In this document: positions 1 through 64,000 of the stretch, one piece after another
How positions within the stretch are numbered: the first letter of the stretch is position 1
How the letters are laid out: each line of letters opens with the position of its first letter
Assembly: GCF_002163675.1 (NCBI RefSeq)
Contig: NZ_CP019334.1
Span: 1,910,001-1,974,000, forward strand
Reading direction: 5' to 3'
Length of the DNA: 64,000 nt
Source of the DNA: Polaribacter sp. SA4-12
Lineage (GTDB): Bacteria > Bacteroidota > Bacteroidia > Flavobacteriales > Flavobacteriaceae
Notes under the pieces: model-generated
What the model was told of the DNA's origin: nothing
Seen by the model: only the letters and a program-made list of their open reading frames with translations
The model's database searches: none
Translations under genes and position numbers: made by a program

Positions 1-17
1 TTAAAATATTAAAATTG

Positions 18-91
18 TAGTCCCGGGCAGACTCGAACTGCCGACCTCTACATTATCAGTGTAGCGCTCTAACCAGCTGAGCTACGAGACT
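18..91 (-). tRNA. tRNA-Ile (GAT anticodon)
   Basis: On the minus strand this folds as a full cloverleaf: 7 bp acceptor stem (AGTCTCG with CGGGACT), D-arm GCTC/GAGC, anticodon stem CTACA/TGTAG with loop CTGATAA (anticodon GAT), and T-arm GGCAG-TTCGAGT-CTGCC. The discriminator is A and CCA is not encoded. It lies about 80 bp downstream of 16S, the normal place for spacer tRNA-Ile in a bacterial rRNA operon. tRNA-Ala and 23S would follow beyond the window edge. Confidence 0.96.
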
Positions 92-169
92 AAATAGCTT
101 AATATTTTGTTTTTTTAAAATTAACAGCAAAGAGTAAAACTTCCTTTTGTAACTCACCATCTTTCTCTA

Positions 170-1690
<1,521 letters not shown>

Positions 1691-1802
1691 ATATTTTAAA
1701 TAATATTTAATGAATAAGTTTCAAAAGAATTTTAACAAAATTAATTGTTATGGTTATTCTACTCTTTGTTTACGCTGTCAATTTCAATATTTTCAATGAA
1801 CT

Positions 1803-1817
1803 GTGCCGAGTCGGCAC
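1803..1817 (-). other. GC-rich hairpin in the 16S leader
   Basis: GTGCCGA-G-TCGGCAC is a 7 bp perfect inverted repeat with a 1-base centre in an otherwise AT-rich leader between the rRNA promoters and 16S. It may be a leader processing or antitermination structure; that role is inference. Confidence 0.4.
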
Positions 1818-1948
1818 CGACAAGTTATAAAACTCAATCTTTACCTTTAACTCAACTTTGTAGAAATGTTAGACTCGAACTAACTGACTTTTTTAATTAT
1901 CATTCCAAAACCTCTCTGAACTTTTTTTGCTGTATTTCTTAGCGGCTG

Positions 1949-1978
1949 CAAACATACAAACTATTTCTAATCTGACAA
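1949..1978 (-). promoter_or_regulatory. rRNA operon promoter, proximal copy
   Basis: On the minus strand: TTG (1976-1978), a 19 nt spacer, then TATGTTTG (1949-1956), matching the Bacteroidota -33/-7 consensus TTG / TAnnTTTG. It is followed by GCAGCCGCTAAG, shared with the distal copy. It points to 16S. Confidence 0.8.
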
Positions 1979-2051
1979 TAAAAAAAAATGATTTTTTTTA
2001 TTTTTACTTACCCCTAAAAAAACTGAACTTTTTGCCGAAAATTTCGGACTG

Positions 2052-2083
2052 CAAACATACAACTCTTTTTAATCAGTAACCAA
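2052..2083 (-). promoter_or_regulatory. rRNA operon promoter, middle copy
   Basis: On the minus strand: TTG (2081-2083), a 21 nt spacer, then TATGTTTG (2052-2059), then GCAGTCC. Same -7 box as the two flanking copies; the spacer is slightly longer. Confidence 0.7.
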
Positions 2084-2207
2084 ATAAAAATGAAATTTAT
2101 TTTTATTGAAATTTTAATAACTTCACTCAACTAAACCTCTCCATTTAACCAACCAATACAACATCTCAATGAACGAAACTAAAAGAGCATATTTCCCTTA
2201 GCGGCTG

Positions 2208-2237
2208 CAAACATACAACCACTTTTTAATATCACAA
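2208..2237 (-). promoter_or_regulatory. rRNA operon promoter, distal copy
   Basis: On the minus strand: TTG (2235-2237), a 19 nt spacer, then TATGTTTG (2208-2215), then GCAGCCGCTAAG. The initiation region is identical to that of the proximal copy, so the operon has three tandem promoters about 100-160 bp apart. Confidence 0.8.
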
Positions 2238-2517
2238 CTATTTTTTTAAACTTTTTTTAAATTAGTTTTTTAACACCTCCTAAAACCATTGTTTTTAACA
2301 CTTTACAACATGAAAAATTTTATGCAATTCTTGTTCTTTTTATAGCTTTTGAAAATCTAAGCTAGATTATCATTATAAACACTCTTTGTAAACACATAGA
2401 AACATAAAAAAAATAGTAGATGATCGTTCTTTTTATATGAAAAATGAGAATAAAACTTAAAAGAATTGACTCTTATATATAAGATATCAGTTTGAAATTT
2501 GGATTTAATCCATAAAT

Positions 2518-2551
2518 AAGTCGTGTTAGGGATTGAAACGGCATCCTTTTT
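2518..2551 (+). other. possible remnant of a dispersed flavobacterial RNA element
   Basis: The segment around TTAGGGATTGAAACGGCATC followed by CTTTTT resembles, from memory, the 5' half of a structured element common in Flavobacteriaceae intergenic regions (Flavo-1-like: CGGCATCCTTTTT followed later by AAAAGAT...AGCGGA). The expected 3' half is not seen downstream, so this would be a fragment. The rest of 2240-2640 shows nothing convincing. Confidence 0.25.
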
Positions 2552-2650
2552 ATTTGAAATGGATAATGCTTCTGGTATTGAATATAAACTCTTAATAAAA
2601 GAGAACACCCAATAAAAAAAACACACGCCTATAATAAGTACACATATATA

Positions 2651-2681
2651 TTGTGTGAAAAATTGTTTTCTAATATCTTTG
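2651..2681 (+). promoter_or_regulatory. promoter of the thrS-infC-rpmI-rplT operon
   Basis: TTG at 2651-2653, a 20 nt spacer, and TATCTTTG at 2674-2681. The thrS ATG begins 23 bases after the -7 box, giving a short leader. Confidence 0.7.
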
Positions 2682-2704
2682 CATTCTTAAATAGGATACA
2701 TTAA

Positions 2705-4645
2705 ATGATTAAAATTACTTTACCTGACGGAACTATTAAGGAGTTTGCTGTAAACAGTACTCCGATGGATGTTGCAAAAAGCATTAGTGAAGGATTTGCT
2801 AGAAACGTAATTTCTGCAAATTTTAACGGCACAACAGTTGAAACCACTACTCCATTAACCACCGATGGTTCTTTAATTCTATACACCTTTAATGATGATG
2901 GTGGAAAAAAAGCTTTCTGGCATTCTTCTGCGCACGTTTTAGCGGAAGCTATTTTAAGCTTTCACCCAAATGCTAAATTAACGATTGGACCTGCTATTGA
3001 TAATGGGTTTTATTATGATATTGATTTAGGTGATGACATTATTTCTGACAAAGACTTTAAACAAATAGAAACTAAATTTTTAGAAATTGCTCGTGGAAAA
3101 CATGAATTCTCTCTACGTTCTGTTTCTAAAGCAAATGCCTTGTCATTATATAAAGAAGAAAACAACCCATATAAAGTTGAGTTGATTGAAAACTTAACCG
3201 ATGGTGAAATTACTTTTTGTGATCATAATAACTTTACGGATTTATGTAGAGGAGGACATGTACCTAACACAGGAATCATAAAAGCAATTAAAATAATGAG
3301 TGTTGCTGGTGCTTATTGGCGTGGTGACGAAAAGAATAATCAGTTAACACGTGTTTACGGAATTAGTTTTCCGAAGCAGAAGTTACTAACTGAATATTTA
3401 GCTTTATTAGAAGAAGCTAAAAAACGTGATCACAGAAAACTTGGAAAAGAATTAGAATTATTTACTTTTTCTCAGAAAGTTGGCGCTGGTTTACCTTTAT
3501 GGTTACCTAAAGGTGCTGCTTTACGTGCTCGTTTAGAAGATTTCTTAAAAGCTGCTCAGAAAAAAGCGGGTTATGACATGGTGATGACACCACATATTGG
3601 TCAGAAAGAATTGTATGTTACTTCTGGTCACTATGAAAAATATGGTGCAGATAGTTTTCAGTCTATAAAAACTCCTAAAATGGATGAAGAGTTTTTATTG
3701 AAACCTATGAACTGTCCACATCACTGTGAGGTTTATAACTTTAAACCTTATTCTTATAAAGATTTACCTAAAAGATTTGCTGAATTTGGTACAGTATATA
3801 GATATGAACAAAGTGGAGAATTACACGGATTAACTCGTGTTAGAGGTTTTACGCAAGATGATGCTCATATTTTTTGTACTCCAGAACAATTAGACCAAGA
3901 GTTTAAAGATGTTATAGATTTAGTTTTATATGTTTTTGGTTCTTTAGGTTTTGAAGATTTTACAGCTCAAGTATCTATTAGAGACAAAAACAACCCAGAT
4001 AAATATATAGGAGATACTGATACTTGGGAAATTGCTGAAAATGCAATTATAAGTGCAGCTACTGATAAAGGTCTAGATTTTGTGATTGAAGAAGGTGAAG
4101 CAGCCTTTTACGGACCTAAATTAGACTTCATGGTTAAGGACGCAATAGGCAGAAGTTGGCAACTTGGAACGATACAAGTGGACTATAATCTACCAAAACG
4201 ATTCGATTTAACCTATAAAGGAGCAGATAATCAACTTCACAGACCTGTAATGATTCATAGAGCGCCATTTGGTTCTATGGAGCGTTTTATTGCGGTATTG
4301 CTAGAACACACGGGAGGTAACTTCCCTCTTTGGCTTACTCCAGATCAAGTTATCTTATTGCCAATCAGTGATAAATATCAAAAATATTCAGAAAAAGTTT
4401 TAGAATCGTTAGAAAATTCCGAAATTCGCGCTCTCGTAGACAACCGAAGTGAGAAAACTGGTCGTAAGATTAGAGACGCAGAAGTTAGCAAAATACCTTT
4501 TATGGTAATTGTTGGTGAGAAAGAAGAACAAGATGGCACAGTTTCTGTAAGAAAGCACGGTGAAGGAGACATTGGTACATTTACAATTGAAGAATTTATA
4601 TCTTTAATTAAAACAGAAGAAAGTAAAACATTGAAGAAATTTTAA
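2705..4645 (+). CDS. thrS: threonine--tRNA ligase
   Basis: Charges tRNA-Thr with threonine in the cytoplasm. At 646 residues it is full length. In order: TGS domain (about 1-62), second additional/editing domain with zinc-type ligands H73, H77 (HSSAH), C181 and H185 (CRGGH), class II catalytic core with the MNCPHH zinc cysteine (C337) and motif 2 RYEQSGELHGLTRVRGF (about 366-382), and a C-terminal anticodon-binding domain. The ATG at 2705 fits the promoter ending at 2681. It heads the conserved thrS-infC-rpmI-rplT order; the 74 bp gap to infC holds a small hairpin but no clear terminator. Confidence 0.97.
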   Translation: MIKITLPDGTIKEFAVNSTPMDVAKSISEGFARNVISANFNGTTVETTTPLTTDGSLILYTFNDDGGKKAFWHSSAHVLAEAILSFHPNAKLTIGPAIDNGFYYDIDLGDDIISDKDFKQIETKFLEIARGKHEFSLRSVSKANALSLYKEENNPYKVELIENLTDGEITFCDHNNFTDLCRGGHVPNTGIIKAIKIMSVAGAYWRGDEKNNQLTRVYGISFPKQKLLTEYLALLEEAKKRDHRKLGKELELFTFSQKVGAGLPLWLPKGAALRARLEDFLKAAQKKAGYDMVMTPHIGQKELYVTSGHYEKYGADSFQSIKTPKMDEEFLLKPMNCPHHCEVYNFKPYSYKDLPKRFAEFGTVYRYEQSGELHGLTRVRGFTQDDAHIFCTPEQLDQEFKDVIDLVLYVFGSLGFEDFTAQVSIRDKNNPDKYIGDTDTWEIAENAIISAATDKGLDFVIEEGEAAFYGPKLDFMVKDAIGRSWQLGTIQVDYNLPKRFDLTYKGADNQLHRPVMIHRAPFGSMERFIAVLLEHTGGNFPLWLTPDQVILLPISDKYQKYSEKVLESLENSEIRALVDNRSEKTGRKIRDAEVSKIPFMVIVGEKEEQDGTVSVRKHGEGDIGTFTIEEFISLIKTEESKTLKKF

Positions 4646-4677
4646 TTAAATTTGAATTTCATCATAAAAAAATAGAC

Positions 4678-4692
4678 GGTTGGAAAACAACC
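4678..4692 (+). other. small hairpin upstream of infC
   Basis: GGTTG-GAAAA-CAACC in the thrS-infC gap, about 28 bases before the proposed infC start. It is not followed by a T tract, so it is unlikely to be a terminator; a role in infC translation is possible but inferred. Confidence 0.3.
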
Positions 4693-4719
4693 ATTAGTTA
4701 AACTTAAAAATTATTAGTC

Positions 4720-5280
4720 ATAGCAATACGTAGAAGCAGGTCGAGAAGGCCGTTAAGAGTAATCAAAGAAGATCAACATAGGATTAATGAAAAAATAAAA
4801 TATGTTGACGAAGTTCGTCTTGTGGGCGATAATGTAGAAGTTGGTGTATATTCTTTAGATAAAGCTAAAGAACTATCCGTTGAACTGGAATTAGATTTGG
4901 TAGAGATTTCTCCGAAGGCTAAACCACCAGTATGTAAAATCATTGATTACAAGAAATTCTTGTATGAGCAAAAGAAGCGTGAAAAATCTTTAAAATCGAA
5001 AGCTACTAAAGTTACGATTAAAGAGATTCGTTTTGGACCTCAAACTGATGAGCATGATTATGAATTTAAAAAGAAGCATGCTGTTAAGTTTTTACAAGAA
5101 GGAGCTAAGTTAAAAGCATTTGTATTCTTTAAAGGACGTTCTATTATTTTTAAAGAACAAGGACAAATTTTATTATTAAAATTAGCTCAGGAACTTGAAG
5201 AATATGGTAAAGTAGAACAATTACCAAAATTAGAAGGTAAACGTATGATTATGTTTATCGCTCCAAAAAAAGTAAAATAA
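4720..5280 (+). CDS. infC: translation initiation factor IF-3, with AUA start
   Basis: IF-3 binds the 30S subunit and rejects non-canonical start codons and wrong initiator tRNA. The reading frame extends upstream of the first GTG (4822) and encodes the expected family N-terminus, reading (M)[15 protein letters not shown] then [10 protein letters not shown]. The only sensible start ahead of it is ATA at 4720, preceded in frame by TTA TTA GTC, giving 186 residues, the normal IF-3 length. Starting at GTG 4822 would remove 34 conserved residues including the [10 protein letters not shown] motif. E. coli infC uses AUU for autoregulation; AUA here is read as the same strategy (inference). The C-terminal ribosome-binding domain is intact. 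Confidence 0.88.
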
Positions 5281-5366
5281 TTAGAATTTTATAGATTCTA
5301 AAAAAGTACTGAACATAACAGTTCAGCATAAACAATCTTATAAGCAAGATAAAAACGAAGGAGAAG

Positions 5367-5564
5367 ATGCCTAAAATGAAAACAAAATCTAGCGCCAAAA
5401 AACGATTTAAAGTTACTGGTACTGGAAAAATCAAAAGAAAGCACGCGTTTAAAAGTCACATCTTAACAAAGAAGTCTAAAAAACGTAAATTAAAGTTAAC
5501 TCATGACGGTTTAGTACATAAATCAGATAAGTCTAACATTATGCAAATGTTAAACTTGAAATAA
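5367..5564 (+). CDS. rpmI: 50S ribosomal protein L35
   Basis: Small, strongly basic large-subunit protein of 65 residues. It starts [20 protein letters not shown] and continues with [11 protein letters not shown], the typical L35 pattern. AAGGAG lies a few bases before the ATG, one of few clear Shine-Dalgarno-like sites in this window. Third gene of the thrS-infC-rpmI-rplT operon. Confidence 0.97.
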
Positions 5565-5584
5565 GTTTAACAAGGGAATTTAAT

Positions 5585-5640
5585 TATTAACCATGGAGTT
5601 AGGCAAAAAATAAAAAGTATTCTTAATTGAATCGCCTACT
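5585..5640 (+). promoter_or_regulatory. possible L20-type leader between rpmI and rplT
   Basis: Downstream of L35 a long-range pairing is possible between GTTAGGC (about 5597-5603) and GCCTAC (about 5633-5638), closing an AU-rich loop just before the rplT ATG. L20 autoregulates this operon in other bacteria by binding leader RNA; that this hairpin does so is inference. Confidence 0.3.
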
Positions 5641-5658
5641 ACAAAACACATTGAAATT

Positions 5659-6003
5659 ATGCCAAGATCAGTAAATTCAGTAGCCTCAAGAAAAAGAAGA
5701 AAAAAAATCTTGAAGGCTGCAAAAGGTTACTTTGGACGTAGAAAAAACGTTTATACAGTAGCAAAAAATGCAGTTGAAAAAGGAATGCTTTATGCATACC
5801 GTGACCGTAAAAATAATAAGAGAAACTTTCGTTCTTTATGGATTGTACGTATTAATGCTGCAGCTCGTTTACACGGAATGTCTTACTCTCAGTTTATGGG
5901 AAAAGTGAAAGCTAACAATATCGAATTAAACCGTAAGGTTTTAGCTGATTTAGCTGTTAACAGCCCAGACGCTTTTAAGGCAGTTGTAGAGAAAATAAAA
6001 TAA
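5659..6003 (+). CDS. rplT: 50S ribosomal protein L20
   Basis: A 23S rRNA-binding assembly protein of 114 residues. It begins [20 protein letters not shown] with the [10 protein letters not shown] segment, followed by the conserved [20 protein letters not shown] region. Last gene of the operon; a strong intrinsic terminator follows 28 bases after the stop. Confidence 0.97.
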
Positions 6004-6030
6004 TTATAAATTACTTGCTTATAATAAAAA

Positions 6031-6057
6031 CCCAAACGAATTCGTTTGGGTTTTTTT
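6031..6057 (+). terminator. intrinsic terminator after rplT
   Basis: CCCAAACGAA/TTCGTTTGGG is a perfect 20-base palindrome (6031-6050) followed by TTTTTTT. It ends the thrS-infC-rpmI-rplT operon. Confidence 0.9.
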
Positions 6058-6100
6058 ATTACTTTTATTCTTTTAATAAACCTCTAACAAAACCTAGAAA

Positions 6101-6682
6101 ATGAAATTACATATATTACTTACAGCCATTTTACTTTCATCTGTTTCTTTTGCACAAGAAACAAATACTAAAGACACTAATACTATAGAGAATCAATTCG
6201 ATAAAATCTATAGAACATCAACTACGTACCAAGTATATAAGGTAATTAGTAAAGATGGTTATCAGCGTTTAAAACTGAATGTTTTAGATTCTCTAGAATC
6301 TTCAAAAAAAATAATTTCTGAAAAAGAAAGTTTGTTATTGACAGAAAGGAACAGCATTAAAGAAACTAAAACCCTTTTAGCTAAGACTAAATTAGCTCTA
6401 GATACTGCTTTAAAAAAAGAGAATTCTATTTCCCTTTTAGGAATTCAGTTAAGTAAAACAACTTATAACCTGACACTTTGGGGTGTTATTATTGCACTAA
6501 TGCTAGGCTTATCTTATTTTATTTTTAAATTCTTCAGAAGTAATGTTCTAACAAAAGAAGCTCAAAATAACCTAATAGATGTTGAGCAAGAATATGAAAA
6601 ACATAGAAAAAACACCTTAGAAAGAGAACAAAAATTACGCAGACAACTTCAAGACGAGATTAATAAACAGAGAAATGGTTAA
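6101..6682 (+). CDS. membrane-anchored coiled-coil protein of unknown function
   Basis: 193 residues. It has an N-terminal signal peptide (MKLHILLTAILLSSVSFAQ), a Ser/Thr-rich extracytoplasmic stretch with the YRTSTTYQVYKVISKDGYQR segment, a charged helical region likely to form a coiled coil (about 65-105), one membrane segment (about 125-147, LTLWGVIIALMLGLSYFIF), and a charged helical C-terminus. Homologues are common beside rplT in flavobacteria and are often labelled 'tRNA (guanine-N1)-methyltransferase' in databases (recollection). No methyltransferase motif is visible, so that label looks wrong. Function unknown. Confidence 0.75.
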   Translation: MKLHILLTAILLSSVSFAQETNTKDTNTIENQFDKIYRTSTTYQVYKVISKDGYQRLKLNVLDSLESSKKIISEKESLLLTERNSIKETKTLLAKTKLALDTALKKENSISLLGIQLSKTTYNLTLWGVIIALMLGLSYFIFKFFRSNVLTKEAQNNLIDVEQEYEKHRKNTLEREQKLRRQLQDEINKQRNG

Positions 6683-6764
6683 TTTTTGCTTAGAAGTGGT
6701 TAATTTATTAAACATATATTTTATGATCTAATGATAATTTTACAAAAAAATACTAGATAATAAC

Positions 6765-6791
6765 TTATTATTATGAGTTTCATAATAATAA
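6765..6791. repeat. AT-rich 12 bp inverted repeat
   Basis: TTATTATTATGA-GTT-TCATAATAATAA is a perfect 12 bp inverted repeat with a 3-base centre in the 213 bp gap before the glucan operon. It could be a weak terminator for the preceding gene or an operator for the operon. There is no T tract and no recognisable family. Confidence 0.4.
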
Positions 6792-6895
6792 TGATTCTCA
6801 AATAAATGACTTCCCTTTTTTAGTACATTAAATAGTATTTTCTTAACTTAGGATTCTGAAAAAAAACTAAACAAACTTTAATTACTAAAAATTAT

Positions 6896-8101
6896 ATGAA
6901 AGCCCTTTTTTATACTAGAGAATTCCCCCCATATGTTTATGGTGGAGCTGGTGTTCATGTCGAATATCTTGCTGCGGAATTAGCCAAACTTATGAAAGTT
7001 GATGTTAGATGCTTTGGAGATCAAGATGTTTCTAACGATAACCCAACTGTAAAAGGATTTCCTTACGAAAATCCGATTTTCGATAACTCAGACGACAAAC
7101 TTAAAGCCATCTTTAAAACTTTAAGTACAGGGTTACATATGAATGCAGAACCTATTGACGCTGATGTAATTCATTGTCACACATGGTATTCTCATTTTGC
7201 AGGTATTGTAGCAAAACTTTGTTATGGAATACCTTTAGTAATTACAACACATTCTTTAGAACCTTTGCGCCCTTGGAAAAGAGAACAATTAGGTCGTGGT
7301 TATGATGCTTCTTCTTGGATAGAAAAAACAGCTATTGAAATGGCTGATGCATTGATTGCTGTTTCTGAAGAAACAAAACAAGATGTATTAAAACATTTTG
7401 ATGTTGATGAAAGTAAAATTAAGGTAATATATAATGGTATTAACTTACAACAATATGTTACCACTCCAGAAACGTCAACTCTAAATGAATATGGTGTAGA
7501 TAAAAATAAACCTTATGTACTTTTTGTTGGTAGAATTACAAGGCAGAAGGGAATTATTCATTTAGTAAATGCAATAAAATATATAGATCCAGAAACTCAA
7601 ATAGTTCTTTGCGCTGGTGCACCAGATACACCTGAAATAGGTAAAGAAATGGAAGACGCCATTAACGAAGTTAAAAAGACGCGTAAAAATGTAATCTGGA
7701 TTGATAAAATGGTTACAAAAAAAGAAATAATTCAGTTATATTCACATGCTGATGTATTTTGTTGCCCATCAATTTATGAACCTTTTGGTATTATCAATAT
7801 CGAAGCAATGGCTTGTGACACAGCTGTTGTTGCAAGTGCTGTTGGTGGTATTAAGGAAGTTGTAGTTCATGGAGAAACAGGTCTTTTAATTCCTGTTCAA
7901 CAACAAGACTCTGCTCCTTTTGAACCTACCGATCCTGATAAATTTTCAAGAGATTTAGCAGATGGAGTAAATAAAGTAATTAATAATCCAGAATTAAGAA
8001 AATCTATGGCACAAAAAGGCCGTAAAAGAGTAGAGGATTATTTTGATTGGATTTCAATAGCAAAACAAGTAGAAGAATTATATAAATCATTAAAAAAATA
8101 G
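6896..8101 (+). CDS. GT4 glycogen synthase / alpha-maltose-1-phosphate synthase (GlgA/GlgM type)
   Basis: 401 residues, a retaining glycosyltransferase of family GT4, not the ~480-residue GT5 GlgA. It begins MKALFYTREFPPYVYGGAGV with the GGAGVHVEYL nucleotide/acceptor loop and contains the C-terminal EPFGIINIEAMACDTAVVAS donor-binding signature (about 300-320). It resembles the actinobacterial type that makes maltose-1-phosphate from ADP-glucose and glucose-1-phosphate (GlgM). Context supports this: glgC starts 4 bases downstream and glgE follows, so it is probably the source of maltose-1-phosphate. Direct transfer to glucan cannot be excluded from sequence. First gene of a five-gene operon. 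Confidence 0.85.
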   Translation: MKALFYTREFPPYVYGGAGVHVEYLAAELAKLMKVDVRCFGDQDVSNDNPTVKGFPYENPIFDNSDDKLKAIFKTLSTGLHMNAEPIDADVIHCHTWYSHFAGIVAKLCYGIPLVITTHSLEPLRPWKREQLGRGYDASSWIEKTAIEMADALIAVSEETKQDVLKHFDVDESKIKVIYNGINLQQYVTTPETSTLNEYGVDKNKPYVLFVGRITRQKGIIHLVNAIKYIDPETQIVLCAGAPDTPEIGKEMEDAINEVKKTRKNVIWIDKMVTKKEIIQLYSHADVFCCPSIYEPFGIINIEAMACDTAVVASAVGGIKEVVVHGETGLLIPVQQQDSAPFEPTDPDKFSRDLADGVNKVINNPELRKSMAQKGRKRVEDYFDWISIAKQVEELYKSLKK

Positions 8102-8105
8102 GGCT

Positions 8106-9371
8106 ATGATAAATGATAAAGTATTAGGGATTATTTTAGGTGGAGGCCAAGGATCTAGATTATATCCATTAACTAAAGATAGATCTAAACCCGCTGTTCC
8201 TATTGCAGGTAAATATAGATTGGTAGATATACCAATATCTAACTGTATCAATTCTGATATAAAAAGAATGTATGTTTTAACTCAATTTAATTCTGCTTCT
8301 TTAAATGCACATATTAAAAACACCTATCACTTTAGCTTTTTTAGTTCAGCTTTTGTAGATGTATTGGCTGCGGAGCAAACAATAAACAGTGACAAATGGT
8401 TTCAAGGAACTGCAGATGCTGTAAGACAAAGTATGCAACATTTTTTGGCAAACGATTTTGAGTATGCTTTAATACTTTCCGGAGACCAATTATATCAAAT
8501 GGATTTTAATGACATGATTCAGAAACACGAAGAAAGTGGTGCTGAAATATCAATTGCAACATATCCTGTAAATGCAAAAGATGCTACTTCTTTTGGTCTA
8601 TTAAAAACAAATGATGAAAATATAATTACTTCTTTTATAGAAAAACCTGGAGCTGAATTATTACCAGATTGGACATCTGATGTTGGAGAAGAAATGAAGT
8701 CTCAAAAAAGAGATTATTTAGCTTCTATGGGAATTTATATTTTTAACAGAGACTTATTAATTAAGTTAATGGAAAATCCAGATACCAATGATTTTGGTGG
8801 AGAAATAATTCCACAAGCAATAAACGAACATAAAACATTAAGTTATCAATATGAAGGTTACTGGGAAGATATTGGTAATGTAGACTCTTTCTTTGAAGCA
8901 AATTTAGGTTTAACAGACGATGTACCTCAATTTAATTTATATGATGAGAAAGGAATCTATACAAGGCCAAGAATTTTACCAACATCTAAAATTTCTGGAA
9001 CCATTTTAAATAAAACTGTTATTGGTGATGGTTGTATAATTCAAGCAGAAAAAATAGACAGAGCAGTTATTGGAATTCGTTCTAGAATTGGTAAAAACTC
9101 TTTAATTTCTAACACCTATATGATGGGTAATGATTCTTATGAATCATTAGAACAAGTTGAAGCAGACGGTATTAAGATTATGATGGGTATTGGTGTTAGA
9201 TGTTACATACATAATTGTATTGTAGACAAAAACTGTAGAATTGGAGATGATGTAAGAATTAATGGAGGTAAACATATAAAAGATGTAGAAACCGATACTT
9301 ATATGGTTAAAGATGGAATTGTAGTTATTAAGAAAGATGCAATAATTCCTTCAGGAACTAATATAGGATAA
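8106..9371 (+). CDS. glgC: glucose-1-phosphate adenylyltransferase (ADP-glucose pyrophosphorylase)
   Basis: Makes ADP-glucose from ATP and glucose-1-phosphate, the committed step to alpha-glucan. 421 residues, full length. The nucleotidyltransferase motif GGGQGSRLYPLTKDRSKPAV is at about 11-30, followed by GKYRLVDIPISNCINS, FQGTADAVRQ and the sugar-binding FIEKPGA. The C-terminal third is a left-handed beta-helix with hexapeptide-like repeats. It starts 4 bases after the preceding stop, so it is almost certainly co-transcribed and coupled. Confidence 0.95.
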   Translation: MINDKVLGIILGGGQGSRLYPLTKDRSKPAVPIAGKYRLVDIPISNCINSDIKRMYVLTQFNSASLNAHIKNTYHFSFFSSAFVDVLAAEQTINSDKWFQGTADAVRQSMQHFLANDFEYALILSGDQLYQMDFNDMIQKHEESGAEISIATYPVNAKDATSFGLLKTNDENIITSFIEKPGAELLPDWTSDVGEEMKSQKRDYLASMGIYIFNRDLLIKLMENPDTNDFGGEIIPQAINEHKTLSYQYEGYWEDIGNVDSFFEANLGLTDDVPQFNLYDEKGIYTRPRILPTSKISGTILNKTVIGDGCIIQAEKIDRAVIGIRSRIGKNSLISNTYMMGNDSYESLEQVEADGIKIMMGIGVRCYIHNCIVDKNCRIGDDVRINGGKHIKDVETDTYMVKDGIVVIKKDAIIPSGTNIG

Positions 9372-9415
9372 AATAAATTTTTACTTTTTTATTATTTAAT
9401 AAATTAACCGAATTA

Positions 9416-11353
9416 ATGCAAAATCAAAGTAGAATTGTAGTAGAAAATGTTGCTCCACAAATTAATCAAGGAACAGTATTTATAAAACGAGTTGTTGATG
9501 AAATTGTAAATGTAACTGCAGATGTCTTAGTTGACGGACATGATGTTCTTCAAGCTAGTTTATTATTTAAGCATGAAGCAGATAAAAAATGGTCAGAAAT
9601 TAGAATGCAACCGACTTCTAATGATGAATATATTGCCAATTTTCACACAGCAAAACAAGGATTTTATTCTTATAAAATTGAAGGATGGGTAGATTATGTT
9701 TTAAACTGGCAACATGGTTTAGAGCGTAAAATTGATGATTGTCAACATGTAAACTCAGAACTTTTAGAGGGAGCAGAATTGATTTCTTCAATTACTAAGA
9801 AAGTATCTTCAGAAGAAAAAGAATACTTATTACACTTAATCGCTATTTTTAAAAATCCAAACGACTATTCAGAAGCAATTAAAGAAGCTGTATCTGAAAA
9901 GTTAACGGCTATTTTCATAAAATATCCTCAGAAATTTCTAACTGAAACTTCTCCGGAATTTAAAGTATATGTAGATAGAAAAAAAGCAAGATTTAGTACT
10001 TGGTATGAATTTTTCCCACGTTCTGCATCAGAACAAGAAGGCAAACATGGTACCTTTAATGACTGCCATAGATTATTACCAAGAGTTGCTCAAATGGGAT
10101 TTGACACTTTGTACTTCCCTCCTGTTCATCCTATTGGTGAAGTTAATCGAAAAGGAAAAAACAACACTACTGTTGCACAAGATGGCGATGTTGGTTCTAC
10201 TTGGGGAATTGGTTCAAAAGAAGGAGGTCATAAAGATTTACATCCTGAATTAGGTTCAATTGAAGATTTTAAAAACTTAGTTGCAAAAGCTAAAGAGCTA
10301 GGTATTGAAGTTGCAATGGATTATGCTTTACAAGCTGCACCAGATCATCCTTGGGTTAAAGATCATCCAGATTGGTTTAAATGGAGACCCGATGGAACTG
10401 TACAATATGCAGAAAATCCACCAAAAAAATACCAAGATATTCTTCCAATTTATTGGGAAAGTAAAGACTTTAAAAATCTTTGGAAAGAATGTTTAGACAC
10501 TTTATTGTATTGGATTGATTGTGGAATTAATGTTTTTAGAGTTGATAACCCACATACAAAACCTTACTTTTTTTGGGGATGGATTATTGCCGAAGTAAAA
10601 AAACAACATCCTGATGTTTTGTTTTTAGCAGAAGCTTTTACGCGTCCTAAAGTAATGCAACAATTAGCAAAACAAGGATATACACAATCATATACTTATT
10701 TTACTTGGAGAAATTCTAAGCAAGAATTAATTGAGTATATGAACGATTTAACACAAACAGAACAAAAAGAATATATGAAACCTAATTTCTGGCCAAATAC
10801 ACCAGATATTAATCCGTTTCATTTACAAGGAGCGCCAGAAAGCAAATACTTACAACGTTACGCTTTGGCAGCAACTTTATGTTCTAATGTTGGTATTTAT
10901 GGACCTGTTTTTGAGCAGATGATAAGTGATCCTATTCCTGGAAAGGAAGAATATTATATGTCAGAAAAATTTCAGCTTTGTCACTATGATTGGTTCAAAG
11001 AAAATAAAGTAACTACTTTAATTTCTAGAATTAATAACATTAGAAAAGAGCACGAATCTTATCAACAGACAAATAATATTCAATTTTTAGAAACTGGTAA
11101 TGATCAATTAATTGCTTTCTATAAATGGAATGAAGATAGATCAAATGAAACAATAACAATTATAAGTTTAGATGCTTATAATTCGCAATCTGGTTCTGTA
11201 CAATTACCGCTTCATGATTTAAAAGTGAATCACGGTCAGAAAGTAGAAGTTGAAGATTTAGTAACAAGAAATTGTTATAACTGGTATAATGAATGGAATT
11301 ATGTAGAATTACATGCAACATTGCCTTTCCATATTTTCAAAATCAATAAATAA
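9416..11353 (+). CDS. glgE: alpha-1,4-glucan:maltose-1-phosphate maltosyltransferase
   Basis: Extends alpha-1,4-glucan by transferring maltosyl units from maltose-1-phosphate. At 645 residues it has family length: an N-terminal beta-sandwich (about 1-110), a helical insert (about 120-190), then a GH13_3 barrel. Catalytic features visible: YEFFPRSASEQEGKHGTF (about 197-214), nucleophile D377 in FRVDNPHTKP, acid/base E406 in LAEAFTRPK, and the NFWPNTPDI motif with D464. The stop overlaps the next start (TAATG at 11351-11355), so translation is coupled to the maltokinase. The gap after glgC is 44 bp with no terminator. Confidence 0.95.
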   Translation: MQNQSRIVVENVAPQINQGTVFIKRVVDEIVNVTADVLVDGHDVLQASLLFKHEADKKWSEIRMQPTSNDEYIANFHTAKQGFYSYKIEGWVDYVLNWQHGLERKIDDCQHVNSELLEGAELISSITKKVSSEEKEYLLHLIAIFKNPNDYSEAIKEAVSEKLTAIFIKYPQKFLTETSPEFKVYVDRKKARFSTWYEFFPRSASEQEGKHGTFNDCHRLLPRVAQMGFDTLYFPPVHPIGEVNRKGKNNTTVAQDGDVGSTWGIGSKEGGHKDLHPELGSIEDFKNLVAKAKELGIEVAMDYALQAAPDHPWVKDHPDWFKWRPDGTVQYAENPPKKYQDILPIYWESKDFKNLWKECLDTLLYWIDCGINVFRVDNPHTKPYFFWGWIIAEVKKQHPDVLFLAEAFTRPKVMQQLAKQGYTQSYTYFTWRNSKQELIEYMNDLTQTEQKEYMKPNFWPNTPDINPFHLQGAPESKYLQRYALAATLCSNVGIYGPVFEQMISDPIPGKEEYYMSEKFQLCHYDWFKENKVTTLISRINNIRKEHESYQQTNNIQFLETGNDQLIAFYKWNEDRSNETITIISLDAYNSQSGSVQLPLHDLKVNHGQKVEVEDLVTRNCYNWYNEWNYVELHATLPFHIFKINK

Positions 11354-12981
11354 TGACAAACAAAACGAATACAACTTCTAATTCTTCACTTTTCTCATCA
11401 AAAAATAAATGGGAAGAATTAATTGAGGATAAAGATTTTGTAAACGTTTTTTTATCTGATGTTTTAGAAGATTATATTCAAAAGCAACGCTGGTATGGTG
11501 GTAAATCTAGTAAAATAAAATATATAGAATTAAGTGAATATTTTAGAATTCAGAAAGAAGGAGAAGTCTATTTTGGATTAATTTTAGAAGTTAATTTTGT
11601 TGAAGCTTTTTATCATCATTACTTTTTACCAATCGCATTTGTTTCTGATGAAAATTATACCAAAGAAGGAAGAATTCTACCACTAAAGCTAAAAGATCAA
11701 GAAGGTTTTATAATCGATGCTACGCATTTAGAAGCCTTTAGAAAAGTAGTTTACGAAAGAATTAGTACAGCTTTACCTATTGATAAAACTCCTGTTCAAT
11801 ATCACAAAACAGAAGGTTTTAAATTTCCTACTTATGAATCATCAAGGTTGATGGGTGTAGAGCAAAGCAATACTTCTGTCATTTATAATGATGCTTATAT
11901 TTTAAAATTTTTTAGAAGAATTTATGCAGATAAAAATCCTGACTATGAAATGAGTCGTTTTTTATCACATAAAAAAGAATTTAAAAACACACCTCCTTAT
12001 TTAGGAAGTATGAATATTATAGATTCTGAAAATGTAAACATCACTATTGGATTAATGCAAAAATTAGTACCAAATAATGGTGATGCTTGGGAATATTTCT
12101 TGAAAGAAATTCATAAGGTTTATAAAAACATAGATAGCAAAAATATTTCTTTTGCAAATTTACCTGATGTAGAAATGTTTGAGCGCGTAAAAATCTCAGA
12201 AGTTTCTCCTCAGATTATAGATTGGATAGGACTTCATTTATTAAATAAAGTAAAAGTATTAGCTAAAAGAACAGCAGAAATGCATATTGCTTTAGGTTCT
12301 GAGTTTGAAGAAACAGCTTTTACTCCTACTCGTTTTAATGGAGATTACACGGTTTGGTTAAAAAACAGGTTAACGTATCAATTTCAAAATAGATTAAATC
12401 TTGCTGAAAACAATTTGCATAAACTAGAAGGTTATTCTTTAGAACTTGCACAAGAATTTTTAGATAGTAAAAACGAAATTAGAAAACGTTTGGTAAATTT
12501 TGATTGGACAAAGTTAAAAGGAGAAAGAATTAGAATTCATGGTGATTACCATTTAGGACAAGTTTTAGTGCAAGATGATGATTTTTGCATTCTAGATTTC
12601 GAAGGAGAACCAGAAAGTACAATTAGAGATAGAAAGGTAAAACAACCACCATTAAAAGATGTTGCTGGTTTGTTTAGATCTTTTCATTACGCAATTTATT
12701 CAACCATATTTAATCATCAAGATGAATATAATAAAGAGCAAACTGCCCTTTTTGAATATGGTGAATTATTATACAAATACATGGTTTCAATTTTTATGGA
12801 AACCTATGTTGCAACCACAAAAGAAGCAAACCTACATATAGGTTACAGAAACGAAAGAAGATTTTTATTAAAATATTGCTTGTTAGAAAAAGCAATTTAC
12901 GAGTTAGGTTACGAACTCAATTCAAGACCAAAATGGACAATTATTCCATTAAAAGGTATTGCAAATATTTTGAACTCATAA
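11353..12981 (+). CDS. maltokinase (Pep2/Mak-like), stand-alone
   Basis: Phosphorylates maltose with ATP to maltose-1-phosphate, the second route into GlgE. 542 residues: N-terminal cap domain beginning near QRWYGGKSSK (about 43-52), then an aminoglycoside-phosphotransferase-like kinase fold with catalytic HGDYHLGQVL and metal-binding LDFEGEP (about 397-424). In many bacteria this domain is fused to trehalose synthase TreS. Here it stands alone and no TreS lies in the window, so the maltose source is unclear. One-base overlap with glgE, and 4 bases to glgB. Confidence 0.9.
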   Translation: MTNKTNTTSNSSLFSSKNKWEELIEDKDFVNVFLSDVLEDYIQKQRWYGGKSSKIKYIELSEYFRIQKEGEVYFGLILEVNFVEAFYHHYFLPIAFVSDENYTKEGRILPLKLKDQEGFIIDATHLEAFRKVVYERISTALPIDKTPVQYHKTEGFKFPTYESSRLMGVEQSNTSVIYNDAYILKFFRRIYADKNPDYEMSRFLSHKKEFKNTPPYLGSMNIIDSENVNITIGLMQKLVPNNGDAWEYFLKEIHKVYKNIDSKNISFANLPDVEMFERVKISEVSPQIIDWIGLHLLNKVKVLAKRTAEMHIALGSEFEETAFTPTRFNGDYTVWLKNRLTYQFQNRLNLAENNLHKLEGYSLELAQEFLDSKNEIRKRLVNFDWTKLKGERIRIHGDYHLGQVLVQDDDFCILDFEGEPESTIRDRKVKQPPLKDVAGLFRSFHYAIYSTIFNHQDEYNKEQTALFEYGELLYKYMVSIFMETYVATTKEANLHIGYRNERRFLLKYCLLEKAIYELGYELNSRPKWTIIPLKGIANILNS

Positions 12982-12985
12982 AACT

Positions 12986-14893
12986 ATGGCACAAACAAAA
13001 GTACACAGTCTTTTTACAGAATTTGATATCAACCTTTTTCAGGCTGGAAAACATTATCGTCTTTACGAAAAATTCGGATCACATATTATAACAGTAGATG
13101 GTGTAAAAGGGACTTATTTTGCCGTTTGGGCTCCAAGTGCAAAATCAGTTGCTGTAATTGGAGATTTTAATTTTTGGTTAGAAGGAGAACATCACTTAAA
13201 TGTTCGTTGGGACGGAAGTGGTATTTGGGAAGGTTTTATTCCTAATATTGGTAAAGGAACTATTTATAAATATAAAATAAGAAGCGCCAACAACGACGTA
13301 ACAACAGAAAAAGCAGATCCTTTTGCAAGAAGATGTGAGCATCCTCCAAAAACTGCTTCAGAAGTTTGGGAAGATGATTATTCTTGGAATGATAAAAAGT
13401 GGATGAAAAACAGAAAGAAGAATAATGCATTAGATGCACCTTATTCTGTTTATGAAGTTCATTTAGGGTCTTGGAAAAAACAAGTTGAAGAAGGTCGTTT
13501 TTTAAGCTATAGAGAATTAGCAGAAGATTTAGTAAATTATGTAGAAGAAATGAATTTTACACATGTAGAATTTATGCCAATCATGGAATACCCTTACGAT
13601 CCAAGTTGGGGATATCAATTAACAGGATATTTTGCACCTACTTCTCGTTTTGGTTTTCCTGATGACTTTAAATATCTAGTTGATAAGTTTCACGAAAAAG
13701 GAATTGGAGTCTTATTAGATTGGGTTCCTTCTCACTTTCCTTCAGATGATCATGGTTTAGGTTTCTTTGATGGATCTCATTTATATGAACATCCAGACAG
13801 AAGAAAAGGGTATCATCAAGATTGGAAAAGTTTAATTTTTAACTACGGAAGAAACGAAATAAAAGCATTTTTAATTAGTAATGCTATCTTTTGGTTAGAC
13901 CAATATCATGCAGATGGATTAAGAGTAGATGCTGTTGCATCGATGTTATTCTTAGATTATTCTAGAGAAGAAGGAGAATGGGAACCAAATGAATTTGGAG
14001 GAAGAGAAAATTTAGATGCTATTGCTTTTATTAAAGAAATGAATGCTGCAGTTTATGAAGCATTCCCTGATGTACAAACAATTGCGGAAGAATCAACTTC
14101 TTTTCCACAAGTATCTAGACCAATTTATGATGGAGGTTTAGGTTTTGGAATGAAATGGATGATGGGTTGGATGCATGATACTTTAGATTATTTTGCAAAA
14201 GAATCTGTTTACAGAAAACATCATCAAAATGAATTAACATTTAGTTTAAATTACGCTTTTACTGAGAACTTTATGCTACCTCTTTCACATGATGAAGTTG
14301 TGTATGGCAAAAAGTCTATTGTAGAAAAAATGCCAGGAGATGAATGGCAAAAATTTGGAAACTTAAGATTAATGTATAGTCTTATGTATACACATCCAGG
14401 AACTAAATTATTGTTTCAAGGTGGTGAATTTGGGCAAACAAGCGAATGGAACTTTAATGGAAGTTTAGATTGGCATTTATTAGAATATGATGTTCATAAA
14501 GGAGCACAAACTTTAGTAAAAGAATTAAACAAACTATACAAAAAAGAACCTGCTTTACATCAAAAACAATTTTCAGCAGAAGGTTTTGAATGGATAGATC
14601 ATGGAGATCATGAAAACTCTGTAATGTCTTATGTTAGAAAAGGTGTAAATGAAAAAGATAATGTAGTTATCATTTTAAATTTAACACCAGTTCCTAGAGA
14701 AAATTACAGAATAGGTTTACCTAAAGCGGGTACTTTAAAAGAGGTTTTTAATAGTGATGCTAAAAAATATAACGGAACAGGTAACTATACAAACAAGAAG
14801 TTAACATCAAGCCAAAAAGAATGGAATGGTAGAGAAAATTCTATCGAACTTAATTTACCTCCGTTAGGTATGATTGCGTACAAATACAAATAA
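12986..14893 (+). CDS. glgB: 1,4-alpha-glucan branching enzyme
   Basis: Introduces alpha-1,6 branches into the glucan. 635 residues. It has a CBM48 N-terminal domain (about 30-125, GTYFAVWAPSAKSVAVIGDF), a GH13_9 barrel and a C-terminal beta domain. Catalytic motifs seen: nucleophile D315 in ADGLRVDAVASML, acid/base in IAEEST (about 367-370), and LPLSHDEVVYGKKS. Fifth gene of the operon; a 14 bp terminator stem follows. Completes the set ADP-glucose, maltose-1-P, linear glucan, branched glucan. Confidence 0.96.
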   Translation: MAQTKVHSLFTEFDINLFQAGKHYRLYEKFGSHIITVDGVKGTYFAVWAPSAKSVAVIGDFNFWLEGEHHLNVRWDGSGIWEGFIPNIGKGTIYKYKIRSANNDVTTEKADPFARRCEHPPKTASEVWEDDYSWNDKKWMKNRKKNNALDAPYSVYEVHLGSWKKQVEEGRFLSYRELAEDLVNYVEEMNFTHVEFMPIMEYPYDPSWGYQLTGYFAPTSRFGFPDDFKYLVDKFHEKGIGVLLDWVPSHFPSDDHGLGFFDGSHLYEHPDRRKGYHQDWKSLIFNYGRNEIKAFLISNAIFWLDQYHADGLRVDAVASMLFLDYSREEGEWEPNEFGGRENLDAIAFIKEMNAAVYEAFPDVQTIAEESTSFPQVSRPIYDGGLGFGMKWMMGWMHDTLDYFAKESVYRKHHQNELTFSLNYAFTENFMLPLSHDEVVYGKKSIVEKMPGDEWQKFGNLRLMYSLMYTHPGTKLLFQGGEFGQTSEWNFNGSLDWHLLEYDVHKGAQTLVKELNKLYKKEPALHQKQFSAEGFEWIDHGDHENSVMSYVRKGVNEKDNVVIILNLTPVPRENYRIGLPKAGTLKEVFNSDAKKYNGTGNYTNKKLTSSQKEWNGRENSIELNLPPLGMIAYKYK

Positions 14894-14900
14894 TATCTAC

Positions 14901-14955
14901 CCCTCTTTTTTATCTCTTATAATAGAATGATAAAAAAGAGGGTTCATTTTTTTAT
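14901..14955 (+). terminator. intrinsic terminator after glgB
   Basis: CCCTCTTTTTTATC (14901-14914) pairs perfectly with GATAAAAAAGAGGG (14929-14942) over 14 bp, with a 14-base loop and a downstream T-rich run (TTCATTTTTTTATA). It separates the glg operon from the GH31 gene. Confidence 0.8.
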
Positions 14956-15053
14956 ACTTCACAAAAAAGAGAAGTCATTTTTAAGACTTTGAAAATTCTT
15001 TTAGTATTTATCAAAAGAAATTATATAACGCTTATTTTTAAATAAATAAGAAA

Positions 15054-15061
15054 TATTTTTG
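15054..15061 (+). promoter_or_regulatory. -7 box for the GH31 gene
   Basis: TATTTTTG matches TAnnTTTG about 100 bases before the GH31 ATG. No clear TTG lies at the correct distance upstream. Between it and the gene lies ACG-TTAT-CGT (within AAAACGTTATCGTAAA, near 15080-15095), a short dyad that could be an operator; this is tentative. Confidence 0.4.
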
Positions 15062-15163
15062 CATTTAAAATAGACTAAAACGTTATCGTAAAAAAAGAAT
15101 TATATGCTCCCTTTTCATATAAACTTTTACGATTTTTGCAGGTCAAAATAAACAACCAAAACA

Positions 15164-17569
15164 ATGATTGTTAATACAGAGTTAGAACAAAAAGGGAATT
15201 TATTTCCTTCAGAAATTATAAATTACAAAAAGGATGTAGATACACTTTCCTTTACAACTAAAAACAATGTTGTTTTACAAGTTATAGTAGTAAGAGACAG
15301 TGTTATTCGTTTTAGATATAGCACAACTGGTAAATTTGAAAATGATTTTTCTTACGGAGTTACCATGCATGCAAGTAGAGGTTATAGCTTTTTAGATGTA
15401 ACAGAAAACGAAACTCATTACATTATTACTACTTCTAAATTAATTTGTAAAGTAGAAAAACTTAGTTTACAAGTAAGTTTATATGATGCTATTGATTTAA
15501 AACTGATCAACCAAGACGAAATTGGATTTCACTGGGAAGAAAGTTATGAATATGGTGGAGACATCGTAAAGATGAGTAAAGCTTGCCAAAAATCAGAAAG
15601 TTTTTATGGTTTAGGAGATAAGCCTGTAGATGTAAATTTAAAAGGAAAGCGTTTTGAAAACTGGGCAACAGATTCTTATGCTTTTGGTAAAAATACAGAT
15701 CCTATTTATAAAGCGATTCCATTTTATACAGCGATACAAGACAATAAATCGTACGGTATATTTTTTGATAATACATTTAAAACTTCTTTCGATTTTGCAC
15801 ATGAAAGAAGAAATGTAACAAGTTTTTGGGCACAAGGTGGAGAAATGAATTATTATTTCATTTACGGTCCACAAATGGAAGATGTAGTTAAAAATTACAC
15901 AGATTTAACTGGTAAGCCTCATGCTTTACCTCCATTATGGGCTTTAGGATTTCACCAATGTAAATGGTCGTATTACCCAGAAGCGAATGTAAAAGAAGTT
16001 ACTAATACATTTAGAGATTTAAAAATTCCTTGTGATGCTATTTATTTAGATATTGATTACATGGATGGATTCCGTTGTTTTACTTGGGATAAAGAATATT
16101 TTCCTGATCCAAAAAGAATGGTAAAAGAATTAGAAGAAGATGGTTTTAAAACCGTTGTAATTATAGATCCGGGAATTAAAATAGATTTAGAATATGATGT
16201 TTTTAAAGAAGGATTAGATAAAGACTATTTCTGTAAACGTGCAGATGGACCTTATATGAAAGGAAAGGTTTGGCCTGGTGAATGTTATTTTCCAGATTAC
16301 ACAAAACCAGAAGTTAGAGAATGGTGGTCTGGTTTATTCAAAGAATTAATAGAAGATATTGGTGTAAAAGGTGTTTGGAATGATATGAATGAACCTGCTG
16401 TAATGGACGTTCCTAACAAATCTTTCCCAGATGATGTTCGTCATGATTATGATGGAAACCCTTGTTCTCATAGAAAAGCACATAATATTTACGGAACTCA
16501 AATGGCACGTGCAACGTACCATGGTTTAAAGAAATACGCATATCCAAAAAGACCTTTTGTAATTACAAGATCTGCTTATTCTGGAGCACAACGTTATACA
16601 TCTACATGGATGGGAGATAACGTTGCAACTTGGGAACATTTAGCTATTGCAAACAACCAAGCTCAAAGAATGTCTATGTCAGGTTTTTCTTTTGCAGGAT
16701 CTGATATTGGTGGTTTTGCAGAACAACCACAAGGAGAATTATTTGCTCGTTGGATTCAATTAGGAATCTTCCATGCATTTTGTAGAGTACATTCATCTGG
16801 AGATCATGGAGATCAAGAACCTTGGGTTTTTGGTGAAGAAATTACAGATATTGTAAGAAAATTCGTTGAACTTAGATATCAATTATTACCATACTTATAT
16901 ACAGCTTTTTGGAATTATATAACTGACGGAACACCAATCTTAAAATCGTTAGTTTTATATGATCAAGAAGATACAGCAACACATTATAGAAGTGATGAGT
17001 TTGTTTATGGAGAACAAATTTTAGTTTGTCCTATACAAGAACCAAATGCAAAAGGGAGACGTATGTACGTTCCTAAAGGTAAATGGTATAATTTCTGGAC
17101 AGACGAATTAGTTGAAGGAGGAAAAGAAATGTGGGTAGATGCAGATTTAGAAAGTATGCCAATCTTTATTAAAGAAGGAGCAGTTATTCCTAAATATCCA
17201 GTACAGCAATATGTTGGTGAAAAGAAATTTGATGATATTACTTTAGATGTTTACTATAAAGAGGGTAAAGAATCTTCAAAATTATATGATGATGCTCATG
17301 ATGGCTATGATTATAAAAAAGGAAGATTTAGTTTACGTACTTTTAAAGTAACAGGTAAAAAAGAGGAATTAATTATACAACAACACAAGCGTGGAGATTT
17401 TAACGCAGATTACAGCAAGTTTAATATTGTATTCCATAATTTACCTTTCTCAATTACTTCTGTTCAAATAGATAATGTAGAAATATCAATAGACAATATT
17501 AACGAAGGTAAAACACAATCTATACTTATAGATAAAGAGTTTAATGAGTTACATTTATTAGGAAAATAA
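15164..17569 (+). CDS. GH31 family alpha-glucosidase
   Basis: Releases glucose from the non-reducing ends of alpha-glucans and oligosaccharides. 801 residues: N-terminal beta-sandwich (about 1-240), (beta/alpha)8 barrel, and C-terminal beta domains. The nucleophile is D407 in GVWNDMNEPAV; the acid/base is D485 in TSTWMGDNVATW; HSSGDHGDQEPW follows. No signal peptide, so probably cytoplasmic, consistent with turnover of the stored glucan made by the upstream operon. It has its own promoter region, separated from glgB by a terminator. GH31 also includes alpha-xylosidases; the exact substrate is not certain. Confidence 0.9.
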   Translation: MIVNTELEQKGNLFPSEIINYKKDVDTLSFTTKNNVVLQVIVVRDSVIRFRYSTTGKFENDFSYGVTMHASRGYSFLDVTENETHYIITTSKLICKVEKLSLQVSLYDAIDLKLINQDEIGFHWEESYEYGGDIVKMSKACQKSESFYGLGDKPVDVNLKGKRFENWATDSYAFGKNTDPIYKAIPFYTAIQDNKSYGIFFDNTFKTSFDFAHERRNVTSFWAQGGEMNYYFIYGPQMEDVVKNYTDLTGKPHALPPLWALGFHQCKWSYYPEANVKEVTNTFRDLKIPCDAIYLDIDYMDGFRCFTWDKEYFPDPKRMVKELEEDGFKTVVIIDPGIKIDLEYDVFKEGLDKDYFCKRADGPYMKGKVWPGECYFPDYTKPEVREWWSGLFKELIEDIGVKGVWNDMNEPAVMDVPNKSFPDDVRHDYDGNPCSHRKAHNIYGTQMARATYHGLKKYAYPKRPFVITRSAYSGAQRYTSTWMGDNVATWEHLAIANNQAQRMSMSGFSFAGSDIGGFAEQPQGELFARWIQLGIFHAFCRVHSSGDHGDQEPWVFGEEITDIVRKFVELRYQLLPYLYTAFWNYITDGTPILKSLVLYDQEDTATHYRSDEFVYGEQILVCPIQEPNAKGRRMYVPKGKWYNFWTDELVEGGKEMWVDADLESMPIFIKEGAVIPKYPVQQYVGEKKFDDITLDVYYKEGKESSKLYDDAHDGYDYKKGRFSLRTFKVTGKKEELIIQQHKRGDFNADYSKFNIVFHNLPFSITSVQIDNVEISIDNINEGKTQSILIDKEFNELHLLGK

Positions 17570-17580
17570 TTATTTCATCT

Positions 17581-17676
17581 CTCACTGTTTTCAGTGAGTT
17601 TTCTCACCGAAAACAGTGAGATGAAAAATACCCCATAAATGGGTATTGCAAGGATTATATTACTGCTATATATTTG
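17581..17676 (+). promoter_or_regulatory. regulated promoter, cassette 1
   Basis: CTCACTGTTTTCAGTGAG (17581-17598) and CTCACCGAAAACAGTGAG (17603-17620) are two dyads, followed by the dyad TACCCCATAAATGGGTA overlapping the -33 TTG (17646-17648), a 20 nt spacer and TATATTTG (17669-17676). The TACCC...GGGTA spacing resembles NarL/LuxR-type response regulator sites (inference). Confidence 0.7.
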
Positions 17677-17682
17677 TAATAT

Positions 17683-17787
17683 AAGTAATCTTTTCCCCAA
17701 CACTTTTTTAAGTGTTGTTGATTTCTTAAATATTTGTTTAACACAAAAAGCGATTAATAGGCCCTAAACTATAATCGCTTTTTTTTA
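17683..17787 (+). ncRNA. putative small RNA 1
   Basis: Predicted transcript of about 105 nt from the cassette 1 promoter to its terminator. It contains CCCC then a hairpin CAACACTT-TTTT-AAGTGTTG (17698-17717), and ends in the terminator stem AAGCGATTAATAG / CTATAATCGCTT (17748-17780) with T8. No open reading frame of useful size. The start is estimated from the -7 box; the end is the T run. No known RNA family recognised. Confidence 0.55.
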
Positions 17788-17827
17788 TGCCCTAGATTTA
17801 GTGAAATAAAATAATTTTTCAAGATAA

Positions 17828-17923
17828 CTCACTGAAAACAGTGGGTTATCTCACTGTTTTCAGTGAGGTGAAAAAAACCCCATAAATGGGTATTGTCTGT
17901 AATATAAAACTGTTATATATTTG
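17828..17923 (+). promoter_or_regulatory. regulated promoter, cassette 2
   Basis: Dyads CTCACTGAAAACAGTGGG (17828-17845) and CTCACTGTTTTCAGTGAG (17850-17867), then ACCCCATAAATGGGT (17877-17891), TTG (17893-17895), a 20 nt spacer, and TATATTTG (17916-17923). Compared with cassette 1 the order of the AAAA- and TTTT-centred dyads is swapped. Confidence 0.7.
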
Positions 17924-17929
17924 TAGCAT

Positions 17930-18032
17930 AATATTCTTATCCCCAAATAAGATAAAAAGCTGAAATTAATTTCAACTTTTATTTTGATACAAAGGCGACT
18001 AATAGGCCCCCAAACTATAATCGCTTTTTTTT
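17930..18032 (+). ncRNA. putative small RNA 2
   Basis: Predicted ~103 nt transcript. The 5' part can form CTTAT-CCCCAA-ATAAG, exposing a C-rich loop. A second hairpin is AAAAGCTGAAAT-TA-ATTTCAACTTTT. The terminator is GCGACTAATAG / CTATAATCGC (17996-18024) with T8. The core differs from those of cassettes 1 and 3. Confidence 0.55.
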
Positions 18033-18073
18033 ATGCCCTAGATTTAGTGAAATAAAATAATTTTTTAAGCTTT

Positions 18074-18169
18074 CTCACTGAAAACAGTGATTTGATTCAC
18101 TGTTTTCAGTGAGATGAAAAAAACCCCATAAATGGGTATTGTGAGTAATATAATACTACTTTATATTTG
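18074..18169 (+). promoter_or_regulatory. regulated promoter, cassette 3
   Basis: Dyads CTCACTGAAAACAGTGAT (18074-18091) and TTCACTGTTTTCAGTGAG (18096-18113), then ACCCCATAAATGGGT (18123-18137), TTG (18139-18141), a 20 nt spacer, and TATATTTG (18162-18169). The spacer is 20 nt in all three cassettes. Confidence 0.7.
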
Positions 18170-18175
18170 TAATAT

Positions 18176-18281
18176 AATTATTTATAATTTTCAAAAATTA
18201 GGAATTTGACGTTAAAGAAGTCTTTATTTTTTTAACATAAAAAGCGATTAATAGATCCCTAAACTATGATCGCTTTTTTTT
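18176..18281 (+). ncRNA. putative small RNA 3
   Basis: Predicted ~106 nt transcript. The core lacks the CCCC element of the other two and can pair GTTAAA with TTTAAC, with an inner AAAGA/TCTTT stem. The terminator is AAGCGATTAATAG / CTATGATCGCTT (18242-18273) with T8. Most diverged of the three. Confidence 0.5.
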
Positions 18282-18310
18282 ATACTCTAAAATTTAACTC
18301 TCAAACATAA

Positions 18311-18341
18311 AAAAGCCTCAAAACAATGTTATGAGGCTTTT
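18311..18341. terminator. terminator downstream of prfA
   Basis: AAAAGCCTCA (18311-18320) pairs with TGAGGCTTTT (18332-18341); A/T tracts on both sides make it usable in both directions. It lies just beyond the prfA stop and also backs up the terminator of the third small RNA cassette. Confidence 0.75.
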
Positions 18342-18362
18342 AATATTTAGAAATTAAGAAAA

Positions 18363-19439
18363 CTATATTCCGTCTGCTAATCCTTTTAATTTTTGAGTAT
18401 TTTCTGCTAACATTAATTCATCAATTATTTTCTGAATATCACCATTTAGAATATTAGGTAAATCGTATAATGATAAACCAATTCTATGATCTGTAACTCT
18501 TCCTTGTGCATAATTATAAGTTCTAATCTTAGCACTTCTATCACCTGAAGAAACCATAGAACCACGTTTTAAAGCGTCTTCTGCATTCTTCTTTGCTAAT
18601 TCCATATCATATAAACGAGAACGTAAAACTTTAAATGCTTTCTCTTTATTTTTATGCTGAGACTTTTGATCTTGACATTGTGCTACTAAACCAGAAGGAA
18701 TATGTGTTAAACGAACAGCTGAGTAAGTAGTATTTACAGATTGACCTCCAGGACCAGAAGAACAGAAAAAATCGATTCTTACATCTTTTGGATTAATCAC
18801 TACATCAAACTCTTCTGCTTCAGGAAAAACCATACAAGTTGCTGCAGAAGTATGCACACGACCTTGAGTTTCTGTTTGAGGAACTCTTTGTACACGATGC
18901 ACACCAGCTTCAAACTTTAAAATTCCATAAACATCATTACCAGTAACTTCAAATTGAATTTCTTTAAAACCACCATTTGTTCCTTCAGAATAATCTACAG
19001 TAGAAACTTTCCAACCTCTACCTTCACAATATTTTGTGTACATTCTAAATAAATCTCCAGCAAAAATACTTGCTTCATCTCCTCCAGCTCCAGCACGTAA
19101 TTCTACAACAGCATTCTTAGAATCTTCTGGATCTTTAGGTATTAATAGTACTTTTATTTCGTCTTCTAATTGAGGAATTCGAGTGTTAGCTTCATCAATT
19201 TCCATTTTTGCCATCTCGTTCATCTCTGCATCAGAACCATCAGCAAGAATTTCTTTTGCTTCAACGATATTGTTTGTTAAAGTTTGATATTCCTCCCCTT
19301 TTTTAACAACATCTCCTAAATCTTTATATTCTTTCATCAATTGCGCATAACGCTTCTGATCCATAATGATTTCTGGCTGAATAATTAAATCAGAAACCTC
19401 ATCATAACGTTGCTTTACAATTCTTAATTTATCTAACAT
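18363..19439 (-). CDS. prfA: peptide chain release factor 1
   Basis: Recognises UAA and UAG stop codons and triggers peptide release. 358 residues, normal length. The stop-codon reading motif of the PxT type is P187-Q188-T189 within [11 protein letters not shown], and the catalytic GGQ is 231-233 in [11 protein letters not shown]. The N-terminal helical domain is intact. It is read leftward, convergent with the small RNA cassettes, and ends at a bidirectional terminator. Confidence 0.97.
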
Positions 19440-19457
19440 CTTCTGTCTTTTCTTGGA

Positions 19458-19489
19458 TTGCGAATTTACAATTTTTATAGGTATATTTG
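19458..19489 (+). promoter_or_regulatory. promoter of the DUF6265-like lipoprotein gene
   Basis: TTG (19458-19460), a 21 nt spacer, and TATATTTG (19482-19489). The gene's ATG lies 19 bases downstream. Confidence 0.65.
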
Positions 19490-19508
19490 AAGAAAGCTAA
19501 CTATTTTT

Positions 19509-19958
19509 ATGAAATTACTCCTTTATATCTGTTGTTTATTATTGATGGTTTCTTGTCAGAATGAAAAAAAGGAAATACAAAAGCCTTCTTTTTTAATTGG
19601 AAATTGGATTCGCGTAAATGATAAAGAAGGCGTAATTACTTATGAAATGTGGAATTCTAGCCTTAAAGGATTAGGTTATACCCTAAAAGAAAAAGACACT
19701 ACTTTTAAAGAAACACTAAGTATTGTTACTATAAAAGACACGTTATTTTTAAAAGTTGAAGCAGTAAATGAAAACCCAACACTTTTTAAATTTACCCAAC
19801 AAACGGACTCTTCTTTTGTTTGTGAGAATGAAAAAAATGAGTTTCCTAAAAAAATAAAATACTATTTAGAAAACGATCAATTAAAAGCGATTGTATCTTC
19901 TGATGATTTTAAAATTGATTTTATTTTTGAAAGATATAACTCAAAATTCTTACAATAG
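19509..19958 (+). CDS. small lipoprotein, DUF6265-like
   Basis: 149 residues with a lipoprotein signal (MKLLLYICCLLLMVSC, lipobox LMVSC) followed by a single beta-rich domain. The FLIGNWIRV opening and the YEMWNSS... GLGYTLKEKDTTFKETLSI pattern resemble DUF6265 proteins (GxW... YExW), which look like small beta-barrels; their function is not known. It is a single gene divergent from prfA, with its own promoter. The family call is by resemblance only. Confidence 0.7.
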   Translation: MKLLLYICCLLLMVSCQNEKKEIQKPSFLIGNWIRVNDKEGVITYEMWNSSLKGLGYTLKEKDTTFKETLSIVTIKDTLFLKVEAVNENPTLFKFTQQTDSSFVCENEKNEFPKKIKYYLENDQLKAIVSSDDFKIDFIFERYNSKFLQ

Positions 19959-20090
19959 TATCTTATTTATAATAATTGAACATCATTGCCTTCTGATAAA
20001 TTATAGAAAAAATTGCGCTATCAATAACTTTTCTATAAACAAATAGCACAGAAAACTTTTTCTTCCTTTTTAATAAAAAATAACACCAAA

Positions 20091-20134
20091 GTGACAAATG
20101 TCACATTTCACCACAAAAACCAATCGTACATTTG
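20091..20134 (+). promoter_or_regulatory. operator and -7 box of the ars-like operon
   Basis: GTGACA-AA-TGTCAC (20091-20104) is a perfect inverted repeat, a likely ArsR operator, upstream of TACATTTG (20127-20134). Transcription would begin about 20139-20141, only a few bases before the ATG at 20146, so the first gene is nearly leaderless. Confidence 0.6.
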
Positions 20135-20145
20135 CGATAGACATT

Positions 20146-20451
20146 ATGAAAAGAAATTTAGAACCCATAGAATACAAAGAAGATACTGAAACGCTGGCAA
20201 TGTTTGCCAAAGCCTTAGCACACCCAACTCGTATTGCAATTTTAAAACATTTAGAAAATCAATCTTGTTGTTTTACTGGTGATTTGGTTGAAGTTTTTCC
20301 GTTGGCACAATCTACAATTTCTCAACATCTTAAAGAGTTAAAAAATGCTGGTCTTATTCAAGGAGAATTAAAACCACCCAAAATAAAGTATTGTATCAAT
20401 CAAGAAAACTGGAAAATTGCAAAAAAATTATTTCAACAATTTTTCGATTGA
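20146..20451 (+). CDS. ArsR-family transcriptional regulator
   Basis: Metal(loid)-sensing winged-helix repressor of 101 residues. It contains ALAHPTRIAILKHLENQSCCFTGDLVE (helix-turn-helix with adjacent Cys residues, a possible As(III) site) and the recognition helix LAQSTISQHLKELKNAGLI. An earlier in-frame ATG at 20098 exists, but the operator and -7 box lie between the two, so the start at 20146 is preferred. It heads the cluster and is expected to repress it through the upstream dyad. Confidence 0.9.
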   Translation: MKRNLEPIEYKEDTETLAMFAKALAHPTRIAILKHLENQSCCFTGDLVEVFPLAQSTISQHLKELKNAGLIQGELKPPKIKYCINQENWKIAKKLFQQFFD

Positions 20452-20502
20452 TATTTTTTTAATAATTACGTCGCCTATTGGCGATAAACAAATTTAAATA
20501 GT

Positions 20503-20739
20503 ATGAGTAAAGTAATTAAAGTTTTAGGTACAGGTTGTCCAAAATGTCAATCAATGACTAATGTTGTTAAAGATGTAGTTTCAGAAAATAACATTGATGC
20601 AACTATAGAAAAGGTAGAAGATATCATGGAAATTATGGAATTTAATGTAATGAGCACACCTGCTTTGGTAATTGATGATGTAATTGTAATAAAAGGAAGA
20701 ATTCCCTCTAAAGAAGAAGTTTTGGCACTTTTAAACTAA
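20503..20739 (+). CDS. thioredoxin-like small protein (ArsE-like position)
   Basis: 78 residues, a minimal thioredoxin fold: VLGTGCPKCQSM carries the CPKC redox pair (C13, C16) and FNVMSTPALVIDD the cis-Pro loop. Cytoplasmic, no signal. In arsEFG-type operons a protein of this kind (ArsE) works with ArsF in reducing nitrophenyl arsenicals; the assignment rests on gene order and similarity. It lies 51 bp after arsR and 12 bp before the OsmC gene. Confidence 0.75.
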   Translation: MSKVIKVLGTGCPKCQSMTNVVKDVVSENNIDATIEKVEDIMEIMEFNVMSTPALVIDDVIVIKGRIPSKEEVLALLN

Positions 20740-20751
20740 AAAATTTGTGTT

Positions 20752-21159
20752 ATGAATTATCATATCAAAGCGTCTTCAATCTCAAATGAAGATGCTGTTA
20801 TTCATATAAAGGAATCAAATATAGATTTTGGCACTACTTTAAAAACTGCTGAAACCTTGCCAAATCCTGCTGAGTTATTCCTGGGTTCATTTGCTGCTTG
20901 TATGTTGAAAAATGTTGAACGTTTTTCTGATATGATGAAATTCACGTATTCAAAAGCCACACTTAACGTAAATGCTACACGTCTTGAAAATCCACCAAGA
21001 ATGGATGATATCATTTATAATTTGACAATTTATAGCAACGATAAAAAGTTGAACACAGAATTGCTAAAAAAGAATATTGAAAAATTTGGTACTATCTACA
21101 ATACTGTAAAATTATCTTGTACCATTTCTGGAGCTATTAAAACAATTAAAAATGTTTGA
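20752..21159 (+). CDS. OsmC/Ohr-family protein
   Basis: 135 residues of the OsmC fold, which reduces organic peroxides through two cysteines. Here they sit in FAACMLKNVERF (about 50) and VKLSCTISG (about 124), both placed as expected. It overlaps the permease gene by 8 bases (21152-21159), so translation is coupled. In this cluster it probably handles thiol or peroxide stress linked to arsenical exposure (inference). Confidence 0.85.
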   Translation: MNYHIKASSISNEDAVIHIKESNIDFGTTLKTAETLPNPAELFLGSFAACMLKNVERFSDMMKFTYSKATLNVNATRLENPPRMDDIIYNLTIYSNDKKLNTELLKKNIEKFGTIYNTVKLSCTISGAIKTIKNV

Positions 21160-22129
21160 CTGGATACAAAATATAGCAGATTGGTTTGTCTATGATGTTT
21201 TAAATTTAAGCAAAGGACAGCATTTAGCAGAAGCACTCAACTTCTTTATTTACGACACCACAAAAATTTTAATACTACTTTTTGTGATTATCTTTTTAAT
21301 GGGAATTGTAAATAGTTACTTCCCTATTGATAAGGTTAAAAATTATCTTTCGAGAAATAAATTATATGGTTTAGAATACCTTATCGCAAGTCTATTTGGT
21401 GTTGTTACTCCTTTCTGTTCTTGTTCTTCAGTGCCATTATTTATTGGTTTTGTAAGAGGAGGAATTCCATTGGGCGTTACTTTTGCTTTTTTAATTACGT
21501 CTCCCTTGGTTAATGAAGTTGCTATTGGACTTTTTATAGGCTTATTCGGAGTTAAAACCACCATTATTTATGTGGTTAGTGGTATTTTATTAGGAACCAT
21601 TTCTGGCGTAATTCTTCAAAAACTAAAATTAGAAACTTATTTAACACCTTGGGTAAAAGAGATTCTTGCCAATGCACAAAGAGAACAAGATGCATTTATA
21701 GCTGATAAAAAATCATTAAAAGAACGTCTTCCAATAATTTGGACTGAAGTAAAGAATATTTTAAAAGGTATTATTCCTTATGTAATTGCTGGTATTGCAA
21801 TTGGAGGATTAATGCATGGTTATATTCCTGAAGGATTTTTTGAACAATACATGGCAAAAGACAATTTATTTGCGGTACCAATTGCAACTATTTTAGCGGT
21901 ACCAATGTATTCTAATGCATCAGGTATATTGCCTGTTGCTCAGGTTTTAGTCGCAAAAGGAATTCCATTAGGAACCGCAATTGCATTTATGATGGGAGTT
22001 GTTGGCTTATCATTACCAGAAGCAATGCTTTTAAAGAAAGTAATGAGCTTAAAATTGATTGGAATCTTTTTTGGAGTTGTAACACTTTGCATTATCATTT
22101 CAGGATATTTATTCAACATTATATTATAA
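21152..22129 (+). CDS. DUF318/ArsP-type permease
   Basis: 325 residues with about eight membrane segments. The motif VTPFCSCSSVPLFIGFVRGG (about 87-106) is the cysteine-containing signature of the DUF318/YraQ permease family, which includes ArsP, an exporter of trivalent organoarsenicals. ITSPLVNEVA follows, and AVPMYSNASG is the matching half-repeat in the C-terminal half. Its place in an ArsR-led operon beside arsF/arsG-like genes supports arsenical export. Substrate not proven. Confidence 0.85.
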   Translation: MFDWIQNIADWFVYDVLNLSKGQHLAEALNFFIYDTTKILILLFVIIFLMGIVNSYFPIDKVKNYLSRNKLYGLEYLIASLFGVVTPFCSCSSVPLFIGFVRGGIPLGVTFAFLITSPLVNEVAIGLFIGLFGVKTTIIYVVSGILLGTISGVILQKLKLETYLTPWVKEILANAQREQDAFIADKKSLKERLPIIWTEVKNILKGIIPYVIAGIAIGGLMHGYIPEGFFEQYMAKDNLFAVPIATILAVPMYSNASGILPVAQVLVAKGIPLGTAIAFMMGVVGLSLPEAMLLKKVMSLKLIGIFFGVVTLCIIISGYLFNIIL

Positions 22130-22160
22130 CATAGAAAATTCATAAAATAAAAATAAAGTC

Positions 22161-22604
22161 ATGCGTAAAACAATCAAATTTTTATCAGTATTCGCTATTA
22201 CGATATTGCTTACAGCTTGTAATGGACAACCTAAAAAAGATAACAATGCTTCTTTAGATGCATCTATTTCTAAAATTGAAGTTTTAGATTTTCATTCTAC
22301 ACATAGATGTATGACGTGTAATGCAATTGAAAAAAACACAAAATATACTTTAGATACTTATTTTTCAGAAGAATTAAAAGCGGATAAAATTACATTTCAA
22401 GTTATAAATGTAGATGAAAAGGAAAACGAAAAGATTGCTGAAAAATTTGAAGCTTCAGGAACATCACTTATCTTAAATGTGATCCAAAAAGGAAAGGAAA
22501 CTCAGATAAACTTAACTGATTTTGCTTTTATGAACGGAAACGATCAAGAAGTATTTTCTAAAGAACTAAAAGAAAAAATTGACACGGAATTAAAGGCGCT
22601 CTAA
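22161..22604 (+). CDS. ArsF-family lipoprotein (nitrophenyl compound nitroreductase subunit-like)
   Basis: 147 residues. A lipoprotein signal (MRKTIKFLSVFAITILLTAC) is followed by a thioredoxin-like domain with VLDFHSTHRCMTCNAIEKNT, placing a CMTC redox pair near residues 51-54. The family matches ArsF of the Shewanella arsEFG operon, described as part of the reduction of nitro-aromatic arsenicals. The stop is directly abutted by the arsG-like ATG (TAAATG), so the two are coupled. Confidence 0.8.
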   Translation: MRKTIKFLSVFAITILLTACNGQPKKDNNASLDASISKIEVLDFHSTHRCMTCNAIEKNTKYTLDTYFSEELKADKITFQVINVDEKENEKIAEKFEASGTSLILNVIQKGKETQINLTDFAFMNGNDQEVFSKELKEKIDTELKAL

Positions 22605-23315
22605 ATGGATTTTTTACAATCTCTTTTAGAGAATTATAATTTTCCAATACTATCCGCATTTATACTCGGACTAATGACAGCTGTTAGTCCTTGTCCTTTA
22701 GCAACCAACATTACTGCAACTGCTTTTATTTCTAAAAATATTTCTAGCAAAAAGAAAGTTTTTTTAAGTGGATTGCTATATTCTTTAGGTAGAGGATTTA
22801 GTTATACTGTAATTGGTTTGATTTTATATTTTGGTGCAAGTAAGTTTCATATTGCACGATTTTTTAATCAAAATGGAGAAAAATTCTTAGGTCCTTTATT
22901 AATTATAATCGGTTTGATAATGCTAAATATTATCAAACTTAACTTTCTAGGAGAATCTAGTTTTCAAGAAAAACTATCAGAAAAATTTAAAGACAAAGGC
23001 TTGTTAGGTTCTTTCTTAATAGGTGTTGTTTTTGCTTTGGCATTTTGCCCTTATAGTGGCGCTTTGTTTTTCGGAATCTTAATTCCGATGACAATTGCAT
23101 CAGCAGACGGACTTTATTTACCAATCATATTCGCAATAGGAACAGGATTACCAGTAATTCTATTCACTTATTTATTAGCTTTTACAGCGGGGAAAATTGG
23201 TGTGTTTTATAATAGCATTACAAAAATTGAAAAGGTAATGCGAATCGTAGCAGGTGTTGTTTTTATATTGACAGGTTTGTACTATGTATCAATTTTTATG
23301 GGAATTCTAAATTAA
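22605..23315 (+). CDS. ArsG-family efflux permease (DsbD/CcdA-like membrane protein)
   Basis: 236 residues, about six membrane helices. The first helix pair carries LMTAVSPCPLATNI and the fourth FALAFCPYSGALFFG, the paired SPCP / FCPY cysteines typical of CcdA/DsbD-type membrane proteins and of ArsG-type permeases. It follows the ArsF-like gene with no gap, which points to ArsG, an exporter of aromatic arsenicals. A CcdA-like electron carrier to the ArsF-like thioredoxin is a reasonable alternative. Confidence 0.78.
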   Translation: MDFLQSLLENYNFPILSAFILGLMTAVSPCPLATNITATAFISKNISSKKKVFLSGLLYSLGRGFSYTVIGLILYFGASKFHIARFFNQNGEKFLGPLLIIIGLIMLNIIKLNFLGESSFQEKLSEKFKDKGLLGSFLIGVVFALAFCPYSGALFFGILIPMTIASADGLYLPIIFAIGTGLPVILFTYLLAFTAGKIGVFYNSITKIEKVMRIVAGVVFILTGLYYVSIFMGILN

Positions 23316-23338
23316 CGAAGGCTAAAATTATTCAGCAA

Positions 23339-23656
23339 TTATTCTTCTAAACTTTCTTCAAAAAGCATCCCTCCTTTATACATTCCTTTTAAAACAGGAC
23401 GAATATTTCTACCTAACTCCGTTAAACTATATTCAACTCTAGGTGGCACTTCAGCAAATACTTCTCTATCAATTAAACCATCTTCTTTTAACTCTTTCAA
23501 TTGCTTGGTCATCATGCGTTCACTAATATCTGGCATTAATCTTACAAGCTCACTATATCTTTTATCTCCTTGATATAAATGTAAAATAATGGTACCTTTT
23601 CTCTTACCTTTTATAGTATTTATGAAAGTATCAATAGGGCAATAACTTTTTTTCAT
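23339..23656 (-). CDS. HxlR-family transcriptional regulator
   Basis: 105 residues, winged helix. It begins with MKKSYCPIDTFINTIKGKRK (a conserved cysteine at 6, often the redox or electrophile sensor), then RYSELVRLMPDISERMMTKQ as recognition helix and LTELGRNIRPVL. It is divergent from a YhdH-type reductase with 139 bp between starts, so it probably controls that gene in response to thiol-reactive compounds. It converges with the ars-like cluster. Confidence 0.9.
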   Translation of the reverse strand: MKKSYCPIDTFINTIKGKRKGTIILHLYQGDKRYSELVRLMPDISERMMTKQLKELKEDGLIDREVFAEVPPRVEYSLTELGRNIRPVLKGMYKGGMLFEESLEE

Positions 23657-23730
23657 TTTTTTTCTGATTAAACACTAAGTAGACATACAAAATAGCACAA
23701 AATGTTCGTAAGGGCACCAATTGTAAGGTC

Positions 23731-23761
23731 TTGTATATCAAGTTATATTAACCTAATTTTG
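23731..23761 (+). promoter_or_regulatory. promoter of the YhdH-type reductase gene
   Basis: TTG (23731-23733), a 20 nt spacer, and TAATTTTG (23754-23761). The ATG is 35 bases downstream. The HxlR regulator gene diverges from the same region. Confidence 0.65.
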
Positions 23762-23795
23762 ATGTAAAAATAAGGAAAACATATAAAATATCAGC

Positions 23796-24794
23796 ATGAA
23801 TTTTAAAACAACATATAAAGCATTTAGAGTAGAAGAAAAAGATGATAACTTTACTTCCTCAATTAAAGACATGCCTTTTACTTCTTTAGAAAAAGGAGAA
23901 CTACGTATTAAGATAAAATTCAGTTCTTTAAACTACAAAGATGCATTATCTGCTAGCGGAAATAAAGGCGTAACAAGAAACTATCCTCATACACCAGGTA
24001 TTGATGTTGTTGGAACCATTGTTGCATCTGAGTCTAGTAAATTTAAAGTAGATGAGAACGTTATTGTAACGAGTTACGATTTAGGAATGAATACAGATGG
24101 AGGATTTGCTCAGTTTGTTAAAGTACCTGAAGAATGGGTTGTAAAATTACCAGAAAATCTTTCTATGAAAGAAGCCATGACAATTGGTACTGCAGGATTA
24201 ACTGCAGGTATTTCTGTTTTAAAATTAATAGCATCTGTAAAACCAGAAGATGGAGCAATTGTTGTTTCTGGCGCTACTGGAGGTGTAGGATCTGTAAGTA
24301 TTTCTATTTTAAATAAATTAGGATATAAAACAGTTGCTATTACTGGTAAAGAAACTGAAACTGATTTTTTAAAGAAACTTGGCGCTGATGAAATTATTCT
24401 ACGTAAAGATTTTGAAGAAGTAAATAAAAGACCGCTTTTAAAACCCGCTTTTGCAGGAGCAATTGATACTGTTGGAGGTGTAATTCTTGATAATATTATA
24501 AAATCTGTAAATCAGATGGGAGTTGTTACTTGCTGTGGTAATGTTGCTTCTCCTAAATTAGATTTAACTGTTTTTCCATTTATTTTAAGAGGAATTTCTT
24601 TAATTGGTATTGATTCTCAAAACTTACCAATGAAAACGAGAGAACTTGTTTGGAATAAATTATCTGACGAATGGAAAACGGATAGTTTAACTGAAACGGC
24701 TACTGAAATAACTTTAAACGAATTAGACGAAAAAATAAAGCTGATGCTTAAAGGACAATTAAAAGGAAGAACCGTTGTTAGAATTGATTCATAA
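23796..24794 (+). CDS. YhdH/YhfP-family NADPH quinone oxidoreductase (acrylyl-CoA reductase type)
   Basis: 332 residues of the zinc-independent medium-chain dehydrogenase/reductase superfamily. The N-terminal GroES-like domain has SLNYKDALSASG and PHTPGIDVVGTI; the Rossmann domain has AIVVSGATGGVGSVSISIL (about 152-170), which binds NADPH. The family includes E. coli YhdH (AcuI), which reduces acryloyl-CoA and related alkenes. With the divergent HxlR gene it resembles an electrophile-detoxification pair. Exact substrate unknown. Confidence 0.9.
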   Translation: MNFKTTYKAFRVEEKDDNFTSSIKDMPFTSLEKGELRIKIKFSSLNYKDALSASGNKGVTRNYPHTPGIDVVGTIVASESSKFKVDENVIVTSYDLGMNTDGGFAQFVKVPEEWVVKLPENLSMKEAMTIGTAGLTAGISVLKLIASVKPEDGAIVVSGATGGVGSVSISILNKLGYKTVAITGKETETDFLKKLGADEIILRKDFEEVNKRPLLKPAFAGAIDTVGGVILDNIIKSVNQMGVVTCCGNVASPKLDLTVFPFILRGISLIGIDSQNLPMKTRELVWNKLSDEWKTDSLTETATEITLNELDEKIKLMLKGQLKGRTVVRIDS

Positions 24795-24850
24795 AATGAA
24801 TTCTTAAATAAGTCCCCCAATTTTATAATAAGAACTCAAATTTTAACTAA

Positions 24851-24890
24851 AAAAAACTCCAAATACAGTGTATCGTATTTGGAGTTTTTT
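24851..24890. terminator. bidirectional terminator between yhdH-like gene and nrdJ
   Basis: AAAAAACTCCAAATAC (24851-24866) pairs perfectly with GTATTTGGAGTTTTTT (24875-24890), with an 8-base loop and T tracts on both strands. It serves both convergent genes. Confidence 0.9.
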
Positions 24891-24908
24891 AATATTCTCA
24901 ATTATCGT

Positions 24909-27461
24909 TTATCCGCATTTAGAAGAACCACAATCTTTACAAGTTAAACACCCTTCTTGATAAATTAAATTCACAGAATCGCAGTTATCACAAGTATGCC
25001 CTTTTGCTGTTGTACCATCTTCTACATAACGTTTTAATGCACGAGCAACACCATTTTTCCAAGAATTGATAAACGCACTATCTAATTGTAAACTACCAAT
25101 TAGTTCTATTGTTTTATCAATAGGCATTCCATGACGCATTGTACCAGAAATTAGTTTTGCGTAATTCCAAAATTCTGGATTAAATTTATGAGACAAACCT
25201 TCAATCGTCGTTTTGTAACCTCTTTTATTTTCATATTGAAAATCGTAACGAGACGATCCATCTTCATTTCTACTTTTAATAATAACACCACTTTCTGCCC
25301 AACGAGGAATTAAAATCCCATCTTCATCATCTGCTAAACCTGTAAAAATCTCATAAGGTTTACCATCTACCAAACCAATAAAAGCAATCCATTTTTCTTT
25401 ATTATTCTGAAAACGAACAACATCTGCCTCTAAAACTAGTGGTCTTTTATTAGGAAAAACCTTTGGTTCTTTTTTAGTTTCGTCTTTCTTTTCATCCGCA
25501 GAAATTAATACTCCAGAACGAGAACCATCTCTATAAACAGTTACTCCTTTACAACCAACTTCCCAAGCTTTTAAATACAATTCGCCAACTAAAGCTTCTG
25601 TTGCATCATTAGGTAAATTAACCGTTACACTAATTGAATGATCTACCCATTTCTGAATAGCTCCTTGCATTCTTACTTTACTATCCCAATCAATATCATT
25701 AGAAGTAGCTTTATAATAAGGCGATTGTTTTACCAATTCATTAATTTCTTCTTGCGAAAAGTTTTTGCTAGAATCAATATTATTTACATCCATCCATTGT
25801 TTAAAACGGTGATGAAAAACAACATATTCTTCCCAAGAATCTCCTAATTCATCAACAAAATCTACTCTTGTTCCTTTATCATTAGGATTCACTTTTTTTC
25901 TACGCTTGTAAACTGGCATAAATACTGGCTCAATACCAGATGAAGTTTGCGTCATTAAACTTGTAGTTCCTGTAGGCGCAATTGTTAACAAAGCAATATT
26001 TCTACGCCCATGCTCTAACATTTCATAATACAGTTCAGGATCTGCTTTTTTTATTCTTAAAATAAACGGGTTATTCTTTTCTCTATCTGCATCAAAAATT
26101 GCAAACGCACCTCTTTCTTTTGCTAAGTTTACAGACGCTCTATACGTTTCTATACCTAATACTTTATGCACTTCTGTAGAAAAAGTATTTCCTTCTTCAC
26201 TTCCGTAACGAATTCCTAAAGCAGCTAACATATCTCCTTCTGCAGTAATACCAATACCAGTTCTTCTTCCTTCGTTAGCTTTATGTTTAATATTAGCCCA
26301 AAGATTTCTTTCCGTTGCTTTTACATCATCTTCTTCTGGGTCAGAATCTATCTTTGCAATAATTCCATCAATTTTTTCTAACTCTAAGTCAATAATGTCA
26401 TCCATCATTCTTTGAGCAATCGCAATATGTTTTTTGAATAACTCGAAATTGAATTCAGCTTTATCTGTAAACGGGTTTTCTACATAAGAAAACAAGTTCA
26501 TTGCTAATAAACGACAAGAATCATAAGGACATAAAGGAATCTCACCACAAGGGTTTGTCGAAACCGTTTTATACCCTAAATCGGCATAACAATCTGGCAC
26601 AGATTCATTAATAATTGTATCCCAGAATAAAATTCCTGGTTCTGCAGATTTCCATGCATTATGTACAATTTTACTCCAAATTTTATTCGCTTCTATTTCT
26701 TTCGTATAAACAGGGTTTTTACTGTTTATAGGATATTTTTGTGTGTACTTATCATCTGCCTTCACAGCTTTCATAAAGGCATCATCAATTCTTACAGAAA
26801 CATTTGCACCTGTAACTTTACCTTGCTCTAATTTTGCATCGATAAAATCTTCTGCATCTGGATGATTGATAGAAACAGACAACATTAAAGCGCCTCTTCT
26901 ACCATCTTGTGCAACTTCTCTTGTTGAGTTAGAATAACGCTCCATAAAAGGAACAATACCTGTAGATGTTAATGCTGAATTTTTTACTGGAGATCCTTTT
27001 GGACGAATGTGTGATAAATCGTGACCAACACCACCTCTACGTTTCATTAACTGAACTTGCTCTTGGTCAATTTTCATGATTCCTCCATAAGAATCAGATT
27101 CACCATTGTTACCAATTACAAAACAATTAGATAAAGATGCAATTTGAAAAGGATTACCAATACCTGCCATCGGGCTTCCTTGAGGAACGATGTATTTAAA
27201 ATTTTTAATCGCGTCAAAAATTTCTTCTTCTGTTAATGGGTTCGCATATTTCTGCTCAACTCTTGCAATTTCTGATGCAATTCTTGTATGCATTTCATCA
27301 GGAGTGCTTTCATAAATATTGTCTAAAGAATCTTTTAGAGCATATTTATTTAACCACACACTTGCAGCTAATTCATCGCCCTTAAAGTAGTTAAGTGCAG
27401 CAGCTAAAGCTTCGTCTCTTGAGTAGGTTTTTCGAGGTGTCATTACAGTTTCAGTTTTCAT
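24909..27461 (-). CDS. nrdJ: adenosylcobalamin-dependent ribonucleoside-diphosphate reductase (class II)
   Basis: Makes deoxyribonucleotides using a B12 radical and needs no oxygen. 850 residues. Signatures: SLSNCFVIG and TNPCGEIPLCPYDSC (active-site cysteines), RGGVGHDLSHIRPKGSPV, and IAPTGTTSLM. The C-terminal zinc-finger-like tail CDNCDSVNLIYQEGCLTCKDCGSSKCG (broken up here as CDNCDS and CLTCKDCGSSKCG) supplies redox and metal cysteines. No cobalamin riboswitch is seen upstream; a -7 box TATATTTG lies at 27498-27505 on the minus strand. It is next to the accessory island at 27.5 kb. Confidence 0.95.
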   Translation of the reverse strand: MKTETVMTPRKTYSRDEALAAALNYFKGDELAASVWLNKYALKDSLDNIYESTPDEMHTRIASEIARVEQKYANPLTEEEIFDAIKNFKYIVPQGSPMAGIGNPFQIASLSNCFVIGNNGESDSYGGIMKIDQEQVQLMKRRGGVGHDLSHIRPKGSPVKNSALTSTGIVPFMERYSNSTREVAQDGRRGALMLSVSINHPDAEDFIDAKLEQGKVTGANVSVRIDDAFMKAVKADDKYTQKYPINSKNPVYTKEIEANKIWSKIVHNAWKSAEPGILFWDTIINESVPDCYADLGYKTVSTNPCGEIPLCPYDSCRLLAMNLFSYVENPFTDKAEFNFELFKKHIAIAQRMMDDIIDLELEKIDGIIAKIDSDPEEDDVKATERNLWANIKHKANEGRRTGIGITAEGDMLAALGIRYGSEEGNTFSTEVHKVLGIETYRASVNLAKERGAFAIFDADREKNNPFILRIKKADPELYYEMLEHGRRNIALLTIAPTGTTSLMTQTSSGIEPVFMPVYKRRKKVNPNDKGTRVDFVDELGDSWEEYVVFHHRFKQWMDVNNIDSSKNFSQEEINELVKQSPYYKATSNDIDWDSKVRMQGAIQKWVDHSISVTVNLPNDATEALVGELYLKAWEVGCKGVTVYRDGSRSGVLISADEKKDETKKEPKVFPNKRPLVLEADVVRFQNNKEKWIAFIGLVDGKPYEIFTGLADDEDGILIPRWAESGVIIKSRNEDGSSRYDFQYENKRGYKTTIEGLSHKFNPEFWNYAKLISGTMRHGMPIDKTIELIGSLQLDSAFINSWKNGVARALKRYVEDGTTAKGHTCDNCDSVNLIYQEGCLTCKDCGSSKCG

Positions 27462-27497
27462 AGTAAATTAGAAGATTTTTGAAAAATAAATATCACG

Positions 27498-27505
27498 CAA
27501 ATATA
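27498..27505 (-). promoter_or_regulatory. -7 box of nrdJ
   Basis: TATATTTG on the minus strand, 37 bases before the nrdJ ATG. The nearest upstream TTG is at about 15 nt, shorter than the usual 19-21, so only the -7 box is claimed. Confidence 0.5.
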
Positions 27506-27587
27506 CAACCTAAAAGATGACAAAAGTCATAAAGTTTCAAGAAAAAAGCGTTAAGAGACTGGTAATTAATAATATAAAAAGTTATGA

Positions 27588-27856
27588 ACACCAAAAAGTT
27601 AACAAATAATTTATTTTTATTGAATTCTCAGTGGATAAAATGAAGCTTCTAAATATCAGCAATTTAGAATTGATTTCGGCTCTTTTCCTTAGAAATAAAT
27701 AGCGTATTAAACTAAGAAAAACTACAAAATAACACCTCTTTTTTACAACTGCATGAAACCACATTTTAAACTACGGGAAACCGTAAAAGAATCATTTCTA
27801 TGACTATATTCTTACAGAAGTTATGTATTGGAATATGGATATTTATTTTGACGCAT
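27588..27856. repeat. direct repeat, left copy, flanking the Fic gene
   Basis: About 270 bp repeated at 29170-29441 in the same orientation with roughly 85-90% identity in the first 200 bp and weaker identity after. Shared landmarks: GAATTCTCAGTGGATAAAAT, GAAGCTTCTAAATATCAGCA, GATTTCGGCT, AATAGCGTATTAAACTAA, ACACCTCTTTTTTACAACTG and the hairpin TACGG-GAAA-CCGTA (27772-27785). A short minus-strand reading frame inside each copy has no features of a real protein. Confidence 0.85.
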
Positions 27857-27969
27857 GGAGTTCGCTCTAATAACAAATCCAGAAGAATTTGAATGATAAG
27901 AGAATTAATAAATGTTTGCAGACTAGCTTTAGTATGTATAGAAAAACAAATTTTCTTTACATAATTACT

Positions 27970-27977
27970 TATCTTTG
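27970..27977 (+). promoter_or_regulatory. -7 box of the Fic gene
   Basis: TATCTTTG lies 27 bases before the ATG at 28005, giving a short leader. It overlaps an in-frame TTG, which therefore is unlikely to be the start codon. Confidence 0.5.
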
Positions 27978-28004
27978 TATAGGAAACACGAAAATCTATA
28001 CATA

Positions 28005-29075
28005 ATGAGCAGTTTTGAACTTAAGAAATTACCACTTGTTGAAGATATTGAAACAAAAAAAATACTTAAGAAGTTAGCTTCTTCTCATAGAGCACTTGCT
28101 GAATTAAAAGGAGTCGTTTCAACAATTCCTAATGAAAATATATTAATAAATACTTTGGGACTACAAGAAGCAAAAGACAGTTCTGAAATTGAAAATATAA
28201 TAACTACTCGAGATGATATCTATAAAGCTGAACTAAATTTAGATGGTTTTAAATCATTGAATGCCAAAGAAGTTCAAAACTACATCTCTGCATTAAAAAT
28301 TGGTTTTTCTTTAATTAAACAAAAAAGAATATTAACGAATAATGATATTATTCAGATACAATCGGAATTAGAAAAAAATAATGCTGGATTTAGGAAAGTA
28401 CCAGGAACCGAACTTAAAAATGCACTAACAGGAGAAGTCGTTTATACACCACCCCAAGACTACCAAATAATACTGAATCTAATGCAGAATTTAGAACAAT
28501 TTATAAACAACAATTCTATTTCAGATTTTGACCCTTTAGTAAAAATGGCAATTATACATTTCCAATTTGAAAGTATTCATCCATTTTATGATGGAAACGG
28601 GAGAACAGGTAGAATAATCAATGTTTTATATTTGGTTATGAACGATTTATTAGACTTACCTATTTTATATTTAAGTGGTTACATAATTAAAAATAAAGGA
28701 GATTATTATAAATTATTACAAGAAGTTAGAATAACCAATAATTGGGAAAATTGGATTATTTATATGCTAAATGCAGTAGAAGAAATTTCAAAAGAAACAC
28801 TTGTTCTCATAGATAAGATAAAAAAGTTAATGAGTCAATATAAAACAACATTAAGAGGGAATTATAAATTCTATAGCCACGAGTTACTAAATAACCTTTT
28901 CAAACACCCATACACAAAAATTGAGTTTATTGAAAAAGATTTAGGAGTATCACGAATCACTGCTTCAAAATATTTAAACCAACTAGCTAAAGATGGTTTA
29001 CTGAAAAAAGAAAAACTAGGAACAGGTAATTATTATATCAACGAAAAATTAATAGAAATCCTAAAAAACAAATAA
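28005..29075 (+). CDS. Fic domain protein (putative AMP transferase)
   Basis: 356 residues. The Fic core motif HPFYDGNGRTGR (about 187-198) has all catalytic positions (His, the GNGR loop, final Arg), so it should transfer AMP or a related group to a protein target. An N-terminal SSEIEN (about 58-63) fits the class II inhibitory motif [S/T]xxxE[G/N], so activity is probably self-inhibited. The C-terminus (about 295-340, IEKDLGVSRITASKYLNQLAKDGLL) is a winged-helix DNA-binding domain. It stands alone between two ~270 bp direct repeats, which suggests acquisition as a unit. No antitoxin gene adjoins it. Confidence 0.92.
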   Translation: MSSFELKKLPLVEDIETKKILKKLASSHRALAELKGVVSTIPNENILINTLGLQEAKDSSEIENIITTRDDIYKAELNLDGFKSLNAKEVQNYISALKIGFSLIKQKRILTNNDIIQIQSELEKNNAGFRKVPGTELKNALTGEVVYTPPQDYQIILNLMQNLEQFINNNSISDFDPLVKMAIIHFQFESIHPFYDGNGRTGRIINVLYLVMNDLLDLPILYLSGYIIKNKGDYYKLLQEVRITNNWENWIIYMLNAVEEISKETLVLIDKIKKLMSQYKTTLRGNYKFYSHELLNNLFKHPYTKIEFIEKDLGVSRITASKYLNQLAKDGLLKKEKLGTGNYYINEKLIEILKNK

Positions 29076-29169
29076 CAATATACCTTTTATTAAGATCGTG
29101 CATCTTTAATAATTGAACGCAACAAATCTGAAATTATAGATTTGTAAAGTGTACATAAAACTACTACCA

Positions 29170-29441
29170 ACACCAAAAAAATAACAAATAATTCATTTTT
29201 ATTGAATTCTCAGTGGATAAAATGAAGCTTCTAAATATCAGCAATTTAAAATTGATTTCGGCTGATTTCCTTATAAATAAATAGCGTATTAAACTAACAA
29301 AAAACATTAAAAAACACCTCTTTTTTACAACTGCAGAGAACCACATTTTAAACTACGGGAAACCGTAAAAAAGCCACTTTTTTTGTTGTACTTTTATATG
29401 AGCTATGGATTGGAATGAGAATTGTTTTTATTCTGATGTAT
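29170..29441. repeat. direct repeat, right copy, flanking the Fic gene
   Basis: Second copy of the ~270 bp repeat described at 27588, offset by 1,582 bp, same orientation; hairpin TACGG-GAAA-CCGTA at 29354-29367. Differences are scattered substitutions and short indels, so the duplication is not recent. Confidence 0.85.
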
Positions 29442-29473
29442 AAAACTTGAATTCAATTAAAAAAAAATCATCT

Positions 29474-30523
29474 ATGAATAATAATGCAGCACAAAACTTA
29501 TTACACTTAACCCTAAATAGTGGGTGGTATGTATCAAAAAAAATAGCAAAAACAGATAGTCAAACAGGTTCTTTTTTTTCAGTATGTTATTTAGTTGAAA
29601 AAGACGGTGAAACCTGTTTTATGAAAGCATTTGACTTTACAAAATTCTTATCTATTTCAACCCCTGGCACAAAAGTAGTTGATGTGATGAGTGATATGAT
29701 AACTGCATATAAATATGAAAGAGATTTATCTGAGCACTGTAAAAACAAACACGTTACAAAAGTTTCTTTTGTAAAAGTTGCTGATGAAGAAATGATTTCT
29801 GGATATGCAATTTCAATTGTACCATATTTAATATTTGATTTGGCTGAAGGAGATGTTCGAAAAAAGCTACACTTTTCTACTGAATTGGATTATGCATGGC
29901 GATTAAATTCATTACATGATATTGCTGTAGGTTTAAAACAACTTCATTTAGTAGAAGTTTCACATCAAGATTTAAAGCCATCTAATATTCTTGTTTTTAA
30001 TACAGATTGTAAGATTGGTGATCTTGGACGCTCAATGTGCCGAGATATTGATGGACCTTATAACAAAGAAAAATTTACTGGTGACTTTACTTATGCACCG
30101 CCTGAAATAATGTATGGTTATTTTGAAAGAAATTGGTTAAAAAGAGTTTTTGCTACAGATTGTTATCTTTTAGGCAGTTTAGTTGTATTTTACTTTACAG
30201 GAATTAGTATGTCTGCCCTTTTAAGAAAACATATACCTGATAATTTTAGTTGGGAAAAATGGACAGGCACATTTGGCGAAATAGTTCCTTATTTAGAAAA
30301 TGGTTTTTCTAATGCTTTGAATGAATTCAGTTCAAATATTGAACGTAAAGATTTACAACCAGAATTAAGACAATTGGTAGAATACCTTTGCAACCCTTTT
30401 CCTGAAAAAAGGGGGCATCCGAAAAATATAAATTCAATTGGAAATAATTATAATATGGAACGTTTTGTAACAATATTAGATGTTTTAAAGAGAAAAGCAG
30501 AAATTAAAGTAAAATCATTGTAA
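29474..30523 (+). CDS. Hanks-type serine/threonine protein kinase
   Basis: 349 residues, kinase fold only, with no membrane segment or sensor domain. Visible subdomains: a beta-3 lysine in CFMKAFDF, catalytic loop SHQDLKPSNIL (HRD appears as HQD, but the catalytic Asp, Lys and Asn are present), DLG in KIGDLGRS in place of DFG, and the activation segment end YAPPEIMYG. It should be catalytically competent. A TTG at 29447 is in frame but the ATG at 29474 is preferred. Its stop overlaps the next start (TAATG), tying it to the TPR protein that may be its partner or substrate. Confidence 0.9.
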   Translation: MNNNAAQNLLHLTLNSGWYVSKKIAKTDSQTGSFFSVCYLVEKDGETCFMKAFDFTKFLSISTPGTKVVDVMSDMITAYKYERDLSEHCKNKHVTKVSFVKVADEEMISGYAISIVPYLIFDLAEGDVRKKLHFSTELDYAWRLNSLHDIAVGLKQLHLVEVSHQDLKPSNILVFNTDCKIGDLGRSMCRDIDGPYNKEKFTGDFTYAPPEIMYGYFERNWLKRVFATDCYLLGSLVVFYFTGISMSALLRKHIPDNFSWEKWTGTFGEIVPYLENGFSNALNEFSSNIERKDLQPELRQLVEYLCNPFPEKRGHPKNINSIGNNYNMERFVTILDVLKRKAEIKVKSL

Positions 30524-32079
30524 TGGCTAATATTTTTGAAGATACGGACAGAAGAGTTATTCCTAACTGGAGAAGTTTTGGAAAAAGTGTTGTTTTGGGA
30601 GAATTAAACTCATTTCAAAAAGAGAAAACTCATACAATAGATGATTATAGTATAGATGAGTACATAATTGATTGGAAAGTTAATAATACAATAATACACG
30701 CTTCTGATTTATTAAGTGCCGCAATTATAAATGATAAAAAGGAAAATACAGAAGTTAAAAATGCAGCAAAATTTATCTTAAATAATAAGAATAAATCAAC
30801 ATTTTCTCAAGTATCTCTTGCAGAAAGAATACTAAGTAAAAAATCCGATATAGATTTATCTACATTAATTAATCAGGTAACATTAGACAATTTGCCTACA
30901 TTTATTAAAATAAATTCCATTCAATTAAAAATTAAAGAAACAAAAAGAAGCCTATCTCTTTACCCTTATAATCCTATTTTATATGTTGAACTTTCTAGAT
31001 ATTATTCAATATTAGGTCAAGAAAAAAGCTCAATAAACGCAATGAAAATTGCTATTCATCTTGGCGCAAATAATAGGTTTATTTTAAGAAGTGCTACAAG
31101 ATTATTTGTGCACTATAACAATACTGATAACGAATATTTAGACTATATACATTCTATACTAAAAAAATCGCCACTAACTATATTAGACCCTTGGTTATTA
31201 TCCGCAGAAATTTCAATTGCAACAATGAGAAGTAGGTCGTCTCGTTTTATTAAAAAAGGACTATCTCTTATTAATTCAAACAATATTTCCCCTTTTAACT
31301 TTACAGAATTAGCCAGTTCTTTAGGTACAATTGAATTATTAAATGGTAGCAATAAAAAAAGTAAAATACTATTTAATAAAGCATTAATAAGTCCAAATGA
31401 TAATTCCCTTGCTCAAGTAGAGTGGGCATCAAAAAAAGATTTAAATATCAACATCGACCTAAATAAATTTAATGTTCAAATGAATTATGAGGCAATCACT
31501 TTGGACAGTTACCATAATTCTAACTATGATAATGCTCTACAAAATGCCGCCAAATGGTTTATTGACATGCCATTTTCAATAAAACCAATTTTATTTGGCT
31601 CAAATTTAGCAAGTACAATTTTAAAGGACCATAAAAAGTCAATCTCATTTTTGAATGCAGGTTTAGTTAGCCACCCAAATGACCCCCAATTAATAAATAA
31701 TCTTGCATATGCTTTTTCAATGGATAACAGACCAGATGAAGCTTTGTTAGAATTAAATAAAGTCAAGAACCATAAAATTGGAGACTCCACAAAAGCCTGT
31801 TTAACAGCCACCAAAGGTTTAGCATATTTTAGAAGCGGATTACCTGAGCAAGGTAGAAGGTTATATCTTGATGCTATAGAACAAACTAATTCATCAAAAA
31901 ACAAAAACTTAAATTGGATTGCTATATTGAATTATGCTAGAGAAGAAATTATCCTAAAATCTGAATTTGTAGAACCAATAATGAATGCTGTAAATAAAAT
32001 CCCTGACAATTATAAAAATATCGAAATTAACGTTTTAAAAAATGATATTATAAAGGAGTATAAAAAATTGAAAGAATAA
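30523..32079 (+). CDS. tetratricopeptide-repeat-like protein coupled to the kinase
   Basis: 518 residues, soluble, helical. TPR-like pairs are visible: about 145-185 (YNPILYVELSRYYSILGQEKS), about 305-350 (YHNSNYDNALQNAAKWF) and 370-410 (PNDPQLINNLAYAFSMDNRP). The first 110 residues are not recognised (MANIFEDTDRRVIPNWRSFG). It starts inside the kinase stop codon, so the two proteins are made together. Function unknown; a scaffold or substrate for the kinase is the simplest idea, and a role in defence or stress signalling is only inferred from the accessory location. Confidence 0.8.
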   Translation: MANIFEDTDRRVIPNWRSFGKSVVLGELNSFQKEKTHTIDDYSIDEYIIDWKVNNTIIHASDLLSAAIINDKKENTEVKNAAKFILNNKNKSTFSQVSLAERILSKKSDIDLSTLINQVTLDNLPTFIKINSIQLKIKETKRSLSLYPYNPILYVELSRYYSILGQEKSSINAMKIAIHLGANNRFILRSATRLFVHYNNTDNEYLDYIHSILKKSPLTILDPWLLSAEISIATMRSRSSRFIKKGLSLINSNNISPFNFTELASSLGTIELLNGSNKKSKILFNKALISPNDNSLAQVEWASKKDLNINIDLNKFNVQMNYEAITLDSYHNSNYDNALQNAAKWFIDMPFSIKPILFGSNLASTILKDHKKSISFLNAGLVSHPNDPQLINNLAYAFSMDNRPDEALLELNKVKNHKIGDSTKACLTATKGLAYFRSGLPEQGRRLYLDAIEQTNSSKNKNLNWIAILNYAREEIILKSEFVEPIMNAVNKIPDNYKNIEINVLKNDIIKEYKKLKE

Positions 32080-32084
32080 AAAAC

Positions 32085-32275
32085 TAGCTACAACAAAATG
32101 TAAAAAAACATAGTGAGTTTTCTGCTAAACCCAAAGTTCTGTGCATATTAACAGAATCCACCAAACATAAAATTTGGAGTTTAATATGAAAAATTAAAGC
32201 AAGATATTTTATTTAGCTAGAAACGTGAGTACTTATTAACTAACCTATGTTTCTTATACTAACCGTTAGCAATAT
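32085..32275. other. cassette-boundary-like intergenic sequence
   Basis: The segment opens with TAGCTACAACAAAATGTA and closes with TAACCGTTAGCAATATTA, a layout I recall from Bacteroidota accessory regions where similar GCTA-CAAC ... GTTAGC pairs bound gene cassettes. The two ends are loosely complementary (GCTAcAAC / GTTAGC). A third similar start, GGCTGCCAACAACGTATAAT, is at about 33480. Resemblance to integron attC sites is weak and unproven. Confidence 0.3.
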
Positions 32276-32291
32276 TAAAAACTAAAAAAAG

Positions 32292-32903
32292 TTGGCAGGA
32301 GGAGGAAGTATACAAGGAATGAGAACTAGTTTGAGTAATAATAAAAGATTACTCAGAAAAAAAAGTCTGTTCAGACCTGAAAGAACTTTTCTAAGTCTTA
32401 AAAGTGAATATATTGAATCTGCTGGTGGTGAAATAGCATTAAAAAAAGCTACTAAAGCACAATTAAGAACTATTCGATTAAAAATTATAAAAGAAAAGGA
32501 AAACGAATTTTATGCTATATGTATCTCGCTTCTTATTCTGCTTTTTATAATCGGTTTAGTTACTTACAATGTTAGTCAGAATAACAATGTTGCTAAAGCA
32601 GAAGTTGAAAAAACGCTATTAAAAGATAAAGTTGAAAGAAGTCTTGTCTATATTTTAAAAGGCGATAATTGGTTAAAAGAAAGAAGTTGGTATAATGCAA
32701 TTTTCGAATATGAAATAGCTAATAAAATTTTACCAAACGATTATGTTATAAACCATCAATTAGCGAATGCATATAGCTTAAGATGTGAAAATGAATTTAA
32801 AGATTGTAAGAAAGGAAAAAAGTTAGTCGATAGATTGATAAAACAATTCCCAGAAAAAACTGAATTACTAGAACTAAAAGAACGTTTAAAGTATGAGTAT
32901 TAA
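32292..32903 (+). CDS. membrane protein with MAGGG-type N-terminus and TPR-like C-terminus
   Basis: 203 residues beginning at a TTG start (TTGGCAGGAGGAGG). The N-terminus MAGGGSIQGMRTSLSNNKRL is a pattern of a short flavobacterial family (roughly 80-90 residues elsewhere, recollection); its conserved start supports TTG. Here it continues into a membrane helix (about 77-97, YAICISLLILLFIIGLVTY) and a TPR-like helical domain (about 115-195). The result looks like a fusion of a cytoplasmic family domain to an anchored TPR unit. Function unknown; it follows the kinase-TPR pair. Confidence 0.7.
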   Translation: MAGGGSIQGMRTSLSNNKRLLRKKSLFRPERTFLSLKSEYIESAGGEIALKKATKAQLRTIRLKIIKEKENEFYAICISLLILLFIIGLVTYNVSQNNNVAKAEVEKTLLKDKVERSLVYILKGDNWLKERSWYNAIFEYEIANKILPNDYVINHQLANAYSLRCENEFKDCKKGKKLVDRLIKQFPEKTELLELKERLKYEY

Positions 32904-32971
32904 TCACTCAAATCAGAAAAGGGATAATATTAGGTTAAAATTAATAATAACTAAAATATATTGAAAAAAAA

Positions 32972-33463
32972 ATGGCGTTAATTAATTGTAAAGAATGTAA
33001 CGAGAAAATAAGTGATAAAGCAAATAATTGCCCTAAATGTGGAATAAAACAGAATAAGAAAACTAATTCTTTTTCAATGATTATTTTTGGCATAATAACA
33101 GTAATTGTTATCGCATTTCTTTTAAATCAAAAAAATGAAAGCGAATTCGATTATAGAATTAATAAATCAAATATTTCTTTAGAAAAAACTAAAGTTAGTG
33201 TTGAAAATGTCCGAATAAATAAAGGAAATAAATTTGCTTGGTCAGTTGAGGGAATGATTAGAAATGAAACTTCATCTAACATAAAAGGTTATGTGAAAAT
33301 TAAATTTCTGAATTCAAGCGGAGATATTGTTTATACGACAAAAGCGAAAGTTAACGATGGAGATTCTTTTTCTTCTGGACAATCTGCAAACTTTGACTAT
33401 TTCACTGAACCTAAAAAATTTGAAGGAGTAACGAAATTTGGTGTGGAATTCATAGAGAAATAA
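32972..33463 (+). CDS. zinc-ribbon membrane protein
   Basis: 163 residues. An N-terminal zinc ribbon CKECNEKISDKANNCPKCG (four cysteines, about 6-24) is followed by one membrane segment (about 35-52, MIIFGIITVIVIAFLL) and an extracytoplasmic beta domain (about 75-160, WSVEGMIRNETSSNIKGYVK) resembling FxLYD-type domains. Such proteins are common in accessory regions; no catalytic residues are seen. Last gene of the island before purM. Confidence 0.8.
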   Translation: MALINCKECNEKISDKANNCPKCGIKQNKKTNSFSMIIFGIITVIVIAFLLNQKNESEFDYRINKSNISLEKTKVSVENVRINKGNKFAWSVEGMIRNETSSNIKGYVKIKFLNSSGDIVYTTKAKVNDGDSFSSGQSANFDYFTEPKKFEGVTKFGVEFIEK

Positions 33464-33539
33464 TAAACTAAAAAAAAACGGCTGCCAACAACGTATAATA
33501 AAAATCGCAACTTTCAATACGCAAATCCGTTCACAAAGC

Positions 33540-33577
33540 AAAAACTCCAATTACTTTAAAAGCATTTGGAGTTTTTT
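33540..33577. terminator. terminator downstream of purM
   Basis: AAAAACTCCAA (33540-33550) pairs with TTGGAGTTTTTT (from 33566) with T tracts on both strands, between the convergent zinc-ribbon and purM genes. Confidence 0.75.
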
Positions 33578-33599
33578 ATTATTTAATAATGTCTTATTC

Positions 33600-34778
33600 T
33601 TAATATTCAAAAACACCAAACTCACTTGTAATCGTCAGTTTTTTAGTTGCTGATGCTTCTACTCGACCCACTATTTTAGCATCTACGTTAAACGATTTTG
33701 AGATTGCAATAATGTCTGCAGCAATTTCTGGAGAAACATAAATTTCCATTCTATGTCCACAGTTAAATACTTGATACATTTCTTTCCAATCTGTATTCGA
33801 TTGTTCTTGTATCAACTTAAATAATGGTGGTATCGAAAACATGTTGTCTTTTACAATATGTAAATTATCTACAAAGTGTAATATTTTTGTTTGTGCACCA
33901 CCAGAACAATGAATCATTCCGTGTACAGTTTCAGAATTAAATTCTGATAAGATTTTCTTAATAATTGGCGCGTATGTTCTTGTTGGAGACAATACTAATT
34001 TACCTGCATCAATAGGAGAATTTTCTACTGCGTCAGTTAGTTTTGTATTACCAGAATACACTAACTCTTCAGGTACAGCAGCATCAAAACTTTCTGGGTA
34101 TTTTTCTGCTAAATATTTATGAAAAACATCGTGTCTTGCAGACGTTAATCCGTTAGAGCCCATTCCTCCATTATATTCAGTTTCGTAACTTGCTTGCCCG
34201 AAAGATTCTAAACCAACAATTACATCACCTGCTTTTATGTTTGCGTTATCAACAACATCTGTACGTTTCATTCTTGCAGTTACTGTAGAGTCTACAATAA
34301 TTGTACGAACTAAATCGCCAACATCTGCAGTTTCTCCTCCGGTTGAATGAATGGTAACTCCAAAACCTTTTAAGTCTTCGATTAATTCTTCTGTTCCGTT
34401 TATAATTGCGGATAAAACTTCACCAGGAATTTTACTTTTATTTCTACCAATTGTAGAAGATAACATAATGTTATCTGTTGCACCAACACAAAGTAAATCG
34501 TCAATATTCATGATTAACGCATCTTGAGCAATGCCTTTCCAAACAGAAATATCGCCAGTTTCTTTCCAATACATATATGCTAGAGAAGATTTTGTACCTG
34601 CGCCATCTGCATGCATGATTAAACAATAATCATCATCATTTGTTAAGTAATCTGGTACAATTTTACAAAATGCTTTTGGAAACAAACCTTTGTCTATATT
34701 CTTAATTGCATTGTGTACATCTTCTTTTGATGCAGAAACACCTCTTTGTGCGTATCTTTTAGAAACTTCTTGACTCAT
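33600..34778 (-). CDS. purM: phosphoribosylformylglycinamidine cyclo-ligase (AIR synthase)
   Basis: Closes the imidazole ring in purine synthesis (FGAM + ATP to AIR). 392 residues, the longer Bacteroidota form. Signatures: MHADGAGTKSSLAYMYW, the DALIMNIDDLLCVGA motif, HSTGGETADVGDLV, and GGAQTKILHF with FNCGHRMEIYVS near the C-terminus. Monocistronic, with its own promoter at 34813-34842 and a bidirectional terminator behind it. Confidence 0.94.
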   Translation of the reverse strand: MSQEVSKRYAQRGVSASKEDVHNAIKNIDKGLFPKAFCKIVPDYLTNDDDYCLIMHADGAGTKSSLAYMYWKETGDISVWKGIAQDALIMNIDDLLCVGATDNIMLSSTIGRNKSKIPGEVLSAIINGTEELIEDLKGFGVTIHSTGGETADVGDLVRTIIVDSTVTARMKRTDVVDNANIKAGDVIVGLESFGQASYETEYNGGMGSNGLTSARHDVFHKYLAEKYPESFDAAVPEELVYSGNTKLTDAVENSPIDAGKLVLSPTRTYAPIIKKILSEFNSETVHGMIHCSGGAQTKILHFVDNLHIVKDNMFSIPPLFKLIQEQSNTDWKEMYQVFNCGHRMEIYVSPEIAADIIAISKSFNVDAKIVGRVEASATKKLTITSEFGVFEY

Positions 34779-34812
34779 GTTAGTTGTGTTGTTGTTGCGT
34801 TGTTGTCGAGTG

Positions 34813-34842
34813 CAAATTTAGTTTTTCTAAATTTTATATCAA
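34813..34842 (-). promoter_or_regulatory. promoter of purM
   Basis: On the minus strand: TTG (34840-34842), a 19 nt spacer, TAAATTTG (34813-34820). The ATG is 34 bases further. Confidence 0.7.
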
Positions 34843-34843
34843 T

Positions 34844-34878
34844 AAAAAAAGCGAACGTTTTTTATCGTTCGCTTTTTT
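34844..34878 (-). terminator. terminator of the curli operon
   Basis: GCGAACG (34851-34857) pairs with CGTTCGC (34866-34872), flanked by A7 and T6 runs. It lies just after the last gene of the operon and directly upstream of the purM promoter. Confidence 0.8.
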
Positions 34879-34895
34879 GATCATTTTGTTATTTA

Positions 34896-36398
34896 TTATT
34901 CCCAATCTGGCATTGTTGCGTTTGTAAATAAATTTACTCTTTTAATACTTCCAGATAAATTTGTTTTGGTTACGTTTTTTTCAGAAATACCATCATTAGA
35001 TGTGTTTACAAAAATAAGATACGCTTCATTTGGCGAAAAACGAGGATCTAAATCATTTGTTCCGCTTTGTTTTTCGTTTATAGAAGCATCAAAAAATGTT
35101 TTGTCTGTAAAATTATAAATAAACATTCTAGTATCTAACTGCCTATAACTTGTAGCCTGAAAATCAGAAACATCTCTAGAAAACAATAATTTATTACCCG
35201 ATGCAGAAAAATTTAATCCTCCTAAAGCACCTTTAACCCCAGTAATTACAACATCCAAAACACTACCACTCAAACTAATAACTAAAATTGAACTATTATA
35301 CCCCGTTTCATTATTTGTTTTGATTGCTATTTTTGATCCATCACTACTCCAATCACATTCTGTTATTAAACTACCATCTAATGTTTGATATATTCGTTGA
35401 AGACCACTACCATCAATATTTATTGAATACAACTTATCAAAATATGGGTAAAGTATTTTACTTCCATCAGCAGACCAAGAAAAATCCATTTCATTTAGGT
35501 TAAAACCTGCAACAGGTACTGAAGATGTTACTTTTTTAAGATCATCTCCATTCGTTTTCATCGTATATATATGTGCCTCATTATTATCAATTCTTAAAAA
35601 AGCGACTAAGTTTGGTATGTTACTCCTTCTAGGCCTCCATGAATTTAAATTTGAAGCTGTTAATTGAACTGTATTTAAAACCACATTATCTGAATCACTA
35701 AAACTTGAAGAATAAATTACATTATTTCCACCTTCATTTTTAACGTATAAGTACCTGTTTTCTGGATCTGCTTTAATTGTAAAAGACCGAAGACTACTTA
35801 TAACCTCAGCATTAATATTATCGGTAACCTCAACACTCCAAAAGTATTTTGCGCCATATTTACAATCGGATAATGTGTAGCTTTTATCTACAAGATCTGT
35901 AATTTTGGTTACATCATTATTAAAATCGTTTCTAATTTCAATGGTATATGTTAACACGTCTTCATCCGGGTCACTTGCTTCCCATATCAATTCAACTTCA
36001 TTCAATAAATCAACCGCTCCATCTTCTGGCGCTATCAATTCTGGTTTAGCAGGTGCTTTATTTAGCGCTGTAGAAATTTCCATTTCTAAAACAACATTTA
36101 CAGTACCATTTACACTTACTGTTGCCCCTTCAAACTCATCTAAATACCCTTCCTTTGTAGCTTGCACTGCGTATTCTTGGGCTTCAATTTCCTCAAAACT
36201 ATAAATTCCTTCAGCATCTGTAAAAACCGTATTATTTGTAGGTGATAAAGTTATTTTTACGTTTTCTAAAGGAACAAAACCCTCTTTTTTAACAACTTTA
36301 CCTGTTAAATTCCCATATTCTATCAGACCAATACTTCCATCTTCTCCACAACTAGTAAAAAAGAGTGTAATCAATAATATTCTTATTACTTTTTTCAT
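34896..36398 (-). CDS. lipoprotein with carboxypeptidase-regulatory-like, FN3-like and beta-propeller domains
   Basis: 500 residues. Lipoprotein signal MKKVIRILLITLFFTSC; a carboxypeptidase-regulatory-like domain (about 28-105, NLTGKVVKKEGFVPLENVKI); an FN3-like domain (about 115-210, KPELIAPEDGAVDLLNEVEL); then TolB-like WD/PD40 repeats (for example WSADGSKILYPYF, WSSDGSKIAIKT, FSASGNKLLFSRD, FSPNEAYLIF). Last gene of the curli operon, 11 bases after csgG, so probably an outer-membrane accessory of curli assembly or surface binding. This gene is not part of the classical curli set. Confidence 0.85.
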   Translation of the reverse strand: MKKVIRILLITLFFTSCGEDGSIGLIEYGNLTGKVVKKEGFVPLENVKITLSPTNNTVFTDAEGIYSFEEIEAQEYAVQATKEGYLDEFEGATVSVNGTVNVVLEMEISTALNKAPAKPELIAPEDGAVDLLNEVELIWEASDPDEDVLTYTIEIRNDFNNDVTKITDLVDKSYTLSDCKYGAKYFWSVEVTDNINAEVISSLRSFTIKADPENRYLYVKNEGGNNVIYSSSFSDSDNVVLNTVQLTASNLNSWRPRRSNIPNLVAFLRIDNNEAHIYTMKTNGDDLKKVTSSVPVAGFNLNEMDFSWSADGSKILYPYFDKLYSINIDGSGLQRIYQTLDGSLITECDWSSDGSKIAIKTNNETGYNSSILVISLSGSVLDVVITGVKGALGGLNFSASGNKLLFSRDVSDFQATSYRQLDTRMFIYNFTDKTFFDASINEKQSGTNDLDPRFSPNEAYLIFVNTSNDGISEKNVTKTNLSGSIKRVNLFTNATMPDWE

Positions 36399-36409
36399 AT
36401 GAATTTTGT

Positions 36410-37750
36410 TTAAAAATATACATTAATACCAGCTCCGTAACGAATAATTAGATCGTTTTTATCTCCAACAATTTGTCCATCTAAACTGTCACTTTGCAGT
36501 AAATTATATTCACCGTTTAAGAAAAAACCAACTTTATTTGTAATTAAATATTCAAAACCTAATCCGCCTTGAAATTTAAAAAAGGTATTACTTAAATTCT
36601 TTCTTGACACAGATCCAACCCCAACATATATGTATGGTGTAAATTTTTCATATGGTAAAACCATATATTCAATATTAAGCCCAGAAGCTATAAAAGTTCC
36701 ACGAAACGTGTCTTTATTAGCTAACTCAAACCTACCTAAAGTACCCCAGAAATTAAATTTAGGGTCAACGAAAGAGTATTTTAACTTAAAATCAAAACCA
36801 AATTGAGAAGTTGGATTTGCATAATCTCCTTTTATCTGAGATAACCCCATTCCTGCTCCTACAGCTACCCTAGATCTTCTGTTTTCTACCCTTCTATCAT
36901 AAAGCTCTGTTTTATCTGCCTCAACTTTTTCTTTTCTATACGCCTCTTTAACAACATTTACTGCTCCTTCACCTCCATTAGGTTTCCAAACACCACCAAT
37001 AATACCTTCAACAATTAATAAGTCTACAGCTTTGTCTATTGCTTCTTTTACAGCTAATTGTGCTGGTTCATTTTTAGTGACTCCTGTTTCTACCTCTAAC
37101 AATCTTCTTAAGGATACATACCGATATAAATTTGCTGAAATACCTTGGGATAAAATAGTTTTTGAAACATATACGTTCTTTAAAATTTCCCCAGTTGATG
37201 TAGATACTGCTCTTAGGTAAACTGTAATTCTGTCTTGACGATATTGGTTAGACATTCCTGCCCCAAAATACCGCAATCCAGATCCTCCTGTTATAATATT
37301 TGAATCGTAAGAAACAACACCTCCTTCAATGATTGTACCTGCAAAAAGTAAAGGTGGCATTGTTACCTTTTGACCATTTGCATATTCTTGACGTGTATTT
37401 CTAATTATTTGTCGTTCGTTTAAAAGGTTTCCGATATTTTCTCTTTCGATAGGTCTAAACCATCCAGATTCTTCAAGTGATTTTAGTAAAATGGTGGTTC
37501 CTCCTTGGGTTACAGCTGTACTAAATGTAGATCCATTTTCAACTGGTTTGTATTGCCCTGTTTGGTCTCTAAATTTATAGACACCAACAATAATTTTATC
37601 TGATGGAAGAAATTTTTGGGCTAGAAATTCAGGCGAGGTATTCTCTCCAATTCTAGCTTTTTTCTGATTAAATGGTTGATTAAAATAAGCGCCGCAACTT
37701 GTTAACAGACTAATCATTAACAAGTAAATAATACTTGTAAACTTTCTCAT
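36410..37750 (-). CDS. csgG: curli secretion channel CsgG with C-terminal beta-barrel-like extension
   Basis: 446 residues. The lipoprotein signal (LLTSCGAYFNQPF) and a CsgG domain (about 30-270: KIIVGVYKFRDQTGQYKP, GWFRPIERENIGNLLNERQI, ITVYLRAVSTSTGEIL) make the outer-membrane nonamer that exports curlin. E. coli CsgG is about 277 residues. Here a further ~160 residues follow with alternating beta strands (RVAVGAGMGLSQIKGDY, YIYVGVGSVSRK, GAGINVYF) like a small outer-membrane barrel. This longer form is common in Bacteroidota (recollection). Gap to csgF is 7 bases. Confidence 0.92.
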   Translation of the reverse strand: MRKFTSIIYLLMISLLTSCGAYFNQPFNQKKARIGENTSPEFLAQKFLPSDKIIVGVYKFRDQTGQYKPVENGSTFSTAVTQGGTTILLKSLEESGWFRPIERENIGNLLNERQIIRNTRQEYANGQKVTMPPLLFAGTIIEGGVVSYDSNIITGGSGLRYFGAGMSNQYRQDRITVYLRAVSTSTGEILKNVYVSKTILSQGISANLYRYVSLRRLLEVETGVTKNEPAQLAVKEAIDKAVDLLIVEGIIGGVWKPNGGEGAVNVVKEAYRKEKVEADKTELYDRRVENRRSRVAVGAGMGLSQIKGDYANPTSQFGFDFKLKYSFVDPKFNFWGTLGRFELANKDTFRGTFIASGLNIEYMVLPYEKFTPYIYVGVGSVSRKNLSNTFFKFQGGLGFEYLITNKVGFFLNGEYNLLQSDSLDGQIVGDKNDLIIRYGAGINVYF

Positions 37751-37757
37751 AGAAATT

Positions 37758-38162
37758 TTAGTTAGCGTCAGGGATTGTTATTAAAGTTTGCTCACCTGTA
37801 GCAATATTAAGAATATTAACATTTAATCCGTTTGTTCCTGGAGTAATTTCAACTACCAAATCTCCAAAAGTATAAGTACCAACAGCAAAAGTTGTATCAC
37901 CTAACTGTTGTTGAAATAAACTTGACGATAACGAACTAAGTAACCTGTTATTTAAACCACTCGTAAAGTTTTCTAAAGCGGTTGTTGTAGTGTTTTCAGC
38001 TTCTTGTTCAGTAAAATCATTCTGAGCTGTGGCAGATGCCAAAATTTGCTGGTAATTAAAAGTACTACCTCCAAAAAATGGACTTATTGGTGTATATACC
38101 AAATCTTGTGAATACACAAAACTGGAAATTAAAATGAAAATAAATAGTATCTTTTGTCTCAT
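37758..38162 (-). CDS. csgF: curli assembly protein CsgF
   Basis: 134 residues with a signal peptide (MRQKILFIFILISSFVYSQ) and the CsgF start DLVYTPISPFFGGSTFNYQQ, a segment that in E. coli plugs into the CsgG pore. The middle is Asn/Thr-rich. CsgF couples secretion to surface nucleation. Gene order csgE-csgF-csgG is the standard one. Confidence 0.93.
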   Translation of the reverse strand: MRQKILFIFILISSFVYSQDLVYTPISPFFGGSTFNYQQILASATAQNDFTEQEAENTTTTALENFTSGLNNRLLSSLSSSLFQQQLGDTTFAVGTYTFGDLVVEITPGTNGLNVNILNIATGEQTLITIPDAN

Positions 38163-38184
38163 AACGAATAGTTTTTTTTGATTT

Positions 38185-38910
38185 CTAAATTTTGTTTTGA
38201 AAAGTAGATTTTCTTTTTTGGTTATATGCTCTTAATTTCCTCATGGCTATTACAACATTAACTTTTAAATAATCCTCTTCTGGTCTCGCAAAGAATTCAT
38301 GAATTTTTTTTCTATCAACTTCTATTGATAAAATACTACTTCTTCCCATTGCTGGTTTTTCAACTATCTTTATTATAAATGGATAATTTTTTCCTGTAAC
38401 TAAATATTCTTTGTAAAAAAAATCATGATAATCCTTACCTATCTTGGTCATAGCTTCATCTATAACGATACCTTTAATTAAATACTGTTCTTCATTTACT
38501 GGTTTTTCAACTGCAATTTTTCCATTTGATGAGAGAAATAATGTATCTCTATGTATTAGTTTATTTTTGTATTTTATAAATAGATATACTCTTAATTCTT
38601 CATCTTTTTTAAGATTGATTTTAATTGTTGACAACTGTTTCTCTTCATTTGGCTTCAATGAAAAATCATTAGATTGATTGTTTTTAGATAAATTTCCTGA
38701 ATTTCCTTTTTTAAGTACTACAAAAATGTAACTAAGATCGTTTATAAAGAATAACTCTTCGTTTAGGACTTGAGCTCTTAAAGTTAAAAAATCATCAATT
38801 TGAGCTAAAACAATTTCCCCTTTAACTTTATATGTATCAAACTCTTGAGTATAATAAAAAGGTGTGAAAAAAATATTTAAAATAAAAAAAAATATAACTT
38901 TATTTTTCAT
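38185..38910 (-). CDS. csgE: CsgE-domain curli assembly protein with N-terminal extension
   Basis: 241 residues; classical CsgE is about 130. After a signal peptide, residues about 25-135 form an additional beta-rich domain (YKVKGEIVLAQIDDFLTLRA ...), and residues about 142-235 carry the CsgE part (GIVIDEAMTKIGKDYHDFFY, then KIVEKPAMGRSSILSIEVD). CsgE gates CsgG and directs CsgA to it. The extra domain resembles CsgH/CsgC-like curlin chaperone folds by eye (uncertain) and could compensate for the absence of a separate csgC. Confidence 0.85.
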   Translation of the reverse strand: MKNKVIFFFILNIFFTPFYYTQEFDTYKVKGEIVLAQIDDFLTLRAQVLNEELFFINDLSYIFVVLKKGNSGNLSKNNQSNDFSLKPNEEKQLSTIKINLKKDEELRVYLFIKYKNKLIHRDTLFLSSNGKIAVEKPVNEEQYLIKGIVIDEAMTKIGKDYHDFFYKEYLVTGKNYPFIIKIVEKPAMGRSSILSIEVDRKKIHEFFARPEEDYLKVNVVIAMRKLRAYNQKRKSTFQNKI

Positions 38911-38923
38911 ATAATTTTAATTA

Positions 38924-39358
38924 CTAATAGTTAATAATACTCATTTTTGCTCCCCCAAACTGAGATATTATAAGGTTTTGAAACATCGTATTTGTGCCTG
39001 TTATTTTTAATAAGTTACCATCGCCTGTTTGTAACACACCCAAATTAACCGATTGATTGTTTCTATAATTTATAAATTGATAATTATTTCTATCTCCTAT
39101 TTGATATACAGTATGATCTCCACTAGCATAGTTATCTTCTATATTTACAAAATTTTCGTTCCCTATTTGTTTTAATGAAATTGTACTAATTGTTTGTTGT
39201 GACTCACATTGCAAATCACCTGTAGTACTACCTTGCAATTGTTGTGTATTGTATTTTAATTGATTTGAAAAATAACTCGATGATTTTTCAGCTTGAGCAT
39301 TCATTAAAAAAGAAAACAAGAAAATAAGAACAATTGATATTTTTTTAATTGACTCCAT
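38924..39358 (-). CDS. csgB: minor curlin (CsgB-like nucleator)
   Basis: 144 residues: signal peptide (MESIKKISIVLIFLFSFLMNAQA) then curlin repeats with Q-x-G-x-x-N units such as KQIGNENFVNI, YQIGDRNNYQFI, LQTGDGNLLKI. It is shorter than the neighbouring curlin and has irregular repeats, consistent with a nucleator. The assignment as CsgB rather than a second CsgA rests on size and order. Confidence 0.8.
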   Translation of the reverse strand: MESIKKISIVLIFLFSFLMNAQAEKSSSYFSNQLKYNTQQLQGSTTGDLQCESQQTISTISLKQIGNENFVNIEDNYASGDHTVYQIGDRNNYQFINYRNNQSVNLGVLQTGDGNLLKITGTNTMFQNLIISQFGGAKMSIINY

Positions 39359-39382
39359 CTTTTCTAGGTTTTAAAATTAAAA

Positions 39383-39422
39383 AAATGAAGTGAGAACAGT
39401 ATTCTCACTTCATTTAAAAGTA
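39383..39422 (-). terminator. attenuator-like hairpin between csgA and csgB
   Basis: AAATGAAGTGAGAA (39383-39396) and TTCTCACTTCATTT (39402-39415) form a perfect 14 bp stem with a 5-base loop. On the transcribed (minus) strand it is followed by a T run. It lies after csgA and before csgB and could make partial termination so that csgA is produced in excess. Confidence 0.75.
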
Positions 39423-39426
39423 TTAA

Positions 39427-40449
39427 TTATTGAACACTATTTGTTTGAGATACTTGAGCAGTATTCAAATTACCTGATTGTTTTACACAAGAAGCGTTTT
39501 TAAATCCTAAAACTGCAGTTTGATTAACTAAACTTGAGTTCTCGTTACCAATTTGGTTAACATTACTACTGTTTCTTGCCATGTTAGCATCTTGAGTAAC
39601 ACAAGATATATTATCATTACCTACTTGATTTACTGTAGAGAAGTTTGTATTCCCTTCGATATCACCAATCATAGTTTGAGTTTCAACAGAAATATTTCTT
39701 TCTCCTGTTTGATAAAGTGAAGCAGAGTTATTAGAACCTACTTGTACTTGTTGAGCACCGTTATCGTCTCCAACTTGATTCACAAAAGCAATGTTGCTAA
39801 AAGAATCATTTGTACCACTATTCTGATCTTGAACTACTGTATTTCTATTACCATTTGTATAAGCTGTAGCTTCATTATTGTCATAACGTTGCTTTTGAGA
39901 GGTTTTATTTCCTTCTCCATTTTGTTCTGCATAAGCAAAATTACCTTCTGAATTCATAGCTGTATCATGTCCAACATCTTGAATAGCATAATTGCCGTCT
40001 CCTACTTGATAAATACGACCTTCATTACCATTACCAAATTGCTTGATACTTGCACCATTGTCAAAACCTATTTGCTCAGTAGATGCTATATTACCAATTT
40101 TCGGATCAAATTTATCGTTATTCTGTCTTATTAAAGACATGTTACCCATACCTTCTTGAATTCCGAGAGCTTGATTAAAGTCTCCAACTTGTCTCACTGC
40201 AACCTTGTTTCTCCCTTTTTTCATAAAGTCATCTGGTACATCTATTTGATCTACTTCACAATTAGCTTCAGCTGGTAATGCATCAGTTACAAAACCTATT
40301 ACAACATCTGGTGTTCCAGTAGTTTGATTGATTATGGCACTTTGACCAGTTACTAAACGTTGGTTAGGGTCAAGATCTTGACCATTAGCGTTTTGTGCAA
40401 AAGACATTCCTGTGGCTAAACACATAGCCATTATTATTAATTTTTTCAT
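39427..40449 (-). CDS. csgA: major curlin (CsgA-like amyloid subunit)
   Basis: 340 residues, larger than E. coli CsgA (151). Signal peptide (MKKLIIMAMCLATGMSFAQ), then a ~75-residue unrelated stretch, then about 14 curlin-type units of ~20 residues with the pattern Q-x-G-x-x-N (VGDFNQA, IGFDNGA, VGDGNYA, VGDDNGA, VGSNNSA, TGERNIS, VGNDNIS, IGNENSS, SGNLNTA). These stack as an amyloid beta-solenoid on the cell surface. First gene of the six-gene operon, followed by a strong hairpin. Confidence 0.92.
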   Translation of the reverse strand: MKKLIIMAMCLATGMSFAQNANGQDLDPNQRLVTGQSAIINQTTGTPDVVIGFVTDALPAEANCEVDQIDVPDDFMKKGRNKVAVRQVGDFNQALGIQEGMGNMSLIRQNNDKFDPKIGNIASTEQIGFDNGASIKQFGNGNEGRIYQVGDGNYAIQDVGHDTAMNSEGNFAYAEQNGEGNKTSQKQRYDNNEATAYTNGNRNTVVQDQNSGTNDSFSNIAFVNQVGDDNGAQQVQVGSNNSASLYQTGERNISVETQTMIGDIEGNTNFSTVNQVGNDNISCVTQDANMARNSSNVNQIGNENSSLVNQTAVLGFKNASCVKQSGNLNTAQVSQTNSVQ

Positions 40450-40872
40450 GATATAATTTTTAAATACGTTTGTTAAAATTTAGCACAACAAATCCAATAC
40501 AAATTGAAATTCAATAAAATTGAATAAGAAATGCAGTTATAAATTTTTAGGGGTATTTAAAATTGTGGAAGTAAATAAAAGTTATAAAAATAACTAGTTT
40601 TACATTTTCAATCAATTCATAAAGCTATGAATTGTAATTAACTATAGTGTTCGATCGAACGCGTTTAAACGTATACCAAATATAATAAATTTTTACATTA
40701 AAAACCAAGAAATATATATATATTTTTATCAACACAAAAAAACACATAAACCCTTAAAAATAAGAATATTACACACATAGTGACACGAAGATAAAATATA
40801 AAACAGCCAAGAACAGGTATAAAATTACATTTATATTTCTATTATTTATGACAATCTAAAGCGCACCATTTA
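40450..40872. promoter_or_regulatory. csgA upstream region with clustered palindromes
   Basis: 423 bp between csgA and the 3' end of the GSIII gene. At 40649-40676 three perfect palindromes follow one another: GTTCGATCGAAC, CGTTTAAACG, and GTATAC. They stand out in very AT-rich sequence and are good candidates for binding sites of a curli operon regulator. Near the gene, TGGATTTG (minus strand) is a weak -7 candidate. No csgD-like gene is nearby. Confidence 0.5.
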
Positions 40873-43056
40873 CTATCTAGTAAACAATAATTCTCGATAT
40901 TTTGTGAGTGGCCATAAATTATCATCAACCATCGTTTCTAATTGATCACAATGATACCTTATATCTACAAAAAACGGTTTTACTTTAGTACTATAATGTT
41001 CTGCTAATTTTAACCCAACATGTTTATTAGCCTTTACCTTTTCTTCTTCCATCTTAAAAACTAAAGCGTTAATTTGCGTAATATGATTAGAGATAATCAT
41101 AATTAACTCTATTTGTTCTTTTGCAATATTTTTATATTCATCACCAAAAATTTCTTTTAGATTTTTAGTGTTTTCTAATAAGGTATTCTGATAAATAATA
41201 GCTGTTGGTACAACATGATTTCTTGCAATATCTCCCAAAACACGCCCTTCTATTTGTACTTTTTTAGTATATGATTCTAAATCAATTTCATATCGAGCTT
41301 CAAGTTCTACCCTACTCATTACCTCCATCTCTTCAAATAAAGAAATTGCTTTATCAGAAATTTTTACTTTTAAAGCTTCTGGAGTTGCTTTATTATTGCT
41401 TAAACCGCGTTTTTCCGCTTCCTTTTCCCAAGCTTCTCCATAACTATCACCTTCAAAACGAATTGCTTTAGAGTCTTTAATATACTCTCTAAGAATATTA
41501 AAAACAGCTTCGTCTTTTTTTAAACTTTTCTCATCAATTAAAGCATCAACCTCTATTTTAAATTCTTTTAATTGTTTTGCAACAATTGTATTTAAAACGG
41601 TCATTGGTATTGCACAATTTGCTGAAGAACCTACTGCTCTAAATTCGAATTTATTTCCTGTAAACGCAAAAGGAGATGTTCTATTTCTATCTGTATTGTC
41701 TAATAAAATTTCAGGAATTTTACCAATAATATTCAGTTTTAAATCTGTTTTTTCCTGCGGAGAAAGCTTTCCTTTGGTTACGTTTTCTAACTCATCTAAA
41801 ACAGCAGATAACTGACTACCAATAAATACAGAAATGATTGCTGGAGGTGCTTCATTTGCTCCTAATCGATATTCATTACTTGCAGATGCTATAGAAGCTC
41901 TTAACAATTCTTCATACGTATAAACCGCTTTTATAGTATTTATAAAAAAGGTAAGAAATTGCAAGTTTTTCATTGGTGTTTTACCAGGACTTAACAAATT
42001 GGTTCTGTCATCTAAAGATAATGACCAGTTATTATGTTTCCCAGAACCATTGATTCCTGCAAATGGTTTTTCGTGAAATAATACTTTAAATTTATGTCTT
42101 CGAGAAACTTTCTGCATCACATCCATCAATAATGAATTATGATCTACTGCTAAATTTGCTTCTTCAAAAATTGGAGCAACTTCAAACTGATTCGGAGCTA
42201 CTTCATTATGTCTTGTTTTTACAGGAATACCCAACAACATACATTCTTGTTCTAAATCTTGCATAAAACTCATTGCTCTTGCAGGAATTGTTCCAAAATA
42301 ATGATCATCTAATTGCTGTCCTTTTGCAGGCGTATGCCCTAATAATGTTCTACCAGTTAGTTGTAAATCTGGTCTAGAAAGTGCCAAAGCATCATCAATT
42401 AAAAAATATTCTTGTTCCCAACCTAACGTAGCGCTTACTTTGTTTGCATTTTTATCAAAATATTTACAAACTGCTGTTGCGTGAGTATCAAGTGATTGTA
42501 AAGCTCTTAACAATGGTGTTTTATTATCTAAAGCTTCTCCTGTATAGGCTACAAAAATAGTAGGAATACAAAGTGTCGTTTCATAAATAAATGCTGGTGA
42601 AGTAGGATCCCAAGCTGTATATCCTCTTGCTTCAAAAGTATTTCTGATTCCACCATGAGGAAAACTTGATGCATCTGGTTCTTGCTGAACGAGTTGTTCA
42701 CCATCAAATTTTTCCATGGCCAAACTACCATTGATCGATTCGAAAAAAGCATCATGTTTTTCTGCAGTTGCACCTGTAAGTGGCTGAAACCAATGTGTAT
42801 AATGAGTTGCCCCTTTAGACATTGCCCAATCTTTCATACTTACTGCAACTTGATCAGCAATTTTTCTGTCAATTTTAGTTCCATGCTCAATTGCATTCAT
42901 CACACTTTCATAAGCAGCACGTGTAAGATACTGTTGCATAGCATGTTTATTAAAGACGTTTTGACCAAAAAGTGTTGATCTTTTTTCGTTCTGAACCACC
43001 TTTATAGGGTTTCTATGCAATGTTTCTTGTAAAGCGTTGAATCTAATCCTTGACAT
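40873..43056 (-). CDS. glnN: glutamine synthetase type III
   Basis: Makes glutamine from glutamate, ammonia and ATP; 727 residues, the GSIII size. Signatures: GATHYTHWFQPLTGATAEKH (GSIII hallmark), FPHGGIRNTFEARGYTAWDP, LGWEQEYFLID, TRHNEVAPNQFEVAPIFEEA, NGSGKHNNWS (ATP/ammonia site). Cytoplasmic dodecamer in studied members. Divergent from a type II enzyme 168 bp away, so the two are likely co-controlled by nitrogen status. Confidence 0.96.
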   Translation of the reverse strand: MSRIRFNALQETLHRNPIKVVQNEKRSTLFGQNVFNKHAMQQYLTRAAYESVMNAIEHGTKIDRKIADQVAVSMKDWAMSKGATHYTHWFQPLTGATAEKHDAFFESINGSLAMEKFDGEQLVQQEPDASSFPHGGIRNTFEARGYTAWDPTSPAFIYETTLCIPTIFVAYTGEALDNKTPLLRALQSLDTHATAVCKYFDKNANKVSATLGWEQEYFLIDDALALSRPDLQLTGRTLLGHTPAKGQQLDDHYFGTIPARAMSFMQDLEQECMLLGIPVKTRHNEVAPNQFEVAPIFEEANLAVDHNSLLMDVMQKVSRRHKFKVLFHEKPFAGINGSGKHNNWSLSLDDRTNLLSPGKTPMKNLQFLTFFINTIKAVYTYEELLRASIASASNEYRLGANEAPPAIISVFIGSQLSAVLDELENVTKGKLSPQEKTDLKLNIIGKIPEILLDNTDRNRTSPFAFTGNKFEFRAVGSSANCAIPMTVLNTIVAKQLKEFKIEVDALIDEKSLKKDEAVFNILREYIKDSKAIRFEGDSYGEAWEKEAEKRGLSNNKATPEALKVKISDKAISLFEEMEVMSRVELEARYEIDLESYTKKVQIEGRVLGDIARNHVVPTAIIYQNTLLENTKNLKEIFGDEYKNIAKEQIELIMIISNHITQINALVFKMEEEKVKANKHVGLKLAEHYSTKVKPFFVDIRYHCDQLETMVDDNLWPLTKYRELLFTR

Positions 43057-43162
43057 ATTACTAATATTTTCTACTTATATTTAACTTTAAGCAAAGATAC
43101 CCTTTCAAAATTAGGGATAAAATTATTTTTTACTCATTTTCAATATTTTACCCCTCTTTTTT

Positions 43163-43192
43163 TTGATATCTAGTGAAAATATTTGATTTTTG
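43163..43192 (+). promoter_or_regulatory. promoter of the type II glutamine synthetase gene
   Basis: TTG (43163-43165), a 19 nt spacer, then GATTTTTG (43185-43192), one mismatch from TAnnTTTG. The ATG is 33 bases on. A TTG at 43183 overlaps this box and is not the start codon. Confidence 0.5.
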
Positions 43193-43224
43193 TAACAGAA
43201 ACATCACATAAACAATTATATATC

Positions 43225-44241
43225 ATGGCAAAAATTAAATTAGAATACCTTTGGTTAGATGGTTACACACCAACTCAAAACTTAAGAAGTAAAACTAAAG
43301 TAGAAGAGCACGAAAATTTTCAAGGAACAGTTGAAGAATTAGGTCTTTGGTCTTTTGACGGTTCATCTACACAACAAGCTTCAGGTGGGTCATCTGATTG
43401 TATTTTAAAACCAGTTGCTATTTATCCAGATCCTAAGAGAATCAACGGTTATTTAGTTATGACTGAAGTAATGAATGCTGATGGAACTCCACATGCTTCT
43501 AACGCACGTGCAACTATTGAAGATGATGATAATGATTTCTGGTTCGGATTCGAGCAAGAATACTTTATTATGAATACTGATACTGAATTACCTTTAGGAT
43601 TCCCAAGAGGTGGTTTTCCAGCTCCACAAGGAATGTACTATTGTTCAGTTGGTGGTAGACACACTCATGGACGTGATTTAGTTGAAGAGCATGCTGATTT
43701 ATGTATTGACGCTGGATTAAACTTTGAAGGAATTAACCAAGAGGTTGCATCTGGACAATGGGAATACCAGTTATTTGCAAAAGGAGCTAAAAAAGCAGGA
43801 GATGAAATTTGGGTATCTAGATATTTATTAGATCGTTTAACTGAAGGTAAAGGAATGTACATTGAGTACCACCCAAAACCATTAGGAGATACTGATTGGA
43901 ATGGATCTGGAATGCATGCTAATTTTTCAAATACAATTTTAAGAACTTGTGGTTCTAAAGATAAATATATTGAAATTTGTGAAGCTTTCCGTCCATTAGT
44001 AAAAGAGCACATTGAAGTTTATGGAGCACATAATGAGCAACGTTTAACTGGTGATCACGAAACTGCATCTATCCATGATTTCTCTTGGGGAATTTCTGAT
44101 AGAGGAGCATCTATCCGTATTCCAATTATCGCTGTAGAAAAAGGATACAAAGGATGGTTAGAAGATAGAAGACCTTCTTCAAATGCAGATCCATATAAAG
44201 TTGCTGCAAGAATTATTAAAACTGTAAAACCAGTTAAATAA
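43225..44241 (+). CDS. glutamine synthetase type II (eukaryotic-like beta-Grasp form)
   Basis: 338 residues. Signatures: YLWLDGYTPTQNLRSKTKV, LGLWSFDGSSTQQASGGSSD, WFGFEQEYFIM, QGMYYCSVGG, GINQEVASGQWEYQ, NGSGMHANFS and DRGASIRIPI. It starts at MAKIKLEYLWLDGYT (43225). Having both GSII and GSIII is known in flavobacteria; GSII may serve a different ammonium range (inference). A terminator follows 20 bases after the stop. Confidence 0.95.
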   Translation: MAKIKLEYLWLDGYTPTQNLRSKTKVEEHENFQGTVEELGLWSFDGSSTQQASGGSSDCILKPVAIYPDPKRINGYLVMTEVMNADGTPHASNARATIEDDDNDFWFGFEQEYFIMNTDTELPLGFPRGGFPAPQGMYYCSVGGRHTHGRDLVEEHADLCIDAGLNFEGINQEVASGQWEYQLFAKGAKKAGDEIWVSRYLLDRLTEGKGMYIEYHPKPLGDTDWNGSGMHANFSNTILRTCGSKDKYIEICEAFRPLVKEHIEVYGAHNEQRLTGDHETASIHDFSWGISDRGASIRIPIIAVEKGYKGWLEDRRPSSNADPYKVAARIIKTVKPVK

Positions 44242-44260
44242 TCTTACATCTTTATAATAC

Positions 44261-44297
44261 AAAAACGCTAACATTAATTTGTTAGCGTTTTTTTTAT
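44261..44297 (+). terminator. terminator after the type II glutamine synthetase gene
   Basis: CGCTAAC (44266-44272) pairs with GTTAGCG (44281-44287), flanked by A5 and a long T run. Confidence 0.85.
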
Positions 44298-44338
44298 GTG
44301 ATTTTTGATTTTATTTTTAATGAGTTATTACATTCTAT

Positions 44339-44584
44339 TCATTCATTTATTCTTGTATAAATTCCCCAAACACACATAGAAAATTCTCCAGCCACAAACT
44401 CGACCCTTCTATTTGACAATTCAATCCAAAATCGGTTGAGTGATTTCGTCTCTCCATAAAGTGGATCTTTGACAAAAATTGTTTCATAGTTTGATTTCCA
44501 TCCGTAATCCCAAATATTAATTTCTTCTATTTCAAAATATTCACCATCAGCTATTGCTTTTTAGAATTTCCACTCGTTATTCAT
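44339..44584 (-). pseudogene. broken small gene of unknown function
   Basis: Minus-strand frame with codon use like a real gene but an in-frame TAA at codon 8 (44561-44563). It reads MNNEWKF, stop, then KAIADGEYFEIEEINIWDYG and continues for about 74 residues (including SLNRFWIELSNRRVEFVAGE) to a TGA. A tryptophan/tyrosine-rich acidic protein of about 81 residues, immunity-protein-like in feel but not recognised. A restart downstream of the stop is possible since no ATG is close. Confidence 0.6.
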
Positions 44585-44630
44585 TTCAAATGTAGGTTAC
44601 CACTTATTTCGGAGTACTTATTATTAATAT

Positions 44631-45563
44631 CTAAATCGTGAAATAAATAAAGGTAGCATATGTTGCTAATAAAAGAACACCATCTTTCCAGTCTAAACGA
44701 TATCCTTTAGGAATAAAGACTAACGGCAATACAATAAAAGAAATTCCTAACATCCAGAAAATATCACTTGTTAGCAAACCTAAATCTGTTACTGCAACAG
44801 GAGTTATTATTGAAGTAATTCCTAAAACAGCTAAAATATTAAACACATTAGAACCGATAAGGTTTCCTAAAGAAATTGCTTTTTCCTTCTTTAAAACGGC
44901 TATAATTGATGCTGCAAGCTCAGGAACACTTGTTCCAATAGAAACAACAGTAACACCGATAACACGTTCACTTACTCCAAATTCTAAAGCCATAGAAGTA
45001 GCGCCTTTTATTAATAACTCTGACCCTCCCCAAAGCCCAAGTCCTCCTAAAACAAAAAACAGTACAATTTGATATACAGGTAAAGGCTCATCATCTTCTG
45101 GTAACTCATCAACAACAGCAGTTTTTTGAAAGCGCAAAAGATATATTAGAAAGATTATTAAAAAAGATAACAATACAATCCCTTCGTTTTGAGTAATAAC
45201 TTTATCACCACTTAGAAAAAAGTACAATAAGACTGATGCAATCATCATAACAGGCCAATCCGTTTTATAAAAACTTTTTTGAACATGCATTGTTCCAAAC
45301 AATAAAGTAATTCCTAAAACCAAACCTAAATTAGCAATATTAGAACCAATTACATTTCCTAAAGCTAAATCTGAAGCCTCACTTAAAGCCGCATTTATAC
45401 TCACAATTAATTCGGGTGCTGAAGTTGCAAAGGAAACTACAGTCATACCAATAACTATTTTTGGTATGTCTAATTTTAAAGATAAAGCAACTGCTGACTT
45501 TAACAACCAGTTTCCTCCTAAAATTAACAACACCAAACCACTAATTATTAATAAAAAATTCAT
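44631..45563 (-). CDS. calcium/sodium antiporter (CaCA family, YrbG type)
   Basis: 310 residues, about ten membrane helices with the duplicated CaCA signature: ATSAPELIVSINAALSE with GNVIGSNIANLGLVLG (first half) and GTSVPELAASIIAVLKK with GNLIGSNVFNILAVLG (second half). An acidic loop VVDELPEDDEPLP (about 150-162) separates the halves. Exchanges Ca2+ for Na+ at the inner membrane. A near-consensus -7 box TATATTCG lies just upstream on the minus strand. Confidence 0.93.
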   Translation of the reverse strand: MNFLLIISGLVLLILGGNWLLKSAVALSLKLDIPKIVIGMTVVSFATSAPELIVSINAALSEASDLALGNVIGSNIANLGLVLGITLLFGTMHVQKSFYKTDWPVMMIASVLLYFFLSGDKVITQNEGIVLLSFLIIFLIYLLRFQKTAVVDELPEDDEPLPVYQIVLFFVLGGLGLWGGSELLIKGATSMALEFGVSERVIGVTVVSIGTSVPELAASIIAVLKKEKAISLGNLIGSNVFNILAVLGITSIITPVAVTDLGLLTSDIFWMLGISFIVLPLVFIPKGYRLDWKDGVLLLATYATFIYFTI

Positions 45564-46074
45564 GAATTATAATTTTGCACGAATATACATTTTTATCACT
45601 TTAAGAAGAAGTGAAAAAATAGAAAGGCAAAAAAAAGTAGTATTAGGAACACATTTCTCTTTAATTTTTAAAAACTAAATAAAACCACCCTTTAAATACT
45701 AACAGTATTATATCTAAATTAAAAATAAAATTACATATAGAAACAATTTAGAAGCATATTAAATTACATATTAAAACATATTTAATCATTTTGGTTATAA
45801 ACATAAAATCATTTCAGATAATAAGTAATATTTCATTTGGCAAACAGACTCCAGTGGTTATATATTGATAAGACAATATAAAAATTAACCCAAATTATTA
45901 ACCCAAACACCCAAAACTACTATGATTATTATCTTAATTAAATTTATTAAAATGTTAACTGAAATTATATTTCATATATTATTTTAAAAAAATAACCAAA
46001 CAACAGAAAAAGAGAAAGAAAAGTAGCTTATCTTTAAACAACTCAATCTTTAATGGATGAGTTGTTTATTTTAG
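45564..46074. other. AT-rich intergenic region
   Basis: About 500 bp between the antiporter gene and the next small gene. No reading frame, tRNA or convincing hairpin seen, only very AT-rich sequence. Confidence 0.5.
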
Positions 46075-46100
46075 TAAATTTGAGAACTAATTTACGACCA

Positions 46101-46253
46101 ATGAAAAAACAAGCTTTTAAAATTCTTGCAAAGATTAACAAATTGATCTTACCTTCCTTTACAAAGAAAGGGTTGGATATTTCTAGAGCATCAAAATTTC
46201 AACTCGCTATGGTTGGGTGGAGAGCTTTTGTAACTAAAAATTCATTAAACTAA
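46101..46253 (+). CDS. small conserved flavobacterial protein
   Basis: 50 residues, basic: MKKQAFKILAKINKLILPSF then DISRASKFQLAMVGWRAF. A widespread short flavobacterial protein that databases often call 'SsrA-binding protein', although it is far too short and lacks the SmpB fold. A -7 box TAAATTTG at 46075-46082 precedes the ATG at 46101, which excludes the longer TTG start at 46053. Followed after 12 bases by the DUF2007 gene. Confidence 0.7.
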   Translation: MKKQAFKILAKINKLILPSFTKKGLDISRASKFQLAMVGWRAFVTKNSLN

Positions 46254-46265
46254 AAAACAAAAATT

Positions 46266-46496
46266 ATGTCAGAAGATTATACCAAAGTATTTACTGATGA
46301 TTCTATATTAGTAAATAGATTACAGACCTTATTAAATGATGCGAAAATTGACTCTAAAGTGTTTGACAGAGTTGAATCTGGTAGATTAGCTGGTTTTGGT
46401 GTTCCTATAAATTCAGTTGAATTATTTGTTCTAAATACTGATTTAGAAAAAGCACAACCCATCGTAGATCTTTACAAAGAAAAAATTAATTCGTAA
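46266..46496 (+). CDS. DUF2007-like small protein
   Basis: 76 residues with a ferredoxin-like pattern: TKVFTDDSILVNRLQTLLND, then LAGFGVPINSVELFVLNTDL and KAQPIVDLYK. DUF2007 proteins are described as putative signal-transducing domains related to PII-like folds; no partner known. Likely co-transcribed with the preceding 50-residue gene. Confidence 0.75.
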   Translation: MSEDYTKVFTDDSILVNRLQTLLNDAKIDSKVFDRVESGRLAGFGVPINSVELFVLNTDLEKAQPIVDLYKEKINS

Positions 46497-46534
46497 AAAA
46501 ACGTTTTAGATTTCTTAGTTTCAATAAATGCTAT

Positions 46535-46542
46535 TATATTTG
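46535..46542 (+). promoter_or_regulatory. -7 box of tRNA-Arg
   Basis: TATATTTG, 12 bases before the tRNA 5' end. The -33 element is weak. Confidence 0.55.
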
Positions 46543-46554
46543 CACCCGCTTAAC

Positions 46555-46628
46555 GGCCATGTGGCGCAACTGAATAGCGCACTTGATTACGGCTCAAGAG
46601 GTTGCTGGTTTGAATCCAGCCATGGTCA
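46555..46628 (+). tRNA. tRNA-Arg (ACG anticodon)
   Basis: Cloverleaf: acceptor GGCCATG/CATGGTC, D-arm GCGC/GCGC, anticodon stem CTTGA/TCAAG with loop TTACGGC (anticodon ACG, read as ICG), T-arm GCTGG-TTTGAAT-CCAGC. Discriminator A, with CCA encoded at 46629-46631. A strong terminator follows. No integrase is nearby, so no sign of use as an insertion site. Confidence 0.96.
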
Positions 46629-46635
46629 CCACTAA

Positions 46636-46677
46636 AACCAGTACTTTCCAACGATTTGGAAATTACTGGTTTTTTCT
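46636..46677 (+). terminator. terminator after tRNA-Arg
   Basis: AACCAGTA...TTTCCAA pairs with TTGGAAA...ACTGGTT (46636-46671) and is followed by a T run. Confidence 0.85.
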
Positions 46678-47052
46678 TTTGCATACCTTTCGCACACTTT
46701 CTTTTAATTAAAATGATTAAACACCAACCCCTTAAAAAACTAATTAGAAGTAAGTTAAAATTATTTCGGGATATTTTCAATAAAAACAACACACTATATA
46801 AATCATAGTTAACAATAACACCTATCAAAATACAGTAACAAAAAAAAACACTATCATAAAATTTATTAGTATCACTTTATAAATAAGTATTATTTCGTTT
46901 ACAACGATTTCTCAAGACAAATGAGAGTGTTAGAAGTATTATATTCATTTCCCTTACCTAAACAAATGAACCTTAGCAAGAAGAAATAGTCACAAATACT
47001 TATTTTTTTATACAAGAGAAAGTTTTTTTCATTTACAGTATAATGCAAATAG
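46678..47052. other. intergenic region without a supported gene
   Basis: About 375 bp of AT-rich sequence. A 31-codon frame (starting MIKHQPLKKLIRSK near 46713) was considered but has no promoter, homology or features. Confidence 0.5.
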
Positions 47053-47087
47053 AAAAGACCCTGAATAAAAATTCAAGGCCTTTTCAT
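47053..47087 (-). terminator. imperfect terminator after the PID-CTERM gene
   Basis: AAAAG-CC-TGAAT ... ATTCA-GG-CTTTT hairpin with two mismatches just beyond the 3' end of the minus-strand gene. Confidence 0.5.
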
Positions 47088-47109
47088 CTAACCAAACTTA
47101 GTATAAAAA

Positions 47110-47301
47110 CTAACTACTACTATCTTTAAAAATCTTTACAGATCCATATATTACGGCTATGAGAAACAACGCTACTGTTAGTCCGTCTATTGGTAAACCT
47201 GGAGGAGGAGGAGGAGGTGCTGGAGGAGGGACAATTTGTCCATATCCTAAAGCAGGAGCTATAAAAACTATTAAAACTATTATGATTCTTTTAATCACCA
47301 T
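47110..47301 (-). CDS. small PID-CTERM sorting-domain protein
   Basis: 63 residues. Signal peptide (MVIKRIIIVLIVFIAPALGYGQ), a poly-proline linker (VPPPAPPPPPPG), then LPIDGLTVALFLIAVIYG and a short basic tail. The P-G-L-P-I-D-G motif plus membrane segment is the PID-CTERM sorting pattern known in Bacteroidota. The mature protein would be almost only the sorting signal. Stand-alone gene. Confidence 0.75.
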   Translation of the reverse strand: MVIKRIIIVLIVFIAPALGYGQIVPPPAPPPPPPGLPIDGLTVALFLIAVIYGSVKIFKDSSS

Positions 47302-47613
47302 TCTCTTATCTCTCGTTTATATGACTTATTTTATTTCTTAAAGTCACTACAAATAAAGAATAAAATAGGCTTTTTTATATTTTTTTTCGATGAATTGCAC
47401 TTTAGTGAAGATATTACTCAATCATTAGACGATATGAGGAAATACTATATCGTTATATTTTTACTAATTATTCTGATATTTGTGGAGGTTTATAGAAAGA
47501 ACTTCACTCTAGGCTAAAAAAATGAAAATGCTTTTTCCTTAGGATAAACTGCTATAAAGATTCAGCTTTCTTTAAATTATTGATTTTAAATCTAACACAG
47601 AACACCTACATGA
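47302..47613. other. intergenic region with one doubtful micro-ORF
   Basis: About 310 bp. A 27-codon plus-strand frame (47434-47517, MRKYYIVIFLLIILIFVEVY...) would encode a single membrane helix, but nothing else supports it. No RNA or terminator recognised. Confidence 0.4.
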
Positions 47614-49458
47614 TTAATTAAACTCACCATGCAACCAATTCATTCGAGTAGTTATCCAATCCTTTAAATGATGTACTTCTTCTGAGTGCGTATTATACCA
47701 AATCGGATTAGGCCATATATAAACCCCTAAAGTTGGCCATGTTTCGTAGTTTTTAACTTGAGAGCGATCTAAATACTCACCATAAGCATCAATTTTATCA
47801 AGAATAACATCTGTATTATTATAGAAATACATGAATCGTTCTTTTACTTGATTTTCAAAATTAGGATCTTCAAACAAACGTTTGTACCATGGATTTTCTT
47901 TTACCCAAAAACCTTCAGCATACCTAGAATCTGCATAATCTACATTTCCATATGAAAGATCAAAATCCCAAATAGGACCCATTTTAATTTTTTCTCCTGG
48001 AACATAGTTAAAATAAATACTAGAATACCATTGAGCATCTACAGTCTTTGCAATTTCTTGTATTAAATACCAATCTATAAAACTAGATACATCAATATAC
48101 CTCTGATAACCAACTTGCGAGTCTTTAAAATTATTACCAAATAACGCAGCTTCAAAATCGTTTATATAATTTTTGATCAAATTAAACGCTGCACTATTAT
48201 AATCTACAGAAGGTTCTTTTATATTAAACACATTTGTTGAATGAAATTGAGAGAAAATTGTTGGTTGAAAAAATACATCATCAACATCTATTCGATGGTC
48301 TTGATCAATTTCAATCAAATAACCATTGTCAGGAAGGTTCAATCGGTTGGTTTTAACTTCTACTTTTTGGGTAACTAAATAAGTTCCGTTGTATTTATCA
48401 TTCAAAAACACTTCTGCATATTCTGCTTTTGGAGTATACTCTAAATTACTCATCGCTCCTAAATCTAAAGATATTTTATTTCTCATGAGAGATTTATCAG
48501 AATACTCCGCTAGAAACAACCATTTTTTATCTTCTTCCATCCCTAACATTGGTGTTTTATCTCCAAATTTTAGTTGATAGGGTTTTTTAGGATGCAAAAA
48601 CCACGTAGAATTTCCTCTACCCCTAATTTTCATTTCTTGAGTAGTCAGATCCTCAAAATAAAGACCTCCTTTTACAGTTACAGATCCTTCAACATAATTT
48701 TCTTTAGAATCGATAGCTGCATTATTTGTGTTTATTAAAATTCGTGGAAGACCAGTAAAGTAGGAAATTTCTATATAGTACGTTTTAGAATCTGTAGTAG
48801 TATTGTTAGAAACAATATAAGCTAATACTTTATTAAAATCATTACCATTTACACCTGTCGTTTGTTCTATATCATTAACTTTAACGCTACCTCCAACAAT
48901 TTCAAAAGATGCGACTAACGCTTCTATATTACACAAATAATTAACTGAACCTGAATACGTATCTACTCCATCAAAAGTTAAATTTATATCTTGAGTTAAA
49001 GTTGAATTAAATTCTGATAAAAATGAAAAGGAAGTCATTTCTATAGGAAGATTTGTTACATAAGAAACCTCAATAAAATAGCTTTTAGAACTCGTGTTTT
49101 CAGCATTCGACAACACATACTCTAACGTTGTTTTAAAATTATTACTACTAACAGAACTTATTTGTAATACATCGTTTATAGTAACATTATCTGCAATAGA
49201 CTCGTAAGTTGCTACTAAACTTTCTATATCCAAGAAATAATCAAAAGCCCCAGAAAAGGTATTAACTCCATCAAAAGTTAATACTAAATCTTCTGTGATT
49301 GTAGAATTAAACTCCGACAAAAATGAAAATGAAATCATTTCTACAGGAATTGGCGCTACAACAACATCTTCTTTATTACAAGAAATTATGATAAGAAATA
49401 AAAGTAGAAAGTATTTTTTTATTGCGCCTTTAAAAATGTAGTGATTCTCAGATAACAT
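47614..49458 (-). CDS. CotH-kinase-family lipoprotein with two N-terminal repeat domains
   Basis: 614 residues. The lipobox cysteine is C27 (LIIISC). Residues about 41-131 and 139-230 are two copies of one domain (MISFSFLSEFNSTITEDLVL versus MTSFSFLSEFNSTLTQDINL), a DUF5018-like beta repeat. The C-terminal ~375 residues match the CotH protein kinase fold: KIRGRGNSTW, KPYQLKFGDKTPMLGM, YLIEIDQDHR, and the catalytic-type GPIWDFDLSYGN (about 501-512). CotH proteins phosphorylate surface or spore proteins and may act outside the cell here. Single gene; its target is unknown. Confidence 0.88.
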   Translation of the reverse strand: MLSENHYIFKGAIKKYFLLLFLIIISCNKEDVVVAPIPVEMISFSFLSEFNSTITEDLVLTFDGVNTFSGAFDYFLDIESLVATYESIADNVTINDVLQISSVSSNNFKTTLEYVLSNAENTSSKSYFIEVSYVTNLPIEMTSFSFLSEFNSTLTQDINLTFDGVDTYSGSVNYLCNIEALVASFEIVGGSVKVNDIEQTTGVNGNDFNKVLAYIVSNNTTTDSKTYYIEISYFTGLPRILINTNNAAIDSKENYVEGSVTVKGGLYFEDLTTQEMKIRGRGNSTWFLHPKKPYQLKFGDKTPMLGMEEDKKWLFLAEYSDKSLMRNKISLDLGAMSNLEYTPKAEYAEVFLNDKYNGTYLVTQKVEVKTNRLNLPDNGYLIEIDQDHRIDVDDVFFQPTIFSQFHSTNVFNIKEPSVDYNSAAFNLIKNYINDFEAALFGNNFKDSQVGYQRYIDVSSFIDWYLIQEIAKTVDAQWYSSIYFNYVPGEKIKMGPIWDFDLSYGNVDYADSRYAEGFWVKENPWYKRLFEDPNFENQVKERFMYFYNNTDVILDKIDAYGEYLDRSQVKNYETWPTLGVYIWPNPIWYNTHSEEVHHLKDWITTRMNWLHGEFN

Positions 49459-49620
49459 AACGATATAGTTTATAAATGGGAAACTATTACAATCGTTTGA
49501 CTTGGTGTTATTTTACACCAATACAAAAACCATACAAAAACGAATTTGTAGACTATTTAGCGTTATAGAAACGCCTTTCTTTAAAAAAACAAATTAAAGC
49601 ACTTAAGAAAAAGACACTAT

Positions 49621-49893
49621 TTAATCTAAATACTGCTTAATAGCAATACGATGTGCAGGAATACTTTTGTCGTAATTTTCTACTAATATTTCTAAAATCT
49701 CTGGTGGTTTAACTCCGATATCTTTTTTAGATTGATATCTAGAAACATATAAATTATAGGTAGCGTTCTTCTTTTCGAAAATTAAAAAATGAGTTTCATT
49801 TAATTCTGTAAAGCAAATTTCGCTTCCAGAAAAGGCCTCTGAAGCATCTAAAAAGAAAGTTGAAAACTCATAATACTTAAAAACATTTTCCAT
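49621..49893 (-). CDS. conserved hypothetical protein downstream of clpS
   Basis: 90 residues, no signal peptide or membrane segment: MENVFKYYEFSTFFLDASEA, then a beta-rich stretch (ETHFLIFEKKNATYNLYVSR) and a helical tail. Not recognised. Only 2 bases separate it from clpS, so it is co-transcribed with prmA-clpS. A role with Clp proteolysis is only suggested by position. Confidence 0.65.
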   Translation of the reverse strand: MENVFKYYEFSTFFLDASEAFSGSEICFTELNETHFLIFEKKNATYNLYVSRYQSKKDIGVKPPEILEILVENYDKSIPAHRIAIKQYLD

Positions 49894-49895
49894 AA

Positions 49896-50171
49896 TTATA
49901 TCAATTCTGCAGATAAACCTAATTGTAGTAATTTAGAACATCTTGGTTCTAAATATTTATATTCTCCAGACTTTACTGTACATTTTCCTTTATAATGAAC
50001 TAAAGTTGCACATTGTTCTGCTTGTTCAAAAGTATGCTCACAAACATCAATTAAAGCGTCTATTACATGATCAAATGTGTTAACATCATCATTATGTAAT
50101 ACTATTTCATGTTGATGTGTTTCTTCCTCTAAGACATCAACGTCTTCTTGAATTTTTTCTTTTGTACTCAT
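49896..50171 (-). CDS. clpS: ATP-dependent Clp protease adaptor ClpS
   Basis: 91 residues. Delivers N-degron substrates to ClpAP/ClpCP. The core reads EIVLHNDDVNTFDHVIDALI (the LHNDDxxTxDxV signature), then CATLVHYKGKCTVKSGEYKY. A start two codons upstream (50177) is equally possible. It lies 10 bases after prmA. Confidence 0.92.
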   Translation of the reverse strand: MSTKEKIQEDVDVLEEETHQHEIVLHNDDVNTFDHVIDALIDVCEHTFEQAEQCATLVHYKGKCTVKSGEYKYLEPRCSKLLQLGLSAELI

Positions 50172-50181
50172 AATCACAAAA

Positions 50182-51018
50182 TTACAACTTATTGTACTTC
50201 AATGCAACCCAATTATTTCTCTCTATAAAAGTTTCTAATTTTAAATCATATTTAGATACTTCTGCATCAATAATAGGTATGTCTTCTTGATAAAAACCAC
50301 TTAAAAGTAAAACGCCATTTTCATTTAAGCAATTTGCATACACTTTCATATCCATCAACAAAATGTTTCTGTTGATATTGGCAATAATAACATCATACTT
50401 TTTATTAATTAAAAGCGATGAATCTCCTTCATAAACAGAAATATTTTTACAATTATTTCTTTCTACGTTTTCTAATGAGTTTTCATAACACCAGTTATCA
50501 ATATCTATAGCATCTGTAGGTTTTGCACCTTTCATTTCAGCAAAAATTGCTAAAATTCCAGTTCCACATCCCATATCTAATACCTTCTTATTTTCTAAAT
50601 CTAATTTTAATAAATGCTGAACCATCATGTGTGTCGTTTCATGATGACCTGTACCAAAACTCATTTTTGGCTCTATTACAATATCGTATTTTAAATTTGG
50701 ATTCTCATGAAATGGCGCACGAATACTAACAACATCGTCTACTTGAATAGGTGTAAAATTCTTCTCCCATTCTGCATTCCAATTTGTTTGTTCAACTTCA
50801 TTTTGATTATATTCAATCGAAAACTCATCAGAATTTAAAACAAAAATACTATCTAGAATATCAGCACTCCAATCTTCTTTTTGAATGTAACCTGTAACTC
50901 CATTTTCGTTTTCAACAAAACTCTCAAAACCAACATTGCCTAATTCTGCAATTAAAATTTCTGTTGCTGGTTCTTTAGGTGTTACTGTAAAATTGTATTC
51001 TATATAAATATTATCCAT
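50182..51018 (-). CDS. prmA: ribosomal protein L11 methyltransferase
   Basis: 278 residues. Trimethylates L11 using SAM. The N-terminal substrate domain begins MDNIYIEYNFTVTPKEPATE; the Rossmann domain carries KMSFGTGHHETT and VLDMGCGTGILAIFAEMKGA (SAM site), then IIANINRNILLMD (NPPY-like position). A start 10 codons upstream exists but adds non-homologous residues. A -7 box TAAATTTG lies at 51068-51075 (minus strand), overlapping the tpiA terminator stem. Confidence 0.94.
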   Translation of the reverse strand: MDNIYIEYNFTVTPKEPATEILIAELGNVGFESFVENENGVTGYIQKEDWSADILDSIFVLNSDEFSIEYNQNEVEQTNWNAEWEKNFTPIQVDDVVSIRAPFHENPNLKYDIVIEPKMSFGTGHHETTHMMVQHLLKLDLENKKVLDMGCGTGILAIFAEMKGAKPTDAIDIDNWCYENSLENVERNNCKNISVYEGDSSLLINKKYDVIIANINRNILLMDMKVYANCLNENGVLLLSGFYQEDIPIIDAEVSKYDLKLETFIERNNWVALKYNKL

Positions 51019-51029
51019 AAACTTGTCGT

Positions 51030-51069
51030 AAAAAAAAAAATGCATCAAGATTTTTAAAATCTCGATGCA
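51030..51069 (-). terminator. terminator of tpiA
   Basis: On the minus strand the stem TGCATC-AGATTTT / AAAATCT-GATGCA (51041-51069, one mismatch) is followed by an 11-base T run (51030-51040). Confidence 0.8.
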
Positions 51070-51100
51070 AATTTATTGTAAATATCTTTAAATACGATGC

Positions 51101-51859
51101 TTAAATAGCTTTAATAATTCCTGTAAAGTCATCTACGTTTAAAGCAGCTCCACCAATTAAACCTCCATCTACATCTGGCTTAGAAAAAATTTCTTCTGCA
51201 TTTGCAGGTTTTACACTTCCTCCGTATAAAATAGAAACATTATCTGCCACTTCTTTATTGTATTTTTTCTCAACAATACTTCTAATAAAAGCATGCATTT
51301 CTTGTGCTTGTTCTGCACTTGCAGTTTCACCTGTTCCGATTGCCCAAACTGGTTCGTAAGCTAAAATAATACTTTTCCAAGCACCTGCTTCTAAATGAAA
51401 TAATGCATTTGCTATTTGGCTTTCTACTACTGCAAAATGATTATCAGATTTTCTATCTTCTAACAATTCTCCAAAACAAAAAATAGTTTCTAAATCATTT
51501 GCTAAAATAGCATCCACTTTTGCTGCTAAAGAAGCATCAGTTTCATTAAAATAAGTTCTTCTTTCAGAGTGACCTAAAATAACAGTTTTAATTCCGATTG
51601 CTTTTAACATATCTGCAGAAATCTCACCTGTATAAGCGCCATTTTTAGCTTCATGCATGTTTTGAGCTACAACTTCTATTTTAGATTTTTTAGCTGCTTT
51701 TAAAGACGCAGATAAGTTTACAAAAGTAGGAGCAACAATTACACGAGTATTTTTTAATTTTACATCTTTAATTGCCTTTTTTAAATCTTTGACAAGTTTT
51801 TTGCTCTCACTCTTATCATTATTCATTTTCCAGTTACCAGCTACTATTTTTGTTCTCAT
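51101..51859 (-). CDS. tpiA: triosephosphate isomerase
   Basis: 252 residues. Interconverts dihydroxyacetone phosphate and glyceraldehyde-3-phosphate. MRTKIVAGNWKMNN gives the active-site Asn and Lys; VILGHSERR the electrophilic His; LAYEPVWAIGTG the catalytic Glu; LYGGSVKPANAEE and DGGLIGGAAL the phosphate grip. Cytoplasmic homodimer in the family. Confidence 0.97.
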   Translation of the reverse strand: MRTKIVAGNWKMNNDKSESKKLVKDLKKAIKDVKLKNTRVIVAPTFVNLSASLKAAKKSKIEVVAQNMHEAKNGAYTGEISADMLKAIGIKTVILGHSERRTYFNETDASLAAKVDAILANDLETIFCFGELLEDRKSDNHFAVVESQIANALFHLEAGAWKSIILAYEPVWAIGTGETASAEQAQEMHAFIRSIVEKKYNKEVADNVSILYGGSVKPANAEEIFSKPDVDGGLIGGAALNVDDFTGIIKAI

Positions 51860-51985
51860 AATTGTTATTTTATCACCTAAAAGGTTGTATTAATTTTTAT
51901 TTATTTATTCAATTTATTTATGATGTAAATTTAAGAAATGGAAAAACAAAAATCAATGAGAAATTCAAATAGTTACGATAACGTT

Positions 51986-52486
51986 TTATATAGATTTTTT
52001 TAAAGCAGTAATAATGTCTTTATCTGAAGCATCAGTAGCTTTAAAGAGTGTTATCTTTCCGTTTTCATCAACAACAAGATATCTAGGAATCCAACTAACA
52101 TTTAAAAAATCTACCAAATCTCCATTCTTCATTCCTTTTGGTAAATTATAATGTTCCCCTATCACTTTATAACGTTTTACACCTCTTTTCCAAGAACCAA
52201 CTCTTTCATCAACAGATAAAAACAAAAACACCACTTCTGGAAATTCTTTTTGAAGCTCTTTTACCTTTGGCATTCCTGCTAAACAATCTCTACACCAAGA
52301 AGCCCAAACATCAATTAAAATTTTTTGTCCTTTATGTTGATTAATTACTTCATGAAGTGTTGAAGGAACATCTTCTAAATTATATAATTTTTCATTTAAA
52401 GCTTTTTCTGAAAACTCAGTAGGAGTTTCAAAATTACAACTCAAAATGATGCATAGTAAAACTAAAATTGATACTTTTTTAAACAT
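51986..52486 (-). CDS. TlpA-like thioredoxin lipoprotein
   Basis: 166 residues with a lipoprotein signal (MFKKVSILVLLCIILSC). The thioredoxin-like domain has KILIDVWASWCRDCLAGMPK (CRDC redox pair, about 86-89) and the cis-Pro loop VSWIPRYLVVD. Probably a periplasmic thiol reductant or cytochrome c maturation-type protein. Upstream of tpiA on the same strand with a 126 bp gap, so co-transcription is uncertain. Confidence 0.88.
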   Translation of the reverse strand: MFKKVSILVLLCIILSCNFETPTEFSEKALNEKLYNLEDVPSTLHEVINQHKGQKILIDVWASWCRDCLAGMPKVKELQKEFPEVVFLFLSVDERVGSWKRGVKRYKVIGEHYNLPKGMKNGDLVDFLNVSWIPRYLVVDENGKITLFKATDASDKDIITALKKSI

Positions 52487-52562
52487 GTATTGGTTTTTAT
52501 TTTTTGTCTTATAATATATCTATTACTTACAAATAGACGCTTTATTTAAAAACAAAAATACT

Positions 52563-52570
52563 TACTTTTG
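52563..52570 (+). promoter_or_regulatory. -7 box of pyrF
   Basis: TACTTTTG, 20 bases before the pyrF ATG. No good -33 TTG seen. Confidence 0.5.
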
Positions 52571-52589
52571 CGTAACTTTTAGAAAACAA

Positions 52590-53405
52590 ATGACAACACA
52601 ACAACTTATTGCCCAAATTAGAAAGAAAAAATCATTTTTATGCATTGGATTAGATGTGGATTTAAACAAAATCCCATCGCATCTTTTAAAAGAAGAAGAT
52701 CCTATTTTTGCCTTTAACAAAGCAATTATTGATGCGACTCATCACCTGTGTGTTGCTTACAAACCCAATACTGCTTTTTATGAAGCTTATGGTATAAAAG
52801 GTTGGCAATCTTTAGAGAAAACAATTCAATATTTAAATAGTAATTACCCTGAAATTTATACAATTGCAGATGCAAAACGTGGAGATATTGGTAACACCTC
52901 AACAATGTATGCAAAAGCATTTTTTGAAGATTTAGCGTTCGATTCTGTTACGGTTGCTCCTTATATGGGAAAAGATTCTGTAGAACCTTTTTTAGCTTTT
53001 AAAGACAAACATACCATTATGTTAGCCTTAACTTCTAACGAAGGCGCTTTCGATTTTCAAACAAAGGAAGTGAATGGTAGAGAATTATACAAAGAGGTTT
53101 TAGAGACTTCTAAAGGATGGAAAAATTCTGAAAACTTAATGTATGTTGTTGGCGCTACAAAAGCTGAATATTTTGCTGAAATTAGAAAAATAGTACCTAC
53201 TTCTTTTCTTTTAGTTCCTGGTGTTGGAGCACAAGGAGGTAATTTACAAGATGTTTGTAAATATGGTTTATCAGAAAATGTTGGTTTGTTAATTAACTCT
53301 TCTAGAGGAATTATTTATGCTTCGAACAATAAAGATTTTGCTGCTAAAGCTACTGTAAAAGCTGAAGAATTACAAAAAGAAATGTCAGAAATTTTAAATC
53401 AATAA
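52590..53405 (+). CDS. pyrF: orotidine 5'-phosphate decarboxylase (type 2)
   Basis: 271 residues, the longer PyrF type. Converts OMP to [16 protein letters not shown], catalytic [13 protein letters not shown] (D-K-x-x-D), [13 protein letters not shown], and the phosphate-binding [10 protein letters not shown] and [13 protein letters not shown] are all present. Followed after 4 bases by a metal/cobalamin receptor-like gene. A decayed fragment related to its 3' end lies 820 bp downstream. Confidence 0.95.
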
Positions 53406-53409
53406 TTTA

Positions 53410-54192
53410 ATGAAATTACAAGATCAAATAGGAAGAATTTTAGAGTTCAAAGAAACTCCAAAAAGGATTATTTCTCTTGTACCAAGCTTAACTGAGTTAT
53501 TAGTAGATTTAGGTTTAGAAGATTGTATTGTTGGTATTACAAAATTCTGCATTAGTCCTACACACTTAAAACAAACCAAAGCAATTGTTGGTGGAACAAA
53601 AAATATTAATGCTGATAAAATTAAAGCTTTAAATCCTGATATAATTCTTTGCAACAAAGAAGAAAATAGTAAAGAAATTGTAGAAATTTGCGAAGCAATA
53701 GCACCTACGCATGTTTCTGATATTTTTACGATTGATGATAATTTAGAATTGATCAATCAATATGGAATACTATTTTCTAAAGAAAAGGAAGCTTTAGAAA
53801 TGAATACCGAAATTAATTTTAAACTCACTAAATTTAAGGAATTCATCAAAAATAAAGAAGCTAAAAAAATAATTTATTTTATTTGGAAAGATCCTTGGAT
53901 GGCTGTTGGAAACACGACTTTCATCAATCATTTATTGCAATTAAACAAGTTTGACAACATCTATCAACATGAAGAACGTTATCCTGAAGTTGATTTAGAA
54001 AAGATGAAATTAAATATCGATTTAGACTTGGTTTTATTATCTTCTGAACCTTATCCTTTTAAAGAAGAACATATTTTAGAAGCAGAAAAATTTACTCATA
54101 AAGCAAAAGCGATTCTTGTAGATGGAGAAATGTTTTCTTGGACCGGAAGTAGATTATTAAAAGCATTTGATTACTTTAAAACACTCCATTAA
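53410..54192 (+). CDS. BtuF-like helical-backbone metal/cobalamin receptor domain protein
   Basis: 260 residues with the fold of periplasmic B12/siderophore binding proteins: RIISLVPSLTELLVDLGLED, NADKIKALNPDIILCNKEEN, YFIWKDPWMAVGNTTF and a C-terminal half domain. It has no signal peptide (starts MKLQDQIGRILEFKETPKRI), so it is either cytoplasmic or the export signal is missing. Coupled to pyrF by position, though the link is not functional in an obvious way. It could serve cobalamin salvage for NrdJ and IcmF (inference). Confidence 0.8.
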   Translation: MKLQDQIGRILEFKETPKRIISLVPSLTELLVDLGLEDCIVGITKFCISPTHLKQTKAIVGGTKNINADKIKALNPDIILCNKEENSKEIVEICEAIAPTHVSDIFTIDDNLELINQYGILFSKEKEALEMNTEINFKLTKFKEFIKNKEAKKIIYFIWKDPWMAVGNTTFINHLLQLNKFDNIYQHEERYPEVDLEKMKLNIDLDLVLLSSEPYPFKEEHILEAEKFTHKAKAILVDGEMFSWTGSRLLKAFDYFKTLH

Positions 54193-54221
54193 AATATAAT
54201 TTTCAAAGAAAAGAAGTTATA

Positions 54222-54371
54222 TAAAAAACGATTCAATATTTAAACAGTAATCTATATAACTCTTAAAGAGGAATTATTTATGCCTCAAACAATGAAAATG
54301 TTGCTACTAAAGCTGAGATAAAAGCAGAAGAGTTGCAAAAAGAAATGGCCGAAATTTTAGATGAAGTTTAA
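54222..54371 (+). pseudogene. degenerate 3' fragment of a second pyrF copy
   Basis: Two segments match pyrF: about 54228-54250 resembles 52820-52844 (ATTCAATATTTAAA-AGTAAT), and about 54257-54371 resembles 53294-53405. The latter translates as NS, stop, [20 protein letters not shown] and onward to AEILDEV, against pyr[21 protein letters not shown] and onward to SEILNQ. About 450 bp between the segments is deleted and a stop interrupts the frame. Many differences are at third codon positions, so it was a functional gene before decay. Confidence 0.8.
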
Positions 54372-54375
54372 ACTT

Positions 54376-55989
54376 TTATTTTTTAAGTATCCTAAAGGTT
54401 TCTACTCTAGCATCACTTTCTAACTTTAAAAAATAAACACCCTTTTTGAGTGCAGAACAATCTACATCTTGATTTATTTCATTTATAAAAAAAGATTTTA
54501 CTTTACTTCCTGTAAGGCTATATATTACTGCTTTAGCTCCAATAAATAAGTTGGGTGTTTTTATTCTTAATTTATCATTTATTGGATTTGGATATATTTT
54601 TATTTCGTCTAAACTAGAACTGGTAAAAGATGCAGTAGATTCTTGATAAACTCTTATATAATCTATTTCCATTTTACTTGAAGTAAAACTAGAAGCGATT
54701 CCTGGTTGTATTGCTATATTTAACAGTAAATACTGTTCAGCATCAAAAGGCCAAGTATTTGAGTTTTTTATTTCAGGATGATACGTATAATGAGTAATTC
54801 CATCAACTTTAAAAACCATTTTTTCTGAAGACCAATCTAAACTATATATATGAAAATCGCTTGAGGCAGTAGAAATCGTTTGTCCTCCATGATTTACAGT
54901 TCCTCCATAACTAGAAGGAGTATGCATTGCACTTTGCACAAAATTCTGATTAGAACCCCAATGTTCCATAATATCTACTTCTCCACATGCGGGCCAAGAT
55001 TTTGTTCCGTAAGTATTTGTCCAATAGCCTCCTGGTTCTATGATATTTTTCCCCAACATCCAAATAGCTGGCCACGTTCCAACGCCAGTTGGTAATTTTG
55101 CTTTTATTTCTACTCTACCATATTGAAAAGCAAATTTTGAATTTAATCTTGCAGATGTATATCCTTTAGTAACTCCCTGATTTGTATATGTTTCTTTTTT
55201 TGCTTCAATATTTAAAACACCATTATTTCTATAAGTGTTTTCTACTCTATCTGTGTAATGTTGAATTTCGCCATTATACCAACTTCCGCCATTTGGTAAT
55301 TGTGTTTGATGAAACCATTTTTCTGTGTTTACAGCTCCATTACCATCAAATTCATCTGACCAAACTAAATTATTAAATATAGGGTCTGGACTAGAGTTAT
55401 TATCTTCTTCATAAAGAATTCCATCATATAAAAAATCATCTATATATGCCGTTACATTACTCGTGTTATTTTCACCATTTACTTGTAATAAAACTCTATT
55501 AAAATCAGTTCTATTAATTGGATTTTCTGAGGTTGAATCTAAGTTGATAAAATTATCATTTGCAAAATCAAACGAAATTGTTTGCCATTGATTTAAAATT
55601 ACTGGTTTAATAATTTCTGATTGTGTTGTCCAAGGTTGCCCTAAACTTCCATCTTGAAGTTTTAATGATATTTGATTTGTTTCATTTCCTGTAATTTCAG
55701 AAGAAGAAATATAAATTTTGAGGCTAAAAGTTCTGTTAGTTGACAAATCGAAATTTATACTTGTTTCAAAACGAACATTGGCATAAGAACCTCCAATATC
55801 ATCATATTTAAAAACATTCTCGGAAGTATTGATTCCTGTTTTATGTGGATTTTGATAACCAGCTTCAAAAATACAATCATCTCCAAACCAAGTAGAAATA
55901 GTTCCATTACCTTCAAAATCATCTTCAACTGTTTGAGCAATTGTAACTATACTTATAAATAAAAAAAAGAATGTAAAAAAGCATTTCAT
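54376..55989 (-). CDS. secreted GH16 endo-beta-glucanase with T9SS sorting domain
   Basis: 537 residues. Signal peptide (MKCFFTFFFLFISIVTIAQ); N-terminal beta-sandwich, CBM-like (about 22-195); GH16 domain (about 205-450) with the catalytic GEVDIMEHWG (E-x-D-x-x-E), GTWPAIWMLG and KMEIDYIRVYQ; C-terminal type IX sorting domain (about 460-537, IKIYPNPINDKLRIKT ... LKKGVYFLKLE). Likely hydrolyses laminarin or similar beta-1,3-glucans outside the cell, a common marine flavobacterial trait. Substrate inferred from the family. Single gene. Confidence 0.9.
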   Translation of the reverse strand: MKCFFTFFFLFISIVTIAQTVEDDFEGNGTISTWFGDDCIFEAGYQNPHKTGINTSENVFKYDDIGGSYANVRFETSINFDLSTNRTFSLKIYISSSEITGNETNQISLKLQDGSLGQPWTTQSEIIKPVILNQWQTISFDFANDNFINLDSTSENPINRTDFNRVLLQVNGENNTSNVTAYIDDFLYDGILYEEDNNSSPDPIFNNLVWSDEFDGNGAVNTEKWFHQTQLPNGGSWYNGEIQHYTDRVENTYRNNGVLNIEAKKETYTNQGVTKGYTSARLNSKFAFQYGRVEIKAKLPTGVGTWPAIWMLGKNIIEPGGYWTNTYGTKSWPACGEVDIMEHWGSNQNFVQSAMHTPSSYGGTVNHGGQTISTASSDFHIYSLDWSSEKMVFKVDGITHYTYHPEIKNSNTWPFDAEQYLLLNIAIQPGIASSFTSSKMEIDYIRVYQESTASFTSSSLDEIKIYPNPINDKLRIKTPNLFIGAKAVIYSLTGSKVKSFFINEINQDVDCSALKKGVYFLKLESDARVETFRILKK

Positions 55990-56072
55990 ATTGGCTAAAA
56001 TTATATTTCCTCAAATAAAGTATGTTAATGAATGATATGCAAAATAAAACCCCATACAAAAACCATACATAT

Positions 56073-56112
56073 AAAAAAGACGCTGTATTATTAAATACAG
56101 CGTCTTTTTTTA
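56073..56112. terminator. bidirectional terminator downstream of the DUF4197 gene
   Basis: GACGCTGTATT-ATTA-AATACAGCGTC (56079-56104) is a perfect 11 bp stem flanked by A and T runs. Confidence 0.9.
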
Positions 56113-56129
56113 TCATTAAAGATGAACTC

Positions 56130-56840
56130 TTATTTCTTGTCTTGCAACGCAAATACTTGCTGTAATAATGCTGTATTACGTAAACCTGCTTTTTCTCTAA
56201 TCCCTTTTTCCTCTACTTCAATCATAGTAAAAACACCATTTAATGCTTGTGTTGTTACATAAATTGTTAAATCTGGATTTACCTTTTTTACAAAAGGAAT
56301 AGAATTGTATTTACTAATTAAGTTGCTCCAAACCTCATCTGCACCAACCTTAGAAAAAGAATTCTTTATCACTGGGCTAAAACTTGCATATAATTCATCT
56401 GTAGTTTTATCTTGTAAATAAGTTGTCGCAGCATTTTGCTCTCCTAAAAGAATATTTTTAGCATCAGCAAATGTCATGTCTTTTACAGCATTTACAAAAA
56501 TTGGAGTCGCAGTTTTCACAGCATCTTCAGCAGCCCTGTTTAAAACTTTAATTCCTTCATCAGCCAAATTACCTAAACCTATTTGACGTAAACCTTTATC
56601 AACAGCCTGTAATTCTTCTGGCAACATAATTTTTACTAAATCATTTTTATAAAACCCATCTGTTGCTGTTAGTTTTGAAACCTGATTTTTTATTCCGTTA
56701 TCTAAAGCTTCCCTTAAACCATTACCAATTTGTTCTTGACTTAAAGCACCACTTTTTGTTACTTGATTAACTACATTTTGTAATTCTGCACATCCTGTAA
56801 ATTGAATTGCAATTACTAATATTAAAATTCTTTTTATCAT
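56130..56840 (-). CDS. DUF4197 lipoprotein
   Basis: 236 residues. Lipoprotein signal (ILILVIAIQFTGC), then an all-helical domain with GLREALDNGIKNQVSKLTAT, GFYKNDLVKIMLPEEL, FADAKNILLGEQNAATTYLQ and VNPDLTIYVTTQALNGVFTM, matching DUF4197. Function unknown; anchored in the periplasm or outer membrane. A DUF5522 micro-gene lies 53 bp upstream on the same strand. Confidence 0.9.
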   Translation of the reverse strand: MIKRILILVIAIQFTGCAELQNVVNQVTKSGALSQEQIGNGLREALDNGIKNQVSKLTATDGFYKNDLVKIMLPEELQAVDKGLRQIGLGNLADEGIKVLNRAAEDAVKTATPIFVNAVKDMTFADAKNILLGEQNAATTYLQDKTTDELYASFSPVIKNSFSKVGADEVWSNLISKYNSIPFVKKVNPDLTIYVTTQALNGVFTMIEVEEKGIREKAGLRNTALLQQVFALQDKK

Positions 56841-56892
56841 TTTTATAAATTTATCTATTCTTATGAAACTATTTCCGACTGAAAGTCACTAT

Positions 56893-57057
56893 TTATTTAA
56901 AAGTATCTGTTTTTTTATCGTATCCATAAGGACAATGTTTACATCCGCTTTTACAGCAATGACCTCTTTTTAGGTGGTACTTCTCTGTAAAAACTCTGTA
57001 ACCTTGTTCATTAAAGTAGAAATCGCCTTCTTCTAAAGGAATTCTTTTATTATACAT
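56893..57057 (-). CDS. DUF5522 cysteine-rich small protein
   Basis: 54 residues starting MYNKRIPLEEGDFYFNEQGY, then EKYHLKRGHCCKSGCKHCPY near residues 25-44. The HCCKSGCKHCPYGY segment has four cysteines and two histidines that could bind a metal or iron-sulfur cluster. Short but well supported by codon use and the recognisable DUF5522 pattern. It lies just upstream of the DUF4197 gene and may share its transcript. Confidence 0.85.
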   Translation of the reverse strand: MYNKRIPLEEGDFYFNEQGYRVFTEKYHLKRGHCCKSGCKHCPYGYDKKTDTFK

Positions 57058-57227
57058 AATACACTCTATAATTTATTTATTTTTCGTCCCTATTTCAATA
57101 TAAAACAAAACCTTAACTAAGGCTATGCTTTGATTTTCTATTATTTTATTTGAACAAAAAATAATTCAAATTTAGAATACGCGTTTCAAAATTAAATAGG
57201 TGTTGCAAAAATATCATTTTAATCCAT

Positions 57228-57256
57228 AAAAAAAGCGTTCATAAGAACGCTTTTTT
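57228..57256. terminator. terminator of the DUF4136 gene
   Basis: GCGTTC-ATAA-GAACGC (57235-57250) flanked by A7 and T6; works in both directions. Confidence 0.85.
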
Positions 57257-57262
57257 AAATTT

Positions 57263-57802
57263 TTATTTTTCTTGCCCTGGAGGAAATCTTGAAATAATTT
57301 CTTTCACAAACAACTTAATTCTTTCTTCTTTTTTAGCTCTGTTCTGAAGCTTTAAAGCTCCTGTACCAATTCCTTGCCAAACTAACTCTTTCTTTTCTTT
57401 ATCTATAAAATCAATAAACAAAGTTCCCTCTGTATATTGGCTCAAACTAAGGTTATTGTTCATTCCTCCCCAATAAGGATTAAATCCCCAACCAAAACCG
57501 TAACCAAAATTATTATTCTGATTTACATTTACTTTCTCTCTCGATTTTGTAAAAATACCAACTAACATATCAGGATTCGTAGATTTTGTAAACCCTTTGG
57601 CTAACAATTCAGTTTCAATTGCTCTTAGAATTCTTTTTTTATCTAAATCAGAAATTTTAGCTTTATCAATTTCCGGTTTGTAAAAAGCAAACGTTTTATA
57701 TTTATTAAAATCTACTTTAGAATCATAATCTGTAACAACTTTTACAGCGTTACAGGAAGATAATAAAATGACACTTATTAATAAAAGGACACCTTTTTTC
57801 AT
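57263..57802 (-). CDS. DUF4136 lipoprotein
   Basis: 179 residues. Lipoprotein signal (MKKGVLLLISVILLSSC), then VVTDYDSKVDFNKYKTFAFY, a DUF4136 hallmark, a Gly/Asn-rich loop (NNNFGYGFGWGFNPYWGG) and GTLFIDFIDKEKKELVWQGI. Function unknown. It lies 10 bases after hutU on the same strand, so probably co-transcribed. Confidence 0.92.
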   Translation of the reverse strand: MKKGVLLLISVILLSSCNAVKVVTDYDSKVDFNKYKTFAFYKPEIDKAKISDLDKKRILRAIETELLAKGFTKSTNPDMLVGIFTKSREKVNVNQNNNFGYGFGWGFNPYWGGMNNNLSLSQYTEGTLFIDFIDKEKKELVWQGIGTGALKLQNRAKKEERIKLFVKEIISRFPPGQEK

Positions 57803-57812
57803 AATAATTATT

Positions 57813-59840
57813 TTAAGTTATTGAATCTATTAAAGCATCATCAACTAAGTTTGGAAGTGTAACTTGTAAATCTTTTTTAGCTTTCATTGCTCTTTTAATT
57901 GCAAAGATAGCCTCTTTATTCCTTGCCCAACTTCTTCTTGAAATTCCGTTGTTCACATCCCAAAAAAGCATTGATTCTAAACGCTTTGATGCTGCTTTAG
58001 AACCATCAAGAAGCATGCCAAATCCTCCATTTATAACTTCTCCCCAGCCAACACCTCCTCCATTATGAATTGAAACCCAAGTTGCGCCTCTAAAACTATC
58101 ACCAATTACGTTCTGAATAGCCATATCTGCAGTAAACTTAGAACCATCATAAATATTAGATGTTTCTCTATAAGGCGAATCTGTACCAGAAACATCATGA
58201 TGATCTCTTCCTAAAACTACAGCTCCAATCTTTCCGTTTTTAATGGCTTTATTAAATGCTTTTGCTATTTTAATTCTTCCTTCTGCATCTGCATATAAAA
58301 TTCTTGCTTGAGAACCTACTACCAACTTATTTTCTTGAGCTCCTTTTATCCATTGAATATTATCAGTCATTTGTTGCTGAATTTCAACTGGAGAATTTTT
58401 CTTTATTTTTTCTAAAATTTTACAAGCAATTGCATCCGTTTTTTCTAAATCTTCTGGTTTTCCTGATGAACAAACCCATCTAAATGGTCCAAATCCATAA
58501 TCGAAACACATTGGCCCCATAATATCTTGAACATAACTATTATAAGCGAAAGCTTCGCTATCCGATTTTAACTCACTCTTGCTACAGAAAACACCTTTGC
58601 TATCTTTATAAACAGTTGCTCCAGCTCTACTCGCTTCTAATAAGAATGCGTTTCCATAATCGAAAAAATAAGTTCCTTTTACAGTGTGTTTATTTATTGC
58701 TGATGCGTGTCTTCTTAATGTTTCTTGTACTTTTTCTTTAAATAACTTCGGATTTTCTGCCATCATTACATTGGCATTCTCAAAAGAAATATCAACAGGA
58801 TAATAACCTCCAGCCCAAGGATTATGTAATGATGTTTGATCTGAACCTAAATCTATGTGAATATTTTCTGCATCAAACTTTTCCCAAACATCAACAATGT
58901 TTCCTAAATAAGCGATTGAAACAGTTTCTTTAGTTGATTTTGCTAATTTTACTCTAGCTACTAACGCATCTAAATCCGTGATTTTTTCATCAATCCAACC
59001 TTGATTTAAACGTACTTGTGTAATTTTAGGGTTCACCTCAGCACAAACCGTAATACAACCAGCAATTGTTCCTGCTTTTGGTTGTGCTCCAGACATGCCT
59101 CCTAAACCCGAGGTAACAAATAAATTTCCTTTTGGTGCTTTTTTAATTTTTCTAAATCCGTTTAAAACAGTAATTGTTGTTCCATGTACAATTCCTTGTG
59201 GACCAATATACATATAACTACCAGCTGTCATTTGTCCATATTGAGAAACTCCTAAAGCATTCATTTTCTCTAAATCATCTGGTTTTGAATAATTCGGAAT
59301 CACCATTCCGTTTGTTACCACAACTCTTGGTGCATTTTTATTAGAAGGAAATAATCCCATCGGATGACCAGAATACATGGTTAACGTTTGTTTATCTGTC
59401 ATTTCTGATAAATATTTCATCGTTAATAAATATTGTGCCCAATTCTGAAAAACAGCTCCGTTTCCTCCATAAGTTATTAATTCATGAGGATGTTGTGCAA
59501 CAGCATAATCTAAATTATTCTGAATCATTAACATAATTGCTTTTGCTTGTTCAGATTTTCCTGGATATTCAGCAATATCTCTTGCATACATTTTATATGC
59601 TGGTCTAAATCTGTACATATAAATTCGACCATAACTCTCTAACTCCTCAGCAAATTCGGGTAATAATTCAGCGTGTTGTTTTTTATCAAAATAACGAAGT
59701 GCATTTCTTAAGGCTAACTTTTTTTCATCAGCAGATAAAATATCCTTTCGTTTTGGAGCATGATTCATTTTTAAATCATACTGTTTTATACTTGGTAAAA
59801 TATTAGGAATACCTTCTTGGATTTGCTCTTTAAATGTCAT
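57813..59840 (-). CDS. hutU: urocanate hydratase
   Basis: Second enzyme of histidine breakdown: urocanate to imidazolonepropionate, NAD-dependent. 675 residues, longer than the ~555-residue proteobacterial form. Seen: ELITYGGNGAVFQNWAQYLL, TMYSGHPMGLFPS, LGGMSGAQPKAGTIAG, DQTSLHNPWAGGYYPV, GPFRWVCSSGKPEDL, LGRDHHDVSGTDSPYRE and IHNGGGVGWGEVINGGFGM. No other hut gene in the window. A -7 box TATATTTG lies at 59866-59873. Confidence 0.94.
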   Translation of the reverse strand: MTFKEQIQEGIPNILPSIKQYDLKMNHAPKRKDILSADEKKLALRNALRYFDKKQHAELLPEFAEELESYGRIYMYRFRPAYKMYARDIAEYPGKSEQAKAIMLMIQNNLDYAVAQHPHELITYGGNGAVFQNWAQYLLTMKYLSEMTDKQTLTMYSGHPMGLFPSNKNAPRVVVTNGMVIPNYSKPDDLEKMNALGVSQYGQMTAGSYMYIGPQGIVHGTTITVLNGFRKIKKAPKGNLFVTSGLGGMSGAQPKAGTIAGCITVCAEVNPKITQVRLNQGWIDEKITDLDALVARVKLAKSTKETVSIAYLGNIVDVWEKFDAENIHIDLGSDQTSLHNPWAGGYYPVDISFENANVMMAENPKLFKEKVQETLRRHASAINKHTVKGTYFFDYGNAFLLEASRAGATVYKDSKGVFCSKSELKSDSEAFAYNSYVQDIMGPMCFDYGFGPFRWVCSSGKPEDLEKTDAIACKILEKIKKNSPVEIQQQMTDNIQWIKGAQENKLVVGSQARILYADAEGRIKIAKAFNKAIKNGKIGAVVLGRDHHDVSGTDSPYRETSNIYDGSKFTADMAIQNVIGDSFRGATWVSIHNGGGVGWGEVINGGFGMLLDGSKAASKRLESMLFWDVNNGISRRSWARNKEAIFAIKRAMKAKKDLQVTLPNLVDDALIDSIT

Positions 59841-59854
59841 TACGAACTTAATTT

Positions 59855-60232
59855 GTGTGGATTAACAAATATATTTATTTTGGACTAATATTTGTTCTAC
59901 TACTATTTATGATTTTTATTTCTAAACATATCGTTCCAAATGGTTTTGTTGGAATTACGCTTTTTCCTTTTATTATATTAAAAAAGGAAGCTTTAAAACA
60001 AAACCAAATTCTTATCAATCATGAAAAAATTCATTTAAGACAACAACGAGAATTATTGGTACTGCTTTTCTACATTATTTACGGTTTCGAGTGGATTATT
60101 AAATTTTTTATTTATAAAAATGGTTATCTTACCTACAAAAATCTAAGTTTTGAACGTGAAGCTTATCAAAATGAATACAATTTATCCTACTTTAAGACTA
60201 GAAAAACCTGGGATTTTATAAAATATTTTTAA
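59855..60232 (+). CDS. small membrane protein with HExxH motif (M56/BlaR1-like fragment family)
   Basis: 125 residues: one or two membrane segments (about 7-26 and 68-82), the stretch VPNGFVGITLFPFIIL, then LINHEKIHLRQQRELLVL, a HExxH zinc-protease-like motif (HEKIH), and SFEREAYQNEYN near the end. This short flavobacterial family looks like the core of M56 peptidases without the rest. The GTG start at 59855 lies only 15 bases from the hutU ATG, and the hutU -7 box falls inside its first codons, so an ATG start at 59909 is a serious alternative. Confidence 0.65.
   Translation: MWINKYIYFGLIFVLLLFMIFISKHIVPNGFVGITLFPFIILKKEALKQNQILINHEKIHLRQQRELLVLLFYIIYGFEWIIKFFIYKNGYLTYKNLSFEREAYQNEYNLSYFKTRKTWDFIKYF
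59866..59873 (-). promoter_or_regulatory. -7 box of hutU
   Basis: TATATTTG on the minus strand, 26 bases before the hutU ATG and inside the start of the divergent small gene. Confidence 0.5.
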
Positions 60233-60305
60233 TTAACTTAAAGAATTGTTGTATTTTTTTAAGAATTCCGTAAATTTCGAGCATAAAAATAAACATTTAT
60301 TACGA

Positions 60306-63300
60306 ATGAAACAAACTACACCATATAAACCTGAACATAAAGTACGTATTGTAACTGCTGCTGCTCTTTTTGATGGACATGATGCTGCCATAAATATTAT
60401 GCGTAGAATTATTCAATCTACAGGAGTTGAAGTCATTCACTTAGGTCATGATAGAAGTGTTGAAGAAGTGGTCAATTGCGCCATTCAAGAAGATGTAAAT
60501 GCCATTGCAATCACTTCTTACCAAGGAGGACACAATGAGTATTTTAAATATATGTTCGATTTATTAAAAGAAAAAGGCGCTGAACATATTAAGATTTTTG
60601 GTGGTGGAGGCGGTGTAATTCTTCCTGAAGAGATTAAAGAATTGATGGATTATGGAATTACAAGAATTTATGCTCCAGATGATGGTCGTGAGCTTGGTTT
60701 ACAAGGAATGATTAATGATTTGGTTGAAATTTCTGATTTTAAAACGCCATCCTTAATCCTTCCAAAGGGAAAAAAAGTAGCAGATTCTTTAAAAGAAAAA
60801 AATATAAATACAATTGCAAGATTAATTTCTTTTGCAGAAAATCAACATACCGAATTTGACAAACTATTTTCTCCTTTAGAGAAATCAAAAGATGATTCTT
60901 GCCCTGTTTTAGGGATAACTGGAACTGGTGGATCTGGAAAATCATCTTTAGTAGATGAATTGGTTCGTCGTTTTTTAATTGACTTTCCAGAAAAAACAAT
61001 TGGTTTAATTTCTGTTGATCCGTCAAAAAGAAAAACTGGCGGCGCACTTTTAGGCGATAGAATTAGAATGAATGCAATTAATAATGAACGTGTTTATATG
61101 CGCTCATTAGCTACTCGTCAATCTAATTTGGCTTTATCTAAACATGTAAACGAAGCTATTGAAGTTTTAAAAGCGGCTGAATTCGATTTAATCATTTTAG
61201 AAACTTCTGGAATCGGACAATCTGATACAGAAATTATAGAACATTCTGATACTTCTTTATACGTAATGACTCCAGAATTTGGTGCTGCAACTCAATTAGA
61301 AAAAATTGATATGCTAGATTATGCTGATTTAGTAGCCATTAATAAGTTTGATAAACGCGGTGCTTTAGACGCAGTTAGAGATGTAAAAAAACAATATATG
61401 CGTAACAATAATTTGTGGCATATTCATCAAGATGATTTACCTGTTTATGGTACAATTGCATCACAATTTAACGATCCTGGAATGAATACTTTGTATAAAA
61501 GTATTATGGATAAGTTGGTTGAGAAAACTGGTGTAGATTTAAAATCGAAAATGGAAATTACGAAAGAAATGTCTGAAAAGATATTTGTAATTCCACCTGC
61601 AAGAGTTCGTTATTTATCTGAAATAGCAGAAAGCAACAGAGCATATGATAAAAAAGTTGATGAACAAGTTATTGTTGCTCAAAAACTATATGGAATTTAT
61701 CAAACAATAGAATCGATTACAAATTCATCTATAGATATTATTAAAACTGGGTTGAATGAAGATGAAATTCTAGCAATTGAAAACACACAAGAAGATAAAG
61801 AATTCTTAAAATTACTTTTTGCTCAATTCGAAAAAGTAAAATTGAACCTAAACCCTTACAATTGGGAAGTTATCTTAAACTGGAAAGACAAGGTTCAAAA
61901 ATATAAAGACCCCATTTATACATTTAAAGTACGTGATAAAGAAATAAATATAGAAACACATAGCGAATCACTTTCGCATTCTCAAATACCTAAAATTGCG
62001 TTACCAAAATACCAAGCTTGGGGAGATTTATTACGTTGGAATTTACAGGAAAATGTTCCTGGAGAATTCCCTTACACAGCAGGATTGTATCCATTTAAAA
62101 GAACAGGTGAAGATCCAACAAGAATGTTTGCTGGAGAAGGTGGACCAGAAAGAACAAATCGCAGGTTTCATTATGTGAGTTTAGGAATGGACGCAAAACG
62201 CCTTTCTACAGCTTTCGATTCTGTTACTTTATATGGAAATGACCCTGGTAAAAGACCCGATATTTATGGAAAAATAGGAAATGCAGGAGTTTCTATTTGC
62301 TGTTTAGACGATGCTAAAAAATTATATTCTGGTTTCGATTTAAGTCACGCAATGACTTCTGTTTCTATGACCATAAATGGACCAGCACCGATGTTGTTAG
62401 GTTTTTTTATGAATGCTGCAATTGATCAAAATTGTGAGAAATACATTTTAGAAAACAAATTAGAAAAACAAGTTGAAGCCACTTTTATAGAAGTTTATGA
62501 TTTAAAAGCTTTAGAAAGACCTGTTTATCAAGGTAAATTACCAGAAGGAAATAATGGTTTAGGTTTGATGCTTTTAGGTTTAACTGGAGATTTAGTTTTA
62601 CCATCAGACGTTTATCAACAAATAAAAAAAGACACTTTAGCGCAAGCTAGAGGAACTGTACAAGCTGATATTTTAAAAGAAGATCAAGCTCAAAATACGT
62701 GTATTTTCTCTACGGAATTTGCATTAAGATTAATGGGTGATGTACAAGAGTATTTCATCGAAAAACAAGTAAGAAACTTTTATTCTGTTTCTATTTCTGG
62801 TTATCATATTGCCGAAGCTGGAGCAAACCCAATTACACAATTGGCATTGACTTTGTCTAACGGTTTTACATACGTTGAGTACTATTTATCTCGTGGAATG
62901 GATATTAATAAATTTGGTCCGAACTTATCATTTTTCTTTTCTAATGGAATTGACGCAGAATATTCAGTAATTGGTAGAGTTGCTCGTAAAATCTGGGCAA
63001 AAGCGATGAAAAATAAATACGGTGCAAATCCGAGAGCACAAATGTTAAAGTATCACATTCAGACTTCTGGACGCTCTTTACATGCTCAGGAAATTGACTT
63101 TAACGATATTAGAACTACGCTTCAAGCCTTGTACGCTATCAATGATAACTGTAATTCTCTACATACAAATGCGTATGATGAAGCAATTACAACTCCAACT
63201 GAAGAATCTGTAAGAAGAGCAATGGCGATTCAGTTAATTATCAATAAAGAATTAGGATTAACAAAGAATGAAAACCCAATACAAGGTGCTTTTATTATTG

Positions 63301-63749
63301 AAGAATTAACAGATTTAGTAGAAGTTGCAGTATTAGAAGAATTTGATAGAATTACAGAACGTGGAGGCGTTTTAGGAGCGATGGAAACCATGTATCAACG
63401 TTCTAAAATACAAGAAGAAAGTTTGTATTACGAAACTTTAAAACATAATGGAGAATTCCCAATTATTGGCGTAAATACTTTTTTAAGTTCTAAAGGATCA
63501 CCAACTGTGCAACCAGAGGAAATTATTCGTGCAACTGAAGAAGAAAAACAATTTCAGATTCAAACTAAAGAATTGTTGAATAAAGCAAATCCAACGAAAG
63601 TTGAAAATCAAATTGCAATTTTACAGGAAGCTGCAATTCAGAATGAAAATTTATTTGATAAGTTAATGGAAGCGACAAAAGTTTGTTCTTTAGGTCAAAT
63701 TACAGAAGCTTTGTTTAAAGTTGGTGGACAATATAGAAGGAATATGTAA
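60306..63749 (+). CDS. icmF: fused isobutyryl-CoA mutase (IcmF)
   Basis: 1,147 residues in one chain: N-terminal B12-binding domain (about 12-145; DGHDAA at 23-28 with base-on His25, and [11 protein letters not shown]), a MeaB-like G-protein chaperone (about 200-430; P-loop [10 protein letters not shown] at about 206-215), then the mutase barrel (about 560-1080; [20 protein letters not shown]). Interconverts isobutyryl-CoA and n-butyryl-CoA using adenosylcobalamin. The ATG at 60306 ([20 protein letters not shown]) is the natural start; an upstream TTG adds unrelated residues. With nrdJ it implies a B12 requirement. Confidence 0.94.
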
Positions 63750-63757
63750 AAACCAAT

Positions 63758-63765
63758 TATATTTG
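63758..63765 (+). promoter_or_regulatory. -7 box before the last partial gene
   Basis: TATATTTG, about 20 bases before the start codon of the final gene. No clear -33 TTG. Confidence 0.45.
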
Positions 63766-63784
63766 TTAAAAAAAAATTATGACT

Positions 63785-64000
63785 ATGAAAAAGTATATCG
63801 TTATTCTATTAGGAGTATTATTCTTTAGTGTTAATATTCATTCTCAAGAAAAGAAAATTACCATTAGAGTTAAAGACGTTAATAATAAACCTGTTGCTGG
63901 TGCAATCATTCTTTTTGATAATGTAAAACAAAAAGTATGGACAAATTCAAAAGGAATTTTTAAAACAAAATTTAAAGTTGCACCTAAAGAAATAAGTGCT
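63785..64000 (+). CDS. exported protein with carboxypeptidase-regulatory-like N-terminus (partial)
   Basis: 72 codons, cut by the window end. Signal peptide MKKYIVILLGVLFFSVNIHS, then KKITIRVKDVNNKPVAGAII and VKQKVWTNSKGIF, the pattern of a carboxypeptidase-regulatory-like beta domain as found at the start of TonB-dependent receptors and other outer-membrane proteins. An ATG two codons earlier (63779) is possible. What follows outside the window decides its identity. Confidence 0.7.
   Translation, partial: MKKYIVILLGVLFFSVNIHSQEKKITIRVKDVNNKPVAGAIILFDNVKQKVWTNSKGIFKTKFKVAPKEISA

Follow-up and report, generated by a model that had tools for sequence, protein, structure and literature searches.

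Tandem cassettes in Polaribacter suggest a new LhrC-like multicopy small RNA family driven by a response regulator with a co-switching operator code

What is encoded by the three units that stand in tandem between two genes in this DNA of Polaribacter sp. SA4-12? The window, by which we mean the whole analysed stretch of 64,000 nucleotides, holds these cassettes in the 793 bp between a plus-strand gene (15164-17569) and a minus-strand gene (18363-19439), which we take to be an alpha-glucosidase-like (GH31) gene and prfA, respectively. In each cassette, two 18-bp dyads at a 22-bp step are followed by a third dyad ending on a -33 TTG, 20 nt, TATATTTG, a variable body and a terminator of the GCGATTAATAG..CTATAATCGCTTTTTTTT type. 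The period of 246-247 bp proposed in the earlier note, which was made from the sequence alone, was borne out: ACCCCATAAATGGGTATTG begins at 17630, 17877 and 18123, with steps of 247 and 246. With up to 3 mismatches allowed, this 19-mer had 3 matches in the 3.99-Mb own genome, all of them in the window and with 0 mismatches (reversed-pattern control, 1+1).

The promoter of the cassettes is TTG-N20-TATATTTG; it is not of the sigma-54 type of Qrr. In an excerpt of PMC6847099, the Flavobacterium promoter consensus is TTTG/TANNTTTG, with the G of the -7 box at -5. This numbering gives predicted starts at 17681, 17928 and 18174 and predicted lengths of 105-108 nt. The features are as follows.

15164..17569, plus strand: presumed alpha-glucosidase-like (GH31) gene, upstream neighbour, synteny kept
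17581..17598, unstranded: distal dyad 1 of cassette 1, CTCACTG-TTTT-CAGTGAG, perfect
17603..17620, unstranded: distal dyad 2 of cassette 1, one mismatch, at a 22-bp step from dyad 1
17629..17646, unstranded: proximal dyad of cassette 1, TACCCCATA/AATGGGTAT, which reaches the -33 TTG and is predicted to be a third site for the regulator of the distal dyads
17646..17648, plus strand: -33 TTG of cassette 1, Flavobacterium promoter consensus (excerpt of PMC6847099)
17669..17676, plus strand: -7 element TATATTTG of cassette 1, Flavobacterium consensus
17681..17786, plus strand: predicted sRNA 1, about 106 nt, start set 5 nt downstream from the G of the -7 box, both ends predicted; CCCC 5' of the terminator and CCC in its loop; ATG absent
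17745..17786, plus strand: predicted intrinsic terminator of sRNA 1
17828..17845, unstranded: distal dyad 1 of cassette 2, one mismatch
17850..17867, unstranded: distal dyad 2 of cassette 2, perfect
17876..17893, unstranded: proximal dyad of cassette 2
17893..17895, plus strand: -33 TTG of cassette 2
17916..17923, plus strand: -7 element TATATTTG of cassette 2
17928..18032, plus strand: predicted sRNA 2, about 105 nt, with UUAUCCCCAAA, and CCCCC in the terminator loop; both ends predicted
18074..18091, unstranded: distal dyad 1 of cassette 3, one mismatch
18096..18113, unstranded: distal dyad 2 of cassette 3, one mismatch
18122..18139, unstranded: proximal dyad of cassette 3
18139..18141, plus strand: -33 TTG of cassette 3
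18162..18169, plus strand: -7 element TATATTTG of cassette 3
18174..18281, plus strand: predicted sRNA 3, about 108 nt, a diverged copy whose sole C-run of at least 3 is the CCC in the terminator loop; both ends predicted
18363..19439, minus strand: presumed peptide chain release factor 1-like (prfA) gene, downstream neighbour, synteny kept

Some details in the earlier note held only in part. Two of the six distal dyads are perfect CTCACTG-N4-CAGTGAG (17581-17598 and 17850-17867), and the other four carry one mismatch. The proximal TACCC-N7-GGGTA reading fits copy 1, while copies 2 and 3 read AACCC, and this dyad is best rendered CCCCATA/AATGGGT. The T-runs end at 17786, 18032 and 18281, matching the proposed transcript ends except the first, which had been put at 17787. 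The middles had been called unconserved; the three copies do differ mutually, but relatives keep the C-run, the AU-rich linker and the terminator.

Similar cassettes occur in related genomes. A pattern scan of named genomes returned 28 stretches, 23 of them in Polaribacter or Flavobacteriaceae, one in a Bacteroidia MAG contig (L034) and four apparently unrelated (L030, L032, L036 and L045); cassettes are present, among other named Polaribacter relatives, in P. septentrionalilitoris ANORD1 and in P. aquimarinus ZY113. Among the 14 genomes matched by an earlier scan, G014, G028, G031, G035 and G047 are likely chance matches in coding sequence, and G010 is ambiguous. A covariance model built from 24 sRNAs of 13 loci matched 48 of the 166 genus genomes at E<=0.001. 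The window copies score 105, 81 and 79 bits, a match by construction, being among the model's input. From 30 examined loci of the 48 genomes, 46 cassettes were parsed in 27 genomes, with 1-5 per genome; the unparsed loci were G067, a real cassette by eye, and G035 and G119, where the complementary strand of a terminator-like hairpin was matched. The surroundings of these 30 loci are largely shared (tblastn): the C-terminal 300 aa of GH31 were found at 29, prfA at 26 and both at 25. Cassettes with other bodies also stand in other surroundings (L017, L035, L037 and L050). The earlier note had counted a lack of similar cassettes in relatives, together with unconserved dyads, against its own proposal; instead, the related genomes and the dyads spoke in its favour, and its family of predicted RNAs of about 105 nt with shared promoters and diverged bodies is supported at the sequence level.

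What the bodies share is a C-run. A run of at least four C was present in 40 of the 46 cassettes and in 25 of the 27 genomes, compared with 5.6% of 1,364 non-coding background windows; the six cassettes without it include sRNA 3 of the window, which keeps only CCC. The exposed CCCC proposed earlier agrees with the predicted folds, in which C-run positions were unpaired with a value of 0.93, compared with 0.38 for the rest and 0.25 for other G/C positions. In the minimum-energy folds, 29 of 40 upstream C-runs and 24 of 30 in the last 45 nt were both unpaired and enclosed by a helix. Relative to dinucleotide shuffles, the folding energy had a median z of -4.83 (range -8.94 to -1.22). Long ORFs were absent: the longest closed ORF had a median of 7 and a maximum of 25 aa, and an ATG was present in 19 of the 46 cassettes. 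From a mixed alignment, RNAalifold recovered only the terminator (13 pairs, 3 with two-sided change), so the predicted 5' hairpin rests on single-sequence folds. An Rfam scan of the window gave no sRNA family at the gathering threshold and nothing useful at E<=1.

The promoter layout of the cassettes is shared by the gene of an orphan NarL-family response regulator (RR), which adjoins a DUF4293 gene and lies near a gene that we take to be rho. In the own genome, the RR (G000:C1:3267299) is preceded by two CTCACTG-type dyads and the proximal site TTCACTGAAAATGGGGGT, with TAAATTTG 10 nt 5' of the ATG. The protein has a receiver (PF00072, 70.1 bits) and a GerE domain (LuxR-type HTH; PF00196, 60.3 bits), both above cut-off, which supports the earlier suggestion of a NarL/LuxR-type regulator. 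Its sequence relatives include VraR, DesR and NarL. It scored 131.8 bits against the UvrY/SirA/GacA equivalog NF007018, not reaching the cut-off of 280, and its best NCBIfam model, MctR, gave 142.8 bits with a cut-off of 300. The RR was matched in 136 of the 166 genus genomes at E<=1e-35 (G012, G023 and G175 only at E of about 1e-37 to 1e-42); beyond the genus, a match at E<=1e-40 came from 12 of the 119 genera sampled. In some of these genera, which belong to the same family, same-kind dyads also precede the gene related to the RR (L278, L279, L281 and L285), so the arrangement likely predates the genus. From 110 RR loci, 109 promoters were parsed (L146, G113 remained unparsed) and 89 fell within the palindrome and offset cuts; 49 promoters had exactly the own genome's spacing. 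The 58 of the 109 that passed the cuts and had the 22-bp step form the covariation set. In L058 (G168), the RR reading frame is interrupted by one TAA near the recognition helix. In P. porphyrae (L008/L033), all three RR-promoter sites contain CCCCATAAATGGG, the near-fixed sRNA proximal site elsewhere.

The dyad letters vary among species (CACTG, CACGG, CACCA and CCCTG), and they switch together between the RR promoter and the sRNA promoters. Over 23 genomes, half-site agreement between the two was 6.14, with a permutation mean of 5.10 and 0 of 20,000 permutations reaching the observed value, kinship being ignored; the 15 genomes of the CAC class alone gave the same 0 of 20,000, again ignoring kinship. 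G115 (RR absent from the table) and G121, G162 and G078 (ambiguous palindromes) were left out. In nine genomes of the class with an SHHT or SPHT helix, both the RR promoter and the homologous cassettes carry dyads of the CCCTGA kind, G078 only partly; in SHHT-helix genomes the sRNA dyads are of the ATCCCTGA..TCAGGGAT kind, and the RR promoter likewise. Agreement was partial in G005, G106, G107 and G114, and single copies deviate in G033, G065, G098, G100, G127 and G138. In 12 of the 14 genomes of the TCTAAGGG class, the full dyad (TCTAAGGG-N4-CCCTTAGA; L191-L206) was found at a single place, in most cases the RR promoter. The sRNA model, whose filters discard weak matches, gave one weak match in these 14 genomes (G180). 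The sRNA arm is thus not universal and may have been lost or never gained in this class.

Among the RR columns tested in the 58 RRs, N190 at the start of the recognition helix shared the most information with the dyad letters (mean excess mutual information 0.47, compared with a mean of 0.06 and a maximum of 0.27 in the receiver and a mean of 0.11 in the recognition helix), and E193, one helix turn beyond N190, ranked fourth among all residue-base pairs with half-site position 7; both figures are inflated by shared ancestry. The counts were E-G 33, D-A 14, E-A 9 and K-C 2 for residue 193 with position 7, and N-A 23, S-C 18, H-C 11, R-C 4, S-A 1 and K-A 1 for residue 190. In equal-length ranges, E193 aligns with residue 187 of the 1a04 NarL chain, which we take to be the base-contacting NarL K188. 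Some receiver columns, K33 and S108, covary too. The half-site core underwent 21 changes on a poorly resolved receiver-domain tree of the 58 genomes. For D/E193, only 2 independent pairs lay on supported branches of the receiver-domain tree, where 27 of 53 inner branches are open; on average 1.8 of the 2 agreed with the prediction, and two pairs do not suffice for a test.

These results bear on who reads the dyads and on whether the cassettes are genes at all. The earlier note had assigned the CTCACTG dyads to a second factor, which would leave the RR on the proximal ACCC-N7-GGGT only. Such a division could account for the CAC-class sRNA proximal site, nearly invariant while the distal letters vary (CACTG, CACGG and CACCA), and equally for the difference in the own genome between the sRNA proximal site CCCCATAAATGGGT and the RR's own TCACTGAAAATGGGGG. 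However, the proximal site of an RR promoter repeats the letters of that genome's distal dyads (n=58; 0 of 5,000 permutations, for either half), so that one factor for the three sites is likelier than two. Moreover, the three sites of the G182, G009 and G006 RR promoters are nearly one palindrome, the distal dyads of P. porphyrae (CCCCATAAATGGGG) are close to the fixed proximal sequence of the sRNAs, and the distal letters covary with the RR recognition helix; we consider two factors unlikely. Still less probable is that another regulator, co-evolving in the same genomes, uses the dyads and that the RR gene is just one more target. The autoregulation of the RR is indeed read from position only, and shared ancestry explains part of any covariation, yet the strongest covariation among the RR columns tested is found where the recognition helix begins, and the fourth-ranked pair involves E193, whose counterpart in NarL is taken above to contact a base. 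As for a tandem array of terminators or repeats lacking any trans function, derived from a duplicated GH31 3' end, the cassettes do directly follow the GH31 stop codon, and the G035 match is a hairpin strand near GH31 where no such promoter was parsed. But every cassette is equipped with a conserved promoter and dyads of its own; where the dyads change class along with the RR, the promoter and terminator persist; and relatives stand in other surroundings, which leaves this explanation scarcely credible.

The regulon that the RR may control can be outlined from the own genome. The pattern CACN8GTGN8CACN8GTG with at most 1 mismatch occurs at nine places, and the reversed pattern at 0: the three cassettes, the RR promoter (L224), L208, L207, L212, L211 and L209. 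A simple repeat or mobile palindrome was considered and rejected, since all nine places lie outside the longer listed ORFs and face a promoter-like stretch. At eight of the nine the dyads are followed by TTG-N20-TANNTTTG, and L208 has TATATTTA (by eye). L208 (G000:C1:2371286-2371450) is a short predicted transcript with TTCCCCCAAGAATCCCCC, two CCCCC runs, an unrelated body and its own terminator, which we predict to be a further sRNA of the same regulon. The dyads of L207 precede a subtilase (PF00082, 589 aa read), and those of L212, L211 and L209 precede a 146-aa protein, a 124-aa protein and a 38-aa frame. In relatives, dyads lie before type IX secretion cargo (PF18962; L217 and L240); L242, L233 and L237 open with start letters like those of L217 and L207, as judged from the start letters only. 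A one-mismatch dyad also precedes a 76-aa HTH_3 protein (L210). We further observed small HTH proteins behind same-kind dyads in L022, L025 and L210 (70-76 aa for L022 and L210), possibly second-tier regulators.

Overall, a triple-palindrome promoter with a 22-bp step, whose third site touches the -33 TTG, precedes the RR gene, the cassettes and a few other genes. We favour, with a probability of about 0.75, that the cassettes are multicopy genes for regulatory RNAs of about 105 nt, switched directly by one self-controlled NarL-family RR on three in-register palindromes. Dimers of the RR, probably in its phosphorylated form, would sit next to one another on the three sites and recruit RNA polymerase, so that the RR gene would be transcribed along with the sRNAs and the genes of some secreted proteins; between activation with positive autoregulation and repression, we choose the former. 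In the predicted fold of the RNAs, an AU-rich linker joins a hairpin at the 5' end to that of the terminator, and the C-runs would be exposed. Copy number and body divergence may then provide dosage and target diversification.

How does this arrangement compare with known systems? LhrC is the closest functional analogue by our comparison, and the likening of the layout to LhrC in the earlier note stands, as does its statement that no known family is matched: the Rfam scan of the window had no LhrC among its 26 rows at E<=1, LhrC presumably having an Rfam family. The regulator class also differs, LisR being of another class than the NarL type here. In Vibrio, the Qrr sRNAs are several genes under one response regulator, LuxO, as predicted here; Qrr transcription uses sigma-54 promoters and LuxO belongs to the NtrC-type activators, in contrast to the -33/-7 promoters and NarL-type regulator of the cassettes. 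In GacA-RsmY/Z and UvrY-CsrB, several sRNAs are controlled by a NarL-family response regulator that acts at a palindrome ahead of their promoters. The short repeated loop motif is alike, but it is a C-run here rather than GGA, CsrA was not found in the own genome, and the RR is below the GacA cut-off. Rsm and CsrB are named in the excerpt of PMC4132741, which describes LhrC1-5 of Listeria as five copies of 111-114 nt, dependent on LisRK, whose UCCC motifs in loops and a single-stranded stretch bind mRNA. The likeness lies in near-identical length, several copies and C-rich loop motifs. All LhrC copies depend on one two-component system (same excerpt); the cassettes also have several copies and shared operators, and their dependence on one regulator is a prediction. 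In the same phylum, the excerpt of PMC11697453 describes the paralogous FopS/GibS sRNAs of Bacteroides, likewise a multicopy family in which a hairpin forms the terminator. FopS, with 14 members, has its seed in a single-stranded 5' part and binds RbpB. By description, the cassettes differ: they stand in tandem behind RR-type operators, their RNAs are predicted to form two hairpins with C in the loops, and an RRM_1 protein was not found in the own genome. Rfp18 of Flavobacterium psychrophilum, whose deletion lowers two metalloprotease mRNAs (excerpt of PMC9723704), is also a Flavobacteriaceae sRNA; by description, it is a single sRNA whose third stem-loop is the predicted pairing region. Literature in an open-licence library held no description of the cassette family and nothing nearer than FopS. 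The cassettes are best read, from sequence, as a new LhrC-like sRNA family, present in several copies under a response regulator, whose co-switching operator code is unusual. The Flavobacteriaceae would gain such a family together with a named candidate regulator and predicted sites, and the matched regulator/site variants (CACTG, CACGG, CACCA, CCCTG, ACGTA and AAGGG classes) would form a natural series for measuring how transcription-factor specificity evolves.

The mode of action raises a further question. The UCCC motifs of LhrC are tied to Shine-Dalgarno sequences (PMC4132741, in excerpt), and the mRNAs of Bacteroidota are naturally without them (PMC6847099, in excerpt): how would C-rich loop RNAs, which elsewhere block Shine-Dalgarno sequences, work in this phylum? 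Hfq, an RRM_1 protein and CsrA were not found in the own genome (controls matched 5/14, 2/14 and 3/14, respectively), which points to a chaperone-free or unfamiliar-chaperone mode. A G4 run at -30..+20 was present in 0 of 74 mechanical ORFs (100+ aa) of the window and the own loci, and no target was seen among them. The C-runs or C-loops may base-pair, as in LhrC, with G-runs of a limited number of mRNAs, or titrate a C-binding protein. Under the latter, the RNAs would be decoys whose loop motifs act as CsrB/RsmZ do on CsrA via GGA motifs. The recurrence of CCCCC on unrelated bodies behind same-kind promoters (twice in L208, three times in L028, and in L042 and L046), the predicted unpaired state of the C-runs and the resemblance of the RR to UvrY/GacA (under the cut-off, as given above) speak for it. 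One or two motifs per RNA in most cassettes are few for a sponge, however, and besides the missing CsrA no candidate C-binding protein was identified, so decoys seem to us possible but doubtful. A Rho decoy, given a C-rich RNA, was considered as well and no evidence for it was found. Returning to regulatory RNAs under the RR, a broader proposal is that an orphan NarL-type RR repeatedly rewrote its DNA code within one genus and that its regulon (own promoter, C-loop RNAs and type IX cargo) followed, the RNAs acting by kissing-loop C-runs without Shine-Dalgarno sequences and without detectable Hfq, RRM_1 or CsrA; we hold the odds for and against this to be about even. As a separate observation, the predicted leader of the gene for the 1557-aa cargo protein in L217 carries AACCCCCAA, which resembles the sRNA loops.
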